A stretch of DNA of 64,000 bases, from the NCBI RefSeq assembly GCF_029027965.1, contig NZ_CP119082.1:2274001-2338000 (forward strand), given 5' to 3'. Numbering within the stretch: position 1 is the stretch's first letter; each line of letters opens with the position of its first letter. Origin of the DNA: Paracoccus sp. S3-43. Lineage in GTDB: Bacteria; Pseudomonadota; Alphaproteobacteria; Rhodobacterales; Rhodobacteraceae. This document shows, in pieces, positions 1-64,000 of this stretch. Under the pieces are notes generated by a model. It did not search any database and was not told the origin of the DNA. It saw only the letters and a list, made by a program, of their open reading frames with translations. The position numbers and the translations under genes were made by a program.

Positions 1-1125
1 CAGGTTGATGGTCGGCGGGCAGATCTGGTCGCGGATCGCCAGCACGCAGAAGATCGCCTCGACCGCGCCCGCAGCCCCCAGCAGATGCCCGATGCTGGAC
101 TTGGTGGAGGACATCACCACGTCCTTGGCATGATCGCCCAGCAGCCGTTCCACAGCGCCCAGTTCGATGGTGTCGGCCATGGTGCTGGTGCCATGGGCGT
201 TGATGTAATCCACAGCCCCCGGTTCCAGCCCGGCATTCTTCAGCGCGTTCCGCATCGCCCGGAAGCCGCCGTCGCCATCCTCGGAAGGCGCGGTGATGTG
301 ATAGGCATCGCCCGACAGCCCATAGCCCAGAACCTCGGCATGGATCCTGGCCCCGCGCGCCCTGGCGTGCTCGTATTCCTCCAGCACGACGCAGCCCGCG
401 CCCTCGCCCATCACGAAGCCGTCGCGATCCGCGTCATAGGGGCGGCTGGCGGCCTGCGGATCGTTGCCGCGCTTGGTCGACAGCGCCTTGCAGGCGTTGA
501 AGCCCGCGATGCCGATCTCGCTGATCGGGCTTTCCGCCCCGCCCGCGACCATCACATCGGCATCGCCCAGCGCAATCAGCCGCGCCGCGTCGCCGATGGC
601 ATGCGCCCCCGTGGAACAGGCCGTCACGACCGCATGGTTCGGCCCCTTGAAGCCGAAGCGGATGCTGACCTGCCCCGAGACCAGGTTGATCAGCGCGCCG
701 GGAATGAAGAAGGGCGACACCCGCTTCGGCCCGCGCTCCTTGATCAGCACCGCCGTATCGGCGATCGAGGTCAGCCCGCCGATCCCCGACCCGATCATCA
801 CGCCGGTCCGCTCGCGGTCCTCCTCGGTCGCAGGCTCCCAGCCTGAATCCCTCACCGCCTGCTCGGCCGCGGCCATGCCATACAGGATGAAGTCATCGAC
901 CTTGCGCCGGTCCTTCGGCTCCATCCAGTCATCGGGATTGAACGTGCCGTCGCCGCCGTCGCCGAAGGGGATCTCGCAGGCGTATTTCGTCACCACGTCC
1001 TTGGGATCGAAGCGGGTGATCGGCCCGGCGCCGGACTGCCCGGCCAGCAGCCGGTCCCAGGTCGCCTCGACGCCGCAGGCCAGCGGCGTGACCATCCCCA
1101 ATCCGGTGACAACAACCCTGCGCAT
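1..1125 (-). CDS. fabF: 3-oxoacyl-ACP synthase II (KAS II), partial at window edge
   Basis: This is a condensing enzyme of type II fatty acid synthesis that extends acyl-ACP with malonyl-ACP in the cytoplasm. The 375 visible codons begin MRRVVVTGLGMVTPLACGVE, the usual FabF opening. The thiolase-fold active site is visible as Cys in VTACSTGAHAIG, the first His in NAHGTST and the second His in STKSSIGHLLGAAGA. The reading frame runs off base 1, so roughly the last 40 residues are outside the window. The ATG at 1123-1125 is chosen because the family motif starts directly at it. FabF usually follows acpP, but no acpP lies just upstream here; a dispersed repeat and a PfkB kinase do. Confidence 0.95.
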   Translation of the reverse strand, partial: MRRVVVTGLGMVTPLACGVEATWDRLLAGQSGAGPITRFDPKDVVTKYACEIPFGDGGDGTFNPDDWMEPKDRRKVDDFILYGMAAAEQAVRDSGWEPATEEDRERTGVMIGSGIGGLTSIADTAVLIKERGPKRVSPFFIPGALINLVSGQVSIRFGFKGPNHAVVTACSTGAHAIGDAARLIALGDADVMVAGGAESPISEIGIAGFNACKALSTKRGNDPQAASRPYDADRDGFVMGEGAGCVVLEEYEHARARGARIHAEVLGYGLSGDAYHITAPSEDGDGGFRAMRNALKNAGLEPGAVDYINAHGTSTMADTIELGAVERLLGDHAKDVVMSSTKSSIGHLLGAAGAVEAIFCVLAIRDQICPPTINL

Positions 1126-1216
1126 CCACGATGTCCTTCACGCTGCGAATTCGTTCGGCCCTGATACACGCGGCGGAGGAACCGCGCAACGCTGCGAACA
1201 CCCGCCACTCGGCGGC

Positions 1217-1271
1217 TTTCTTCTTCATCCGAATATCCCACAGGGGGTCTGGGGGACGTGAAGTCCCCCAG
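1217..1271 (-). repeat. Intergenic repeat copy 1 (GATATTC core with hairpin)
   Basis: Read on the minus strand this holds a perfect 9-bp stem (CTGGGGGAC, loop TTCAC, GTCCCCCAG; 1249-1271), then a C-rich stretch, the core GGGATATTC and the purine-rich tail GGATGAAGAAGAAAG. The same layout recurs at about 32.9, 45.6, 49.8, 53.7 and 57.4 kb. It lies directly behind the PfkB kinase gene in that gene's direction, so the hairpin may also help end transcription. Confidence 0.6.
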
Positions 1272-1287
1272 CAGTCGCGGGACGCAA

Positions 1288-2301
1288 TCAGACCAACCCC
1301 TCGGCCCGGAAATCCGCCCGCAAGTCGCGCTCGGGGCGCGGCCCGACATGGCCGATCACCTCGGCCGCCGCGATGCAGCCCATCCGCCCCGCCACCGCCA
1401 GCGGGACGCCCAAAGCCAGACCATAGATCAGCCCGGCGGCGAACTGGTCCCCCGCCCCGGTCGCGTCCACCGGCACGATCCGATGCACGGTCGCCGTCAC
1501 CCGCTCGCCCTCGCGGATCAGGATCGCATCCTCGCCCGACCGGGTGCAGATCACCGTCCCGCAATCAGCACTGGCCAGCCGCAGCGCCTCCTCCAGATCC
1601 TCGACCTGATACAGCGACTGCCATTCATGGATATTGCCGATCACGTAATCCATCGGCCCGGAGACCAGGCGGCGGAAATCCGCGCGGTGGCGGTCCACGC
1701 AGAAGGGATCGGACAGGGCGATTCCCGCCTGCCCGCCCGCCGCGTGGCAGGACCGCGCGGCCTTCAGGAAGGCTTCCTTCCCCTTGGGCTTGTCGAACAG
1801 GTATCCCTCCAGGAACAGCCAGCCCGCCCCCTGGAACACCGCCGGGTTCACGTCCTCCGGTCCCAGTTCGGCGGAAATCCCCAGATAGGTGTTCATCGAC
1901 CGCTCGCCATCCGGCGTCACGAAGATGATGCTGCGCGACGTGGGCAACTGATCGCCCGCGACCGGAGGGTTCACGAACACCGTCCCCGCCGCCTCGGTCT
2001 GCTCGGCATAGGACAGGCCCAGCGGATCGTCGGCCACCCGGCCGATGAAGGCCGTGCGCAGCCCCAGCATCCCGATGCCCGCCAGGGTATTCGCCACCGA
2101 CCCGCCCGGCACCAGCCGGGACTGCGCGCGCCCCGGCCCGTGATCATCCGCCTGCGCGGCCATCAGGTATTCCGACCGCTCGCGCTCGATCAGCTGCATG
2201 ATCCCCTTCCGGATCCCCAACGCGGCCAGCCGGTCGTCCTCGGTGGGCGAGATCACGTCCATCACCGCATTGCCGATGCCGATCACATAGGGGGTGGTCA
2301 T
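1288..2301 (-). CDS. PfkB-family carbohydrate kinase, adenosine-kinase type
   Basis: A 337-residue ribokinase-fold kinase that phosphorylates a sugar or nucleoside with ATP. The N-terminal GIGNAVMDVISP, the PGGSVANTLAGIGMLG substrate loop and the C-terminal DATGAGDQFAAG signature with its catalytic Asp are all present. Length and the IGNAxMDV opening fit the alphaproteobacterial adenosine kinase-like group, but the substrate cannot be fixed from sequence. Its ATG overlaps the nth stop by 4 bases (ATGA), so the two genes are probably cotranscribed and translationally coupled. Confidence 0.85.
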   Translation of the reverse strand: MTTPYVIGIGNAVMDVISPTEDDRLAALGIRKGIMQLIERERSEYLMAAQADDHGPGRAQSRLVPGGSVANTLAGIGMLGLRTAFIGRVADDPLGLSYAEQTEAAGTVFVNPPVAGDQLPTSRSIIFVTPDGERSMNTYLGISAELGPEDVNPAVFQGAGWLFLEGYLFDKPKGKEAFLKAARSCHAAGGQAGIALSDPFCVDRHRADFRRLVSGPMDYVIGNIHEWQSLYQVEDLEEALRLASADCGTVICTRSGEDAILIREGERVTATVHRIVPVDATGAGDQFAAGLIYGLALGVPLAVAGRMGCIAAAEVIGHVGPRPERDLRADFRAEGLV

Positions 2302-2960
2302 GCGGTCCTCTCCTCATAGGGGCACAGATCGTAAATAGGGCAGACCGCGCAGCGCGGGCGGCGTGCCTGGCAGATATAGCGGCCGTGCAGGATCAGCCAG
2401 TGATGGGCGTCCTGCTGGAAGCGGGCGGGCACGTTGTCCTCGATGGCGCGCTCGACCTCCTCGACATCGCGGCCGGGCGCGATGCGGGTGCGGTTGCCGA
2501 CCCGGAAAATATGCGTATCGACCGCCTGCGCGGGAAAATGGAAGGCGCTGTTCAGCACCACATTGGCCGTCTTGCGCCCGACGCCCGGCAGGCTCATCAG
2601 CGCCGCGCGGCTGTCGGGAACCTCGCCGCCGTAATCATCGACCAGAATGCGCGACAGGGCGATCACGTTCTTCGCCTTCTGGCGGAACAGGCCGATGGTC
2701 CTGACATGCTCGGTCACGCCTTCAAGCCCCAGATCCAGCATCTTCTGCGGCGTGTCGGCCAAGGCGAACAGGCCCTTGGTGGCCTTGTTCACGCCCATAT
2801 CGGTCGCCTGCGCCGACAGCGCCACCGCCACCACCAGCGTGAAGGGGTTCGAGAACACCAGCTCGGTCCGGGGCTGCGGATTGGCCTCGGCCAGGCGCGA
2901 GAAGATCGCGACCTGCTGGGCAAAGGGCAAGGGCTGCGGCGGACGGCGGGGCTGGACCAT
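2298..2960 (-). CDS. nth: Endonuclease III (DNA glycosylase/AP lyase)
   Basis: A base-excision repair enzyme that removes oxidised pyrimidines and nicks the abasic site. The helix-hairpin-helix LPGVGRKTANVVLN carries the catalytic Lys, and VDTHIFRVGNR carries the catalytic Asp. The C-terminal cluster motif C-X6-C-X2-C-X5-C binds a 4Fe-4S cluster. I place the start at 2960 (MVQPRRPPQPLP), giving 220 residues, the normal family size; a longer open frame upstream has no family similarity and crosses the promoter region of the divergent lipoprotein gene. Overlaps the following kinase gene by ATGA. Confidence 0.93.
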   Translation of the reverse strand: MVQPRRPPQPLPFAQQVAIFSRLAEANPQPRTELVFSNPFTLVVAVALSAQATDMGVNKATKGLFALADTPQKMLDLGLEGVTEHVRTIGLFRQKAKNVIALSRILVDDYGGEVPDSRAALMSLPGVGRKTANVVLNSAFHFPAQAVDTHIFRVGNRTRIAPGRDVEEVERAIEDNVPARFQQDAHHWLILHGRYICQARRPRCAVCPIYDLCPYEERTA

Positions 2961-3100
2961 GGCCCGACGCTTTTGGCCGTCCGCGCCCGGCAATGCAAGC
3001 CCGGCCCCGAAGCCACGGGTTTTTTTCCGCCAATCCAGCATCTTCCACGCAGCCGTGACTTTCCTTTCCGCCGGAACTGGGCCAGCGTCGGGGCGTTGGG

Positions 3101-3119
3101 CGGCAACCGGACATTGCCG
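3101..3119. promoter_or_regulatory. Inverted repeat upstream of the OmpA-type lipoprotein gene
   Basis: CGGCAA-N7-TTGCCG lies in the 196-base divergent gap between nth and the lipoprotein gene, about 40 bases before the lipoprotein ATG. It may be an operator or a 5' UTR hairpin. No function is shown. Confidence 0.3.
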
Positions 3120-3156
3120 CGTGATCAAAGCCGCAAGACCAGGAAAGGGAAAATCC

Positions 3157-3822
3157 ATGAACCTTCGCGTCACCACCATCCTTGCCACCGCCGGCCTTGC
3201 CGCCCTTGGCGCCTGCGCCCCCACCGACGGCACCGGCATCGGCACCGCAGGGATGAGCCGCACCCAGCAAGGCGCCCTGGCCGGGGCCGCCGTCGGCGCC
3301 GTGCTGGCGGGCACCCGCGACAGCGACAGCAACAACCAGGGCCGGGACGCCGCGCGCGGCGCGATCCTGGGCGCGGCGGCAGGGGCCATCGCGGGCAACG
3401 TCCTGGACCGCCAGGCGCAGGCGCTGCAACAATCGGTCAGCAGCAACGTCCAGGTCGTGAACCGGGGCGACCACCTGCAAGTCATCCTGCCCGAGGGCAT
3501 CCTGTTCGCCACAGATTCCGCCGCCGTCACCGGTCAGGCGCAGAACGACCTCTATGCCGTGGCGCGCAACCTCAACCAGTATCCGAACAGCCGCGTGCAG
3601 GTCGTGGGCCATACCGACAATACCGGATCGGCCGCGCATAACATGGACCTGTCGCAGCGCCGCGCCCAGTCGGTCGCCAGCATCCTGACCGCCGCGGGCG
3701 TCGCCCCGGCGCGCCTGACCGCCACCGGGCAGGGCTTCAACCAGCCGGTCGCCTCGAACGACACCGCCGCAGGCCGTGCCCAGAACCGCCGGGTCGAGAT
3801 CCTGATCTGGCCGACCCGCTGA
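3157..3822 (+). CDS. OmpA-family lipoprotein with glycine-zipper segment
   Basis: A 221-residue envelope protein likely to tie the outer membrane to peptidoglycan. The N terminus is a lipoprotein signal with lipobox LGAC (Cys20). It is followed by a glycine/alanine-rich segment of the glycine-zipper type (two GA-rich stretches, about residues 38-75) and a C-terminal OmpA domain with VQVVGHTDNTGS and a QRRAQSVASIL helix. The start at 3157 has a purine-rich ribosome site (AGGAAAGGGA) and places the lipobox correctly; the open frame extends further upstream without support. It stands alone, divergent from nth, and ends at a strong terminator. Confidence 0.9.
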   Translation: MNLRVTTILATAGLAALGACAPTDGTGIGTAGMSRTQQGALAGAAVGAVLAGTRDSDSNNQGRDAARGAILGAAAGAIAGNVLDRQAQALQQSVSSNVQVVNRGDHLQVILPEGILFATDSAAVTGQAQNDLYAVARNLNQYPNSRVQVVGHTDNTGSAAHNMDLSQRRAQSVASILTAAGVAPARLTATGQGFNQPVASNDTAAGRAQNRRVEILIWPTR

Positions 3823-3840
3823 TCGCACCGCCTGAAACGC

Positions 3841-3872
3841 AAAACCCCCGGTCGCGGGACCGGGGGTTTTTT
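3841..3872. terminator. Bidirectional intrinsic terminator
   Basis: A perfect 13-bp stem (AAAACCCCCGGTC / GACCGGGGGTTTT, loop GCGG) followed by T residues on the plus strand, with A residues giving a U-tract on the minus strand. It lies between the convergent lipoprotein gene and the F0 operon and can serve both. Confidence 0.88.
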
Positions 3873-3894
3873 CGTGATCACTGTCCGAATGCCG

Positions 3895-4455
3895 TCAGTT
3901 CAACCGGCGGGCCACGTCTTCGATGGCATCGTCGATCCCGGCGGACCGCTGGCCCGCCGCCACCTGCTGCGCCAGCAGGGTCGAGGCCGCAGCCACCGCC
4001 GCCTGCACCGCGCGGTCGCGCACCGCGCGCACCGCATCGCTTTCGGCGTTGGAGATCTGGTCCTCGGCCGCTTTCAGCCGACGCTCGATCGAGGTCTTCA
4101 GGTCGGCCTTGGCCTTGGCGGCCTGGGCCTCGGCCTCGCGCTTGGCATTGGCGACGATCTGCTCGGCCTGGCCCGCCACCTCGCGCTGACGGCGCTCATA
4201 GCTGGCATAGATTTCCTGCGCCTCCTCGCGCAGGCGCTTGGCCTCGTCCAGATCGCGGCGGATGCCCACGGCCCGCTGGTCCAGCAGCGCGCCCAGACGG
4301 GCGGGAACCTTGAAGTACAGCAGCACGCCCACGAAGACCAGGAACGACACCAGCACGATGAAGTCCGTGTTCCGCAACGAGAAGAACGGGCCGGCCGCGG
4401 CCGCAGCCGGTCCGGCTGCCAGCGACGTGGCGGCAATGAGGGAAAGTTTCTTCAT
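3895..4455 (-). CDS. atpF: F0F1 ATP synthase subunit b
   Basis: A stator-stalk subunit linking the membrane a subunit to F1. It has 186 residues: an N-terminal hydrophobic segment, a transmembrane helix ([17 protein letters not shown]), then a long charged, Ala/Glu/Arg-rich coiled coil. This is one of two diverged b-type genes in tandem, as in phototrophic and related alphaproteobacteria where b and b' form a heterodimer. The start overlaps the b' stop by ATGA. It is the last gene of the operon, followed by the bidirectional terminator. Confidence 0.94.
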
Positions 4456-5042
4456 TGCAAGGCCCCTTTCATGCGGCTGTCCACGGCCTGATCGACGGCC
4501 GCCTGATCGACCGTCCCGCCGAAGCTGCGCACCAGTTCGGCGGCAACGTCGCGGGCGACCTCGCGCGCATCGCTATCGGCGCTGTCGCGGATCTCGCGGA
4601 TGCGCTGTTCCGATTCCGCCGCCCGCGCCGAAATCTCGGCATCGGCATGGGCGATGGCCGCGTCCAGTTCCTTCTGGATCTCGGCGCGGTTGGCGGCGAC
4701 GATCTTGCCCGCCTCGGCCCGCGCGTCGGCCAGGGCCTTGTCATAGGCGGCCTCGGCCTCCTTGGCCTTCAGCTTGAATTCCTCGGCGGCCATCAGGTCG
4801 CCGGTCACGGCGCCCTGGCGGTCGGACAACACGGCGCCGATGCGCGGCAGCGCGATCTTGGCCACGACCCAATACAGCACCAGCATGGTGACGATGAGCC
4901 AGAAAATCTGGTTCCCGAAGGATGTCAGATCCAGCTGGGGCAGGCCCGTGGCTGTCTCGGTCTCGCCATGCGTGACGGAACTCGCCACGCTTTCGGTATG
5001 TTCGGCCGCGGTATGGGCGGCCTCTTGCAACAGGCTGATCAT
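4452..5042 (-). CDS. atpG: F0F1 ATP synthase subunit b'
   Basis: The second b-type stator subunit. About 50 hydrophilic N-terminal residues precede one transmembrane helix ([20 protein letters not shown]), followed by a long Ala/Glu coiled coil that ends in a dimerisation region. I choose the ATG at 5042 ([10 protein letters not shown], 196 residues) over an upstream TTG at 5048, because the AAGGGG ribosome site sits about 7 bases from the ATG and would be too close to the TTG. Naming of this gene varies between atpG, atpX and atpF2. Confidence 0.93.
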
Positions 5043-5118
5043 GTCCAAACCCCTTGGCCTTGAAGGTCACGAAGGGGCGGGGGCCGAACCCCCACCCCGC
5101 CGCAAGGATGGCGTTGGA

Positions 5119-5355
5119 TCAGACTGCGAACATCAGCAGAAGCGCGACCAGGAACGAGAAGATCCCCAGGGCTTCGGCGAAGGCCATGCCGATGAACAGC
5201 GTGGCGGTCTGGCCGGCGGCGGCCGACGGATTGCGGAGCGCGCCCGACAGGAAGTTGCCGGCGACGTTGCCCACACCGATGGCGGCCCCGCCCATGCCGA
5301 TGGCGGTCAGGCCGACGCCGATATACTGGCCCAGTTCTCCGATATTGCCTTCCAT
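5119..5355 (-). CDS. atpE: F0F1 ATP synthase subunit c
   Basis: The proteolipid that forms the rotor ring, 78 residues and two transmembrane helices. The first helix is Gly-rich ([19 protein letters not shown]), the polar loop is RNPSAA, and the second helix carries the ion-binding Glu in [11 protein letters not shown]. The motif is that of a proton-type ring as far as can be judged. It lies between subunits a and b' in the usual order. Confidence 0.97.
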
Positions 5356-5413
5356 GATGATGCTCCTTGCGGTTGGAAGTGATGGATTGGGATGATGACC
5401 TGTGCGTCCGACG

Positions 5414-6169
5414 TCAATGCGACGGATGCAGCGCGTCTTTCAGGTAAACGCAGGTCAGGATGGTGAAGACGTAAGCCTGGATGAAGGCCACCAGGATTTC
5501 AAAGGCATACATGCCGACCACCGCGATGATCGAGATCGGCGCGACGGCGGCGATGGCCGCGAAGCCCGCGAAGACCTTGATGACCGCGTGACCGGCGATC
5601 ATGTTGCCCGCAAGTCGGATCGAGTGGCTGACGGGGCGCACGAAATAGCTGATGACCTCGATCACCGCCAGCACCGGTCGGATCGCCAGGGGGGCCGAGC
5701 GGACCCAGAACAGATCCAGGAAATGCGCGCCGTTCTTGACAAAGCCGATGATCGTCACCGTCAGGAACACCGCCAGCGCCAGCACCCCCGTCACCGCGAT
5801 ATGCGACGTGACCGTGAAGGCCATGGGCAGCAGGCCCAGGACGTTGGCGAAGACGATGAACATGAACAGCGTCATGATATAGGGGAAGTATTTCAGCCCG
5901 TCCTTGCCGGCGATGTCGGCGACCATCTTGTGGACCAGGCCATAAGCCAGCTCGGCGATCGACTGGCTGCGGCTGGGGACGATGGCCCGGCCGCGCGTGC
6001 CCATCACCAGCAGGGCCAGCGTGGCCGCGACGATCAGGACCAGCCACAGCGTGACATTGGTCGGCGTATACCAGTGGACCGCACCGTCCCCGAACAGCGG
6101 GCGCACGATGAACTGGTCCATCGGGTGGAAAGACAGGCCGGTTGCCTCGCCATGCGCTTCTGTCGCCAC
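5414..6169 (-). CDS. atpB: F0F1 ATP synthase subunit a
   Basis: The membrane subunit that forms the proton half-channels. It has 251 residues and about five hydrophobic helices; the essential Arg is in [14 protein letters not shown] and the last helix carries [11 protein letters not shown]. The start is a GTG at 6169 ([16 protein letters not shown]), supported by GAGAGGGA a few bases upstream, and it lies two bases behind the atpI stop, so the two are probably coupled. Confidence 0.96.
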
Positions 6170-6171
6170 GA

Positions 6172-6519
6172 TCAGTCCCTCTCGTCGGTGCCCGGCGGCT
6201 TGCCGGATGTGCTGCCAAGTTCGGCTGCCGTGCGCATCATCACCTTGATGCCGGCCACGAAGCCCAGAAGTATGAACAGGATCAGCATGATCGGCAGGGT
6301 GCCGAACAGCCAGTCCAACCCGTATCCGATCCCGGCGCCCAGCATGATGCCCGCGACGATCTCGGTGACCATGCGCCAGGCGACATGCGCCTTGTCATAG
6401 CCCGCCATCGGCCCGGCGGCCTCTGGCTTCGCGGTCAGCTTGGACAGCCGCTCCTCCAGGTCGCGCAGGCGGGCGGCATCCGCGTGCCGGTCCGCGCTGT
6501 CCCTGGGGTCTTCGGCCAT
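6172..6519 (-). CDS. atpI: ATP synthase accessory protein AtpI
   Basis: A small two-helix membrane protein at the head of the F0 operon, thought to help assembly of the c-ring or Mg uptake. It is 115 residues: a charged N-terminal segment, then helices around [20 protein letters not shown] and [20 protein letters not shown]. The start at 6519 ([18 protein letters not shown]) fits the family length and the promoter just upstream; the open frame continues upstream but would cross that promoter. Confidence 0.88.
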
Positions 6520-6547
6520 CTGTCGCGCCCGCTCTTCGTTGCGGGGC

Positions 6548-6576
6548 TGTCTAGGGTGGATCCCCGGCCAAGTCAA
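6548..6576 (-). promoter_or_regulatory. Sigma-70-type promoter of the F0 operon
   Basis: On the minus strand TTGACT (6571-6576), a 17-base spacer and TAGACA (6548-6553) make a near-consensus promoter. Transcription would begin near 6541, about 20 bases before the atpI start codon. Confidence 0.65.
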
Positions 6577-6676
6577 GGACCGATAAAATTGCCTCAATTC
6601 ACTGTTTTTCAATGAAATTCCGGATTCCGGGGCGGGCGTCTTGCGCCCCGCGGTCCCTGCCCCGGCCGGACAATAT

Positions 6677-6692
6677 TCAACCGGACAGTTGA
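6677..6692. promoter_or_regulatory. Putative ArsR operator
   Basis: TCAAC-CGGACA-GTTGA is an inverted repeat 33 bases before the ArsR start codon. ArsR proteins often bind such short AT/GC dyads at their own promoters, so autoregulation is possible. This is inference from position and symmetry only. Confidence 0.4.
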
Positions 6693-6724
6693 CCATTCCC
6701 GCCATTCCGCGCCATCACGGGCGG

Positions 6725-7084
6725 ATGAACGCCCCCGCGCCCGACCGGCTGGACCTGATCTTCTCGGCCCTTGCCGACCCCACGCGGCGGCGGGTGCTGT
6801 CGATGCTGCTGGAAGACGACATGGCCGTCAGCGACGTGGCCGCCCCCTTCGCCATGAGCCTGGCGGCGATTTCCAAGCATCTGTCGGTGCTTGCGGCGGC
6901 GGGACTGATCCGGCAGGAACGCCGGGGCCGGATCACCTGGTGCAAGCTGGATCCGGACGGGATGCGCGCGGCATCCGTCTGGATGCGGGGCTTCGGGCAG
7001 TTCGACCCGGTGGATCTGGACGATTTCGAACGGTTTCTAGAGGCGCAGATCAGCGAATGGAGCAGCGATGACGGCGCCGACTGA
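6725..7084 (+). CDS. ArsR/SmtB-family transcriptional regulator
   Basis: A 119-residue winged-helix DNA-binding protein. It opens DLIFSALADPTRRRVLSMLL, has the recognition region AVSDVAAPFAMSLAAISKHL and the wing LIRQERRGRITWCKL. No Cys-pair metal site of the classical ELCVCDL type is seen, so it is unlikely to sense arsenite. I start at 6725; the upstream frame has no family match. Its 3' end overlaps psuK by 17 bases, so it probably controls the pseudouridine genes as well as itself. Confidence 0.88.
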   Translation: MNAPAPDRLDLIFSALADPTRRRVLSMLLEDDMAVSDVAAPFAMSLAAISKHLSVLAAAGLIRQERRGRITWCKLDPDGMRAASVWMRGFGQFDPVDLDDFERFLEAQISEWSSDDGAD

Positions 7085-7949
7085 CATCCTCTGCATCGGC
7101 GCGATGCTGTGGGACGTGATCGGCCGCGCGCCGCGCCGGATGGCGCCGGGCGCCGACGTGCCGGGCCGGATCCGCCACATCCCCGGCGGCGTGGCGCTGA
7201 ACGTCGCGGTGGCGCTGGCCCGCCGGGGGTTGCGCCCCGCCGTCCTGTCCGCCGTGGGCCGCGACCCCGAAGGCTGCGCCCTGGTGGCCGAGGCCGAACG
7301 GCTGGGCGTTCTGACCGCGCATCTGGCCCGCGACACCGGCCTGCCGACCGACACCTATATGGGGATCGAGGACAGCGAGGGGCTGATCGCCGCCGTCGCC
7401 GATGTCCATAGCCTGGAGGATGCGGGCACCGCGATCCTGGCCCCGCTGGACGGGGCGCTGTCCGGCTGGGCCGGTCCGGTCGTGCTGGACGGCAACCTGA
7501 CCGAGGATCTGCTGGCAACCGTCGCCCGCGACCCGCGCCTGGCGCAGGCCGATCTGCGCGTGGTTCCCGCCAGCCCCGGCAAGGCCGAGCGGCTGGAACC
7601 GCTGATCGCCGCCCGGCGCGGCTGCTTCTATCTCAACCGGCTGGAGGCCGAGATCCTCGCCGGCCGCGCCTGCCCGGACGCCGCCACCGCCGCGCAGGCC
7701 GTGGTGGCGCGCGGCGCCGCCCGCGTGCTGGTCACCGACGGCCCCCGCCCGGTGGCCGAGGCGGTGGCGGGCGGCCCGACCCTGACCTTCGCCCCGCCGC
7801 CCGTCACCGTCGCGCGCGTGACCGGCGCGGGCGACTGTTTCCTCGCGGCGCATCTGGCCGCCGAACTGAACCGACAGCCGCGCGACGCGGCGCTGCGCCA
7901 GGCCGCCTGTGCCGCCGCCGCGCATGTTTCCGGAAAGGATGTTCCATGA
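7068..7949 (+). CDS. psuK: Pseudouridine kinase (PfkB family)
   Basis: A 293-residue ribokinase-fold kinase, inferred to phosphorylate pseudouridine to pseudouridine 5'-phosphate. It has the IGAMLWDVIGRA opening, the PGGVALNVAVALARRG substrate loop and the VTGAGDCFLAAHLAAEL signature with the catalytic Asp. The assignment rests on the ATGA overlap with psuG, its partner enzyme; by sequence alone it could be any PfkB kinase. It begins inside the ArsR gene, 17 bases before that stop codon, with GGAGC as ribosome site. Confidence 0.85.
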   Translation: MTAPTDILCIGAMLWDVIGRAPRRMAPGADVPGRIRHIPGGVALNVAVALARRGLRPAVLSAVGRDPEGCALVAEAERLGVLTAHLARDTGLPTDTYMGIEDSEGLIAAVADVHSLEDAGTAILAPLDGALSGWAGPVVLDGNLTEDLLATVARDPRLAQADLRVVPASPGKAERLEPLIAARRGCFYLNRLEAEILAGRACPDAATAAQAVVARGAARVLVTDGPRPVAEAVAGGPTLTFAPPPVTVARVTGAGDCFLAAHLAAELNRQPRDAALRQAACAAAAHVSGKDVP

Positions 7950-8863
7950 CCGCCCCCCTCACCTTCTCTGCCGAAGTTTCCGACGCGCTGGCCGCCGGGC
8001 GCCCGGTCGTGGCGCTGGAATCGACGATCATCACCCACGGGATGCCCTGGCCGCAGAACCTGGACATGGCGCGGCAGGTCGAACAGGCGATCCGCGACAA
8101 CGGCGCGGTGCCCGCCACCATCGCCGTGATGGGCGGGCGGATCCATGTCGGCATGGACGACAAGGCGTTGCAGGCGCTGGCGCAGACCCCGCCCGATCAG
8201 GCGATGAAGCTGTCGCGCGCCGATCTGGCGGTCTGCCTGGCCGATGGCCGCACCGGCGCGACCACGGTCGCCGCGACGATGATCTGCGCCCATCTGGCGG
8301 GCATCCGGGTCTTCGCGACCGGCGGCATCGGCGGCGTGCATCGCGGCGCGGAAACCAGCTTCGACATTTCCGCCGACTTGCAGGAACTGGCGCAGACCCC
8401 GGTGACGGTGGTCGCGGCGGGGGCCAAGGCGATCCTGGACCTGCCCAAGACCTGGGAGGTGCTGGAGACCCTGGGCGTGCCGGTGATCGCCTATGGCCAG
8501 GACGAGCTGCCCGCCTTCTGGTCGCGCGCCAGCGGCATCAGGGCGCCGCTGCGCATGGACAGCGCCGACCAGATCGCCGCCGCCGCCGCCATGCGCGCCC
8601 GTCTGGGCCTGAAGGGCGGCCAGCTTGTCGCCAACCCGATCCCGCCCGACGCCGAGATCGCCGCCGATGTGATCGGCCCGGTCATCGAACAGGCCCTGTC
8701 CGAGGCCGAGGCCCGGAACGTCGCCGCCAAGGAGGTCACGCCCTTCCTGCTGCAACGCATCTTCGAACTGACCGGGGGCCGCTCGCTGGAATCGAACATC
8801 GCCCTGGTCCTGAACAACGCCCGGCTTGCCGCGCGTATCGCCGCCGCCATGACCGAACGATGA
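7946..8863 (+). CDS. psuG: Pseudouridine-5'-phosphate glycosidase
   Basis: Splits the C-C glycosidic bond of pseudouridine 5'-phosphate to uracil and ribose 5-phosphate. The 305 residues match the family throughout: VALESTIITHGMPWPQN with the catalytic Glu, the GGIGGVHRGAE loop, the AGAKAILDLPKTWEVLE Lys region, and VANPIPP and NIALVLNNARLAA near the end. It is translationally coupled to psuK (ATGA). No pseudouridine transporter is seen beside it. Confidence 0.95.
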   Translation: MTAPLTFSAEVSDALAAGRPVVALESTIITHGMPWPQNLDMARQVEQAIRDNGAVPATIAVMGGRIHVGMDDKALQALAQTPPDQAMKLSRADLAVCLADGRTGATTVAATMICAHLAGIRVFATGGIGGVHRGAETSFDISADLQELAQTPVTVVAAGAKAILDLPKTWEVLETLGVPVIAYGQDELPAFWSRASGIRAPLRMDSADQIAAAAAMRARLGLKGGQLVANPIPPDAEIAADVIGPVIEQALSEAEARNVAAKEVTPFLLQRIFELTGGRSLESNIALVLNNARLAARIAAAMTER

Positions 8864-8867
8864 CCCA

Positions 8868-8897
8868 TTGACCGCCCCGCCCGTCCCGGCGTAAGGC
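8868..8897 (+). promoter_or_regulatory. Promoter of the tRNA-Leu gene
   Basis: TTGACC (8868-8873), an 18-base spacer and TAAGGC (8892-8897), about 10 bases before the mature tRNA 5' end. Confidence 0.5.
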
Positions 8898-8906
8898 TGG
8901 CCCCGT

Positions 8907-8989
8907 GCGCGGCTGGCGGAATTGGTAGACGCAGTTGGTTTAGGTCCAACCGCTTCGGCGTGGGGGTTCGAGTCCCTCGCCGCGCACCA
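8907..8989 (+). tRNA. tRNA-Leu (anticodon UAG)
   Basis: An 83-base class II tRNA with CCA encoded. The acceptor GCGCGGC pairs with GCCGCGC. The D-arm is TGGCGGAATTGGTAGACGCA and the anticodon stem GTTGG/CCAAC holds loop TTTAGGT with anticodon TAG at 8941-8943. A short variable arm and the T-loop GGTTCGAGTCC follow. The HicAB module begins about 110 bases behind its 3' end. Confidence 0.95.
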
Positions 8990-9049
8990 GAGCCCTGATG
9001 ATCGGGCGAAAGCATCGCACGGAAATACACACCATTTTGCGCAGAGTCA

Positions 9050-9080
9050 TTGACCGACTCGCGGCTTGATGTGTATATAC
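9050..9080 (+). promoter_or_regulatory. hicAB promoter with palindromic -10 box
   Basis: TTGACC (9050-9055), an 18-base spacer and TATATA (9074-9079). The -10 lies inside the palindrome GTATATAC (9073-9080), where a HicB ribbon-helix-helix dimer could bind and repress; that role is inferred. Confidence 0.6.
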
Positions 9081-9100
9081 TTGCTCACCCGAGGATCCGG

Positions 9101-9289
9101 ATGAACCTGGAAACCGACAGCCGGAAGATCATCCAGATGCTGAAGGCCGAGGGATTCGAGGAGGTCTCGAAGCGCGGATCGCACCTCAAGCTCAGGAAAG
9201 GCGACAGAACGGTGATCGTGCCGCATCCGAAAAAGAACCTGCCCGTCGGAACGGTGCGCAGCATCTATTGGCAGGCCGGTCTCCTCTGA
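9101..9289 (+). CDS. hicA: HicA-type toxin (mRNA interferase)
   Basis: A 62-residue dsRBD-like toxin that cuts mRNA. The motif KRGSHLKLRKGDR holds the catalytic His, followed by TVIVPHPKKNLPVGTVRSI, the typical HicA ending. The ATG at 9101 is chosen because GAGG lies six bases upstream and the protein then has normal HicA size. An upstream in-frame TTG would place the start inside the predicted promoter. Gene order toxin-then-antitoxin is usual for HicAB. Confidence 0.92.
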   Translation: MNLETDSRKIIQMLKAEGFEEVSKRGSHLKLRKGDRTVIVPHPKKNLPVGTVRSIYWQAGLL

Positions 9290-9311
9290 CACCCAGGACA
9301 GGTAAGCCGCC

Positions 9312-9707
9312 ATGAAACTTTACACCGCCATCGTTCACAAGGACGCCGGGTCGGCCTATGGGCTGACCTTCCCGGATCTTCCCGGCTGCCATGCGGCAGC
9401 CGACGAATGGGACGACATTCCCGCCGCTGCCGCCCAGGCCCTCGATCTCTGGTTCGACGATCAGGCCGATGTCGAACCGTCCTCGATCGAGGCTATCCGC
9501 AAGCGAGAGGATGTCGCCATCAGCCTGAAAGAGGGGGGATCGCTCATCACCATCCCCTATATCAGCGCGGACGGCGCGCCCGAGCGGATCAACGTCTCGA
9601 TCGAGCGCGGCCTTCTGCGGTCCATCGACCGCACGGCAAAAGCGCGTGGAATGACCCGCTCCGCATTCCTCGCGGCGGCCGCGCGGCACGAGGTCACCGG
9701 GGCCTGA
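9312..9707 (+). CDS. hicB: HicB-type antitoxin
   Basis: A 131-residue antitoxin. The N-terminal partly degraded RNase H-like domain contains AYGLTFPDLPGCHAAADEWD, and the C-terminal half (RINVSIERGLLRSIDRTAKA, then GMTRSAFLAAAARHE) is a ribbon-helix-helix DNA-binding domain, so it can both block HicA and repress the promoter. It starts 22 bases behind hicA. Because the pair sits next to a tRNA gene it may have arrived by transfer, but base composition is like the neighbours. Confidence 0.92.
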   Translation: MKLYTAIVHKDAGSAYGLTFPDLPGCHAAADEWDDIPAAAAQALDLWFDDQADVEPSSIEAIRKREDVAISLKEGGSLITIPYISADGAPERINVSIERGLLRSIDRTAKARGMTRSAFLAAAARHEVTGA

Positions 9708-9808
9708 AAACACGATCCGACGGATGCACGGCCTTCGAAAGCAGCAGATCTCGCAGCATTTATCATACATGAAAGTGTTCCTGGCCGGTTCCCCTTCGCC
9801 TTGACTTT

Positions 9809-9822
9809 TGACCAGCCGGTCA
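9809..9822. promoter_or_regulatory. Inverted repeat in the fdhA upstream region
   Basis: TGACC-AGCC-GGTCA, flanked by TTT and AAA-like bases, lies about 50 bases before the fdhA start and just behind a TTGACT hexamer (9801-9806). A clear -10 was not found. It is a candidate operator for a formate- or oxygen-responsive regulator that is not encoded here. Confidence 0.4.
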
Positions 9823-9870
9823 GCAAACTTGAACCATACCTATCTATCGACAGGCAGCAGGAGGGGTCTT

Positions 9871-12800
9871 ATGAACATCGACCTTTCGCGCCGCGGCTTC
9901 TTCAAGCTGGCGGGAGCGGGGGTTGCGGCGACATCGCTGGGGGCCATGGGCTTCGGCGGGGCCGAGGCGGCGGAACAGGCGCATGTGCGCGCCTTCAAGC
10001 TGGCCACGACCACGGAAACGCGCAACACCTGTCCTTACTGCTCGGTCGCCTGCGGGATCATCATGTATTCCAAGGGCGACGTGAAGGCGGGCGAGACCGC
10101 CCAGCTTCTGCATATCGAAGGCGACGCCGACCATCCGACGAATCGCGGCACGCTGTGCCCCAAGGGCGCGGCGCTGAAGGATTTCGTCCATGCGCCCACG
10201 CGCCTGACCAAGCCGCGCTATCGTCCCGCCGGTGCCGGCGACTTCCAGGACATCACCTGGGAAGACGCGCTGGACAAGATCGCCCGCGCCCTGAAGGACG
10301 ACCGCGACGCCAACCTGATCCAGGTGAACGAGGCGGGCGTGCCCGTCAACCGCTGGACCACGACCGGCTTTCTCGCGGCATCGGCCACGACAAACGAGAC
10401 CGCATGGCTGACCTACAAGACGGTCCGGTCCATGGGGATCGTCGGATTCGATAACCAGGCGCGCGTCTGACACGGCCCCACGGTGTCCAGTTTGGGCCCG
10501 ACATTTGGCCGTGGAGCGATGACCAACTCCTGGACCGACATCAAGAATACCGACCTTGTGGTCGTCATGGGCGGCAACGCCGCCGAAGCGCATCCCTGCG
10601 GCTTCAAATGGGTGACCGAGGCCAAGCATCATCGCGGCGCCAAGCTGATCGTGGTCGATCCGCGCTATAACCGCACGGCATCCGTGTCGGATTACTATGC
10701 CCCGATCCGTCCGGGCAGCGACATCGTGTTCCTGATGGGCGTGATCCGCTGGTGCATCGAGAACGACAAGGTGCAATGGGATTACGTCCGCAACTACACC
10801 AACGCCAGCTTCCTGGTGAAGGACGAGTTCGGCTGGTCCGACGGTCTGTTCACCGGCTATGACGAGGAAAAGCGCGACTACGACAAGTCCAGCTGGGACT
10901 ACAAGATGGGCGAGGACGGGTTCGTCCAGACCGACCCGACCTTGCAGGATCCGCGCTGCGTCTGGAACCTGCTGCGCGCGCATGTCGACGCCTATACGCC
11001 GGACTTCGTCGAACGCATCTGCGGCACGCCCAAGGACAAGTTCCTGCATATCTGCGGCATGATCGGCGAATGCTCGACGCCAACCAGGACCATGACCTCG
11101 ATGTATGCGCTTGGCTGGACCCAGCATTCCAAGGGCGCGCAGAACATCCGCGGCATGGCGATGCTGCAACTGATCCTGGGCAATATCGGCGTCCGGGGCG
11201 GGGGCATGAACGCCTTGCGCGGCCATTCCAACATCCAGGGCCTGACCGATATCGGGCTGATGTCGAACCTGATCCCCGGATACCTGAACATCCCGACCGA
11301 AGCGGAAGCGGACTGGGCGACCTACATGTCCACGCGCGACTTCCAGCCGATCGTGCCGGGGCAGACCAGTTACTGGCAGAACTATTCCAAGTTCATGGTC
11401 AGCTTCATGAAGGCCATGTGGGGGGATGCCGCCACGGCCGAAAACGACTGGGCCTATCACTATCTGCCGAAACTGGACGTGCCCGCCTATGACGCCATGC
11501 GCATGTTCGAGCTGATGAACCACGGCAAGGTGAACCTGTATTTCTGCCAGGGCTTCAACCCGATCCTGTCCTTCCCCAACCGGGGCAAGATGACCGAGGC
11601 GTTCTCCAAGCTGAAGATGCTGGTGGTCATGGATCCGCTGGCGACGGAAACCTCGCATTTCTGGCAGAACCACGGCATCCACAACGACGTGGACCCGACG
11701 GCGATCCAGACCGAGGTTCTGGAACTGCCCACCACCTGCTTTGCCGAGGATGAGGGCGCGTTGGTGAACTCGGGCCGGTGGCTGCAATGGCACTGGCCGG
11801 GGGCGACCCCGCCGGGCGAGGCCAGGCACGACACCTGGATCATGGCGCAGATCTTCCAGCGGGTGCGCAAGCTGTATCAGGACGAGGGCGGGGTGTTCCC
11901 CGATCCGATCCTGAACCTGACCTGGGACTATCGCGATCCGGGCGACCCCAAGGCCGACGAACTGGCCAAGGAAATGAACGGTCGCGCGCTGGCCACCGTC
12001 TATGACGCGGCCGATCCCACCAAGGTCGTGGCCGAGGCCGGGCAGCAATTGTCAAGCTTCGGGCATTACCGCGACGACGGATCGACCATGGGCGGCTGCT
12101 GGATCTATGCCGGAAGCTGGACCGAGGCGGGCAACATGATGGCGCGGCGGGACAACAACGATCCCGACGACACCGGCGCCTTCCTGAACTGGGCCTTCGC
12201 CTGGCCCGCGAACCGGCGGATCCTCTATAACCGGGCGTCCTGCGACTTGCAGGGCAAACCCTGGGATCCGACCCGCAAGATCATCGAATGGACCGGCGAG
12301 AAATGGGAGGGCTATGACGTGCCCGACATCCCGGTCACGGCCAAGCCCGAGGAGGTCGGCCCGTTCATCATGAACCCCGAAGGCGTGTCGCGCCTGTTCA
12401 GCCGGGGCATGATGCGGGACGGCCCCTTCCCCACGCATATGGAGCCGTTCGAGGCGCCCATCGCCAACGTGTTCAATCCCAAAATGCGGGGCAACCCGGT
12501 GGCGCGGGTGTTCGAGTCCGATGCGAACCAGTTCGCCGACATCGGCGATCCCGCATTCCCCTTCGTCGCGACCTCGTATCGCTTGACCGAGCATTTCCAC
12601 TACTGGACCAAGCACAATCCGGTAAACGCCGCGTTGCAGCCCGAGTTCTTCGTGGAGATCAGCGAGGAGCTTGCCGCCGAACGCGGCATCGCGAAGGGCG
12701 GGCGCGTCCGGGTCTGGTCCAAGCGCGGGCAGGTCTGGGCCAAGGCGGTCGTGACCAAGCGGCTGCGGCCGTTGCAGGTGGACGGCAAGACCGTCCATGT

Positions 12801-12957
12801 CATCGGCATCCCGCTGCACTGGGGGTTCATGGGATCGGCGCGCAAGGGCTTCGGCCCGAACAGCCTGACCTCGCAAGTCGGCGACGCCAATGTGGAAACG
12901 CCTGAATTCAAGGCCTTCATGGTCAATATCGAACCGTCAGAGGAGCCGGTGGCATGA
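9871..12957 (+). CDS. fdhA: Formate dehydrogenase alpha subunit, selenocysteine-containing (FDH-N/O type)
   Basis: The catalytic Mo/W-bis-MGD subunit that oxidises formate to CO2 on the periplasmic side. It is 1028 residues if the in-frame TGA at 10468-10470 is read as Sec200; the context is ARV-U-HGPTV, as in E. coli FdnG, where Sec is residue 196. A Tat signal (SRRGFFK, Arg7-Arg8) begins the protein. The N-terminal 4Fe-4S site is Cys54, Cys57, Cys61 and Cys96. Later regions [15 protein letters not shown] and [13 protein letters not shown] are typical of the family. The start at 9871 follows GGAGGGG. The stop overlaps fdhB by ATGA. The UGA is not a frameshift: the frame and family similarity continue without break, and selA, selB and tRNA-Sec follow. 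Confidence 0.96.
10471..10513 (+). promoter_or_regulatory. SECIS-like hairpin for UGA recoding
   Basis: Directly behind the UGA, CACGGCC (10471-10477) pairs perfectly with GGCCGTG (10507-10513). Inside it GTGTC can pair with GACAT, and the apical CC-AGUU-UGG stem-loop lies at the same place as the GU-containing apical loop of the E. coli fdnG element. Bacterial SelB binds such a loop within the coding sequence. Confidence 0.7.
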
Positions 12958-13937
12958 CCGAAACCGCGCCCCAACCCACCACGGCGGCGGCGAACCCGCC
13001 CGTCCAGCCGATCGCGTCGAACCTGCTGCCGTCCGACGTTGTCCGCATCTCGGCCACCAAGGACGTGCCGCAGCCCGACCGGCAGCTGACCAAGGTCGCC
13101 AAGCTGATCGACGTGTCCAAGTGCATCGGCTGCAAGGCCTGCCAGTCGGCCTGCATCGAGTGGAACGACACCAAGCCCGAAGTCGAGACCAACGTGGGGG
13201 TCTATGAAAACCCTCACGACCTGACGCCGAACATGTTCACCCTGATGCGGTTCAGCGAATGGGTGAACCCGGAAACCGACAACCTGGAATGGCTGATCCG
13301 CAAGGACGGCTGCATGCATTGCGAGGATCCGGGCTGCCTCAAGGCCTGCCCGGCGCCCGGCGCCATCGTGCAGTATTCCAACGGCATCGTCGACTTCATC
13401 CATGAAAACTGCATCGGCTGCGGCTATTGCGTGACCGGCTGCCCCTTCGACATCCCGCGCATCAGCAAGGTCGATCACAAGAGCTATAAATGCACCCTGT
13501 GTTCGGACCGGGTTGCCGTGGGCCAGGGTCCGGCCTGCGCCAAGGCCTGCCCCACCCAGGCCATCGTCTTCGGCACCAAGGAGGACATGATCGCCCATGC
13601 CAACGACCGGATCGAGGATCTGAAGTCCCGGGGTTACGACAATGCCGGGATCTATGATCCGCAGGGGGTGGGCGGCACGCATGTGATCTATGTGCTGCAC
13701 CATGCCGACAAGCCGCAGATCTATGACGGGCTGCCGGAAAACCCGCGCATCTCGCCGGTGGTCGAGGGCTGGAAGGGCGTCACCAAGACCGCCGGTCTGG
13801 CGGTGATGGGCGTGGCCGCCGTGGGGGCCGCGATCCACGGGCTGTTCGCCCGCGCCAACCGCGTGGACGAACACGAGGAACAGGCGGCCGAGCGGCTGGT
13901 CCAGGCCGACGCGCCGCAGGACAGGGGGGGCGTGTGA
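12954..13937 (+). CDS. fdhB: Formate dehydrogenase iron-sulfur (beta) subunit
   Basis: Carries electrons from the molybdenum site to the cytochrome b subunit. It is 327 residues with four ferredoxin-type cysteine groups: [35 protein letters not shown] and CTLCSDR with CAKAC. A C-terminal hydrophobic anchor ([20 protein letters not shown]) matches the single transmembrane helix of FdnH. The N-terminal Ala/Pro-rich stretch has no signal, consistent with co-export with the Tat-carrying alpha subunit. It is coupled to fdhA by ATGA. Confidence 0.95.
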
Positions 13938-14623
13938 TGCGGCGTCCCCTTTATTCCGAACCGGGCGACCGGATCGAAAGCGTCAAGCCGGTGACGGTGA
14001 GCCGTTACCGGGGCTTCATCCGGGCGAACCACTGGCTGACGGCGCTGTCTCTGATCCTGCTGCTGCTGTCGGGTCTGGCGCTGTTCCATCCGTCGCTGTA
14101 TTTCCTGACCGGCCTGTTCGGCGGCGGGCAGACGACGCGCTGGATCCATCCGCTCATCGGGGTGGTGCTGTTCTTCAGCTTCCTGGTGATGTTCGTGCAA
14201 TTGTGGCGCCTGAACCTGCCGCGCCCCGAGGATACCACCTGGGTCGTCCAGATCGGCGACGTGATGGCGGGCCACGAGGAAAAGCTGCCCGAGCTTGGCA
14301 AATACAATGCCGGGCAGAAGTTCATCTTCTGGGCCATGTCGATCCTGATCGTGGTGCTGATCGTGACCGGCGTGATGATCTGGGAACAGTTCTTCGGCGG
14401 TCTGGTGACGATCCCGACCCGGCGCATCGCGGTGCTGGCGCATTCGCTGGCGGCGGTGGCGATCATCCTGGTCTTCATCCTGCATGTCTATGCGGCGATC
14501 TGGACGCGCGGCACGCTGCGGGCGATGACGCGGGGCACCGTGACCGGCGGCTGGGCCTATCGCCACCACCGCAAATGGCTGCGCGAACTGGCTGGACGCC
14601 GCCAAAACGGCCCGGCAGAATAA
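13937..14623 (+). CDS. fdhC: Formate dehydrogenase gamma subunit, cytochrome b556
   Basis: The membrane di-haem subunit passing electrons to quinone. It is 228 residues with four hydrophobic helices and candidate haem His residues in FIRANHWLTALS, WIHPLIGVVLF and VLAHSLAAVAIILVFILHVY. I prefer the ATG at 13937 in a TGATG overlap with fdhB, with the AGGGGGGG ribosome site seven bases away; a GTG three bases upstream is also in frame but too near that site. Confidence 0.93.
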   Translation: MRRPLYSEPGDRIESVKPVTVSRYRGFIRANHWLTALSLILLLLSGLALFHPSLYFLTGLFGGGQTTRWIHPLIGVVLFFSFLVMFVQLWRLNLPRPEDTTWVVQIGDVMAGHEEKLPELGKYNAGQKFIFWAMSILIVVLIVTGVMIWEQFFGGLVTIPTRRIAVLAHSLAAVAIILVFILHVYAAIWTRGTLRAMTRGTVTGGWAYRHHRKWLRELAGRRQNGPAE

Positions 14624-14659
14624 CGCAAAGGCAAGTGGCCGGTCCGGCCCGGAGACGGT

Positions 14660-15583
14660 ATGACAACCACCATGCAACCCGACCCTTCGGTCATCGGCGG
14701 CGTCCCCGTGGCGCCGCTGGCCTTTTTGCCCGATCCCGTAGCGGTCTTCGACAAGCGGGCCGGGCGGTTCGCCTTTCTGGCCGATCACGGCGGCAACCTG
14801 GCGCCCTATCTGCGCTTCCTGGCCGACCTGACCGCCTTGCAGGCGCGGCTGGCGCGGCTGGCGCGCGATCTGCCCGCCCCCGCGCCGATCCAAGCCGACC
14901 GCATCCGCATCGCCCGCGAAAGCCGGATGCCCCCCATCGACCGCGCCGCCCTGGCCGGGGACGAGGGGTTGCACGCCACGCTGGACCGCTTCCTGGCCGA
15001 GGCCGCGACGCTGGACATGCCCCAGCCCGCGCGTCTGGCCTTGTCCGCCGTGACGGCGGCGGGAATCGCCGACCGGCACTGGCTGCTGGACAATATCCTG
15101 TCCGACCGCATCCCCGATGACAGCGCCGCGCCGCATCTGTTCGTCGGCGCGGCGGTGCAGATCCATCTGGCGCGGCTGGCCGCCACGCTGGACGCCAGGC
15201 AGCTGGTCAAGATCAGGACCGGCACCTGCCCCGCCTGCGGCGGCAGGCCCGCGACATCGTCCGTGATGGGCGCGGCGGGGATCGAAAGCACCCGATACGC
15301 CACCTGCGGCGGCTGCGCGACGCAATGGAACGAGGTGCGCGTGACCTGCCTCTGCTGCGGGTCCACCAAGGGCATCAGCTATCGCAGCGTCGAGACGGAC
15401 GAGGCGACGGTCAAGGCGGAATTATGTTCCGAATGCGGCGGTTGGGTGAAGATCCTCTATCAGAACAAGAACCCCAGCCTGGATCCCATCGCCGACGACG
15501 TGTCCAGCCTGGGGCTGGACATGCTGATGAAGGACACCGATTTCCGGCGCGGCGGCTTCAACCCCTTCATCGCGGGCTATTGA
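14660..15583 (+). CDS. fdhE: Formate dehydrogenase accessory protein FdhE
   Basis: A cytoplasmic rubredoxin-like maturation factor needed for active respiratory formate dehydrogenase. The C-terminal half carries the expected cysteine pairs: GTCPACGG, ATCGGCATQW, TCLCCGSTKG and ELCSECGGWVK. The segment KNPSLDPIADDVSSLGLD near the end is typical of the family. It is 307 residues, starts 36 bases behind fdhC and ends in a TGATG overlap with selA. Confidence 0.94.
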   Translation: MTTTMQPDPSVIGGVPVAPLAFLPDPVAVFDKRAGRFAFLADHGGNLAPYLRFLADLTALQARLARLARDLPAPAPIQADRIRIARESRMPPIDRAALAGDEGLHATLDRFLAEAATLDMPQPARLALSAVTAAGIADRHWLLDNILSDRIPDDSAAPHLFVGAAVQIHLARLAATLDARQLVKIRTGTCPACGGRPATSSVMGAAGIESTRYATCGGCATQWNEVRVTCLCCGSTKGISYRSVETDEATVKAELCSECGGWVKILYQNKNPSLDPIADDVSSLGLDMLMKDTDFRRGGFNPFIAGY

Positions 15584-16950
15584 TGACGGGGTTCCGCGCC
15601 CTGCCCTCGGTGGATCAGGTTCTGCTGTCCGAGATGGGCCGGGCGCTGATCGAGGCCCATGGCCGCGCGGCGGTCACCGCCGCCCTGCGCGCCCGGCTGG
15701 AGACCGCCCGCGCGGCGATCCGCGACGGCGCCGATGGCGCCACCGAGGCCGCGCGCCTGCCGCATCTGATGGCCGCCGATCTGGCGGCAGGCGCGCAGTC
15801 GAAGCTGCGCCCGATGCTGAACCTGACCGGCACCGTGCTGCACACCAATCTGGGCCGCGCCATCCTGGCGGATGAGGCCATCCGCGCGGCATCGGCGGCG
15901 ATGGCCGCGCCGCTGGCCCTGGAGTTCGACCTGGACGGCGGCGGGCGCGGGCAGCGCGACGACCACCTGCGCGGGCTTCTGTGCGAGCTGACCGGGGCCG
16001 AGGACGCGACCATCGTCAACAACAACGCCGCCGCCGTGCTGATCGCGCTGAACACCTTCGGCCAGGGGCGGCAGGCCATCGTCTCGCGCGGGGAGCTGAT
16101 CGAGATCGGCGGCGCCTTCCGGATGCCCGACATCATGGCCCGCGCGGGCGCCCACCTGGTCGAGGTCGGCACGACCAACCGCACCCATCCCCGCGACTAT
16201 GAAACCGCGATCACGCCGGACACGGGGCTGATCCTCAAGGTCCATACCTCCAACTATCGGATCGAGGGTTTCACCGCCGAAGTCCCCGCGTCCCAACTGG
16301 CGCAGATCGCGCGCAAAGCGGGCGTGGTGCTGCTGAACGATCTGGGGTCCGGGTCGCTGGTCGATCTGGCGCAGTTCGGGCTGCGCGGCGAACCCACCGT
16401 GGCCGAGGCGGTGGCCGAGGGGGCGGACCTGATCACCTTTTCCGGCGACAAGCTGCTGGGCGGACCGCAGGCGGGCTTCATCGTCGGACGCCGCGAGCTG
16501 ATCGCGCAGATCAACAGGAACCCGCTGAAACGCGCCGTGCGGCTGGACAAGATCCGCATCGCGGCATTGGAGGCGACGCTGCGCCTTTACCGCGACCCCG
16601 ACCGGCTGGCCGAACGCCTGCCGACGCTGCGCCATCTGGCGCGCCGGCAGGCGGATATCGCCGCCCAGGCCGCGCGCCTGGCCCCGCAGGTCGCGGCGCT
16701 GCTGCCGGGCTACAGCGTGACGGCCACCGATTGCGCCAGCCAGATCGGATCGGGCGCGCTGCCGGTGGACAGAATCCCCTCGGCGGGGCTGCGGATCACC
16801 GGTCAGGGCGGCGACGCGCCCGACCGGCTGTCGGCCCGGCTGCGCGCCCTGCCCTGCCCCATCCTCGGCCATATCCGGGACGGGGCGCTGATTCTGGACC
16901 TGCGCACCCTCGACCGCGACGCCGACCTGCTGCGGGCGCTGTCGGCATGA
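15583..16950 (+). CDS. selA: L-seryl-tRNA(Sec) selenium transferase
   Basis: A PLP enzyme turning Ser-tRNA(Sec) into Sec-tRNA(Sec) with selenophosphate. It is 455 residues; the start at 15583 ([19 protein letters not shown]) is set by a TGATG overlap with fdhE. Visible family features are [36 protein letters not shown] and the PLP Lys290 in [16 protein letters not shown]. The stop overlaps selB by ATGA. selD (selenophosphate synthetase) is not in the window. Confidence 0.97.
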
Positions 16951-18980
16951 TCGTCGGCACGGCGGGGCATATCGACCACGGCAAGACGGCGCTTGTGAAG
17001 GCGCTGACCGGCACCGATGCCGACCGCCTGGCCGAGGAAAAGGCCCGCGGCATCACCATCGACCTGGGCTTCGCCTATGCCGACCTGGGCGGCGGGGCGA
17101 TCACGGGCTTCGTGGACGTGCCGGGGCATGAACGCCTGATCCATACCATGCTGGCGGGCGCGGGCGGCATCGACCTGGCGCTGCTGGTGGTGGCCGCAGA
17201 CGACGGCGTGATGCCGCAGACGCGCGAGCATGTGGCGATCCTGGACCTGCTGGGCATCGCGCGCGGGATCGTCGCGCTGACCAAGGCCGATCTGGCCGAC
17301 AATGCCCGCCGCGCGGCCGTGACGGCGGAAATCCGCGCCGCGCTGGCGGGGACCGCCCTGGCCGATGCGCGGATTCTGCCGGTGTCCTCGCTGACCGGCG
17401 AAGGCATCGACGCCCTGCGCACCGCCCTTGTCGCCGCCGAGGCCGAGACCACCGCCCGCCATGCCGACGGCCCGATGCGGCTGGCGGTGGATCGCAGCTT
17501 CACCCTGTCCGGCACGGGCACGGTCGTCACCGGGACCATGCTGACCGGCCGCGTCGCGGTCGGCGATCAGGTGACCGTCAGCCCCTCGGGCCTGCCCGCC
17601 CGCGTGCGCGGCATTCACGCCCAGAACCGCCCGGCGGCCGAAGGGCTGGCGGGCCAGCGTTGCGCGCTGAACCTGGCGGGCGAGGCGATCAGCAAGGATG
17701 CCCTGCATCGCGGCGACGTGGTGCTGTCGCCCGGCCTGCACGCGCCGACCGACCGGATCGACGCCTGGCTGACGGTGCTGGCCGGCGAACCCAGGCCCAT
17801 CGGCACCTGGTTCCCCGCCCGCCTGCACAGCCACGCGGTCGAGGTGAGCGCGCGGATCGTGCCGCTGGCCGATCCCATCCCGCCCGGCGGCAGCGGCCCG
17901 GTGCAGATCGTGCTGGACCGTCCCATCGCGGCGGCGGTGCATGACCGCTTCATCCTGCGCAACGTGTCGGCCAGCCGCACCCTCGGCGGCGGGCGCTTCC
18001 TGGACCTGCGCGCCCCCGCCCGCAAGCGCCGCACGCCCGAACGCCTGGCGCTGATCGCCGCCGCCCGCGCCGAGGATCCCGCCGCCGCCCTGGCCGCGAT
18101 GCTGGCCGTGGCCCCGGTGGATCTGCCGGGTTTCGCCCGCGACCGCAGCCTGTCGCCCGCAGCATGGGCGGATGCCGTCCGCACGGCCCAGGCCGCGACC
18201 ATCGGCGATCTGGCGATCAGCCGCACCGTTCTGGAGGTGCTGCGGACCCAGCTGATCGAAACCCTGACGCAGTTCCATCAGGACAACCCCGACCTGTCCG
18301 GCCTGGGCCGCGAACGCCTGCGCCTGACCCTGCAACCGCGCCTGCCGAAAGAGGCGTCTCTTGCCTTCCTGCGCGCCGAGGCCGAGGCGGGCCGCGCCAC
18401 CCTGGACGGCGCCTTCGTCCGCCTGCCCGGCCACGAGGTCCGCCTGACGCCCGAGGACGAGGCGCTGTGGGACCGCATCGCCCCCGGCCTTGTGGGCGAG
18501 GCCCGCTTCCGCCCGCCGCGCGTGCGAGATTTCGCGACCGACTTCGGCATCGACGAACGCGAGGTGCGCCGCGTCCTGAAGCTGACCGCGAGGCTGGGCC
18601 GCACCGACCAGATCGCGCATGACCATTTCTTCGCCCGCCCCGTCACGGCGGAAATGGTGGCGATCCTCCTGGACGTGGCGTCGCAGGCCCCCGACGGCTG
18701 GTTCACCGCCCCCGCCTTTCGCGACCGCGTGCAGAACGGCCGCAAGGTCGCCATCGAGATCCTGGATTTCTTCGACCGCCACGGCCTGACCTTGCGCCGG
18801 GGCGATTTCCGTCGCATCAACCCGCATCGCGCCGACCTGTTCGGCACGGCGCAGACGGAACACGGAAGGGAATCGTCCCCGGTGGGGCGGCCGGACTTCA
18901 AATCCGGTTGGGGCAGCGAGACTGTCTCGGGTGGGTTCGACTCCCATTCCCTTCCGCCATCTTCCGAAGGCTCGCCATGA
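16947..18980 (+). CDS. selB: Selenocysteine-specific elongation factor; frame reads through tRNA-Sec
   Basis: A GTPase that carries Sec-tRNA to the ribosome at UGA and binds the SECIS hairpin. The GTPase part has [22 protein letters not shown] and TKADL; EF-Tu-like beta domains follow, then C-terminal winged helices ([17 protein letters not shown]). The frame is 677 codons. Residues 1-639 cover a complete SelB; codons 640-671 are exactly the 96 bases of the tRNA-Sec gene, in phase, and six more codons follow to a TGA at 18978-18980 that overlaps the next ATG. No stop codon lies between the normal end of SelB and the tRNA. The tail has no family similarity and is probably an accident or a coupling device. 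Confidence 0.93.
18864..18959 (+). tRNA. selC: tRNA-Sec (anticodon UCA)
   Basis: A 96-base tRNA with encoded CCA. The acceptor stem is 8 bp (GGAAGGGA/TCCCTTCC), the D-stem is long and G/C rich, the anticodon stem CCGGA/TCCGG holds loop CTTCAAA with TCA at 18898-18900, the long variable arm is closed by CGAGA/TCTCG, and the T-loop is GGTTCGACTCC. The whole gene lies inside the selB reading frame, beginning on a codon boundary. No own promoter is seen, so it is probably processed from the fdh-sel transcript. Confidence 0.96.
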
Positions 18981-19357
18981 CCGATTTCGACGACTGGCTG
19001 CGCGCCACCTTCGCGGAAACGCAGGGCTTCACCCTGCTGATCGTCCTGGTCGGCACGCAGGGGGGCCGTGTCGACCTGCTGCGGTCGGCGCATCTGCATG
19101 TGATCGGCGACGACATCGCCTGGCCCGACATGGCGGCGCGTCTGGACGGGTCGGGCGTGGCTTGGGAGGCGGTGGCGCTGTTTCGGGCGGGGCGCGAGGG
19201 GCTGGTGGCCGACGGCATCGCCAAGGACCGGCTGGACCAGCTTATGCGCGCGCTGAACGGCGACCGGACGCTGATCCGGGACGGCGAATTCTTTAATCGC
19301 GACGGGCTGCGCCTGCGGCTGGACGATGCCGAACCGCAGGTGCCGATCCTGAACTGA
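18977..19357 (+). CDS. Conserved-looking small protein of unknown function coupled to selB
   Basis: A 126-residue protein that I do not recognise. It has no signal peptide or membrane segment; it is acidic, with a hydrophobic strand FTLLIVLVG near the N terminus and the phrase GDDIAWPDMAARLDGSG in the middle. The start at 18977 overlaps the extended selB stop by ATGA, 17 bases behind the tRNA-Sec CCA end. Third-position GC is high, as in real genes of this window. Its stop TGA abuts the stop of the convergent secreted-protein gene (TGATCA). Confidence 0.7.
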   Translation: MTDFDDWLRATFAETQGFTLLIVLVGTQGGRVDLLRSAHLHVIGDDIAWPDMAARLDGSGVAWEAVALFRAGREGLVADGIAKDRLDQLMRALNGDRTLIRDGEFFNRDGLRLRLDDAEPQVPILN

Positions 19358-19753
19358 TCAGCACCGGCTGGGCACCGGGTCCCCGCGCCCCACCAGATCC
19401 AGCCCGCGCGCGGTGGGCGGCTGCCAGGTGGGCGATTGCGTGACGGCGCCCTGGGTGTTGGTGCCCAGGACGGAACCGCCCAGGCCCCCGCTCCAGCCGC
19501 TGCTGCCGGCATTGTTGGCGTCGGTGCTGTCGGCGCCGGGCTGCGGGGCGGTCGCGGCCTCGGCCACGGTGTCGCGGGCCGGGCAATCGCCTTCGCCCGA
19601 CTGGCCCTGCGCCTCGGTCGTGGCGGGGGCCTGCTTGGCGGGGGCTTCGTTCACCGCGCGCGGCTGGTCCACGGCGGGAACCGGCGCGGTCTGCGCCCAG
19701 CCGGTGCTGGCCGCAAGAAGGCTGGTGGCGATGATGGCGCTGATGCGGGTCAT
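19358..19753 (-). CDS. Small secreted protein of unknown function
   Basis: 131 residues. The N terminus MTRISAIIATSLLAASTGWA-QT is a convincing Sec signal peptide. The mature part is low complexity, rich in Ala, Gln, Pro, Gly and Ser, with two Cys (GDCPARD, and Cys as the last residue), which could form a disulfide. No known domain was recognised. It is convergent with and directly abuts the gene behind tRNA-Sec, and is divergent from trigger factor. Confidence 0.7.
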   Translation of the reverse strand: MTRISAIIATSLLAASTGWAQTAPVPAVDQPRAVNEAPAKQAPATTEAQGQSGEGDCPARDTVAEAATAPQPGADSTDANNAGSSGWSGGLGGSVLGTNTQGAVTQSPTWQPPTARGLDLVGRGDPVPSRC

Positions 19754-19857
19754 GGCGGGCCTCTGGCACGAAGGGGACCGCGGAAAACGCCCGGGCCGCG
19801 GCGCGGGTTCCGCTTGCAGCCAGCGGTCCCGGCGACTAGAAGGGCGGGAATTTTTCA

Positions 19858-19879
19858 GGCCGCCCCGGCTTTGGCGGCC
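19858..19879. other. Hairpin in the trigger factor leader
   Basis: GGCCGCC-N8-GGCGGCC is a perfect 7-bp inverted repeat ending 20 bases before the tig start codon. It lacks a T-tract and sits between divergent genes, so it is more likely a 5' UTR structure than a terminator. Confidence 0.35.
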
Positions 19880-19899
19880 GTTATGGCACGAGGACGATG

Positions 19900-21234
19900 A
19901 TGCAGGTCAAGGAAACCCAGAACGACGGTCTCAAGCGGGGCTACCAGTTTACGCTTCCGGCGGCCGACCTGGCCGCGACGGTCGATGCGAAGCTGAAGGA
20001 AGCCCAGCCCGAGGTCGAGCTGAAGGGCTTTCGCAAGGGCAAGGTGCCGCTGGCCATGCTGAAGAAACAGTTCGGCCCGCGCATCCTGGGCGACGCCATG
20101 CAGGACGCCATCGACGGCGCGCTGAAAAAGCACCTGGAGGACTCCGGCGACCGTCCCGCCACCCAGCCCAAGGTCGAGATGCAGAACGGCGAGGGCTGGA
20201 AGGAAGGCGACGACGTGGTCGTCAACGTCTCTTACGAGGCGCTGCCGCCGATCCCCGAGGTCGACCTGTCCAGCCTGACCCTGGAAAAGCTGACCGTCCC
20301 GGCCGAAGACGCGGCGATCAATGAAGCCTTGGAAAACCTGGCGAAATCCGCCCAGAATTTCGAGGATCGCCGCAAGGGCAGCAAGGCCAAGGACGGCGAC
20401 CAGGTGGTCATCGACTTCAAGGGCTTCGTCGATGGCGAAGCCTTCGAGGGCGGCGCGGGCGAGGATTATCCGCTGGTGCTGGGCTCGAACAGCTTCATCC
20501 CCGGTTTCGAGGACCAGCTTGTCGGCGCCAAGGAAGGCGACGACGTGACCGTGACCGTCAAGTTCCCGGAAGAATACGGCGCCAAGCACCTGGCAGGCAA
20601 GGACGCGACCTTCGAATGCAAGGTCAAGGCCGTGAAGGCACCGCAAGCGGCCGAGATCGACGACGAGCTGGCCAAGAAATTCGGCGCCGAGGATCTGGAC
20701 GGTCTGAAAAAGCAGATCGCCGGCCGTCTGGAACAGGAATATGCCGGCGCCGCCCGCGCGATCCTGAAACGCTCGCTGCTGGACCAGCTGGACGAGAAGG
20801 TGAAGTTCGACCTGCCCGAATCGCTGGTCGAGGCCGAGGCCCAGCAGATCGCCCATCAGTTGTGGCACGAGGAAAACCCCGAGGTCCACGACCACAACCA
20901 CGGCAGCATTGAGCCCACCGACGAACACAAGAAGCTGGCCGAGCGGCGCGTGCGCCTGGGCCTGCTGCTGGCCGAGATCGGCCAGAAGGCCGAGGTGACC
21001 GTCACCGACCAGGAGATGACCCAGGCCGTGCTGCGCGCCGCGCGCCAATATCCGGGCCAGGAACGGGCCTTCTTCGAATTCGTCCAGCAGAACCAGGCCG
21101 TGCAGCAGCAGCTGCGCGCCCCGATCTTCGAGGACAAGGTCGTCGACCATATCGCCGGACAGGCGAAGGTCACCGAAAAGACCGTGACCAAGGAAGAGCT
21201 GGAAAAGGCCGTCGAGGCCCTGGACGAGCTTTGA
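19900..21234 (+). CDS. tig: Trigger factor (ribosome-bound chaperone)
   Basis: Folds nascent chains at the ribosome exit and has peptidyl-prolyl isomerase activity. The ribosome-docking motif is GFRKGKVP in the N-terminal domain. The FKBP-like middle domain starts near [21 protein letters not shown] and contains [18 protein letters not shown]; the C-terminal helical domain ends with [17 protein letters not shown]. It has 444 residues from the ATG at 19900, six bases behind GAGG; an ATG at 19897 is also possible but close to that site. A strong terminator follows. Confidence 0.97.
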
Positions 21235-21256
21235 TCGCCCGCTGAACCCTGCTTCG

Positions 21257-21284
21257 AAAGGCCGCGCCATCCGCGCGGCCTTTT
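21257..21284 (+). terminator. Intrinsic terminator of tig
   Basis: A perfect 11-bp stem AAAGGCCGCGC / GCGCGGCCTTT with loop CATCC, followed by a T-rich tract. Confidence 0.85.
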
Positions 21285-21333
21285 CGTTTGCGGCATCCTT
21301 GCGACGGGCCGCCCTGCCCCCTATCTTGCGGTC

Positions 21334-21753
21334 ATGTCAGGCCAACTCCACCTCATGAAGCTGTGCGTCGGCGCCGAAGGCCCGGACGACCTGCTGGAAT
21401 GGCAGCGCCGCTTCGGCGACGGCCCTGCCGTCCACGTCACCCGGATGTGGCCCAAACGGCAGGACGAGCTGCTGGCGGGCGGGTCGATCTTCTGGGTGTT
21501 CAAGGGGGTGATGCTGGCCCGCCAGCGGATCGTCCGGCTGGACGAGCACCACCGCGACGACGGCATCCGCCGCTGCGCCCTGATCCTGGACCGCGACATC
21601 GTGCCGGTGACGGCCGTGCCGCGCCGCCCCTTCCAGGGCTGGCGCTATCTTCCCGCCCAGGACGCCCCCGCCGACATGCCGCGCAGCCGCGCGGGCGATG
21701 CGGCCCTGCCCCCGCAGATGGCCGCCGCCCTTGCCGAAATGGGCCTTGTCTGA
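21334..21753 (+). CDS. DUF1489-family protein
   Basis: 139 residues, cytoplasmic. The pattern LHLMKLCVGAEGPDDLLEWQ followed by THVTRMWPKRQDEL-type and GSIFWVFKGVMLARQ segments matches DUF1489, a family of unknown function common in alphaproteobacteria. It ends with a line of basic and proline residues around PRRPFQGWRYL. It stands alone between trigger factor and tRNA-Gly. Confidence 0.85.
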   Translation: MSGQLHLMKLCVGAEGPDDLLEWQRRFGDGPAVHVTRMWPKRQDELLAGGSIFWVFKGVMLARQRIVRLDEHHRDDGIRRCALILDRDIVPVTAVPRRPFQGWRYLPAQDAPADMPRSRAGDAALPPQMAAALAEMGLV

Positions 21754-21756
21754 CGC

Positions 21757-21785
21757 TTGACGACGTCCCTGCCATCGGTTAGCCA
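21757..21785 (+). promoter_or_regulatory. Possible promoter of tRNA-Gly
   Basis: TTGACG (21757-21762), a 17-base spacer and TAGCCA (21780-21785), ten bases before the tRNA. It overlaps the end of the region behind the DUF1489 gene. Confidence 0.4.
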
Positions 21786-21794
21786 AGGCGCCAC

Positions 21795-21868
21795 GCGGGT
21801 GTAGCTCAATGGTAGAGCAGCAGCTTCCCAAGCTGAATACGAGGGTTCGATTCCCTTCACCCGCTCCA
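21795..21868 (+). tRNA. tRNA-Gly (anticodon CCC)
   Basis: 74 bases with encoded CCA. The acceptor GCGGGTG pairs with CACCCGC, the D-arm is GCTCAATGGTAGAGC, the anticodon loop TTCCCAA has CCC at 21827-21829, and the T-arm is GAGGGTTCGATTCCCTT. It closely resembles the E. coli CCC glycine tRNA. Confidence 0.95.
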
Positions 21869-21870
21869 GC

Positions 21871-22050
21871 TTATCCTTGACTTGTCAGGTCCAGACGCCG
21901 TTCGATCCGGTCGAGGCGGGCGTCAAGGCGGCAAAGCGGCTTCGTGCCGCCCGTGGTCTGCATCAGGCCGCGCAGGTGCACCCGTTCTTCCGCCGCCGCA
22001 GCACGCTGCTCGCGCACGAGATGTTCCAGCTTGTCGAAGCCTGCGTGCAT
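21871..22050 (-). CDS. Possible 59-residue charged protein
   Basis: A short open frame from ATG at 22050 to TAA at 21871. The protein is helical and highly charged (FDKLEHLVREQRAAAAEERV, later RLDARLDRIERRLDLTS), a pattern of a small coiled coil. The codons use G/C in third position as genes here do. Against it: no ribosome site is visible upstream and the stop lies only two bases behind the tRNA-Gly gene on the other strand. Confidence 0.4.
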   Translation of the reverse strand: MHAGFDKLEHLVREQRAAAAEERVHLRGLMQTTGGTKPLCRLDARLDRIERRLDLTSQG

Positions 22051-22074
22051 GGCCGAAAGTTAAGGCACGATCAA

Positions 22075-22103
22075 CAAAAAAGCCGCGGTTCCCACCGCGG
22101 CCT
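22075..22103 (-). terminator. Intrinsic terminator of the MipA-like gene
   Basis: The stem GCCGCGG / CCGCGGC with loop TTCCCA, preceded on the plus strand by six A residues that give a U-tract in the minus-strand transcript. Confidence 0.8.
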
Positions 22104-22124
22104 TTCGCCAAAATCCCGCCCCGA

Positions 22125-22868
22125 TCAGAACCCGAACGAGAATTTCCGCACGATGCCCAGCTTCAGCGCGGGCTGGTATTCTTCCTGCACCACGGGGGAA
22201 TCCGCCGCGTCGCCGATCAGCTTGCCGTATTCGACCTCGCCCAGCAGGGCGACGTTCTCGGTCAGGGAATAGCGCGCCTCGAAGCTGATCGTGGCCTTGT
22301 TGAAGCCGCCGCCGATGTCATGGGCGGGACGGCCGGGAACCGCTTCTGCCGCGTTCACGCCGAAATAGGTGTCGTTGTAATCGCCGTTGCCATAGCCCAG
22401 CGACAGGCCGGACCACAGAGACAGGCGGTCGGACAGGTCGGTGCGGTACTTGGCGCCGATTTCGCCGGTCACGCCCTCGTGCCCGTCGAAACCGCGGCGC
22501 ACCGAACCGAAGGTGGTCCAGGGTCCGGTGCCATAGCTGACGCGCAGGCCCAGTTCATAGGCGCGGTCGATGTCCTCCATCCCTGCCAGGGCGTCGTTGT
22601 CCGATGCCTCGCGTTCGCCCACCATGTTGAAGGACGGCGAAATGGCGAAGCCTTCGCTTTCATTGGTTCCGGGCTGGCCGAACCCGGCGTTGCGCCAGAT
22701 CAGCCATGGCCCGGCCTCGGCATCGTCGGAACCGGGGTAGTCCGGTCCGACATCCACGCCGACCCCCAGATCGACCGAAAACTCGCGGCCGGCAAAGCCG
22801 AAATCCTGCGCCAGGGCACCCGTGGCAGCGGATGCGGCAAGAACGGCCAGGGCCAGCGTCATCTTCAT
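22125..22868 (-). CDS. MipA/OmpV-family outer-membrane protein
   Basis: 247 residues with a Sec signal (MKMTLALAVLAASAATGALA-QD). The mature protein opens with SVDLGVGVDVGPDYPGSDD and continues as alternating beta strands (LGLRVSYGTG, LSLWSGLSLGYGNGDYNDTYFGV), ending in Phe (RKFSFGF) as outer-membrane barrels do. MipA proteins were named as partners of the murein hydrolase MltA, but most members have no assigned role. The start at 22868 follows AAGGAT; an upstream extension of the frame lacks signal-peptide sense. Confidence 0.85.
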   Translation of the reverse strand: MKMTLALAVLAASAATGALAQDFGFAGREFSVDLGVGVDVGPDYPGSDDAEAGPWLIWRNAGFGQPGTNESEGFAISPSFNMVGEREASDNDALAGMEDIDRAYELGLRVSYGTGPWTTFGSVRRGFDGHEGVTGEIGAKYRTDLSDRLSLWSGLSLGYGNGDYNDTYFGVNAAEAVPGRPAHDIGGGFNKATISFEARYSLTENVALLGEVEYGKLIGDAADSPVVQEEYQPALKLGIVRKFSFGF

Positions 22869-22992
22869 GGTCGGATCCTTCAGGGGGTCGGCGGAATGTA
22901 CATGCTTCCTAGGGTCGAATCGCGCCCTTGCACAAGGCGGGCCGCGCCCTTCCTTGACCTTCGTCCAGGGGGCGGCGCATTTGGGCAACAGC

Positions 22993-24840
22993 CTAGCCGC
23001 GTTCCGCCCCTTCCAGGCTCTCCAGCACGGTCATCCAGATCTCCTCGGCCCGCGCCATGGCCTGCACAGCCTCGGCGCGCTTCGCGGTCCAGCGTTTCGC
23101 CTCGTAGGGGTCGTTGTACAGCGCCGGATCGGCCAGCTTCACGTCCAGCTTGGCCAGCATCTCGGTCAGCTTCTGGACCCGCTCCTCGGCCCGCCGCGCC
23201 TCGGACCGAAGCGCCAGCAATTCGTCGCGGGGCGCGCGCCTCGGGGCGGGCTTCGGAGCCTCATCGACCCGTTTCGGCTCATCCCCGCCCAGCAGGAAGC
23301 GGCGGTAATCGTCCAGGTCGCCGTCATAGGGCGCCACCGCGCCGTCACGCACCAGCCACAGCCGGTCCGCCACCAGCCCCAGCAGGTGCATGTCGTGGCT
23401 GACCAGCACCACCGCGCCGGTATAGTCGTTCAGCGCCTCGGTCAGCGCCTCGCGGCTCTCGATGTCCAGGTGGTTGGTCGGTTCGTCCAGGATCAGCAGA
23501 TGCGGCGCGTCGATGGTGGCGATCAGCAGCGACAGACGCGCCTTCTGCCCGCCGGACAGCTGGCCGACCCTGGTCTCGGCCTGAGCCTCCATCAGCCCGA
23601 AACCCGCCAGCCGGGCGCGCAGCCGGGGCGGCGCCTCGGCCGGGCGCAGGCGGCGGACATGGGCCAGGGGCGTCTCGTTCAGGTCCAGTTCATCGACCTG
23701 ATGCTGGGCGAAGTATCCGATGCGCAGCTTCGAGGACCGCGCGACCTTGCCCTCCATCGCGGGCAGGCGTTCGGCAAGCAGCTTGGACAGCGTCGATTTT
23801 CCCTGCCCGTTCCGACCCAGAAGCGCGATCCGGTCGTCCTGGTCGATCCGCAGCGTCAGCTTGCGCAGCACCGCGCGACCGTCATAGCCGACGCTGACCC
23901 CCTCCATCGCGACGATGGGCGGCGACAGTTCCTCGGGCTGGGGAAAGCCGAAGCGGTGGAACTTGGCCTCCTCGGGCGCCGTGATCGGCTCCATCCGGGC
24001 CAGCATCTTGACGCGGGCCTGGGCCTGGCGCGCCTTGCTGGCCTTGGCGCCGAAGCGGTCCACGAAGCTTTGCAGATGCGCGCGCCGGGCCTGCTGCTTC
24101 TTCGCCTCGGCCGCCTGGAGGGCGCGGCGTTCCGCGCGCATCCGGGCGAAATCGTCATAGCCGCCAGTATACAGCGTCAGCTTGCGATTTTCCAGGTGCA
24201 GGATATGGCCCACGGCGCGGTTCAGCAGGTCGCGGTCGTGGCTGATGATGATGACCGTATGCGGATAGCGCGCCAGATAGGTTTCCAGCCACAGCGCGCC
24301 TTCCAGGTCCAGATAGTTCGTCGGCTCGTCCAGCAGCAGCAGGTCGGGCTGCGCGAACAGCACCCCCGCCAAGGCGACCCGCATCCGCCAGCCGCCCGAG
24401 AAATCGGCTGTGGGCCGCGCCTGATCGGCGGTCGAGAAGCCCAACCCGTCGAGGATCGAGGCCGCCCGCGCCTCGGCCGACCAGGCGTCGATGTCGGCCA
24501 GCCGGGTCTGGATTCCGGCGATCCGATGCGCGTCGTTGGCGGTATGGCTTTCCGCCAGCAGGGCGGCGCGTTCGGTATCGGCGGCCAGCACGGTGTCCAG
24601 GACCGAGGTGGCGGTCGCCGCTGATTCCTGCGCGACGCCGCCGATGCGGGCGCGGGACGGCAGGCTGATGTCGCCGCCATCCAGGGACAGTTCCCCCCGG
24701 ATCAGGCGGAACAGCGTGGTCTTGCCCGCGCCGTTCGGGCCGACAAGGCCGACCTTGTGGCCTTCGGGAATGGTGGCGGTTGCGCCCTCGAACAGAGGGC
24801 GGCCCTGGATGGAATAGGAGATGTCGTCGATGCGCAGCAT
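22993..24840 (-). CDS. ABC-F family ATPase (YheS-like)
   Basis: A soluble twin ATPase acting on ribosomes rather than in transport. The first domain has GLVGPNGAGKTTLFRL and the second LLGRNGQGKSTLSKLL; both LSGG-type signatures and Walker B sequences (LLLLDEPTNYLD, LLILDEPTNHLD) are present. The two domains are joined by a charged linker (AAEAKKQQARRAHLQ), and a C-terminal coiled coil follows. No membrane segment. It is 615 residues from the ATG at 24840 (MLRIDDISYS), where similarity to the family begins. Confidence 0.93.
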   Translation of the reverse strand: MLRIDDISYSIQGRPLFEGATATIPEGHKVGLVGPNGAGKTTLFRLIRGELSLDGGDISLPSRARIGGVAQESAATATSVLDTVLAADTERAALLAESHTANDAHRIAGIQTRLADIDAWSAEARAASILDGLGFSTADQARPTADFSGGWRMRVALAGVLFAQPDLLLLDEPTNYLDLEGALWLETYLARYPHTVIIISHDRDLLNRAVGHILHLENRKLTLYTGGYDDFARMRAERRALQAAEAKKQQARRAHLQSFVDRFGAKASKARQAQARVKMLARMEPITAPEEAKFHRFGFPQPEELSPPIVAMEGVSVGYDGRAVLRKLTLRIDQDDRIALLGRNGQGKSTLSKLLAERLPAMEGKVARSSKLRIGYFAQHQVDELDLNETPLAHVRRLRPAEAPPRLRARLAGFGLMEAQAETRVGQLSGGQKARLSLLIATIDAPHLLILDEPTNHLDIESREALTEALNDYTGAVVLVSHDMHLLGLVADRLWLVRDGAVAPYDGDLDDYRRFLLGGDEPKRVDEAPKPAPRRAPRDELLALRSEARRAEERVQKLTEMLAKLDVKLADPALYNDPYEAKRWTAKRAEAVQAMARAEEIWMTVLESLEGAERG

Positions 24841-24989
24841 GGGTGGGGGATGGAGGACGGGAGAGGGCGCGTCAAGGGGGTGAGAATGTGTCAATACTGT
24901 GCAAGCAGTCGGATAGGCTGCGAGCAATTAGCCAGTTTACAAGTTACGCAAACGCACGTTAGTTATGCGATGCGTGCGATAGTGCTTTC

Positions 24990-24995
24990 TAATAT
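24990..24995 (+). promoter_or_regulatory. Possible -10 box of the OLD-like gene
   Basis: TAATAT lies 18 bases before the start codon's GGAGGA site end in an AT-rich leader. No convincing -35 was found, so this is weak. Confidence 0.3.
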
Positions 24996-25013
24996 ACTGA
25001 CTTTGGAGGAAAT

Positions 25014-26492
25014 ATGAGCCGCTCGGAAATTCGCCCTTCTGAGATAAATCAGCTACTGGAAAAAGCTCGCGACAGAAATTATGGAAAATATCTCGCAGCA
25101 ATTGATTTAACATATGTTCGAGGCATTCGCGATCAGAGAGTTTCTTTTGACTTTCCTGTTACAGCAATTATTGGCACTAACGGCGGCGGCAAAACAACAA
25201 TCCTCGGCGCGGCTGGCTTAATCTACAAAAGCGTTCCCCCCGCTAGATTTTTTTCAAAAGGCGGACTATATGACAATACAATGCAAGACTGGCGCATTGG
25301 CTATGAAATAATTGACAGATCTCAAAACAAAAATTCTATTACCAACAGAACAGCAAGCTTTAGACAAAAGAAGTGGAACAGAGATTCTCTTGATCGAGAA
25401 GTTCTTGTATTTGGTGTGAACAGAACAGTTCCTGCGTCGGAGAAAAAAGAGTTCCGCCGCTTTGCAAGTAATAGTTTTTCGGTTCCAAAAGCGAATGAAG
25501 CACTTTTTGGAGCAGATGTGATTGATGCAGCAAGTCGTGTCCTTGGTAAGGATATATCGAAATTTAAGGAACTCAAGGTTGATGTAAGTGGGCGAGTTAC
25601 GCTCTTGGCAGCAACGGCGGCAGATAGCATATCTTATTCGGAGTTTCATTTTGGTGCTGGAGAATCGAGTGTTATTAGAATGATTTCACAAATTGAGTCA
25701 GCGACTCAAAATGCTCTCGTTCTAATCGAAGAAATAGAAAATGGGCTTCATCCTGTAGCTACTATCAGGCTTGTTGACTACCTCATTAGTGTGTCGAAAC
25801 GCAAAAATTTGCAAGTCATCTTCACGACACACTCTAATGATGCCCTTATACCCCTGCCCGACAAAGCAGTTTGGGTAGCAAGTCAGACAAGCATCTTTCA
25901 AGGTAAGCTTGATGTTGCTTCGCTAAGGGCAATTTCTGGAAAAATTGAGAAGAAAGTTGCAATATTTGTTGAGGACGAATTTGCCAAGATCTGGGTGGAG
26001 GCTATATTGCGTGTAAATGCAATCTCTGCCCTAGATCAGGTCGAAATTCATGCGCTGGCCGGAGATGGTAATGCATACAAGATGTCTATATCTCACAATG
26101 CCAACCCTGCTATCCAAACCCATGCCATATGTGTTCTGGATGGAGATAGCGCTCAAGATCCTACTACTCACGACTTTATTTTCAAACTCCCTGGCGAAAT
26201 GCCTGAGGCATACGTATTTGATTGCATCATGGAAAAATGGGATCAAGTAGGAGGCCGGTTAACGGTTGCACTGCTTCAAGAATTTGGTGAGGCCGACAAA
26301 ACAAAAAAGGTGCTGGAGGATGTTAGACTATCGAATATGGACCAGCATGTGTTATTTAATCAAATTGGCGAAAGACTTGGGTTTATCCCTGAAAAAACAG
26401 TTCAGATGGCCTTTGCAAATACTTGGAGTCAAGCGTTCAAAGATGAGGTTCACAGTATGATAGATGCGATTCAGCAAGCTGCTGATGCTTAA
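25014..26492 (+). CDS. OLD-like ATPase with TOPRIM nuclease domain (candidate phage defence)
   Basis: 492 residues. The ABC/SMC-type ATPase part has Walker A GTNGGGKTT (54-62), a signature-like FGAGESS (213-219), Walker B LVLIEEIENGLHP (from about 235) and H-loop FTTHS (His273). The C-terminal part has TOPRIM acidic residues: Glu320 in IFVEDEFAK and Asp376/Asp378 in VLDGDSA. This order is that of OLD (overcoming lysogenization defect) nucleases, known from phage P2 and bacterial defence systems. GC is far below that of the neighbours (about 40% by eye) and codons are A/T rich, so it was probably acquired. GGAGGA precedes the ATG. It stands alone: no partner helicase (Gabija) or small partner (PARIS) is beside it. 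Confidence 0.85.
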   Translation: MSRSEIRPSEINQLLEKARDRNYGKYLAAIDLTYVRGIRDQRVSFDFPVTAIIGTNGGGKTTILGAAGLIYKSVPPARFFSKGGLYDNTMQDWRIGYEIIDRSQNKNSITNRTASFRQKKWNRDSLDREVLVFGVNRTVPASEKKEFRRFASNSFSVPKANEALFGADVIDAASRVLGKDISKFKELKVDVSGRVTLLAATAADSISYSEFHFGAGESSVIRMISQIESATQNALVLIEEIENGLHPVATIRLVDYLISVSKRKNLQVIFTTHSNDALIPLPDKAVWVASQTSIFQGKLDVASLRAISGKIEKKVAIFVEDEFAKIWVEAILRVNAISALDQVEIHALAGDGNAYKMSISHNANPAIQTHAICVLDGDSAQDPTTHDFIFKLPGEMPEAYVFDCIMEKWDQVGGRLTVALLQEFGEADKTKKVLEDVRLSNMDQHVLFNQIGERLGFIPEKTVQMAFANTWSQAFKDEVHSMIDAIQQAADA

Positions 26493-26542
26493 TCCAACAA
26501 CAATGAGCCGCAACTTAATCGCGTAGCATCATAGCCAACAAG

Positions 26543-26568
26543 AAAAGGCCCCGCCACCCGGCGAGGCC
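26543..26568 (-). terminator. Intrinsic terminator of the fba operon
   Basis: On the minus strand GGCCTCGCC pairs with GGCGGGGCC (one G-U pair) around a 4-base loop, followed by TTTTC. Confidence 0.75.
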
Positions 26569-26590
26569 CCTTCCCTTCATCCCCGCCGGA

Positions 26591-27625
26591 TCAATACCGC
26601 GAGGCCATCACCGACAGCGGCAGCGGCACGATCTTGTCGGCGTTGCCCGCCGTCCCGAAGGCCTCGAAGCGATCCTTGCAGACCTGCGACATCATCGCCA
26701 TCGCGGGTTTCAGATACTTGCGCGGGTCGAACTCGGACGGCTCCTCGGAGAACACCTTGCGGATCGCGGCGGTCATGGCCAGGCGGTTGTCGGTGTCGAT
26801 GTTGACCTTGCGCACGCCGTGCTTGATGCCGCGCTGGATTTCCTCGACCGGGACGCCCCAGGTCGGTTTGATGTCGCCGCCATGGCTGTTGATGATCTGT
26901 TGCAGATCCTCGGGGACCGAGGAAGACCCGTGCATCACCAGATGGGTGTTGGGCAGGCGGGTGTGGATTTCCTCGATCACATGCATCGCCAGGATGTCGC
27001 CGTCGGGCTTGCGCGAGAACTTGTAGGCGCCGTGCGAGGTGCCCATGGCGATGGCAAGCGCGTCCACCTTGGTGTCGTTCACGAAGCGCACGGCCTCGTC
27101 CGGGTCGGTCAGAAGCTGGTCGTGGCCCAGCTGCTCGGTCGCGCCGTGGCCATCCTCCTGATCGCCCATGCCGGTTTCCAGCGAACCCAGAACGCCCAGT
27201 TCGCCCTCGACCGAGACGCCGCAGGCATGGGCCATTTCCACGACCTTGGCGGTCACGTCGCGGTTATAGTCGTAATCGGCGGGCGTCTTGCCGTCGGCTT
27301 TCAGCGACCCGTCCATCATCACGCTGGTAAAGCCGTTCTGGATCGCGGTGGCGCAGGTCGCAAGGCCGTTGCCGTGGTCCAGATGCATACACAGCGGGAT
27401 GTCCGGGAAGGCCCTGGCAAAGCCCTGGATCAGCCCGGCCAGCACCAGATCGTTGGCATAGGCGCGCGCGCCCCGGCTGGCTTGCAGGATCACCGGCGAC
27501 CGGGTCGCCTGCGCCGCGGTCATGATCGCCAGACCCTGCTCCATGTTGTTGATGTTGAAGGCGGGGACTGCGTAGCCGTTCTCGGCCGCGTGGTCGAGAA
27601 GCTGGCGCAGGGTAATCATAGCCAT
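26591..27625 (-). CDS. fba: Fructose-bisphosphate aldolase, class II (CbbA-like)
   Basis: A Zn-dependent aldolase joining dihydroxyacetone phosphate with glyceraldehyde 3-phosphate, and in many members also with erythrose 4-phosphate to sedoheptulose 1,7-bisphosphate. It is 344 residues, opening [20 protein letters not shown]; zinc and catalytic motifs include [36 protein letters not shown] and [14 protein letters not shown]. It resembles the Calvin-cycle aldolase of Rhodobacter, but no RuBisCO or phosphoribulokinase is near. It lies in an operon with fbp, rpiB and tpiA homologues, which points to polyol carbon handling. Confidence 0.94.
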
Positions 27626-27629
27626 GTCG

Positions 27630-28622
27630 TTATCCTTCCGTGGGTTCGGCCAGATAGCCGAGGATCGTCTCGACCTCGTCCTTAGCGCCGAATATCAGGG
27701 GCGTCATGTCATGTACCGCTAACGGTTTGCGATAACGGATGGGTTGGGTGCCGTCCGACGCCAGCCCGCCCGCCTGTTCGACCAGGAAGGCGATGGGCAT
27801 CGCCTCATAGGCCAGGCGCAGCTTGCCCTTGCCGTATCCGGGGCGGCGGTCGGCGGGATAGAGGAAGGCGCCGCCGTTCAGCAGGATGCGGTGCAATTCG
27901 CCGACCGCGGCGGCAAGCCAGCGCATGTTGTAGTTCTTGCCCAGCGGCCCGTCGCGGCCTGCGCGCAGATCGGCGACCCAGCGTTGCAGGCCCGGCTCCC
28001 AGTGACGTTCGTTCGACGCGTTATAGGCGATTGTCGAGGCCGCAGGTTTCAGCGTGACGTTCTCGCGCACCACGCGGAACTCGCCCGCCTCGGCGTCCCA
28101 GCCGGCGATATGGGTGCCGTCGCCCCGCGACCAGCCGAAGTCCATGGAATGCCCGAAGGAGGCATAGCCAGCGGCCACGACCGCCTCGCCGGTGCGCAAA
28201 AAGCCTTCGGGCGCGGCGGGCAGGATGCTGAACAACATCCCCAGCGGCGCGCCGATGCCGATGCTGCCCGACCCGTCGATGGGATCCATCGCCACGTCCC
28301 AGGCGCCGTCGGGGTTCAGCGGAATCACCGCCTCGGCTTCCTCGGACAGCACCTGGCGGACGCCCGCCTGACGCAAGACCTCGATCATGTGGTGATGGGC
28401 GCCCACGTCGAGCGCCTTCTGCCGGTCGCCGGTGTCGTTGACGCCGACGATCTCGGTCGGGTCGCCATGCAGGCGGCCTGCGGCAAGGCGCTCCATCAGC
28501 GGCGGCTGGGCGCTTGCGATGGCGAGGACGAGGGCGGCGAGGCCACCATCATCTTTGGCCCCGGTCAGCACCTGCGACAGCAGGCGGCCGGTCGCCGGGC
28601 CGTCATTGGGCAGTTTCAGCAT
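27630..28622 (-). CDS. fbp: Fructose-1,6-bisphosphatase class I (possible SBPase activity)
   Basis: A Mg-dependent sugar bisphosphatase of 330 residues. The metal site [16 protein letters not shown], the preceding [11 protein letters not shown], and [21 protein letters not shown] near the C terminus, followed by [15 protein letters not shown], are those of class I (CbbF-like) enzymes. Such enzymes often also dephosphorylate sedoheptulose bisphosphate. Its place between fba and eryI suggests it works on the product of that aldolase. Gaps to both neighbours are four bases or fewer. Confidence 0.93.
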
Positions 28623-28625
28623 GGC

Positions 28626-29087
28626 TCACGCCTTGTTGTATTTGGCATCGACGGCGTCGATGGCGCCGACATTGCCCGCCGACTTGCCGGCCCTGTCGAA
28701 GTTTTCCGTCTCGGCCAGCCAGGCGTCGGCGATGGCCTTGGCCAGTTCCGGGCCGATCACGCGGGCGCCCATGGTGATGATCTGGGCGTCGTTCGACAGC
28801 GCCGCGCGGGTGGCGGAATAGGTGTCATGGGTCAGCGCGGCGCGGATGCCGGGCACCTTGTTGGCCGCGATGCAGACGCCGATGCCGGTGCCGCAGACCA
28901 GGATGGCGCGGTCATAGGTGCCGTCCTTGACCTGGCTTGCCACCCGGTCGGACAGGTTGGCATAGAAGGCGTCGGGGCCTTCGTCGGTGCGGCTGATCTC
29001 GGCCACCTGATGCTTGTCCTTGAGGTGGTCGGCCAGGATCTTGGCCAGACCCTCACCCGCGCTGTCGCCTGCGATTGCCAGTTTCAT
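28626..29087 (-). CDS. eryI: RpiB-family isomerase, EryI-like (erythrulose 4-phosphate isomerase)
   Basis: 153 residues with the RpiB/LacAB fold: [20 protein letters not shown], the catalytic Cys loop [18 protein letters not shown] and [14 protein letters not shown]. In Brucella the paired RpiB-like EryI turns D-erythrulose 4-phosphate into D-erythrose 4-phosphate; the ATGA overlap with the tpiA-like gene and the nearby eryABCD genes support that role over plain ribose 5-phosphate isomerase. I start at 29087 (GGAGAAACC upstream); a longer open frame crosses the tpiA gene. Confidence 0.88.
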
Positions 29088-29851
29088 TTGGTTTCTCCGT
29101 TGGTTGCGGCGCAGCGCGCCAGGATATCCAGATAGCCGTCCACGGTCCAGGCAGAGCGGCCGATGAACAGACCGCCGATATGCGGGCATTGGATCAGTTC
29201 CTCGCAGTTGCCCGGATTGACCGAGCCGCCATAGAGGCAGGGCACGCGGCGCCCCAGCACGTCCGCTGCCACCGCGATGATTTCCGCCTGCCGCGCGTCG
29301 GCATAGTCCGAGGTCGCGGGGATGCCGTTCACGCCGATGGCCCAGACGGGTTCATAGGCCAGCAGGATCGTCGCATCGCTGCCCGCCACGCGGGACAGGG
29401 CGGCGCGAACCTGTGTTTCCAGAACTTCCCTCGCCCGGCCCGCCTCACGCTCGGCCAGCGTCTCGCCGATGCAGATCAGCGGGATCAACCCGTGGCGGAT
29501 GGCGGCCTCGGTCTTCAGGCCCACCGTCTCGTCCGTCTCGCCGAAATGCTCGCGCCGTTCCGAATGGCCCAGCTCCACCAGGTCGAGCTTGCAGTCCTTC
29601 AGCATCAGCGGGCTGATCTCGCCCGTCCAGGCGCCCTCGTCGGCCCAGTGCATGTTCTGCGCGCCGACCTTGACCGAGGTATCCGCCAGCCAGTCCTTGA
29701 CCTGCCGCACGGCGGTGAAGGGCGGGATCACGAAGCGCTGGATGCGCGGGTCGCGGTCGCCGTCCGCTGCGGCCAGCCCTTCGGCGAAGACGCGCGCCTG
29801 ATCCAGCGTCTTGTTCATCTTCCAGCTTGTGCCGATCCAGAAATCCGTCAT
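29084..29851 (-). CDS. eryH: TpiA-family isomerase, EryH-like (L-erythrulose 1-phosphate isomerase)
   Basis: 255 residues with the triose-phosphate isomerase fold: the Lys in [10 protein letters not shown], the catalytic His in [14 protein letters not shown], the catalytic Glu in [10 protein letters not shown] and the phosphate loop [10 protein letters not shown]. The insertions and the pairing with eryI match the TpiA2/EryH type that acts on erythrulose phosphate in the Brucella and Sinorhizobium pathways. A housekeeping TPI cannot be excluded from sequence. It starts one base behind the DeoR stop. Confidence 0.88.
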
Positions 29852-29852
29852 G

Positions 29853-30617
29853 TCATTCCCTTGCGATGGTCAGCCGCAGCCCGGCGCGGTCGATCGCGGC
29901 GCGATCACTTGGCGCGGGGGCGGCATCGGTGATGATGGCGTCGAAATCGGTCAGATCCGCCAGCGCGTGCAGGGCGGACCGGCCGAAGCGGGTGTGGTTG
30001 ACCAGCAGCACGGCGCGGTCGGCCGCAGAGATCATGGCGCGCTTGGCGCGGACGGCGGCGTCATCCATGTGGAAGGCCCGCAGCCCCGCCACGGCGGGGG
30101 TCGAGATGAAGGCCAGATCCGCGCGCAGCCGCGACAGCGCATCCTCGGTCACCACGCCGAAGAAGCCGTTGAACTTGGCGCTGTAGGTGCCGCCAAGCGC
30201 GATCAGCGTGACGCGCGGCGCATCCTTCAGCCGGTCGATCACGGCGGCGTTGTTGGTGATGACGGTCAGCGGCGCCTTCTCGGCCAGGCTGGCGCCCAGC
30301 AGCGCGGCCATGGATCCGTCATTGACCATCACGGTCATGCCCGGCTCGACCAGTTCCAGCGCCGCGCGGGCCATGCGCGCCTTGGCGTCGCTGTCCTGCA
30401 ACGCGCGGATGCGAAAGTCGCTTTCGAACTGCGTCCCCGCCTCGATGGTGGCGCCGCCGCGCACCTTGCGCAGCAGGCCCGCCTGTTCCAGGTCGTCGAG
30501 ATCGCGGTGGATGGTCATGCGCGACACGGCGAAACGGTCGGCCAGATCGTCCAGATCGACGGCCCGCGCCCCGACCAGCAGATCCATGATCGCCTGCCTG
30601 CGTTCCTCGCGCTTCAC
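29853..30617 (-). CDS. DeoR-family transcriptional regulator
   Basis: 254 residues. The N-terminal helix-turn-helix reads VDLDDLADRFAVSRMTIHRD, followed by LEQAGLLRKVRGGA, the usual DeoR hinge; the C-terminal sugar-phosphate sensing domain contains VMVNDGSMAALLG and LIALGGTYSAKFNGFFG. The start is a GTG at 30617 with GGAGG six bases upstream; the longer open frame runs into the shared promoter region. It heads the fba-side operon and is divergent from tkt, so it probably controls both; a tetrose or triose phosphate is the likely signal. Confidence 0.9.
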   Translation of the reverse strand: MKREERRQAIMDLLVGARAVDLDDLADRFAVSRMTIHRDLDDLEQAGLLRKVRGGATIEAGTQFESDFRIRALQDSDAKARMARAALELVEPGMTVMVNDGSMAALLGASLAEKAPLTVITNNAAVIDRLKDAPRVTLIALGGTYSAKFNGFFGVVTEDALSRLRADLAFISTPAVAGLRAFHMDDAAVRAKRAMISAADRAVLLVNHTRFGRSALHALADLTDFDAIITDAAPAPSDRAAIDRAGLRLTIARE

Positions 30618-30652
30618 CCGTGCCTCCTTGCCTGCTGGGTTTGTAACACTTA

Positions 30653-30703
30653 TTGCAAAAATCGCAACATGATTTTTGTGACATTGTGACGTCATTTTGT
30701 GAT
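30653..30703. promoter_or_regulatory. Putative DeoR operator region between deoR and tkt
   Basis: This AT-rich stretch in the 144-base divergent gap contains TTGC-N7-GCAA (30653-30667) and three TTGTGA repeats starting at 30676, 30684 and 30697, the middle one running into the palindrome TGACGTCA (30687-30694). Repeated T/G-rich hexamers are typical of DeoR-family sites. Binding is inferred. Confidence 0.5.
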
Positions 30704-30761
30704 TATTGTTGTGGCGGCGGCCCTTCCGGGGTATTCACCCCTCAAACCGTCGGAGGACCAC

Positions 30762-32804
<2,043 letters not shown>

Positions 32805-32828
32805 TCCCGTGCCGTGATGTTCGAACGA

Positions 32829-32855
32829 ACGGCCCGCGTCGCGCGGGCCGTTTTT
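32829..32855 (+). terminator. Intrinsic terminator of tkt
   Basis: A perfect 10-bp stem ACGGCCCGCG / CGCGGGCCGT with loop TCG, followed by five T. Confidence 0.88.
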
Positions 32856-32869
32856 CGTCGGGCGAAGGC

Positions 32870-32968
32870 GGGGGCCGGAAGACGGCGGACAGAAGTCGGG
32901 GGGCTGTCTGCCCCCCGGTTGCGGCGAGGCCGCAACTCCCCCCGAGGATATTTTCGTGAAGAAGAAGC
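32870..32968 (+). repeat. Intergenic repeat copy 2 (GATATTT core with two hairpins)
   Basis: Two perfect stems come first: GGGGGGC/GCCCCCC (32898-32916) and GTTGCGGC/GCCGCAAC (32918-32936). Then CCCCCCGAGGATATTTTCG and the tail TGAAGAAGAAG. It lies between the convergent tkt and eryD genes; apart from this and the tkt terminator the 252-base gap shows nothing else. Confidence 0.65.
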
Positions 32969-33056
32969 GCGCGCGTCAGCGCGCCTCGGGCCCAGCGGCA
33001 GCGTCCGGGGCGGGCTTTGCCCGGCCCGTCCCCCTCAGCCCGTCCCCCTCCGCTGG

Positions 33057-33998
33057 TCAACCGGCCAGCGCTTCGGCCGTCGCCTCGTCCGTGATCAGCC
33101 CGCGCAACCGTCCGCTGCGCAGCGCGGCGCGGATGGCCTGGACCTTGTCGGCGCCGCCCGCGATCACCACGGTGCGGCTGTCGCCCGGCCCGTCCAGCGA
33201 GGCCGACAGCGTGCGCGCCGACAGGGTGGTCTCCAGCACCCGGCCGTCGGCGTCGAAGAAATGGCCCATCATCTCGCCCACGCCGCCGCCCGCGCGGATT
33301 TCGTCGATCTCTCGCGGCTCGATCATGCCCGAGGCGACAAGCTGCGCGCCGGGATCGACGGTGCCCATGCCCACGACCTTCAGCCCCGCGCCGTTCGCCA
33401 GGTCGACGATCTCGGCCACGCCCGGCTGGGCCAGCAGCACCGCGCGGTCGGATTCGGAATTGGCGAAGAACGGCACCGGCAGGACATAGGCCTGCGCGCC
33501 GGTCTTTTCGGCCAGCCGGTGCATCACGTCATGCCGGTTGGCCGAATAATGCCGCGTCAGCCCGCCCAGCAGCGACACGAAATGCGCGCCGTTCGCATCG
33601 AAGCGCGGCAGTTGTTCCACCGCCGCCGCCAGGGTGCGGCCATGGCCCAGGCCGATGACGCGGTGTTCGCCGCTTTCGATCTGGCGGCGCAGGAAGCTGG
33701 CCCCGGCAAGGCCAAGCGCGCGGAAGGGCGGCCCGTCCTCGCCCAGATCGGGCGCGACCTCGCAGAATTCGAGGCCGTATCGCTGGCACAGCCGGTCTTC
33801 CAGCATGGCGCATTCGACGATCTCGCCGTCGACGCTGACCTTGACGACGCCATCGGCCACGGCGCGGGCGATCAGCCGGTGGGCCTTGACGCCGGTCACG
33901 CCCAGCCGCTTGGCGACCGCCGCCTGCGTCAGCCCGCCCGCGTAATGCAGCCAGGCCGCGCGGATCGCCAGGCTTTGTTCGGGATCGCCGCGCGCCAT
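33057..33998 (-). CDS. eryD: SorC-family transcriptional regulator, EryD-like
   Basis: 313 residues. The N-terminal helix-turn-helix is AAWLHYAGGLTQAAVAKRLG with VTGVKAHRLIARA; the C-terminal phosphosugar-binding domain includes VIGLGHGRTLAAAV and VVGMGTVDPGAQLV. Brucella EryD, of the same family and length, represses the ery operon and is relieved by erythritol. It is the last gene of the minus-strand operon and overlaps the dehydrogenase gene by ATGA. Start at 33998. Confidence 0.9.
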   Translation of the reverse strand: MARGDPEQSLAIRAAWLHYAGGLTQAAVAKRLGVTGVKAHRLIARAVADGVVKVSVDGEIVECAMLEDRLCQRYGLEFCEVAPDLGEDGPPFRALGLAGASFLRRQIESGEHRVIGLGHGRTLAAAVEQLPRFDANGAHFVSLLGGLTRHYSANRHDVMHRLAEKTGAQAYVLPVPFFANSESDRAVLLAQPGVAEIVDLANGAGLKVVGMGTVDPGAQLVASGMIEPREIDEIRAGGGVGEMMGHFFDADGRVLETTLSARTLSASLDGPGDSRTVVIAGGADKVQAIRAALRSGRLRGLITDEATAEALAG

Positions 33999-35143
33999 CA
34001 GCCCGCATCCTCCATGATCCGGCGCAGGTCGCCGGGGGTCAGGGTCGCAGGGTTGGCCTTCATCGAGGAGGAGCTTGCGGCGGCTTTGACGGCCGCGGCC
34101 TGCGCCTCGGGACCGATGCCCAGGGCCGACAGGGCGGGCAGGCCCGCGCGGTGGGACCAGTCGGCCAGGACGCGCGCGGCCTCGGCCATCGAGGCGAAGG
34201 GCGTGTCGAAGGCCGCGCCGATCCAGCGGGCGACCTGATCGATTCGGTCGATGGCGGCGGGGTCGGTCGCGGCGCGGCGGTTGGCCAGCAGCACGGGCGG
34301 CAGCAGCGCCCCGCAGATCGCCCCATGCGGCGCCCCGGTCAGCCCGCCCAGCGGGCCGGCGAGGCCATGGACCGCGCCGAGCCCCGCATTGGCCAGCGCC
34401 AGCCCGCCCGACAGCGAGACCCAGGCCATGTCGTCGCGGGCGCCGGCGTCTTCGCCCTCCATCAGCCGCCGGATCGCCGCCAGCCCGCGCGGGATCGCGT
34501 CGCGGCACAGCGCGTCGGTCAGGGGGTTGGCGCGGGTGCAGACGAACGGCTCGATCACCTGGGTGATGGCGTCGAGGCCCGAGCCCAGCGTCACCGCGCG
34601 GGGACAGCCATCCGTCAGCGCCGGATCGACGATGGCAAGGCGCGGCAGCATCCGGGCGTCGCGCAGGCTGACCTTGCGGCGGTGTTCGGGCACGCCGATC
34701 ACGGCGTTGCGGGTGACCTCGGCCCCGGTGCCCGCCGTGGTGGGGATGGCGACGAAGGGCAAGGGCGGGTTGTCCAGCGGCAGGCCCCGGCCCACGACCT
34801 CAAGATGATCCAGCATCGGGCGGGTGGCGGGACGCAGGGCAGCGATGGCCTTGCCCGCGTCGATCACCGCGCCGCCGCCAAGCGCCACGACCACCTGCGC
34901 GCCTTGGGCGGCGGCGATGCCGTCTTCGATGAGCATGGTGTCCGGCTCTCGCGGGACCGACAGACCCGTCACCGCACAGCCCTGCCCGGCCAATTCATCC
35001 GCCAGCCAAGCGGCGCGCCCGCCGTCGCGGCCATGGACCAGCAGCACCTGCCGCCCCATCCCCGCCACGCGCGTCGCCGCATGATCCGCCTGCCCCCTGC
35101 CGAACAGAATCTCGGTCGCGGTGGCGAAGGCGAAGGGCTGCAT
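33998..35143 (-). CDS. Iron-containing (group III) alcohol dehydrogenase
   Basis: 381 residues of the Fe-ADH/maleylacetate reductase superfamily. Visible are the NAD-binding VVALGGGAVIDAGKAIAAL, the AIPTTAGTGAEVTRNAVI loop, and metal ligands in GSGLDAITQVIEPFV and the His pair in AVHGLAGPLGGLTGAPHG. It sits between eryC and eryD with overlaps on both sides (TGATG, ATGA), a gene not in the classical Brucella eryABCD set. It may oxidise a polyol or reduce a carbonyl side product; the substrate is unknown. Confidence 0.88.
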   Translation of the reverse strand: MQPFAFATATEILFGRGQADHAATRVAGMGRQVLLVHGRDGGRAAWLADELAGQGCAVTGLSVPREPDTMLIEDGIAAAQGAQVVVALGGGAVIDAGKAIAALRPATRPMLDHLEVVGRGLPLDNPPLPFVAIPTTAGTGAEVTRNAVIGVPEHRRKVSLRDARMLPRLAIVDPALTDGCPRAVTLGSGLDAITQVIEPFVCTRANPLTDALCRDAIPRGLAAIRRLMEGEDAGARDDMAWVSLSGGLALANAGLGAVHGLAGPLGGLTGAPHGAICGALLPPVLLANRRAATDPAAIDRIDQVARWIGAAFDTPFASMAEAARVLADWSHRAGLPALSALGIGPEAQAAAVKAAASSSSMKANPATLTPGDLRRIMEDAG

Positions 35144-36084
35144 CAGACCCTCAGATCCCCGGCGCCGCTGTCGATATGCGGCGCCCAGAAGGCCACGCTT
35201 TCGGCGATCTGGGCGATCACCTGGCGATCGTTCGGCTCTCGTTCCTTGAAGGACAGCTCCAGGCAGATCTCGTTGTCGACCGCGCCGCCCTGGGCCAAGG
35301 CCGCCAGCAGCGGTTCCGGCTGGATCCGGCCCCTGGCGTTGTATTCGGCGGTGAAGGGGCGGTGGCCCGACTTGTCCATCATCGACTGCTTGATGTGGAT
35401 GATCGGACTGAACCGCGGCACCGCCCGCGCCCAGGCATAGGGGTCGGTGTCGTCGGGGTTCGGGCTGGTCACGTCGCCATGGTCGATATCGGCCATCATC
35501 CACATCGGAACCGCCATGTCCGCCGCCGTCAGCCGGTCCTGCAACTCCATGCAAGCCGCGATGGTTTCACCGAATTCGCGCCCGACGCTCATCGGTTCCC
35601 AGAAGACATAGGACAGCCCGGCGGATTTAGCGTGGTCGGCGACCTCGGCCCAGCAGTCGATGGCGGTCTGGATCAGCGATTCGCGCCGGGCCGGGTCGTC
35701 ATAGTCGTGATAGGTGAAGATCGCGAATTGCGTGCCGACCGAGGTGCCGCCCAGGTCGGCGATGATGTCGGCGAAGGTCTTGAACCAGTCGACATAAAAC
35801 CGCCGCACGTCGCGGTCGGGATGGCCGAAATGGTTCAGCCGCCCGTAAGGTCCGGTCATGCCGCTGGTCACGCGCACCCCGGTGCGGTCCAGGGCCGCGC
35901 CCATCCGGCGGGTCAGCCGGCGGATCACCGGGGCGGGCCAGCCGGGGTTGATGAACTCATGGGTCAGTTGCAGATCGCGGATGCGCAAATCGCGCGCCAC
36001 CGTGTCGATCAGGTCGTCCGGGTCGGCGAAGCGGTTGACCAGCGGGTTGGTGTTCAGGGACAGCGTCAGGGGCATGGCGGTCAC
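35143..36084 (-). CDS. eryC: Sugar-phosphate isomerase/epimerase, EryC-like
   Basis: 313 residues, AP-endonuclease-2/TIM-barrel fold. The opening LSLNTNPLVNRFADPDDLID and LQLTHEFINPGWPAPVIRRL are EryC hallmarks; metal-site candidates include TYHDYDDPARRES, VFWEPMS, ADIDHGD and LELSFKERE. In Brucella EryC acts on the tetrulose phosphate made by EryB. I choose the GTG at 36084, which overlaps the eryB stop (GTGA); the ATG at 36075 is the alternative. Confidence 0.9.
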   Translation of the reverse strand: MTAMPLTLSLNTNPLVNRFADPDDLIDTVARDLRIRDLQLTHEFINPGWPAPVIRRLTRRMGAALDRTGVRVTSGMTGPYGRLNHFGHPDRDVRRFYVDWFKTFADIIADLGGTSVGTQFAIFTYHDYDDPARRESLIQTAIDCWAEVADHAKSAGLSYVFWEPMSVGREFGETIAACMELQDRLTAADMAVPMWMMADIDHGDVTSPNPDDTDPYAWARAVPRFSPIIHIKQSMMDKSGHRPFTAEYNARGRIQPEPLLAALAQGGAVDNEICLELSFKEREPNDRQVIAQIAESVAFWAPHIDSGAGDLRV

Positions 36085-37598
36085 GCAGCCTGGGCCAGAT
36101 CCGACCCGGCGAACCAGTCGGCGAAGGCATCGCGTTGGGTCGGGGTCAGGTGCAGGTAATGCTTGGTGCGCCGCAGCAGGATGTCTTCCGGCGTCCGCGC
36201 CCATTCGCGGGCGACCAGATAGCGAACCTCGGCCTCATAGAGGGTGCCGCCGAAGTGGCGGCCCAGCCCGTCCAAGGTCATCGCGCCCGCCACCACGTCC
36301 TTGGTCCGCGCGCCATAAAGACGGGCGTAATGCAGGACCAGCGGGCGCGGCATCCAGGGGTTCAGTTCGCGCTGCAATTCCACGAAGGATTCGAAATCGG
36401 CATTGGCGATCTCTCCGCCCGGCAGCGGGGCCTCGCCGGTCCAGTCCGGTCCCATCTTGGGGAAGATGCCGCGCAGGCGGTGCATTCCCCGTTCGGCCAG
36501 TTCGCGGAAGGTGGTGATCTTGCCGCCGAAGATGTTCAGCAGCGGCGCCCCGCCCGTCTGATCCAGGTCGAAGACGTAATCCCGCGTCACGGCCGAGGGG
36601 TTACCCTTGCCGTCGTCGAACAGCGGCCGCACGCCCGAGAAGGAATGCAGCACATCCTCGCGCCGCAGTTTTTCCTTGAAGTATCGGTTCACGGCGGCCA
36701 GCAGATAGGCGATCTCGTCCTCCCCCGCCGCCACATCCTCGGCCCGGCCCTCATAGGGGATGTCGGTGGTGCCGATCAGCGCCAGATCGCCTTCATACGG
36801 GTTGATGAAGATCACCCGTTTGTCGTGGTTCTGGACCAGATAGGCGTTCGCCCCCGCCCACCATTTCGGCACGATGATGTGGCTGCCCTTGACCAGCCGG
36901 ACGTTGCGGCTGGAATTGGACCCGGCGACGTTGTTGATCACGTCGCTGACCCACGGCCCCGCGCAGTTCACGACGCAGCGGGCGCGGAAGGTGCGGATCT
37001 CTCCGGTCGTCTCGCTGCGGGTCTGGACGGTCCAGGCGCCGTTTTCGCGGCGGGCCGAGATGCAGGGGCTGCGGGTCAGCACCGTCGCGCCCTTTTCCGC
37101 CGCGCCAAGGGCGTTCAGGATCACCAGGCGGGAATCGTCCACCCAGCAGTCGCTGTATTCGAAGCCCTTGTGATACTGGTCCAGCAGCGGCGCGCCCTCG
37201 GGGTCGCGGCGCAGATCCAGCGTGCGGGTGCCGGGCAGCTTCTTGCGGCCCCCCAGGTTGTCATACAGGAACAGGCCCAGACGGACCAGCCAGGCGGGGC
37301 GGTCCTGCGGCGAATGCGGCAGCACGAAGCGCATCGGCCAGATGATATGCGGGGCGGCGGCCATCAGCACCTCGCGTTCGATCAGCGCCTCGCGCACCAG
37401 GCGGAATTCGTAATATTCCAGATAGCGCAACCCGCCATGGACCAGCTTGCCCGACCGAGAGGAGGTGCCCTGCGCCAGGTCGTCCTTTTCGCACAAGACC
37501 ACCTTCAGGCCCCGGCCCGCCGCATCGCGCGCGACGCCCGCGCCGTTGATGCCGCCGCCGATGACGAACAGGTCGATCATGTCGGTGTCATGGCTCAT
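36081..37598 (-). CDS. eryB: FAD-dependent polyol-phosphate dehydrogenase, EryB-like
   Basis: 505 residues of the GlpD family. The FAD-binding VIGGGINGAGVARDAAGRG, then GTSSRSGKLVHGGLRYLEYY, and the C-terminal GGKITTFRELAERGMHRL are clear. A glpD would have the same motifs; the neighbours eryA and eryC point to oxidation of erythritol phosphate to erythrulose phosphate with electrons passed to quinone. It overlaps eryA by 11 bases and eryC by 4. Confidence 0.9.
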   Translation of the reverse strand: MSHDTDMIDLFVIGGGINGAGVARDAAGRGLKVVLCEKDDLAQGTSSRSGKLVHGGLRYLEYYEFRLVREALIEREVLMAAAPHIIWPMRFVLPHSPQDRPAWLVRLGLFLYDNLGGRKKLPGTRTLDLRRDPEGAPLLDQYHKGFEYSDCWVDDSRLVILNALGAAEKGATVLTRSPCISARRENGAWTVQTRSETTGEIRTFRARCVVNCAGPWVSDVINNVAGSNSSRNVRLVKGSHIIVPKWWAGANAYLVQNHDKRVIFINPYEGDLALIGTTDIPYEGRAEDVAAGEDEIAYLLAAVNRYFKEKLRREDVLHSFSGVRPLFDDGKGNPSAVTRDYVFDLDQTGGAPLLNIFGGKITTFRELAERGMHRLRGIFPKMGPDWTGEAPLPGGEIANADFESFVELQRELNPWMPRPLVLHYARLYGARTKDVVAGAMTLDGLGRHFGGTLYEAEVRYLVAREWARTPEDILLRRTKHYLHLTPTQRDAFADWFAGSDLAQAA

Positions 37599-39162
37599 GT
37601 CTTTGTCCTTTCAGGGATCGGGCCGCGGCCAGCGCGTTCCAGGCGGGCGGCAGGGCCCGGCGCGACGCGGTGAAGGCAGGAAACAGCGCATCATAGGCGG
37701 CGACAAGGGCGGGATCGGGGGATTCGGGGTTCCCCAGCAGCGGCGTGACCCATTCGGCGATGCAGGCGTCCATGTCGGAATAGGCTTCGATGGCGACGGC
37801 GGCCATCATCGCGGCACCCGCCGCGCCGGCCTCGTCGCGGTCGGACACGCGGACCGGCGCGTTCAGGCTGGCCGACAGGATCGCGCGCAGCCCCCGCGAC
37901 CGGGCCGCGCCGCCGGTCAGGCGCAATTCGCCGGGCAGCGGACCCATCGCGGCGTAACAGTCGCGCATCGCCATGCCCAGCCCCTCGGCCACGGCGCGGA
38001 TCAGGTCGGGATAGCGGTGGCCCGCCGACAGGCCGACAAATCCGCCGCGGGCGTCGGCGTTAACGAACGGCCCGCGCTCGCCCGCGTCCGAGATATAGGG
38101 GTGATAGACGATCTGGCCGGGCCGGGACCGGGCCAGCCAGCCCTCGATATGGGCGACCAGATCGCGATGGGTCACGGCATGGCCCATGTCGGACAGCAGC
38201 CCCGCCGCCAGACCCAGAACCCAGTCGAGGTTCAGCGTCGCCGCCATGTTGGTCTGGACCTGGGTGACGATGCCGGGGATCGGCAGGCAGATCACATAGC
38301 CGGTGCCCTGGTCGTTCAGATGCACCCGGTCGTCGCGCATGGCGCGCAGGTGGACGCCGGTGGATCCCACGGTCGAACAGGCCACGTCGCCCGCCGCCCC
38401 GCCATAGACGCCCGCGCCAAGCGCGGTCATCACCATGTCCACATAGCCCAGGGCGACCGGCGTCCCCGCCAGCAGCCCGGTCTGGCGCGCGGCGTCGGGC
38501 GTCAGCGGATGTGTGACCTGCGTGCCGTCGATGATCGGCGGCAGCAGGTCGCGGCGATGGGTCAGGCCAAGCGCGGCGATCACCGAATCGTCATATTGGC
38601 GGGTGCGGAAATTGCCGAAGGTGAAGCTGGCCTCGGACGGATCGGTGGCGCGCACCCCCGTCAGGTTCAGATACAGCCAGTCCTTGCAATGCAGCGCGAC
38701 CTCGGCCCGGTCCAGCAGGTCGGTCCGGGTGTCCATATGCGCCATCTGCGCGCCCTGCTGGCAGGTGTTCAGCCCGGTGCCCGTCGCCTCGAACCGGGCG
38801 CGGTCGGCCGCGCGCCCCGCCAGCCGCGCCACCGTCGGGGCGGCGCGCGCGTCCAGCCACAGCCAGGCGTCGGACACCGGCCCGTCGCGACCCACCAGCC
38901 ATGTCCCGTCGCCCTGCGCCGTGACCGACAGCGCCGCCGTGCGGCCCGCCAGCCCGTCCACCTTGGCGCCCAGGCCGCGCAGGGCCGCGGCGCAATCGTC
39001 CCAGGTCTGGGCCAGCGACTGCGTGGCCGATCCGTCCGCGCCCGAATGATAGCGGTTCGGCACCGAGGCCGCCGCGACCTGCCGCCCGCCCAGGTCGAAG
39101 GCCACCGCCTTGATGACCGAGGTTCCGGCATCGACGCCGATCAGGATGTCACGACCGGCCAT
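37588..39162 (-). CDS. eryA: FGGY-family carbohydrate kinase, EryA-like (erythritol kinase)
   Basis: 524 residues. The N-terminal ATPase motif is LIGVDAGTSVIKAVAFDLGG and the C-terminal FGGY region is GELRLTGGAARSRGLRAIL, followed by EAGAAGAAMMAAV. First enzyme of the pathway, phosphorylating the imported polyol. The ATG at 39162 with AGGGG upstream is preferred over an in-frame TTG two codons earlier. It is the promoter-proximal gene of the eryA-B-C-adh-D operon. Confidence 0.9.
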   Translation of the reverse strand: MAGRDILIGVDAGTSVIKAVAFDLGGRQVAAASVPNRYHSGADGSATQSLAQTWDDCAAALRGLGAKVDGLAGRTAALSVTAQGDGTWLVGRDGPVSDAWLWLDARAAPTVARLAGRAADRARFEATGTGLNTCQQGAQMAHMDTRTDLLDRAEVALHCKDWLYLNLTGVRATDPSEASFTFGNFRTRQYDDSVIAALGLTHRRDLLPPIIDGTQVTHPLTPDAARQTGLLAGTPVALGYVDMVMTALGAGVYGGAAGDVACSTVGSTGVHLRAMRDDRVHLNDQGTGYVICLPIPGIVTQVQTNMAATLNLDWVLGLAAGLLSDMGHAVTHRDLVAHIEGWLARSRPGQIVYHPYISDAGERGPFVNADARGGFVGLSAGHRYPDLIRAVAEGLGMAMRDCYAAMGPLPGELRLTGGAARSRGLRAILSASLNAPVRVSDRDEAGAAGAAMMAAVAIEAYSDMDACIAEWVTPLLGNPESPDPALVAAYDALFPAFTASRRALPPAWNALAAARSLKGQRHEP

Positions 39163-39530
39163 GGACAAGGCCCCTGCCAGCCGGGCCGAATGCGTCGGCG
39201 TTCATTCCAATTCCTCCTGCGCAGGTCCATCGCAGGACCACGCCCCGTCCAAAATCCATACACGAAAGGACAAGGATCGGGAATGCATTTTTTTGCAGAC
39301 ACCGAAATTATTTTCAGTTAAGGTGTAATGAAGGCGAGGGCGCCCTGAGGAGGCGCCGCTGCCCGGCCTGCCCGTCGCGGTCCCAGGATCGCAGGCAGCG
39401 CCGCAGGGAAAGCAGGGGGGGGGAATCGCATATGCAGCACTGGATCCGTGAATGCCCGGCGGCGGGGCGGGTTCCGCGCGGTCCCGGTTCCGCGCCCGCT
39501 GATCCGCATCTTTGGCCGAAGGGATCATCC
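39163..39530. promoter_or_regulatory. Divergent control region between eryA and the ABC importer
   Basis: 368 bases without a supported gene. The AT-rich centre holds TGCA-TTTTTT-TGCA (39284-39297) and GAAA-TTAT-TTTC (39304-39315), both dyads that could be sites for the EryD-like SorC regulator. TGTAAT (39324-39329) is a possible -10 for the importer genes, without a matching -35. The remaining stretch towards 39530 is GC rich and shows nothing specific. Confidence 0.5.
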
Positions 39531-40190
39531 ATGACGCAGACCATCACCACCCCCGGGCCCAAGGCCCCCGCATCCTCGCGGCGCGGCCTGCTGATCGGCG
39601 TGGCGGCCGCCGTTCTGCTGGTCGGCGGCATCGCGCTTGATACCACAGTGGTCCATATCGGATCGGAATCGGACCTGCGCGCGCAGGCCTTTTCCGCCGA
39701 CAGCTATGGGCAGGAACAGTTTCCCCGCATCCAGGCCTTCGTGACCGAAAAGGCGGTGGATGCCGCGACCCTGGCGCCCGAGATTCTGGCCGACAAGGAC
39801 GCGGCGGCGCAGAAATACGGCACGGCGTCGTCCACCGGCGCGATCATGTTCGTGACCCTGACCGGCATCGCGGGCGAGCCGCGATCAGGCGTCTATCCGC
39901 TGGCGGTCGAGGGCGTCCCCGAGGAGATCACGGTCCGCGTCCAGACCGGCCCGGCGATCAACGGCACCGACCTGCGCGACGCGCCGGGCGACATCGCCTT
40001 CGGCGATTTCAAGAACCAGATCGAATATCAGGACGCCGGGTCCGGCATCAACCGCGCCATGAAGGCCGCCGTGCTGGACGGAATCGACACGGCGGCCCTG
40101 ACCGGCAGGACCGTGACCGTCACCGGCGCGTTCCGCCTGATCAATCCCAAGAACTGGATGATCACCCCGGTGGAGCTTTCGGTCCAATGA
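39531..40190 (+). CDS. DUF2291-family periplasmic protein of the sugar importer
   Basis: 219 residues with one N-terminal membrane segment (GLLIGVAAAVLLVGGIAL) and a periplasmic beta-rich domain. The phrases AEQYGTASS-like AQKYGTASSTGAIMFVTLTG, then ADPRSGVYPLAV-type sequence, match DUF2291. Members are almost always beside sugar ABC importers of this type, but their role is unknown. ATG at 39531; the stop overlaps the ATPase gene by ATGA. Confidence 0.82.
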   Translation: MTQTITTPGPKAPASSRRGLLIGVAAAVLLVGGIALDTTVVHIGSESDLRAQAFSADSYGQEQFPRIQAFVTEKAVDAATLAPEILADKDAAAQKYGTASSTGAIMFVTLTGIAGEPRSGVYPLAVEGVPEEITVRVQTGPAINGTDLRDAPGDIAFGDFKNQIEYQDAGSGINRAMKAAVLDGIDTAALTGRTVTVTGAFRLINPKNWMITPVELSVQ

Positions 40191-41719
40191 GCGCGCAGAC
40201 CCAAGGCGCCCCCGACGCGCGACAGGTCGTGCTGGCCGCCCGCAACGTCGCCAAGTCCTATGGCAATGTCCACGCGCTGAAGGGCGTGAACTTCGACATC
40301 CATCGCGGCCAGGTGACGACGCTGTTCGGCGAAAACGGTGCGGGCAAGTCGACGCTGATGAAGATCTTGTCGGGCGTGATCCGGCCCACCACCGGCCAGA
40401 TCATCCTGGACGGCCAGCCGGTCAGCTTCGCCAATGCCAACGAGGCGCGCGACCGGGGGATCTCGATCATCCATCAGGAACTGTCCCTGGCACCGAACCT
40501 GTCGGTGCGCGACAACATCTTCATGGGCCGCGAGATCCGTGGCCCGATGGGCGTCGATTTCGCCGAGGAGGAGCGCCAGACTCGCCGGTTGATGGAGGAG
40601 CTGGAGGAGGAGATCGACCCCCTGACTCCGGTCGAGGAACTGCGCTTGGGCCAGCAGCAGATCGTGGAGATCGCCCGCGCCCTGTCGGTGGACAGCCGCA
40701 TCCTGATCATGGACGAACCCACAAGCGCGCTGTCGGCCAGCGAGGTCGAGGTGCTGTTCAAGGTCATCCGTGACCTGACCGCCAAGGGGGTCAGCATCGT
40801 CTATATCTCGCATCACCTTGAGGAGGCGCTGACCATCACCGACCACGCGGTGGTGCTGCGCGACGGCACGATGACCGCCTATGCGCCGCGCGATCAGATC
40901 GACCTGGACTGGATCGTGCGCAACATGGTGGGCGAGAACTATGACCTGGGCAGCCCGCCCGACAGCGACAAGCAGGGCATCGCCCTGTCGATCCGCAATC
41001 TGTCGGTGCCCGACGCGACCGGCAAGGATCTGGTGCGCGACCTGTCGCTGGACCTGCGCGCGGGCGAGATCGTCTGCATCTATGGCCTGATGGGCGCGGG
41101 GCGCACGGAACTGCTGGAGACCTGCGCCGGACGGCTGCGCGCCAGCGCCGGAGAGATCGTGCTGGAAGGCCAGGAGATCAGCCACCTGTCCATCGCCGAA
41201 CGCATCGCGCGCGGCCTGGCGCTCGTCCCCGAGGACCGGCAGCGCGACGGCCTGGTCCAGACGATGAGCGTCGGCCAGAACCTGTCGCTGGCATCCATCC
41301 GCGATTTCACGCGCGGGCTGTTCACCAGCACGCGGGCGGAACGCAAGCTGATCCAGGACAGCATCCGCAGCGTCACCGTCAAGACGGCGGGAGGGGCTGC
41401 GCCCATCGGGTCGCTGTCGGGGGGCAACCAGCAGAAGGTGGTGATCGGCAAGATGCTGGCCACGAAACCCCGCGTGATCCTGCTGGACGAACCCTCGCGC
41501 GGCATCGACATCGGCGCCAAGGCCGAGGTCTTCCGCCTGCTGGCCGAGGGCGCCCGCCAGGGGCTTGCGGTGATCTATTCCACCTCCGAGGTCGGCGAAT
41601 GCCTGTCCGTCGCCCATCGGATCGTGGTCATGCACAAGGGCCGGATCTCGGCCGAATTCGATTCCACCGTCACCAAGGAAAAGATCATGGCCGCCTCGGG
41701 CGAGTCCGTGGCTGCCTGA
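40187..41719 (+). CDS. eryE: Sugar ABC transporter ATP-binding protein, EryE-like
   Basis: 510 residues with two ATPase domains, as in RbsA/XylG. The first has FGENGAGKSTLMKIL and LRLGQQQIVEIARAL, with Walker B RILIMDEPTSALS; the second has a degenerate Walker A (YGLMGAGRTELLE) but a normal signature LSGGNQQKVVIGKML and ILLDEPSRGIDIG. It powers uptake of the polyol. Coupled to the DUF2291 gene. Confidence 0.92.
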   Translation: MSAQTQGAPDARQVVLAARNVAKSYGNVHALKGVNFDIHRGQVTTLFGENGAGKSTLMKILSGVIRPTTGQIILDGQPVSFANANEARDRGISIIHQELSLAPNLSVRDNIFMGREIRGPMGVDFAEEERQTRRLMEELEEEIDPLTPVEELRLGQQQIVEIARALSVDSRILIMDEPTSALSASEVEVLFKVIRDLTAKGVSIVYISHHLEEALTITDHAVVLRDGTMTAYAPRDQIDLDWIVRNMVGENYDLGSPPDSDKQGIALSIRNLSVPDATGKDLVRDLSLDLRAGEIVCIYGLMGAGRTELLETCAGRLRASAGEIVLEGQEISHLSIAERIARGLALVPEDRQRDGLVQTMSVGQNLSLASIRDFTRGLFTSTRAERKLIQDSIRSVTVKTAGGAAPIGSLSGGNQQKVVIGKMLATKPRVILLDEPSRGIDIGAKAEVFRLLAEGARQGLAVIYSTSEVGECLSVAHRIVVMHKGRISAEFDSTVTKEKIMAASGESVAA

Positions 41720-41740
41720 CGGATCGAGGGGAGGAAACCA

Positions 41741-42775
41741 ATGTCTGCCACCACGACCACTGCGCCCAAGTCCGGCGGCTTCAGCCTGGGCCGCCTGCTG
41801 CTGGAGGGCCGCGCCTTCTTCGCGCTGATCGCCATCATCGCGGTCTTTTCGATCCTGTCGCCCAACTATTTCACGCTGTCGAACTTCCTGATCATGTCGT
41901 CGCAGGTAGCGATCTATGGCATCCTGTCCATCGGGATGCTGCTGGTGATCCTGAACGGCGGCATCGACCTGTCGGTGGGGTCCATCCTGGCGCTGTGCGG
42001 CGTCGTGGCGGGGGCGATGATGCAGGGCGTCACGCTGGACTGGGCGGGGGTGATCCTCTATCCGCCGGTCTGGGCGGTGGTGGTGCTGACCATCGCCGTG
42101 GGCGCCCTGGTTGGGGCGCTGAACGGGGTGCTGATCGCCGTCTTCAAGGTGCCGCCCTTCGTCGCCACGCTGGGGGTGATGTATGTGGCGCGCGGGGTCG
42201 CGCTGCTGATGACCAACGGGCTGACCTACAACAACCTGCGCGGGTCCGAGGCCCTGGGCAATACCGGCTTCAACTGGCTGGGCTTCAACCGGCTGTGGGG
42301 TGTGCCGATCAGCGTGATCGTGCTGGCGGTGGTGGCGATCCTGGCCGGGCTGATGCTGTCGCGGTCGGCCTTCGGGCGGTGGCTTTACGCCTCGGGCGGG
42401 AACGAGCGCGCGGCGGAACTGTCGGGCGTGCCGGTGCGGCTGGTCAAGATCACCGTCTATACCGTCTCGGGCGCGCTGGCGGCGGTGGCGGGGCTGGTGC
42501 TGGCCTCGCAACTGACCTCGGCCGGGCCGACGGCGGGGACCACCTATGAGCTGACCGCCATCGCGGCGGTGGTGATCGGCGGCGCGGCCCTGACCGGCGG
42601 GCGCGGCGGGGTGCGCGGCACCATGCTGGGCGCCTTCGTGATCGGCTTTCTGTCGGCGGGCCTGGTGATCATCGGGGTGTCGTCATACTGGCAGACGGTG
42701 TTCACCGGCGCGGTGATCGTGCTGGCGGTGCTGATGAATTCGATCCAATACGGGCGCGGCACCCGCAAGGGCTGA
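41741..42775 (+). CDS. eryF: Sugar ABC transporter permease, EryF-like
   Basis: 344 residues with about ten hydrophobic segments of the RbsC/XylH family, starting FFALIAIIAVFSILSPNYF. The conserved LLVILNGGIDLSVGSILAL and the family loop YASGGNERAAELSGVPVR are present. Ribosome site GAGGGGAGGAAA lies before the ATG. Presumably dimeric in the membrane with the EryE-like ATPase. Confidence 0.92.
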   Translation: MSATTTTAPKSGGFSLGRLLLEGRAFFALIAIIAVFSILSPNYFTLSNFLIMSSQVAIYGILSIGMLLVILNGGIDLSVGSILALCGVVAGAMMQGVTLDWAGVILYPPVWAVVVLTIAVGALVGALNGVLIAVFKVPPFVATLGVMYVARGVALLMTNGLTYNNLRGSEALGNTGFNWLGFNRLWGVPISVIVLAVVAILAGLMLSRSAFGRWLYASGGNERAAELSGVPVRLVKITVYTVSGALAAVAGLVLASQLTSAGPTAGTTYELTAIAAVVIGGAALTGGRGGVRGTMLGAFVIGFLSAGLVIIGVSSYWQTVFTGAVIVLAVLMNSIQYGRGTRKG

Positions 42776-42864
42776 CGCGCCGGACCTTCCCCGTCCGGGC
42801 CACAGGGGGTCCGGGCGGAAAGCCTGCCCGACCGGCAGTGAAACAACCTCAAGGGAGTGACCAC

Positions 42865-43812
42865 ATGTTCAAACTGACGCGCCGCGCGCTGCTTGCCGCC
42901 GCCGCCTCGCTGCCGCTGATGGCCGCCGCGGCCCAGGCCGAGGGGCTGATCACCATCATCGTCAACGACCCCGCGAACCCCTATTGGTTCGCCGAGGGCG
43001 AGGTCGCCCGGAAGACTGCCGAGGATCTGGGCTATACCGCCAATGTCGCGGCCCATCGCGGCGACACCAATACCGAAAGCACCCTGGTCGATACCGCGAT
43101 CACCAACAAGTCGGTGGCGCTGATCCTGGATCCGGCCAATGCCGACGGATCGGTCGGCGCGGTGCAGAAGGCCGTCGATGCGGGCATCCCGGTCATCCTG
43201 ATCAACGCCGAGATCAACCAGGAGGGCCTGGCCAAGGCGCAGCTGGTGTCGAACAATGCCCAGGGCGCGGCCCTTGGCGCGCAGGCCTGGGTCGAGGCCG
43301 TGGGCGATACCGGCAACTATGTCGAACTGTTCGGCGCCCCGTCGGACAACAACGCCCAGACCCGGTCGAACGGGTTCGAGACGGTGCTGAGCCAGTATCC
43401 CGACCTGGTGAAGGCCGGGCAAGAGGTCGCCAACTGGGATCGCACACAGGGCTATCAGAAGATGCAGTCGCTGCTGCAAGCCAATCCCGACATCATCGGC
43501 GTGATCTCGGGCAATGATGAAATGGCGCTCGGCGCGATCGCGGCGCTGAAAGAGGCGGGCAAGCTGGACCAGGTGAAGGTCGGCGGCTTCGACGGAACCC
43601 CCGACGCGGTGGCGGCGGTGAAGGCCGGAGAGATGCAGTATACCGTGCTGCAACCCGTCGCGGTCTTTGCCGAGGAAGCCGTGCGCCAGGCCGACAACGT
43701 CATCAAGAACGGCTCGACCGGTGTCGAGACCGAAAAGCAACTGTTCGACTGCATCCTGGTCAATGCCGACAACGTGGACCAGATGACCGAACCGTTCACG
43801 CTGTCGCAGTAA
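42865..43812 (+). CDS. eryG: Sugar ABC transporter substrate-binding protein, EryG-like
   Basis: 315 residues. A Sec signal (KLTRRALLAAAASLPLMAAAAQA) precedes a periplasmic-binding fold of the ribose-binding (LacI-like) type: IIVNDPANPYWFAEGE, KSVALILDPANADGS, GVISGNDEMALGAIAALKEAG. The ligand is inferred from neighbours to be erythritol or another polyol. The start at 42865 follows AAGGGAG. A terminator follows the stop by 17 bases. Confidence 0.92.
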   Translation: MFKLTRRALLAAAASLPLMAAAAQAEGLITIIVNDPANPYWFAEGEVARKTAEDLGYTANVAAHRGDTNTESTLVDTAITNKSVALILDPANADGSVGAVQKAVDAGIPVILINAEINQEGLAKAQLVSNNAQGAALGAQAWVEAVGDTGNYVELFGAPSDNNAQTRSNGFETVLSQYPDLVKAGQEVANWDRTQGYQKMQSLLQANPDIIGVISGNDEMALGAIAALKEAGKLDQVKVGGFDGTPDAVAAVKAGEMQYTVLQPVAVFAEEAVRQADNVIKNGSTGVETEKQLFDCILVNADNVDQMTEPFTLSQ

Positions 43813-43828
43813 GGATCAAGGAAGACCG

Positions 43829-43861
43829 AAGCCGGGGCGATGTCCCCGGCTTTCGCTTTTT
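43829..43861 (+). terminator. Intrinsic terminator of the importer operon
   Basis: The stem AAGCCGGGG / CCCCGGCTT with loop CGATGT, followed by TCGCTTTTT. Confidence 0.82.
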
Positions 43862-43959
43862 CAACGGTTTGCCGGACCGATTGCCCATAGGCGCAAGCCG
43901 CAGGGCAAGAGGGGTGCGCCAAACCGACCTCCGCAATCCGGCATAGCCGTCGCGCCCAG

Positions 43960-45601
<1,642 letters not shown>

Positions 45602-45602
45602 A

Positions 45603-45692
45603 GCCGGGGGCGCTTCGCCCTGTCGCCGGCTGGTTCTCGAACCAGTGGCGCACCAACCGGCGACCCCCCGAGGATATTTGGACCAAGGCAAA
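45603..45692 (+). repeat. Intergenic repeat copy 3 (GATATTT core, long hairpin)
   Basis: An outer stem GTCGCCGG/CCGGCGAC (45622-45629 with 45657-45664) encloses CTGGTTC/GAACCAG and GTGGCGCACC, then CCCCCCGAGGATATTTGG and ACCAAGGCAAAG. It fills the gap between the convergent Lrp regulator and gshB genes. Copy 4 shares the GTGGCGCACC loop and the ACCAAGGCAAAG-type tail. Confidence 0.65.
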
Positions 45693-45694
45693 GA

Positions 45695-46642
45695 TCAGGC
45701 GGCAGCCACCCGCCCCTCGATCGCCACCCAGATCGCCTCGGCCGCGTTGATCCCGTCGAACCGCTCAAGCTCCTGAATCCCCGTGGGCGAGGTCACGTTG
45801 ATCTCGGTCAGCCAGCCGTCGATCACGTCGATGCCGGTGAAGATCAGGCCCTTTTCGCGCAAGACCGGGCCGATCCGCTTGCAGATCTCGTATTCGCGGG
45901 GGGTCAGGCCGATCTTTTCGGCGCGGCCGCCGACATGCATGTTCGACCGCGCCTCGCCCAGTTGCGGGACGCGGTTGATCGCGCCCACGGGCTCGCCGTC
46001 GACCAGGATGATGCGCTTGTCGCCTTGGCTGACGGCGTGGATGTATTTCTGCGCGATCATCGGCTCGCGGCTGATCCCCGAGAACAGTTCCAGCAGCGCC
46101 GAGAGGTTGCGGTCCTCGGGGTCGAGGTGGAACACCCCTGCCCCGCCATTGCCGTAAAGGGGCTTGACGATGATGTCGCCGTGGCGTTCGCGGAAGGCGC
46201 GGATCGCGGCGGGGTCGCGGGCGATCATGGTGGGCGGCGTCAGGTCGGGGAAATCCAGCACCATCAGCTTTTCGGGGCAGTTCCTGACCCAGAACGGATC
46301 GTTGACGACCAGCGTCTTCGGATGCACCCGGTCCAGCAGGTGGGTCGAGGTGACATAGGCCATGTCGAAAGGCGGATCCTGGCGCAGCCAGACCACGTCG
46401 AAGTCGGACAGGTCGACCTCGGCCCAGTCGCCGAAGGTGACGTGGTTGCCCTGCTCGCGCCGCAACGTCACCGGGCGGCCGCGCGCGATCACCCGGCCCT
46501 CGTCATAGCGCAGTTGATCGACCGTATACTGGAACAGCCTGTGGCCGCGCGCCTGGGCCTCCAGCCCGATGCGGAAGGTGCTGTCGGCGGTGATCGAGAC
46601 ATCCTCGACCGGGTCCATTTGCAGGGCGACATACAGGCTCAT
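45695..46642 (-). CDS. gshB: Glutathione synthetase
   Basis: The ATP-grasp enzyme adding Gly to gamma-Glu-Cys. It is 315 residues: the N-terminal [20 protein letters not shown], the [20 protein letters not shown] substrate region, [17 protein letters not shown] in the ATP-grasp domain and the C-terminal [19 protein letters not shown]. The start at 46642 follows AAGGAG. gshA is not in the window. Confidence 0.95.
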
Positions 46643-46758
46643 GCGGTTCTCCTTGCGGGGGCTGGGATGCTTGTGGCGCGGCGCGGGGCGGGATGCAAGC
46701 GTTGCGCCGGGCGCGGCGGCGGCGTAGGGGCGGGGAAACCGCAGCGAAAGGACGGGCG

Positions 46759-47055
46759 ATGGCCGACGAGGATTATGTCTATGACGAGGCGACCGGCGAA
46801 TGGCGACCGGCATCCGAAATCGCCGCCGAGGCGGCGGCGGGGGCCGTGGTGCGCGACGCGGCGGGCAATGTGCTGACCGATGGCGACCAGGTGGTGCTGG
46901 TCAAGGATCTGAAGGTCAAGGGCGCGGGCCAGACGCTGAAGCAGGGCACCGTGATCCGGTCGATCCGGCTGACCGACAATCCCGAGGAAATCGACTGCCG
47001 CCACGACACGATCAAGGGCCTGGTGCTGCGGACCGAGTTCGTGCGCAAACGCTGA
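46759..47055 (+). CDS. PhnA/YjdM-domain protein without zinc ribbon
   Basis: 98 residues. The C-terminal PhnA domain is clear: [33 protein letters not shown] and [20 protein letters not shown]. Full-length YjdM begins with a zinc ribbon containing CPxC; here that part is replaced by a short acidic, Ala-rich segment ([20 protein letters not shown]) with no Cys pair. The role in phosphonate use is doubtful; the family's real function is unknown. ATG at 46759. Confidence 0.8.
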
Positions 47056-47076
47056 GTCTGGGCGCGCGGCTTGGAC

Positions 47077-47104
47077 TTGCACCGCCTTCCCGGCGGGTGA
47101 TAGA
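47077..47104 (+). promoter_or_regulatory. Possible fabA promoter
   Basis: TTGCAC (47077-47082), a 16-base spacer and GATAGA (47099-47104), about 50 bases before the fabA ATG. Confidence 0.4.
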
Positions 47105-47160
47105 CGGAACGTCAACTTGGACAGGCCCGGCCGCGTGCCGACACGAAAGGCAAGACCCGC

Positions 47161-47670
47161 ATGGCGATGGAGAAAACCAGCTTCGACAAGGGCGACCTTC
47201 TGGCCTGCGCGCGCGGAGAACTGTTCGGCCCCGGCAATGCGCAACTGCCCGAGCCGCCCATGCTGATGATGGACCGCATCACCGACATTTCCGAGGATCG
47301 CGGCGAACATGGCAAGGGCCATGTGGTCGCGGAATTCGACATCGCCCCCGACCTGTGGTTCTTCGCCTGCCATTTCCCCGGCAATCCGATCATGCCGGGC
47401 TGCCTGGGCCTGGACGGGCTGTGGCAGCTGACCGGATTCAACCTGGGCTGGCGCGGCTGGCAGGGGCGCGGCTATGCCCTGGGCGTGGGCGAGGTCAAGC
47501 TGACCGGCATGGTCCGCCCCGACCGCAAGCTGCTGCGCTATCACGTGGATTTCACGAAGGCCGTGCAGACACGGCGCCTGACCATGGGTGTGGCCGATGG
47601 CCGCGTCGAGGCGGATGGAGAGACCATCTATCAGGTCAGGGACATGAAGGTCGCGCTGTCATCCAGTTGA
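47161..47670 (+). CDS. fabA: 3-hydroxydecanoyl-ACP dehydratase/isomerase
   Basis: Dehydrates beta-hydroxyacyl-ACP and isomerises the C10 product to cis-3, the branch point of anaerobic unsaturated fatty acid synthesis. It is 169 residues; the hot-dog active site His is in [20 protein letters not shown], followed by the helix Asp. [10 protein letters not shown] is typical of the family. It leads a fabA-fabB-fabI operon. Confidence 0.96.
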
Positions 47671-47703
47671 TGGCGGTCATCTAACCAGAAGGAGGAAGGC
47701 CCC

Positions 47704-48933
47704 ATGCGACGCGTCGTCATCACCGGCCTTGGCATCGTCTCGCCCATCGGCAACAACGCCAAGGAAGTGACCGAGAGCCTGAAACAGGGCCGTTCGGGCA
47801 TCGTCTTTGCCCCCGACTATGCCGAACACGGATTCCGCAGCCAGGTCCACGGGATGCCGCAGATCGTGCTGGAGGATCATATCGACAAGCGCAACCTGCG
47901 CTTCATGGGTCCGGGCGCGGCCTATAACTTCATCGCCATGGAACAGGCGATCAAGGATTCGGGGCTTGAGGAAGGCGACGTGTCGAACCCGCGCACCGGC
48001 CTGATCATGGGATCGGGGGGGCCGTCGACCAGCAACTTCTTCGAGGCCCACCAGACCGTCATCCAGAAGGGCAGCCCCAAGCGGATGGGGCCGTTCATGG
48101 TGACGCGCTGCATGTCCTCGACCAATTCGGCCTGCCTGGCGACGCCCTTCAAGATCAAGGGCGTGAACTATTCCATCACCTCGGCCTGTTCGACCTCGGC
48201 GCATTGCATCGGCAACGGGGTGGAGCAGATCCAGATGGGCAAGCAGGACATCGTCTTTGCCGGCGGGGGCGAGGAACTGGACTGGACGCTGTCCTGCCTG
48301 TTCGACGCGATGGGCGCCATGTCGTCGAAATACAACGACACGCCGCAGACGGCGTCCCGCCCCTATGACGCGACGCGCGACGGTTTCGTCATCGCGGGCG
48401 GCGGCGGCGTCGTGGTGCTGGAAGAGCTGGAACACGCCCTGGCGCGCGGCGCGAAAATCTATGCCGAAGTGACCGGCTATGGCGCGACCAGCGACGGCTA
48501 TGACATGGTGGCGCCGTCCGGCGAGGGCGGCGAGCGGTCGATGCGGCTGGCGCTCGCCACCCTGCCCGAGGGGCGCAAGGTCAGCTATATCAACGCGCAT
48601 GGCACCTCGACCCCGGTGGGCGATATCGGCGAGGTCAAGGCGATCCGCCGCATCTGGGGCGAGGGCAACACGCCGCCGATCAGTTCCACCAAGTCGCTGA
48701 CCGGGCATTCGCTGGGCGCGACCGGCGTGCACGAGGCGATCTATAGCCTGCTGATGTTGCAAAATGACTTCATTGCAGCATCTGCAAATGTGGCTACTCT
48801 GGATCCAGAGATCCAGCCGGGCGAGATTGCGACAAGCCGGGTGGACGATGCGGGACTGGATTCCGTGCTGTCGAACAGCTTCGGCTTCGGGGGCACCAAC
48901 GCCACCCTGCTGATGTCGCGATACAAAGAATAA
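47704..48933 (+). CDS. fabB: 3-oxoacyl-ACP synthase I
   Basis: Extends the cis-3-decenoyl-ACP made by FabA. It is 409 residues; active-site Cys in [14 protein letters not shown], His in [19 protein letters not shown] and His in [26 protein letters not shown] precedes the ATG. The gene is distinct from the fabF at the left edge of the window. Confidence 0.95.
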
Positions 48934-48948
48934 GAAACGAGGTCATGG

Positions 48949-49737
48949 ATGGGCGATCTTCTGAAGGGCAAGCGCGGGCTTGTGATGGGGGTCGCGAACG
49001 ACCATTCCATTGCCTGGGGCATCGCGAAGGCGGTGGCGGACCAGGGGGCCGAGCTTGCGTTTTCCTATCAGGGCGAGGCGTTCGGCAAGCGCGTGCAGCC
49101 GCTGGCCGCGTCTCTGGGGTCGGATGTCCTGCTGGACGTGGACGTGACCGACGACGCATCGCTGGACGCGGCCTTCGGGGCAATCACCGAACGCTGGGGC
49201 AAGCTGGACTTCGTGATCCACGCCATCGCCTTTTCCAGCAAGAACGAACTGACCGGCCGGTTCATGAATACCAGCCGGGCGAATTTCAAGCACAGCCTTG
49301 AAACCTCGTGCTATTCGCTGATCGAGGTGGCGCGGCGCGCGCATCCGCTGATGGCGGAAGGCGGGTCGCTGATCACCCTGACCTATGGCGGGTCGAACCG
49401 GGTGACGCCCTTCTACAACGTCATGGGCGTGGCCAAGGCGGCGCTGGAATCGACCGTGCGTTACCTGGCGAACGACCTGGGACCGGACGGGATCCGCGTG
49501 AACGCGATCAGCCCCGGCCCGATGAAGACGCTGGCCGGCGCGGCCATCGGCGGGGCGCGCAAGACCTTCCGCCATACCGAGGCAAACGCCCCCCTTCGCC
49601 GGAACGCGACGCTGGAGGCGATCGGCGGCACCGCCGTCTGGCTGCTGTCGGACTGGGGCGCCTGCACGACCGGAGAGGTGGTGCTGGTGGACGGCGGCTA
49701 TCACATTCTGGGAATGCCGCAGAGCGAGAATCTGTGA
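48949..49737 (+). CDS. fabI: Enoyl-ACP reductase (NADH)
   Basis: Last reduction of each elongation round; the target of triclosan-type inhibitors. It is 262 residues of the atypical SDR type: GKRGLVMGVANDHSIAWGIA, DVDVTDDASLDAAF, and the Tyr-X6-Lys pair in PFYNVMGVAKAALES. It starts 15 bases behind fabB and closes the operon. Confidence 0.95.
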   Translation: MGDLLKGKRGLVMGVANDHSIAWGIAKAVADQGAELAFSYQGEAFGKRVQPLAASLGSDVLLDVDVTDDASLDAAFGAITERWGKLDFVIHAIAFSSKNELTGRFMNTSRANFKHSLETSCYSLIEVARRAHPLMAEGGSLITLTYGGSNRVTPFYNVMGVAKAALESTVRYLANDLGPDGIRVNAISPGPMKTLAGAAIGGARKTFRHTEANAPLRRNATLEAIGGTAVWLLSDWGACTTGEVVLVDGGYHILGMPQSENL

Positions 49738-49742
49738 GCAAA

Positions 49743-49830
49743 GCCGGGGGCCAGCCCGTCGCCCGCCGGTTCTGAAACCGGTGGCGCACCGTCCGGCGGC
49801 CCCTGCGGGATATTTCGGCCAAGGCAAAGG
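49743..49830 (+). repeat. Intergenic repeat copy 4 (GATATTT core)
   Basis: GCCGGGGGC, then CCGGTT-N4-AACCGG, GTGGCGCACC and CCGGCGGCCCCTGCGGGATATTTCGG in order, ending in CCAAGGCAAAGG. It resembles copy 3 over about 90 bases and fills the gap between fabI and the hydrolase gene. Confidence 0.6.
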
Positions 49831-49838
49831 GGCGGGCC

Positions 49839-50681
49839 ATGTTCTTCACGGCGAATGACGGGGCGCGGCTGGCCTATTCGGATGAGGGTCGGGGGCTGCC
49901 GGTCCTGTGCCTGTCGGGACTGACGCGGAACATGGGCGATTTCGACTATGTCGCGCCGCATCTTTCGGGCGTGCGGCTGATCCGCATGGATTATCGCGGG
50001 CGCGGGCAGTCGGATTTCACCGGCGCGGCAAGCTATACCGTGCCGCAGGAGGGCCAGGACGCCCTGGCGCTCATGGACCATCTGGGGATCGAGCGGGCGG
50101 CGGTGCTGGGCACGTCGCGCGGCGGGCTGATCGGGCTTCTGCTGGCCGCCCTGGCCCATGACCGGCTGCTGGGGCTGTGCCTGAACGATGTCGGCCCGGT
50201 GATCGAACGGACGGGGCTGGAGCGGATCTTCGATTATGTGGGGCGCAACCCGTCCGCGCGGACGCATCAGGCGCTTGCGGACCGGCTGCCCGCGGCGATG
50301 CCGGGCTTTGCCGATGTCCCCGAGGGCCGCTGGCTGGAGGATGCGCGGCGGCATTACGAGGAAACGCCGGGCGGGCTGCGGATCCGCTATGACCCGGCCC
50401 TGCGCGAGGCCTTCCTGGGGGCCTTCCAGGGCGGGGCGCCGGATCAATGGCCCCTGTGGGACGCCACGGCGGGCCTGCCGGTGGCGCTGATCCGGGGCGC
50501 GAATTCCGACCTGCTGTCCGCCGGGGTCGCGGCCGAGATGGTCCGTCGCCGCCCCGACACGATCTTTGCCGAGGTGCCGGGCCGCGCCCATGTCCCCTGG
50601 CTGGACGAACCGGACTCGCTGGCCGCGTTCGACGCCTGGCTGGACCGCTGCGGACGGCTCAGAAGCGCATTCCGACGCTGA
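49839..50681 (+). CDS. Alpha/beta hydrolase
   Basis: 280 residues. The oxyanion region LPVLCLSGLTRNMGDFDYVA, the nucleophile elbow VLGTSRGGLIGLLLAAL (Ser in GTSRG), the acid candidate in VALIRGANSDLLS and the His in PGRAHVPWLDEP give a full catalytic triad. The substrate is unknown. Its last 23 bases overlap the convergent PAP2 gene. Confidence 0.87.
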   Translation: MFFTANDGARLAYSDEGRGLPVLCLSGLTRNMGDFDYVAPHLSGVRLIRMDYRGRGQSDFTGAASYTVPQEGQDALALMDHLGIERAAVLGTSRGGLIGLLLAALAHDRLLGLCLNDVGPVIERTGLERIFDYVGRNPSARTHQALADRLPAAMPGFADVPEGRWLEDARRHYEETPGGLRIRYDPALREAFLGAFQGGAPDQWPLWDATAGLPVALIRGANSDLLSAGVAAEMVRRRPDTIFAEVPGRAHVPWLDEPDSLAAFDAWLDRCGRLRSAFRR

Positions 50682-51159
50682 AGCTGGCGCCCTCGGTCCC
50701 GATGCCGAAATCGGCGGCGCCGAACGAAACGCCGATCAGCGCGCCCGTCAGGGCCTGTTGCATCCTGTGTTCACCGGCATGGACCCGGCTGGCCGCCGTC
50801 AGGCCCGCCGCGCCGTAAAGCCCGATCCCCGCCGCCCGGTCGTCGGGAAAGCACTTGCCCGCCAGGTCGGCCGCGCCGAAGGCCGCCGACGCGGAATGGC
50901 CCGAGGGAAAGCCCCGCCCCTCTCCGTTCGGCCTGACCGAGATCGGCGTGCCGTCCAGCCAGGTCTTCAGGCCCAGCACCATGACGGCTTGCAGGGCGCC
51001 CCGGATCGCGAAATCCTCCAGCCGGTCGTCGCGGGCAGCGCAGACGGCGGCGGCCAGCGGCAGGCCGTATTTCATCGCGGTGCCGAAATCCTCGAACGGG
51101 TCGGCGGCTGCGGGCTGGGCCAGACTCGCCGCAAGGGCCGCGACGGGCAGGATCTTCAA
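50659..51159 (-). CDS. PAP2-superfamily phosphatase, secreted
   Basis: 166 residues. A signal peptide (MKILPVAALAASLAQPAAA) is followed by the acid phosphatase motifs: Lys and Arg in LKTWLDGTPISVRP, GFPSGHSASAAF, and ASRVHAGEHR with the second His. It is short for the family. The start overlaps the cytochrome gene's stop (ATGA). Likely periplasmic; the substrate (lipid phosphate or small phosphoester) is unknown. Confidence 0.87.
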   Translation of the reverse strand: MKILPVAALAASLAQPAAADPFEDFGTAMKYGLPLAAAVCAARDDRLEDFAIRGALQAVMVLGLKTWLDGTPISVRPNGEGRGFPSGHSASAAFGAADLAGKCFPDDRAAGIGLYGAAGLTAASRVHAGEHRMQQALTGALIGVSFGAADFGIGTEGASFSVGMRF

Positions 51160-51566
51160 CGCTGCATCGCCTCGACATATTCCATCAGCGCCACCAGCCG
51201 CACCGGGGTGGGCGTCAGCACGCCGTCGCCCGCGTCATAGGGGATGGTCGGTCCGTCCAGCAGGTCGCCGAATTCCGGCATCGGCGATTCGCTGCGCCCC
51301 GGCGTGAAGCCGTAGATATGGCCCATCACCTGAAGGCGCGGGAAGACGCCGCCGTTCTCGGCGGCCACGCGGGTCAGGTCGACCGGATGCGGCACCATCC
51401 CCTCGGCCGCCGGGCCGTCGCCATGGCCGGTGGGGCCGTGGCAATCCACGCAGAGCGTGTTGAAATCATTGCGCGCGCGGGCCTGGTCGGTCGGGGTGGG
51501 CGCGCAGGCGGCGATCACGCCCGCCATCGCCAGTCCGGTCAGGGCCGCCCCATATATCGCCTTCAT
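51156..51566 (-). CDS. Cytochrome c-type lipoprotein
   Basis: 136 residues. The N-terminal signal ends with a lipobox-like VIAAC, then one haem c site CVDCH in FNTLCVDCHGPTGHGDG; a Met ligand candidate lies in GRSESPMPEF or YVEAMQR. Resembles small mono-haem cytochromes used as electron carriers. The start at 51566 gives a proper signal peptide; the longer frame adds nine residues without support. It is coupled to the PAP2 gene. Confidence 0.87.
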   Translation of the reverse strand: MKAIYGAALTGLAMAGVIAACAPTPTDQARARNDFNTLCVDCHGPTGHGDGPAAEGMVPHPVDLTRVAAENGGVFPRLQVMGHIYGFTPGRSESPMPEFGDLLDGPTIPYDAGDGVLTPTPVRLVALMEYVEAMQR

Positions 51567-51613
51567 CGCTGCCTCTCTGGTTGCTTTCGGCAAGTTTGCC
51601 CCGGCGGGATGCC

Positions 51614-52285
51614 TCAGGCAACCGCCGCGTTCAGGCCGATCACCCGGTCCATCCGGGCGGCAAGGCCATGGTTGTGGGTGGCGATCAGCGCCGCCAGCCC
51701 GGTGTCGCGGACCAGGGCCATCAGCATGTCGAACACCCGGTCGGACGTTTCGGGGTCCAAGTTGCCGGTCGGCTCGTCCGCCAGCAGCAGGCTGGGCGCA
51801 TTGGCAAGCGCGCGGCAGAAGGCCACCCGCTGCTGTTCGCCCCCCGACAGTTGCGCCGGGCGGTGATCGGCGCGCGCCGACAGGCCGACCCGGCCCAACA
51901 GGTCGGCGGCGCGGGCGGCGGCATCGCGGTGGGCCACGCCATTGGCAAGCTGCGGCAGGACGATGTTTTCGGCCGCGCTGAATTCCGGCAGCAGGTGGTG
52001 GAACTGATAGACGAAGCCCAGCTCGCGCCGCCGCGCCTCGGTCCGGGGCCTGTCGGGCAGGCCGGTCATGTCGCGCCCGTTCAGGATCACCCGGCCCGCA
52101 TCGGGCGTGTCCAGCAGCCCGGCGATATGCAGCAGCGTCGATTTCCCCGCCCCCGAGGGCGCGACAAGGGCCACCACCTCGCCCCGCGCCACCGTCAGAT
52201 CCAGGCCGCGCAGCACCTCGACCGGGGCGGGACCGCCCTTGCCATAGGTCTTGCCGACCGCTTCCAGCCGCAGCACCTCATTCAT
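51614..52285 (-). CDS. lolD: Lipoprotein-releasing ABC transporter ATPase
   Basis: Drives release of outer-membrane lipoproteins from the inner membrane with LolC/E. It is 223 residues: [38 protein letters not shown] and [12 protein letters not shown]. The first residues ([13 protein letters not shown]) include the typical Lol insertion for a short N-terminal strand. It overlaps lolC by eight bases. Confidence 0.93.
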
Positions 52286-53579
52286 AGCGCAGCGCCTCGA
52301 CCGGGTTCATGCGCGCGGCCCGGCGCGCGGGGAAGATGGTGACGACGAAGGACAGCACCAGCGACAGGGCCACCGCGCGGAAGATGTCCCAGGCCCGCAA
52401 CTCGGCCGGCAGGCGATAGATGCCGCGCACCTCGGGCTGCCAGGCGCCGCCGCCGGTCAGCGCGTTCAGCGCCGCCATGATGCCGTCCACGTTCAGCGCC
52501 AGAAGCACCCCCAGGATCACGCCCGCGATGGTGCCGATGATCCCGGTGAAGGCGCCGCAGAGGAAGAACACCCGCAGCACCGCGCCCTCGGTCAGGCCCA
52601 TGGTGCGCAAAATGCCGATGTCACGGCCCTTGTTCTTGACCAGCATGATCAGGCCGGACGTGATGTTCATCGACGCGATCAGCACCAGCACCGACAGGAT
52701 CACGAACATCACGTCATCCTCCATGTCCAGCGCCGCCAGGAAACTGCCGGAACTGTCGCGCCAGTTCCAGACCTGCGCCCCCTCGCCCGCCGCCGCCAGC
52801 AGAGGCAGGGTCCAGTCGTCCACCTGTTCGGGGTGGGTCACGAAGACCTCGATCTCGTCCGCGACACCCTCTCGGTTGAAATAGGATTGCGCCTCGGCCA
52901 TCGGCATATAGATGCGGGTGCGGTCGATGTCGTATCGCCCGGCGCTGAAGATATAGGTCACCTCATAGGCCTTGACGCGCGGCGTGGTGCCTATGGCGGT
53001 GCGCGCGCCTTCGGGGGCGATCAGGCGGATCCGGTCGCCCAGGCCCACCGCCAGTTCGCGCGCGATGCCCGAGCCGATGGCGATGCCCCGGTCGAAATCC
53101 TCAAGACTGCCGACCGAGGTCGCCGGATCCACGATCCGCGGCATTGCCTTGAGATTGTCGAGGCTTATGCCGAAAACCTCGGCCACGTTCGAGCTGTCGT
53201 TGGCGGTCGCCATGACCTGTCCGCGCACCACCGGCGCGGTGCGGGTGACGCCCGGAACCTGCGCCAGCCTGGCGGCCATCGCGTCGTAATCGGCCATCCG
53301 GCCCGGCACCACATAGACGTCGTCGGTGAAGTCGTTGGTGATCCGCTGCGGCGCCATATAGACGGTCGTATGAGCGTTCGCCCCCAGGATCGTGTCCACG
53401 AATTCCGCCCGGAACCCCGCCCGCACCGCCAGCGTGGCGATCAGCGCCATCACCCCCAGGGCGATGCCGATCAGGCTGATCCAGGTCATCACGCTGACGC
53501 CCCCTTCCGCCCGGCGGGCGCGCAGGTATCGCCAGGCGATCAGGAACTCGTATCGAGAGAACGGTCGGGGGTTGGCCAT
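52278..53579 (-). CDS. lolC: Lipoprotein-releasing ABC transporter permease
   Basis: 433 residues with a LolC/LolE layout: an N-terminal helix ([20 protein letters not shown]), a large periplasmic domain, and three C-terminal helices with the [20 protein letters not shown] coupling segment. PSR-type start [17 protein letters not shown] is typical. Only one lolC/E gene is present, as usual in alphaproteobacteria. The start at 53579 follows from family similarity; the frame extends upstream through a repeat copy. Confidence 0.93.
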
Positions 53580-53647
53580 CGGGACGCCTTGATTTTGCGC
53601 CCGGAACCTGACCGGACGCCGCGCGAAGATCAAGCCGACAAAGGCGT

Positions 53648-53692
53648 GAGGGGCTTCTTCTTCACTCAAATATCCATCTTGCGACAGGGGCC
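53648..53692 (-). repeat. Intergenic repeat copy 6 (GATATTT core, minus strand)
   Basis: On the minus strand CCCCTGTCGCAAGATGGATATTTGAG in order, then TGAAGAAGAAGCCCC. It lies between divergent lolC and radA, unlike the other copies, and has no obvious hairpin. Confidence 0.5.
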
Positions 53693-53713
53693 GCCAGGTG
53701 CCACATCGGCCCC

Positions 53714-55078
<1,365 letters not shown>

Positions 55079-55120
55079 AGTGCTTGACTTGAAACCATAA
55101 CCGGCGCGAGGGGCAGTTCC

Positions 55121-55717
55121 ATGGACGGTTTCACGATTATCGACGCGGTGGTGGCTGCGGTCATCATCCTTTCGGCCATCCTGGCCTGGTCGCGCGGCTT
55201 CGTGCGCGAATCGCTGGCGATCCTGGGCTGGATCGGCGCGGCCATCCTGGCCTTCATCTTCGCCGCCGCCATGCGCCCGCTGATCGCGCAGCTTCCGGTG
55301 CTGGACCGTTTCCTGGGCGACAGTTGCGAGCTTGCCACGATCGCCGGTTTCGCCGTGGTCTTCGCCCTGGCGCTTGTGGTGTTTTCCATCATCACGCCGC
55401 TGTTTTCCTCGGTGGTGCAGCGGTCCGCGCTTGGCGGGGTCGATCAGGGCATGGGCTTCCTGTTCGGCGTGGCGCGCGGCATCCTGCTGGTCGCCATCGC
55501 CTTCATCGTCTATGACCGCGTGATGACAAGCCAGCAGGTCGCGGTCGTGGAAAACAGCCGGTCCGCCCAGGTGTTCGAACGGATGCGCGGGCAGTTGGAC
55601 AGTCAGGTTCCCGACGACGCGCCGGGCTGGATCGTCAGCCGCTACGAGCAGATGGTGGCGGGCTGCACGGCTGCCTCCACGCCCTCGGCCCAGGAAACCC
55701 CGCCTGCCGCGAACTGA
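55121..55717 (+). CDS. cvpA: CvpA family membrane protein
   Basis: 198 residues with four hydrophobic segments: DAVVAAVIILSAILAWSRG, ILGWIGAAILAFIFAAAM, LATIAGFAVVFALALVVFS and GFLFGVARGILLVAIAFIV. The first loop SRGFVRESL is the family motif. CvpA was named for colicin V production and stands before purF in many genomes, as here (137 bases). Its C terminus is hydrophilic. Confidence 0.9.
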   Translation: MDGFTIIDAVVAAVIILSAILAWSRGFVRESLAILGWIGAAILAFIFAAAMRPLIAQLPVLDRFLGDSCELATIAGFAVVFALALVVFSIITPLFSSVVQRSALGGVDQGMGFLFGVARGILLVAIAFIVYDRVMTSQQVAVVENSRSAQVFERMRGQLDSQVPDDAPGWIVSRYEQMVAGCTAASTPSAQETPPAAN

Positions 55718-55854
55718 TGCAGGGGCCGCATGGCTGTCCTGTGCATGACGCTTCGATGACGAAAATCCGCCCCTGCCGCGCCGTGGGGGCGTGACTTTGG
55801 GACGCACCCGCACTACATGGGGCGTGACAGCCCAAAGCCATTCAGGATGCCGCG

Positions 55855-57345
55855 ATGAAACCCTTCCTGGCCCATCCGTTCGATTCGGACCGCCTGCACG
55901 AGGAATGCGGCATTTTCGGGGCCATCGGCGTCGTCGATGCCTCGAACTTCGTGGCCCTGGGCCTGCATGCCTTGCAGCATCGCGGGCAAGAGGCAGGCGG
56001 CATCGTCGCCCACGACCCGGAAAGCGGCTTCAACAGCGCCCACCGCTTCGGCTATGTCCGCGACAACTTCACCAAGGCCGATGTGATGGCGACCCTGCCG
56101 GGGCCGCTGGCCATCGGCCATGTGCGCTATTCCACCGCCGGGACCAAGGCCGCCACCGCGATCCGCGACGTGCAGCCCTTTTTCGGCGAGTTCCACATGG
56201 GCGGCTGCGCCATCGCCCATAACGGCAACATCACCAACGCCGCCGCCCTGCGCCGCGAGTTGATCGAGCGCGGCTCGATCTTCCAGTCCTCCAGCGACAG
56301 CGAATGCATCATCCACCTGATGGCGCGGTCGATCCAGCGCAACATCCCCGAACGGATGAAGGACGCGTTGCGCCGGATCGAGGGCGCGTTTTCCGTGATC
56401 GCCATGACGCGGACCAAGCTGATCGGCGTGCGTGATCCGCTGGGCGTGCGCCCGCTGGTGCTGGGCAAGGTCGGCGACGACGGCTTCGTGCTGGCGTCGG
56501 AAACCTGCGCGCTGGACATCATCGGCGCCGATTTCCTGCGCGAGATCGAGCCGGGCGAGATGGTGGTGATCTCGCGCGGCGAGGTCGAAAGCTCGCGTCC
56601 CTTCGGACCCTCCACCGGCCGTTTCTGCATCTTCGAGCATGTCTATTTCTCGCGCCCCGATTCGATCATCGGCGGGCGGTCGGTCTATGAAACCCGCCGC
56701 CAGATCGGCGTGGAACTGGCCCGCGAGGCGCCCATCGAGGCCGATCTGGTCTGCCCGGTCCCCGACAGCGGCACGCCCGCCGCCATCGGCTATGCCCAGG
56801 AATCGGGCATCCCCTATGGCATGGGGATCATCCGCAACCAGTATATGGGCCGGACCTTCATCGAGCCGACCGAGCAGATCCGCAACATGGGCGTGCGGTT
56901 GAAGCTGAACGTGAACCGGTCGCTGATCGCGGGCAAGCGGGTGGTGCTGGTGGACGATTCGGTGGTGCGCGGCACGACCAGCCGCAAGATCAAGGACATG
57001 ATCCTGGATGCCGGCGCGGCCGAGGTGCATTTTCGCATCGCCTCGCCGCCCACCGCCTGGCCGTGCTTTTATGGCGTGGACACGCCCGACCGCGACAAGC
57101 TGCTGGCCGCGAACATGACGCCCGAGGAGATGCGCGACTGGATCGGCGTGGACAGCTTGGCCTTCGTGTCGCTGGACGGCCTCTATCGCGCCGTGGGCGA
57201 GGCGCAGGGCCGCAACAATGCCCGCCCGCAATATTGCGACGCCTGCTTTTCCGGCGATTATCCGGTGGCGCCCTTCGATCAGTTGGAGCGCGGCTTCCGC
57301 ATGAAGGCCGGCTCCGAGACGGCGATGAACGAGGCGGCGGAATAA
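55855..57345 (+). CDS. purF: Amidophosphoribosyltransferase
   Basis: First committed step of purine synthesis: PRPP and glutamine to phosphoribosylamine. It is 496 residues. A short propeptide precedes Cys18 in LHEECGIFGAIGV, the Ntn glutaminase nucleophile. Further motifs are HRGQEAGGIVAHD, GHVRYSTAGTK, and the PRTase site RVVLVDDSVVRGTTSRKI. The end sequence ARPQYCDACFSGDYPV is conserved. Confidence 0.97.
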   Translation: MKPFLAHPFDSDRLHEECGIFGAIGVVDASNFVALGLHALQHRGQEAGGIVAHDPESGFNSAHRFGYVRDNFTKADVMATLPGPLAIGHVRYSTAGTKAATAIRDVQPFFGEFHMGGCAIAHNGNITNAAALRRELIERGSIFQSSSDSECIIHLMARSIQRNIPERMKDALRRIEGAFSVIAMTRTKLIGVRDPLGVRPLVLGKVGDDGFVLASETCALDIIGADFLREIEPGEMVVISRGEVESSRPFGPSTGRFCIFEHVYFSRPDSIIGGRSVYETRRQIGVELAREAPIEADLVCPVPDSGTPAAIGYAQESGIPYGMGIIRNQYMGRTFIEPTEQIRNMGVRLKLNVNRSLIAGKRVVLVDDSVVRGTTSRKIKDMILDAGAAEVHFRIASPPTAWPCFYGVDTPDRDKLLAANMTPEEMRDWIGVDSLAFVSLDGLYRAVGEAQGRNNARPQYCDACFSGDYPVAPFDQLERGFRMKAGSETAMNEAAE

Positions 57346-57398
57346 GCCGGGGGCGCTTCGCCCCCCGGACCCCCCGAAGATATTTAGGTGAAGACGAA
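57346..57398 (+). repeat. Intergenic repeat copy 5 (GATATTT core)
   Basis: GCCGGGGGCGCTTCGCCCCC folds on itself (GGGGGCG/CGCCCCC), then GGACCCCCCGAAGATATTTA and GGTGAAGACGAA. It lies between convergent purF and the Nudix gene; its last bases touch the TAA that ends the Nudix frame beyond the amber codon. Confidence 0.6.
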
Positions 57399-57473
57399 TT
57401 AGCGGACGATCCGTTCCAGCGGGTCATACCAGGCGGCGTGCTGGCCCCAGACCGCGCGGGCCAGGGTGTCGGG

Positions 57474-57839
57474 CTAGTGGCGCAGGGCGCGGAGATCGGC
57501 GCGGGTCGCCCATAGGACGCGGTTCACCACGCCTTCGGGGTCGTTCAGCGTGACCGGGCTGTCATCCGCCAGTCTGGCGCGGAAGATCAGGTCGATCTGG
57601 TGGAAGCCGCCTGTGGGGTCATGGAATTCGTTCACCAGGATCGGCGCGCCGACGGCAATTGTCAGGCCGGTTTCCTCGGCCACTTCGCGGATCAGGTTTT
57701 CCGGCAGGGACTGGCCGGGTTCGACCCCGCCGCCGGGCAGGCACCACAGGTCGTATTTCCGCCCGGCATAGGCGTTGACCATCAGCAGCCGGTCGTCCCG
57801 CAGGATCGCGGCGCGGACGGCCAGCCGGGGCGGTTTCAC
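57474..57839 (-). CDS. Nudix hydrolase, cut short by an in-frame amber codon
   Basis: 121 residues from a GTG at 57839 that overlaps the purK stop (GTGA). The Nudix box is GGGVEPGQSLPENLIREV-AEETGL; the first conserved Glu is replaced by Gln, while the REVAEE metal ligands remain. The frame stops at TAG (57474-57476) after LRALRH, but 24 further sense codons follow in frame (PDTLARAVWGQHAAWYDPLE, IVR) to a TAA at 57399-57401. That tail resembles the normal end of such proteins, so a Lys or Gln codon probably became TAG. The full gene would be 57399-57839. Confidence 0.8.
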   Translation of the reverse strand: MKPPRLAVRAAILRDDRLLMVNAYAGRKYDLWCLPGGGVEPGQSLPENLIREVAEETGLTIAVGAPILVNEFHDPTGGFHQIDLIFRARLADDSPVTLNDPEGVVNRVLWATRADLRALRH

Positions 57840-58870
57840 CGGATGATCCTGTTGACATGCCCCATCTTGCGCCCCGGTCGCGGCGCGCCCTTGCCATACA
57901 GGTGGATCTGCGTGTCCGGCGCCTTCAGCAGGTCGGGGACGCGGTCCAGGTCGTCGCCGATCAGGTTCTCCATCACCACATCGGCGTAGCGGCGGCCGTC
58001 GCCCAGCGGCAGGCCCGCGACCGCGCGGATATGCTGTTCGAACTGGTCCACGGCGCAGCCCGCCTGGGTCCAGTGGCCGGAATTATGGACGCGCGGCGCG
58101 ATCTCGTTCACGATCAGGCCCTGCGGGGTCACGAACAGCTCGACCCCCATGACACCGATGTAATCCAGCGCATTGGCGATGCGCGCGGCGATCAGAACCG
58201 CGTCGGTCGTCACCTTGCCGGGCAGGCCGCAGGGGACGGTGGTGGTGCGCAGGATGCCGCCGTCGTGGACGTTCAGGCCGGGGTCGAAGGCCGCGACCTG
58301 ACCGTCGGTGCCGCGGGCGATGACGACGCTGATCTCGGCGCTGAAGGTGACCAAGCCTTCCAGGACCGAGGGCGCGCCGGTCCATTCGGCCGGACCGTCG
58401 CCGACACGGATCTGTCCCTTGCCGTCATAGCCCATGCGGCGGGTCTTGAGGATCGAGGGGCGGCCGATCCGGGTGATGGCGGGGTCGAGATCGGCCTGTT
58501 CGGGCACGTCCGCGAAGGGGGCGGTCGCCAGCCCGATCTCGTTCAAAAAGGTCTTTTCGGTCAGTCGGTCCTGCGACACCGCCAGGGCGCGGCGGTTGGG
58601 CCGGATCGGGCGCAGGCTTTCAAGCAGGTCGAGCGCCGATGTCGGCACGTTCTCGAACTCATAGGTGATCACGTCCACGCTGTCGGCGAAGGCGCGGAGC
58701 GCGGCCTGATCCTCGTAGGGCGCGGTCGTCACCCGCCAGGCCACGTCGCCCGCAGGCGCCGCGCCGGGTTCATAGATGTGGCAGCGCAGGCCCAGGCGGC
58801 TGGCCGCGACCGACAGCATCCGGCCCAGCTGACCGCCGCCCAGGATGCCGATGGTCCGGATGTCACTCAT
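57836..58870 (-). CDS. purK: N5-carboxyaminoimidazole ribonucleotide synthase
   Basis: An ATP-grasp enzyme making N5-CAIR from AIR, bicarbonate and ATP. It is 344 residues: [44 protein letters not shown], and the C-terminal [18 protein letters not shown]. The start at 58870 ([10 protein letters not shown]) overlaps purE by eight bases. Confidence 0.95.
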
Positions 58871-59348
58871 CGCGCGGCTCCTCGGGGATGGAATCGGACA
58901 GCGCGTGACGCCAGGCATCCAGCCGAAGCGCAAGGGCCGGGTCGGACAGCGCCAGGATCCCCGCCGCCATCAGTCCGGCATTGGCCGCGCCCGCCGCGCC
59001 GATGGCCATCGTGGCGACCGGATAGCCCCTGGGCATCTGCACGATGGAATAGAGCGAATCGACCCCGGACAGCGCCTTGGTCTGGACCGGCACGCCGATC
59101 ACCGGCAGCCGCGTCTTGGATGCCATCATGCCCGGCAGATGCGCAGCCCCCCCGGCGCCCGCGATGATCACCCGCAGCCCGCGTTCCACGGCGGTCTTGC
59201 CGTAAAGCCACAGCCGGTCGGGGGTGCGGTGCGCGCTGACGATCCGGGCTTCGTAACCGATCCCCAGGTCGTCCAGGATCGCCGCGGCCTCGCGCATGGT
59301 CGGCCAATCGGACTGGCTGCCCATGACGATTCCCACAGGTTTGTCCAT
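58863..59348 (-). CDS. purE: N5-carboxyaminoimidazole ribonucleotide mutase
   Basis: Converts N5-CAIR to CAIR. It is 161 residues: [46 protein letters not shown] and [19 protein letters not shown] are all canonical. Two ATG codons lie at 59351 and 59348; the second is better spaced from GGGGG. Operon purE-purK-Nudix. Confidence 0.95.
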
Positions 59349-59402
59349 CATTATCCCCCGCATCTGCCCGCCTGCCATAGCGCGGGGGGCGCGTCGCCGC
59401 AA

Positions 59403-59621
59403 TCAGGCGATGATGTCGGGGGTGATCTCATCCTCCAGCCGGGCGATCTGGTCCTTCAGCACCAGCTTCTGCTTCTTCAGCCGTTGCAGCGCCAGCGAGG
59501 ATGTCAGTTGCTGGGCCGACAGCGCCGCAATCGCCTCGTCCAGGTCGCGATGTTCGCAGCGCAGCGCCGCCAGCTTGGCGCGGGCGATTTCGTCATGGGA
59601 CATTTCGTGGTGCATGTTCAT
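59403..59621 (-). CDS. YdcH-like protein (DUF465)
   Basis: 72 residues, an all-helical hairpin: HDEIARAKLAALRCEHRDLD, then LQRLKKQKLVLKDQIARLED, the DUF465 pattern of two charged helices. Function unknown. ATG at 59621 or an internal one at 59603. It lies 54 bases before purE on the same strand. Confidence 0.85.
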   Translation of the reverse strand: MNMHHEMSHDEIARAKLAALRCEHRDLDEAIAALSAQQLTSSLALQRLKKQKLVLKDQIARLEDEITPDIIA

Positions 59622-59661
59622 CTGGCTTGCCCGGCTGGACGCGAATGGTCTTCGCATCGAC

Positions 59662-59691
59662 TATAATCGTTAGCAGGGCGCATGTTAACAA
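59662..59691 (-). promoter_or_regulatory. Possible promoter of the YdcH-like gene
   Basis: On the minus strand TTGTTA (59686-59691), an 18-base spacer and ATTATA (59662-59667), about 40 bases before the start codon. Beyond this the 232-base gap to the Hsp20 gene shows nothing specific. Confidence 0.4.
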
Positions 59692-59853
59692 GATGCTTCG
59701 TTGCGCCCGGTGTCGGCCGGAATATTCCTGGCCCCGGCGGGCCTGATCCCGGACCGCCCCTTGCACGGTCCCCGCCCCGTCCACATATTGAACCCAGGCG
59801 GATTGCCGCAAACGGGGTCCGCGCCACAGTCGCTTGATGGGCAAAGGGCTGAC

Positions 59854-60264
59854 ATGACGAAGATTTCACTGGGGGCGCATCCCTATCTTCTGGGCTTCGA
59901 CCAGATCGAACGCCTAGCCGAACGGGCCGCCAAGGGGGCCGAGGGCTATCCCCCCTATAACATCGAACATATCGCCCCCGACGGGTTTCGGATCACGCTG
60001 GCCGTCGCCGGCTTCGCCGAGCCGGACCTGTCCGTCACGACCGAAGACCGGCAGCTTGTCATCCGCGGCCGGATGGCGGAACCGGACAGGGACCGCGTGT
60101 TCCTGCACCGGGGCATCGCCGCCCGCGCCTTCCAGCGCAGCTTCGTTCTGGCCGACGGGGTCGAGGTCGAGGCCGCGACCATCGAAAACGGACTGCTGCA
60201 TGTGGATCTGAAGCGTGTGCAGCCCCGGCAGATCGTCCAGACCATTCCGATCAGCCGCAAGTAA
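59854..60264 (+). CDS. Small heat-shock protein, Hsp20/IbpA family
   Basis: 136 residues with an alpha-crystallin domain: YNIEHIAPDGFRITLAVAGF, LVIRGRM, FLHRGIAARAFQRSFVLADG and IENGLLHVDLKR. The opening LGFDQIERLAERAA is like IbpA. Holds unfolding proteins in the cytoplasm. ATG at 59854 with AAAGGG upstream. Confidence 0.93.
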   Translation: MTKISLGAHPYLLGFDQIERLAERAAKGAEGYPPYNIEHIAPDGFRITLAVAGFAEPDLSVTTEDRQLVIRGRMAEPDRDRVFLHRGIAARAFQRSFVLADGVEVEAATIENGLLHVDLKRVQPRQIVQTIPISRK

Positions 60265-60275
60265 AGGGGATCATC

Positions 60276-60503
60276 ATGGATACCAAATTCGATTTCGGCG
60301 GCAGCGACGCCGCGAAGACCGTCTATATCCGGCAGGTCGAGACCAGCACCCTGCCCGTCGAGGTCCGCAGGCAGCTCGAGGGCATCGACAGCCTCTATGC
60401 CGTCCACGACGCGGACGGCGAACGGCTGGCCCTGGTCAAGGAACGCTCATTGGCCTTCCTGCTGGCGCGCCAGAACGAACTGACGCCGGTCAGCGTCCAC
60501 TGA
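60276..60503 (+). CDS. DUF1150-family small protein
   Basis: 75 residues, acidic: VYIRQVETSTLPVEVRRQLE, then SLYAVHDADGERLALVKERS with a C-terminal FLLARQNELTPVSVH. This is the DUF1150 pattern, found behind Hsp20 genes in many Rhodobacteraceae. Starts 12 bases behind the Hsp20 gene. Confidence 0.85.
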   Translation: MDTKFDFGGSDAAKTVYIRQVETSTLPVEVRRQLEGIDSLYAVHDADGERLALVKERSLAFLLARQNELTPVSVH

Positions 60504-60565
60504 CGGCGGGCGGGTGACGGCGGGCGGGGGCCGCCCTGCCCCTCAGGACCGGGCGGCCCCCGCTG

Positions 60566-61330
60566 TCACGGGGTTTCGTCCGGCCCGATCATCCTCACCC
60601 CGATCCGGTCCTGATGGGGGCGATAGCCGTCCCGTGCGGCGGCGTCGAACAGCATCAGATGCGTGGCCCCGTGGTTGCGCGCGACCATTCCCTGCCACTG
60701 CCATTGCCCCTGCCACTGCGCGCCCTGGGGACCGGCGGGCGGGGCCACCGGCAGCGGCGCCAGGATCGCGCCGTCCGGGACATCGGCCACCACGCCCGGC
60801 AGGGGCTGGATCAGCAGGGCGGCGTTCAGATCCCGCGCCAGCCGGGCGGCGGGCGCGACCTGATCGGGCCGGTCCGGCTGGACCGCCAGCACCCGGTCCG
60901 CGCCCCTGTCGCGGAACAGCGCGCGCAGGGCGTTGGGTGTCGGACCCTGCCCCAGGCGGCGCAGCCCCTTGACCTTGCCGCCCAGCAGCACCGGATCGCC
61001 CCAGGCGTCGGTCACCGACATCACCGCCGCCACGCCGTCTTCGTCGCACAGGGCGATGTCGTCGCCGGGCTGGATCCGCGCTGCGAAATGCGCCGTCACC
61101 TGCAAGGCCAGCGGCGCCGGCCAGCCCGCCTCGGGGACGGCGTGGTGGTCGGCCTGGGTCATGTAGCCGCGCAGCGGGAAGAAGCCGCCGTTCATCAGCA
61201 GCGCCAGGTCGCCCGCCTGCCGCCCCTCCAGCCTCCAGGCGGGCAGCTTGCCGGCCTCGGCCAACAGGGCGGCGGCGGCGTCGGGCGAGACGTAAAGCTC
61301 TCGGACGGGGGAAAGATGGGGATGGGTCAT
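60566..61330 (-). CDS. ATP-sulfurylase-like protein, shortened and lacking the catalytic motif
   Basis: 254 residues against about 390 for a full sulfate adenylyltransferase. The N-terminal PUA-like domain is clear: LALLMNGGFFPLRGYMTQAD. The catalytic region is reduced: where active enzymes have QTRNPxHxxH this has AVQPDRPDQVAP, with no paired His; LLIHP-like LLIQPLPG and KNYGATH-like RNHGATHLMLF remain, but GRDHAG is lost. A Trp/Gln-rich WQGQWQWQG stretch lies between. It is probably not an ATP sulfurylase; it may bind a ligand or regulate. ATG at 61330. Confidence 0.75.
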   Translation of the reverse strand: MTHPHLSPVRELYVSPDAAAALLAEAGKLPAWRLEGRQAGDLALLMNGGFFPLRGYMTQADHHAVPEAGWPAPLALQVTAHFAARIQPGDDIALCDEDGVAAVMSVTDAWGDPVLLGGKVKGLRRLGQGPTPNALRALFRDRGADRVLAVQPDRPDQVAPAARLARDLNAALLIQPLPGVVADVPDGAILAPLPVAPPAGPQGAQWQGQWQWQGMVARNHGATHLMLFDAAARDGYRPHQDRIGVRMIGPDETP

Positions 61331-61420
61331 GGTCCCGGCCATAGCGCAGGCGGCGGCATTTGTCATCCGCGCCCGTTGGGTGTAGGGATCGGGCCGTTAA
61401 CGCCAACACACGGGGGCCGC

Positions 61421-62116
61421 ATGTCCGATATCCGCGCCGTGATCTTCGACATGGACGGCTGCCTGGTCGACAGCGAGCCGATGGCGCTGCAAACCCTGGC
61501 CGACCTGATGGCGGCCGAGGGGCTGGACACCACCATCGACGAGCTGCGGCGCAGGTTCCTGGGCGTGTCGATCCAGTCCATCGTCAGCCACATCGCCGAG
61601 GCCCTGGACCGCGACGACCTGCCCCATTTCGCCCGCGAGTTCGAAACCCGGCTGCTGGCGCGCTATCCCGCCGAATTGCGGGTGATCCCCGGCATTCCGG
61701 CGCTGCTGGACGATCTGGCGGCGCGCGGCGTGGCGGTGGCCAACGCCACCGGCAGTTCGGTCCACCGGCTGGGCGTGACCTTGCGGGTGGCGGGGCTGGC
61801 CGACCGGTTCGGCGCCCGCGTCTTCAGCGCCGATCAGGTCAAGCGCGGCAAGCCCGCCCCCGACCTGTTCCTGCTGGCGGCCGAGCGGCTGGGCATCCCA
61901 CCCGAAGCCTGCGCGGTGATGGAGGATTCGCCCCATGGCATCGTCGGCGCGCGCGCCGCCGGGATGCGCGCCGTGGGCTTTACCGGGGGCAGCCATCTGG
62001 CCGGGATGCAGGCCGATCACGCGCGCCGCCTGACCGAGGCCGGGGCCGCCGTGGTGCTGCCGGACATGGACGGGATGCTGGACGCGCTTCTGGATCGGCA
62101 GCCGACAGAGCGATGA
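61421..62116 (+). CDS. HAD-superfamily hydrolase (beta-phosphoglucomutase-like)
   Basis: 231 residues: nucleophile motif VIFDMDGCLVDSEPMALQTL, motif II ANATGSS, Lys in KRGKPAPDLFLLAAERLG, and motif IV MEDSPHGIVGARAAGM. The subgroup holds phosphatases and mutases for small sugar phosphates. 18 bases before the FGGY kinase gene, so the two probably share a transcript and a sugar pathway. Confidence 0.88.
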   Translation: MSDIRAVIFDMDGCLVDSEPMALQTLADLMAAEGLDTTIDELRRRFLGVSIQSIVSHIAEALDRDDLPHFAREFETRLLARYPAELRVIPGIPALLDDLAARGVAVANATGSSVHRLGVTLRVAGLADRFGARVFSADQVKRGKPAPDLFLLAAERLGIPPEACAVMEDSPHGIVGARAAGMRAVGFTGGSHLAGMQADHARRLTEAGAAVVLPDMDGMLDALLDRQPTER

Positions 62117-62134
62117 ACGCATTCGGGGGGAAAC

Positions 62135-63586
62135 ATGAGCTTTCTGGGGATCGACCTTGGCACATCGGGGTTGCGGGCGCTGCTGGTGGACAGCGGCGGC
62201 AGGCCCATCGGCGCGACCGAGCGGCATTATCCCGTCAGTCATCCCCATCCCGGCTGGTCCGAACAGGATCCCGCCGACTGGATCGCCGCGCTTGAGGGCG
62301 CCGTCGCCCAGTTGCGCGACCGCCATCCCGCATTCGCCGCCCTGCGCGGCATCGGCGTGGCGGGCCACATGCATGGCGCGACGCTGCTGGATGCCGAGGA
62401 CCGGGTGATCCGCCCCTGCATCCTGTGGAACGACACCCGCAGCCATGAACAGGCCGCCGCCCTGGACGCCACCCCCGGCGTCCGCGATCTGTCGGGCAAC
62501 ATCGTCTTTCCGGGCTTCACCGCGCCCAAGCTGGACTGGGTGCGCGCGCATGAACCCGACCATTACGCCCGCATCGCGCGCGTGCTGCTGCCCGGGGCCT
62601 TCCTGAACCTGTATCTGACGGGCGATCACGTCACCGACATGTCGGATGCGGCGGGCACGTCCTGGCTGGATACCGGCGCGCGCGACTGGTCCGACGCGCT
62701 GCTGGCGGCGGGCCACATGCGCCGCGACCAGATGCCCCGGCTGGTCGAGGGGTCGGACCCCGCCGGTCAGCTGCGCGGCGATCTGGCGCGGTCCTGGGGG
62801 CTGTCGCATCCCGTGACCGTCGCGGGCGGGGCGGGCGACAATGCCGCCGCCGCCTGCGGGATCGGCGCCATGGCCGAGGGCCAAGGCTTCGTGTCGCTGG
62901 GAACCTCGGGCGTGCTGGTGGCGGCGCGCGACGGCTATCACCCGGCGCCCCGGACGGCGCTGCACACCTTCTGCCATGCGGTGCCGGGGACATGGTATCA
63001 GATGGGGGTGATGCTGTCGGCGACCGACAGCCTCAACTGGCTGTCGCGGATCACCGGGGCGCGGCCCGCCGACCTGACGGCGGGCCTGGGCGACAGGCTG
63101 CAAGCGCCCGGAGCGGTGCGGTTCCTGCCCTATCTGTCGGGCGAGCGCACGCCGCATAACGACGCGGTCATCCGCGGCGCCTTCACCGGCCTGGGGTCGG
63201 GCACGACGCGCGACGACATGGTGCGCGCCGTGCTGGAGGGCGTGGCCTTCGGCCTGCGCGACAGCCATCAGGCGCTGAAGGCGACCGGCGCGCGGCTGGA
63301 TCGGATGATGGCCATCGGCGGCGGGACGCGGTCGCGATACTGGCTGCGGGCGATCGCCACGGTGCTGGACGTGACGCTGACCCTGCCTGCGGACGGCGAA
63401 TTCGGCGCGGCCCTTGGCGCGGCGCGGCTGGGCATGGTCGCGGCGGGGGCGGGCAGCGTGGCCCAGGTGATGACCGCCCCCGACGTGGTCGAGGAGATCG
63501 CACAAGACGCCGCGCTGCGCGACCGCTTCGAGGCGGGATACGAGGCGTTCCGCGCCGCCTATCCGGCGATCCGGGCGGTGCAGTAA
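62135..63586 (+). CDS. xylB: Xylulokinase (FGGY family)
   Basis: 483 residues: FLGIDLGTSGLRALLVDSGG, GHMHGATLLDAEDRVIRPCI, the FGGY signature-like MAIGGGTRSRYWLRAIATV and the catalytic Asp in GAGDNAAAACGIG. The WNDTRSHEQA segment is typical of XylB. No xylose isomerase or transporter lies in the window. It is the second FGGY kinase here, distinct from eryA. Confidence 0.9.
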   Translation: MSFLGIDLGTSGLRALLVDSGGRPIGATERHYPVSHPHPGWSEQDPADWIAALEGAVAQLRDRHPAFAALRGIGVAGHMHGATLLDAEDRVIRPCILWNDTRSHEQAAALDATPGVRDLSGNIVFPGFTAPKLDWVRAHEPDHYARIARVLLPGAFLNLYLTGDHVTDMSDAAGTSWLDTGARDWSDALLAAGHMRRDQMPRLVEGSDPAGQLRGDLARSWGLSHPVTVAGGAGDNAAAACGIGAMAEGQGFVSLGTSGVLVAARDGYHPAPRTALHTFCHAVPGTWYQMGVMLSATDSLNWLSRITGARPADLTAGLGDRLQAPGAVRFLPYLSGERTPHNDAVIRGAFTGLGSGTTRDDMVRAVLEGVAFGLRDSHQALKATGARLDRMMAIGGGTRSRYWLRAIATVLDVTLTLPADGEFGAALGAARLGMVAAGAGSVAQVMTAPDVVEEIAQDAALRDRFEAGYEAFRAAYPAIRAVQ

Positions 63587-64000
63587 GGCCGGACGAACCG
63601 ATTGGCGAAGGCCATCGCCTTCGCCACGCGATGCCCTGTCCTTCCCGAACCGCCGGGCCTTCAAGGCCCGGTCAGCGCCCGCCCCGCCCCCAGGCGGGCG
63701 CCGACCTTCCGTGGTCGTGGGATCGGACCGTCTCTGGTGGAAACCTCACACCAGGGGCGGGGGAAACGCGATGCGTTTCCTGATCCCGCCCGCCAGCAAT
63801 CATCTTGCAATCATCTTGTCGGCAACACCGCCCGCTGCCGCTCCCCGTGGGGGCGCATGTTCGACCCGGACCAGAACGCCCGGCGCGCCGCCGGCGCGGA
63901 AATCCGCAACCGGACGTTTCCCGCGCCGTCGCCGCAACAGTGGTTTGCAAATCTGTCGCGCCAGCCGCGCGTGCGGCATTGGATCTGCCGCCCCCGACGC
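63587..64000. other. Non-coding right edge with two hairpins and an 11-bp tandem duplication
   Basis: Behind xylB, GGCGAAGGC/GCCTTCGCC (63604-63625) is a 9-bp hairpin without a T-tract, and CCGGGCC/GGCCCGG (63653-63671) is a second. CAATCATCTTG occurs twice in tandem at 63797-63818. No coding region is supported; the frame on the minus strand here is Arg/Gly-rich and looks spurious. Confidence 0.5.

Follow-up and report, generated by a model that had tools for sequence, protein, structure and literature searches.

The window, a 64,000-nt stretch of the 3.22 Mb single-contig genome of Paracoccus sp. S3-43, contains a run of + strand genes (9871-19357) comprising fdoGHI-like genes, fdhE, selA, selB, the tRNA-Sec gene selC and a 126-codon open frame (Table 1). 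Its seven protein genes overlap at five of their six junctions. The encoded SelB is nearest to Paracoccus proteins, its best named match among the 120 listed of 7999 homologues being that of Paracoccus subflavus (84% identity). The 126-codon frame gave no Pfam or NCBIfam match at E 0.1; homologues of it occur in 23 of 125 genus genomes, and all 23 of those also carry a tRNA-Sec.

Table 1 Features of the fdo-sel gene run, numbered from the first base of the window
Feature	Position	Strand	Evidence and remarks
fdoG-like gene, selenoprotein formate dehydrogenase alpha subunit	9871..12957	+	Pfam Molybdopterin, Molydop_binding and Molybdop_Fe4S4 when the TGA is read through
Sec codon, in-frame TGA of the fdoG-like gene	10468-10470	+	
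SECIS_3 element over the Sec codon and the bases 3' of it	10465..10523	+	Rfam RF01989, 80.4 bits
fdoH-like gene, formate dehydrogenase iron-sulphur subunit	12954..13937	+	Pfam Fer4_11, Form-deh_trans; ATG lies in the upstream TGA (ATGA)
fdoI-like gene, formate dehydrogenase cytochrome b subunit	13937..14623	+	Pfam Ni_hydr_CYTB
fdhE	14660..15583	+	TIGR01562 FdhE, Pfam FdhE_N/central/C; TGA overlaps the selA ATG
selA	15583..16950	+	TIGR00474 selA; TGA overlaps the selB ATG (ATGA)
selB open frame	16947..18980	+	TIGR00475 selB, residues 1-623; 677 codons, the final 38 being the tRNA (32) plus 6
Weak promoter-like site TTGCGC-N17-CATCAA inside selB (candidate)	18792..18820	+	Retention of TTG and CATCAA in Paracoccus
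Spacer GTAQTEH, from the conserved SelB end (DLF) to the tRNA	18843..18863	+	Length varies only by multiples of 3 among the read-through loci examined
selC, tRNA-Sec with encoded CCA, 32 selB codons	18864..18959	+	RF01852, ARAGORN, translation
126-codon frame adjoining selC	18977..19357	+	ATG overlaps the extended selB stop; GAAGG upstream

A selB frame spanning the tRNA-Sec gene

The selB frame opens at the ATG at 16947 and closes at a TGA at 18978-18980, beyond the tRNA. The tRNA-Sec was matched by Rfam model RF01852 (82.9 bits, 18864-18955) and by ARAGORN (18863-18959); with its encoded GCCA it measures 96 nt, or 32 codons counted from codon 640 of selB. In the selB frame this segment translates into a peptide that starts GRESS, with the first Gly from GGA, and ends SLPP, with the last Pro from CCA. 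Six codons (SSEGSP) lead from the tRNA to the TGA, which overlaps the next ATG as ATGA (18977-18980). The initial annotation had described this arrangement: its claim that no stop separates the normal SelB end from selC is correct to the base, and its placing of the tRNA start on codon 640, with 32 sense codons, six further codons and a TGA overlapping the next ATG, is exact by coordinates. Since the last Pfam and NCBIfam SelB matches stop at residue 623, the normal protein would end shortly before the tRNA, at NPHRADLFG.

The tRNA-Sec of the window has no stop in any of its three frames, and a random 32-codon stretch at the window GC content of 67% would stay open with p ~0.49, so that an open frame in one genome is unremarkable alone. 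What goes beyond chance is how frame, spacer and stop position compare across loci.

Frame, spacer and stop position in related loci

The tRNA-Sec gene was found in 96 of the 125 genus genomes, as 97 copies, and the DNA around all 97 was inspected. selB lies upstream of 72 copies, one of them (L101) by a distant hit only, and is absent from the fetched upstream sequence of the other 25, which was short for a few (~0.5-0.7 kb in L078 and L100). The selB frame runs fully through the tRNA at 26 of the 97 copies; at one locus, L035, it enters the tRNA and stops inside it at nt 46-48. We call a locus open where the selB frame passes through the whole tRNA and closed where a stop precedes it.

Two samples were compared. 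Sample 1 was drawn from genus, family, class and phylum loci; of its 119 rows with selB upstream, 81 were used. It omits L055 (same genome as L003), L101 (the second selC copy of one genome), L042 (truncated SelB), L008-L013 (distant SelBs) and 29 class or phylum rows without a recognisable DLF end; of these 38 rows 37 are closed, and in the remaining one, L121, the frame is the same but selB terminates within the tRNA. The 25 genus selC copies without selB, together with L006, stand outside the samples, and of the 53 tRNA-Sec matches in the phylum search 21 were left out of retrieval. Sample 2 holds 77 of 80 named loci (the loci L234, L253 and L266 lack a tRNA-Sec) from Phenylobacterium, Hyphomicrobium, Bradyrhizobium, Mesorhizobium, Microvirga, Ensifer, Roseomonas, Xanthobacter, Dyella and other genera; they rank as the best 80 among at least 528 candidates scored with a profile that has a read-through locus at its head, and the open share of sample 2 is therefore not a rate. 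One locus common to both (L141 = L244) was removed once in pooled counts. Trees were quick maximum-likelihood trees (LG+G4). The state-change tree of sample 1 was made without L149 and L119; its 28 open proteins picked by a frame-0 motif are in frame by construction, and a sister-pair count of 12/12 was therefore replaced by loci-only counts.

Every open locus has the tRNA in selB frame 0, 30/30 in sample 1 and 51/51 in sample 2 (81/81), whereas offsets of 0, 1 and 2 are found at 15, 18 and 17 closed loci of sample 1 and at 3, 8 and 6 of sample 2 (18, 25 and 23 pooled without the shared locus). The tRNAs of open loci are mostly stop-free in frames 1 and 2 as well (29 and 29 of 30; 47 and 48 of 51; 76 and 77 of 81 in total), and a simulated 1-nt deletion or insertion (G or C) in the spacer leaves the frame open in 89% and 83% of cases in sample 1 and 87% and 73% in sample 2. 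Stop avoidance thus does not explain the use of a single frame. In each of the 51 named open loci the tRNA length is divisible by three.

The spacer between the conserved SelB end and the tRNA takes 19 distinct lengths among open loci, from 0 to 93 nt. On the loci-only trees the open loci require at least 10 (sample 1) and at least 26 (sample 2) changes in spacer length with no change of phase, against at least 31 and at least 15 length changes with at least 15 and at least 8 phase changes for closed loci; in total, at least 36 length changes without a phase change stand against 46 length changes needing 23. Phylogenetically separate sister pairs with unequal spacers differ by a multiple of three in 7/7 and 14/14 cases when open and in 5/15 and 4/8 when closed (Fisher p 8.1e-6). 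This comparison of spacer sequences, a second view of the frame fact and not an independent line, shows that the frame was kept through many separate insertions and deletions. By motif, a frame-0 tail is present on 40 of the 120 listed SelB homologues (of 7999) and a tail from frame 1 or 2 on none, in a list that favours frame-0-tail proteins because the query bore such a tail. Two loci of Ancylobacter, L228 and L265, have selB running into the tRNA in a frame other than 0 and terminating inside it; entry in frame 0 with a stop at tRNA nt 46-48 occurs in 7 of the 77 named loci.

Behind the tRNA the extended frame ends promptly. A stop lies within 12 codons in 30/30 and 50/51 open loci (80/81, median 6; counts without phylogenetic correction), compared with 16/50 and 5/17 closed loci read in the first frame of the tRNA, which is close to the 25% predicted from base composition.

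The read-through state was gained or lost at least 9-10 times per tree and, as 66 linked loci in the two samples have a stop before selC, it is dispensable. The initial annotation had named relatives with a stop before selC and random frames as evidence that would tell against its interpretation; such relatives do exist, with mixed frames, and none of the 81 read-through loci is off-frame. Comparison of the loci shows that read-through lineages hold to one frame and to a prompt stop, and that in closed lineages the frame drifts. Because frame and stop are visible to selection only if translated, mRNAs spanning selB and selC probably exist and are probably translated as far as the stop that follows the tRNA. 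The full-length selB frame is probably translated and under selection, and we infer that ribosomes traverse the tRNA sequence.

Transcription of selC and competing explanations

A scan for consensus promoters found none and did not pick up the weak TTGCGC site, and a terminator scan returned one terminator-like site, the same number as in shuffled sequence. Upstream of selC genes that lack an upstream selB, the pattern TTG-N19-21-TA[TG] is present in 14 of 25 Paracoccus cases (shuffles 0.9) and 14 of 45 class or phylum cases (shuffles 4.0); at linked selC genes it is found in none of the 51 open sample-2 loci (shuffles 0.7) and in 2 of the 73 genus and family loci of sample 1 (shuffles 1.4). 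Its near-absence at linked selC genes fits transcription as part of the operon.

selC might nevertheless be made mainly from a promoter in the 3' end of selB, in which case the overlap would matter little for tRNA supply and selection would keep the first stop past the tRNA for the sake of read-through on the long mRNA. The candidate is TTGCGC-N17-CATCAA. Its TTG, at 18792, is a rare Leu codon retained by 61 of the 66 Paracoccus rows with Leu at that position (70 rows in all), its CATCAA is present in 58 of 70, and most Paracoccus rows carry both; TTG-N20-CATCAA also lies 26-30 nt before 4 of the 25 Paracoccus selC genes unlinked to selB (shuffle mean 0.0), four cases that may be mutually related. 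Of the 73 linked sample-1 rows, 62 carry a loose pattern, where shuffled sequence gives 7.0 and the region further upstream in selB gives 1. The site is, however, far from consensus, CATCAA is largely set by conserved Arg-Ile-Asn codons, and the open selC loci of sample 2 show the strict pattern in 0/51 and the loose one in 11/51, against 5.2 in shuffles. As a possible selC promoter within selB, TTGCGC-N17-CATCAA is a weak candidate, and selC may also have a transcript of its own; such an intragenic promoter would uncouple tRNA supply from cleavage of the selB mRNA. As the main source of selC it is an unlikely explanation, and still the one among the alternatives that deserves most weight.

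The initial annotation had also allowed for a tolerated accident, in which the stop was lost and the harmless tail persisted without selection. The coming and going of stops before selC, with at least 9-10 state changes per tree, the likelihood of a chance open frame in GC-rich DNA and a tail sequence without visible constraint would all suit such a history. Without selection, though, one would not expect frame 0 in 81/81 loci, no phase change in at least 36 length changes and prompt stops in 80/81. The read-through relatives examined hold one frame and a prompt stop, which disfavours the accidental reading to the point that we regard it as improbable.

Translational coupling offers a further reason for keeping the frame, namely the sharing of bases between the extended selB stop and the next gene's start. 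Counting starts of frames of at least 60 codons, a stop-start overlap, mostly ATGA, is found at 14/30 and 23/51 open loci and at 2/50 and 3/17 selB stops of closed loci; four other junctions of the operon overlap too, and the overlap has been noted before (Mukai 2021, PMC8124441). Control values are appreciable as well: a start is overlapped by 12/60 and 13/101 first stops of the other frames and by 37/145 and 68/251 of all stops within 300 nt past the tRNA. Coupling was rejected as the only reason for the frame, since 44 of the 81 open loci keep the frame and a prompt stop without such an overlap, the stop falling within 12 codons in 44/44 of them, against 19/88 in the two other frames. We consider it, if anything, marginally less probable than the accident.

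The tail itself was also considered. Codon and amino-acid changes inside the tRNA number 58 and 45 in open lineages and 66 and 45 in closed ones, and no peptide-level constraint was seen when tRNA substitutions were counted by codon position in 30 open and 46 closed loci. Hydropathy was rejected as the reason for frame 0, as it explains at most one frame: frame 2 is the more hydrophobic (mean GRAVY 0.04), and frames 0 and 1 do not differ (-0.83 in both). The peptide encoded by the tRNA has a mean pI of 5.7 in frame 0 and is strongly basic in frames 1 and 2 (11.6 and 11.3). Synonymous-site conservation at the selB 3' end is slightly raised in the open Paracoccus clade and not in sample 2. That the tail forms a functional extra segment of SelB beside the SECIS-binding winged helix is very improbable: the frame is kept and its first 32 tail residues hardly vary, but the tRNA accounts for that constancy, the spacer (0-93 nt) and post-tRNA residues vary freely without a codon-position signal, and many SelBs have no tail.

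A nested gene pair and its proposed working

Nested selBC genes of Alphaproteobacteria were described as a bioinformatic prediction whose meaning was left open (Mukai 2021, Int J Mol Sci 22:4605, PMC8124441). That paper put forward the hypothesis that tRNA processing leaves a nonstop selB mRNA, making tRNA and SelB alternative products, proposed that a tRNA length divisible by three might help in frame keeping, and reported that the extended selB stop overlaps the next frame's start in many nested cases (PMC8124441). It labels downstream frames ORF1 and ORF2, to either of which the 126-codon frame of the window may correspond (PMC8124441). The window shares with these genes a whole 96-nt tRNA-Sec within the selB frame on the same strand, GGA as first and CCA as last codon, a tRNA length that is a multiple of three, a selB stop overlapping the next start, and clustering with Sec-containing fdoGHI and selA; no difference in kind was found (PMC8124441). 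It is therefore a real member of the nested selBC class, whose architecture, like the nonstop hypothesis, was published earlier (Mukai 2021, PMC8124441). The counts of frame, spacer and stop are new, being absent from the text of that paper (PMC8124441). Its text, figures apart, names no Paracoccus selB as nested; Paracoccus is named once, for a selC that a Roseomonas selC resembles (PMC8124441).

In Dyella and Luteibacter (Gammaproteobacteria) and some Nitrospirae, selB and selC overlap partially: selB enters the tRNA in the same frame but ends at tRNA nt 46-48 (TGA) and does not run through (PMC8124441). The mitochondrial cox1 of Armadillidium vulgare, as cited in Mukai 2021 (PMC8124441), likewise holds a complete tRNA-Lys in the coding strand of a protein gene, in a compact mitochondrial genome and with unrelated genes. 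A 2022 and a 2026 review repeat the nested selBC observation, and a 2025 Aeromonas paper cites Mukai 2021 in passing. A literature search with subscription papers and preprints outside its scope found no experimental test of nested selBC.

With moderate confidence, we favour the following model. The locus would be a nested selB-selC pair such as Mukai 2021 described, lying towards the end of an operon, fdoGHI-fdhE-selA-selB, whose genes overlap. On full-length transcripts, ribosomes would read the unfolded tRNA in its first frame and terminate no more than about twelve codons past it, producing a SelB whose tail is not conserved. A tRNA not covered by a ribosome would fold and be excised by RNase P and 3' nucleases, which would end the capacity of that mRNA for properly terminated SelB. 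Cleavage of the tRNA, the nonstop mRNA and any homeostatic effect form the hypothetical part of this scheme. The competition or feedback between tRNA and SelB raised in the initial annotation, which corresponds to the hypothesis published by Mukai 2021 (PMC8124441), is compatible with an operon of overlapping genes, with the lack of a consensus promoter before most linked selC genes and with a tmRNA, which was found in the genome and could handle a nonstop selB mRNA.

A more specific version of the model, possible in our judgement and held only tentatively, is a one-shot switch. Translating ribosomes would keep the tRNA unfolded until the first gap in traffic allowed folding and excision, ending SelB synthesis from that mRNA, and selection would hold frame and stop in the lineages that use it. 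If this were true, ribosome flow on the fdo-sel operon would set the ratio of SelB to tRNA-Sec. The tests of frame and stop position are evidence, drawn from compared genomes, for translation of an entire tRNA gene by bacterial ribosomes and for its importance to the cell, and they make the competition model directly testable.

Frame adjoining selC

Searches of Pfam and NCBIfam with the 126-codon frame adjoining selC returned no matches. Homologues were identified in 23 of the 125 genus genomes, all 23 of which also carry tRNA-Sec. In sample 1, the frame lies immediately 3' of selC in half of the open loci (15/30), where selB reads through the whole tRNA-Sec gene. Because it also directly follows selC in one closed locus, L112, where selB stops before tRNA-Sec, and in five selC copies without selB upstream (L031, L066, L067, L068 and L088), its distribution across these loci suggests that it tracks selC more closely than selB.

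Features of the selB–selC region and its surroundings
Feature	Sequence	Position	Remark
tRNA-Leu gene	Window	8907-8989	
hicA-hicB toxin-antitoxin pair	Window	9101-9707	Pfam HicA_toxin, 60.9 bits; HicB_lk_antitox, 91.1 bits
Single TTG codon of selB	Window	18792-18794	
126-codon frame	Window	18977-19357	
SECIS_3 element	L195	2979-3037	Phenylobacterium MAG

selB coding sequence and termini

TTG occurs only once among the 73 Leu codons of the window's selB, and is kept in 61 of the 66 Paracoccus rows with Leu at the homologous position. In several lineages, including alphaproteobacteria, selB stops at an identical site within the tRNA, a TGA at tRNA nucleotides 46-48 (loci L194, L202, L205, L207, L212, L220, L241, L035 and L121). 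In Mesorhizobium temperatum (L234) and Ensifer sesbaniae (L253), selB terminates with a truncated tRNA-derived tail and tRNA-Sec is absent from the locus; Mukai 2021 (PMC8124441) describes a similar remnant on pSymA.

Flanking genes

The hicA-hicB pair is flanked by the fdo-sel operon on one side and the tRNA-Leu gene on the other. In the Phenylobacterium locus, the SECIS_3 element lies ~1.1 kb 3' of selC, and a selenoprotein gene is thus probably encoded downstream of selB-selC.
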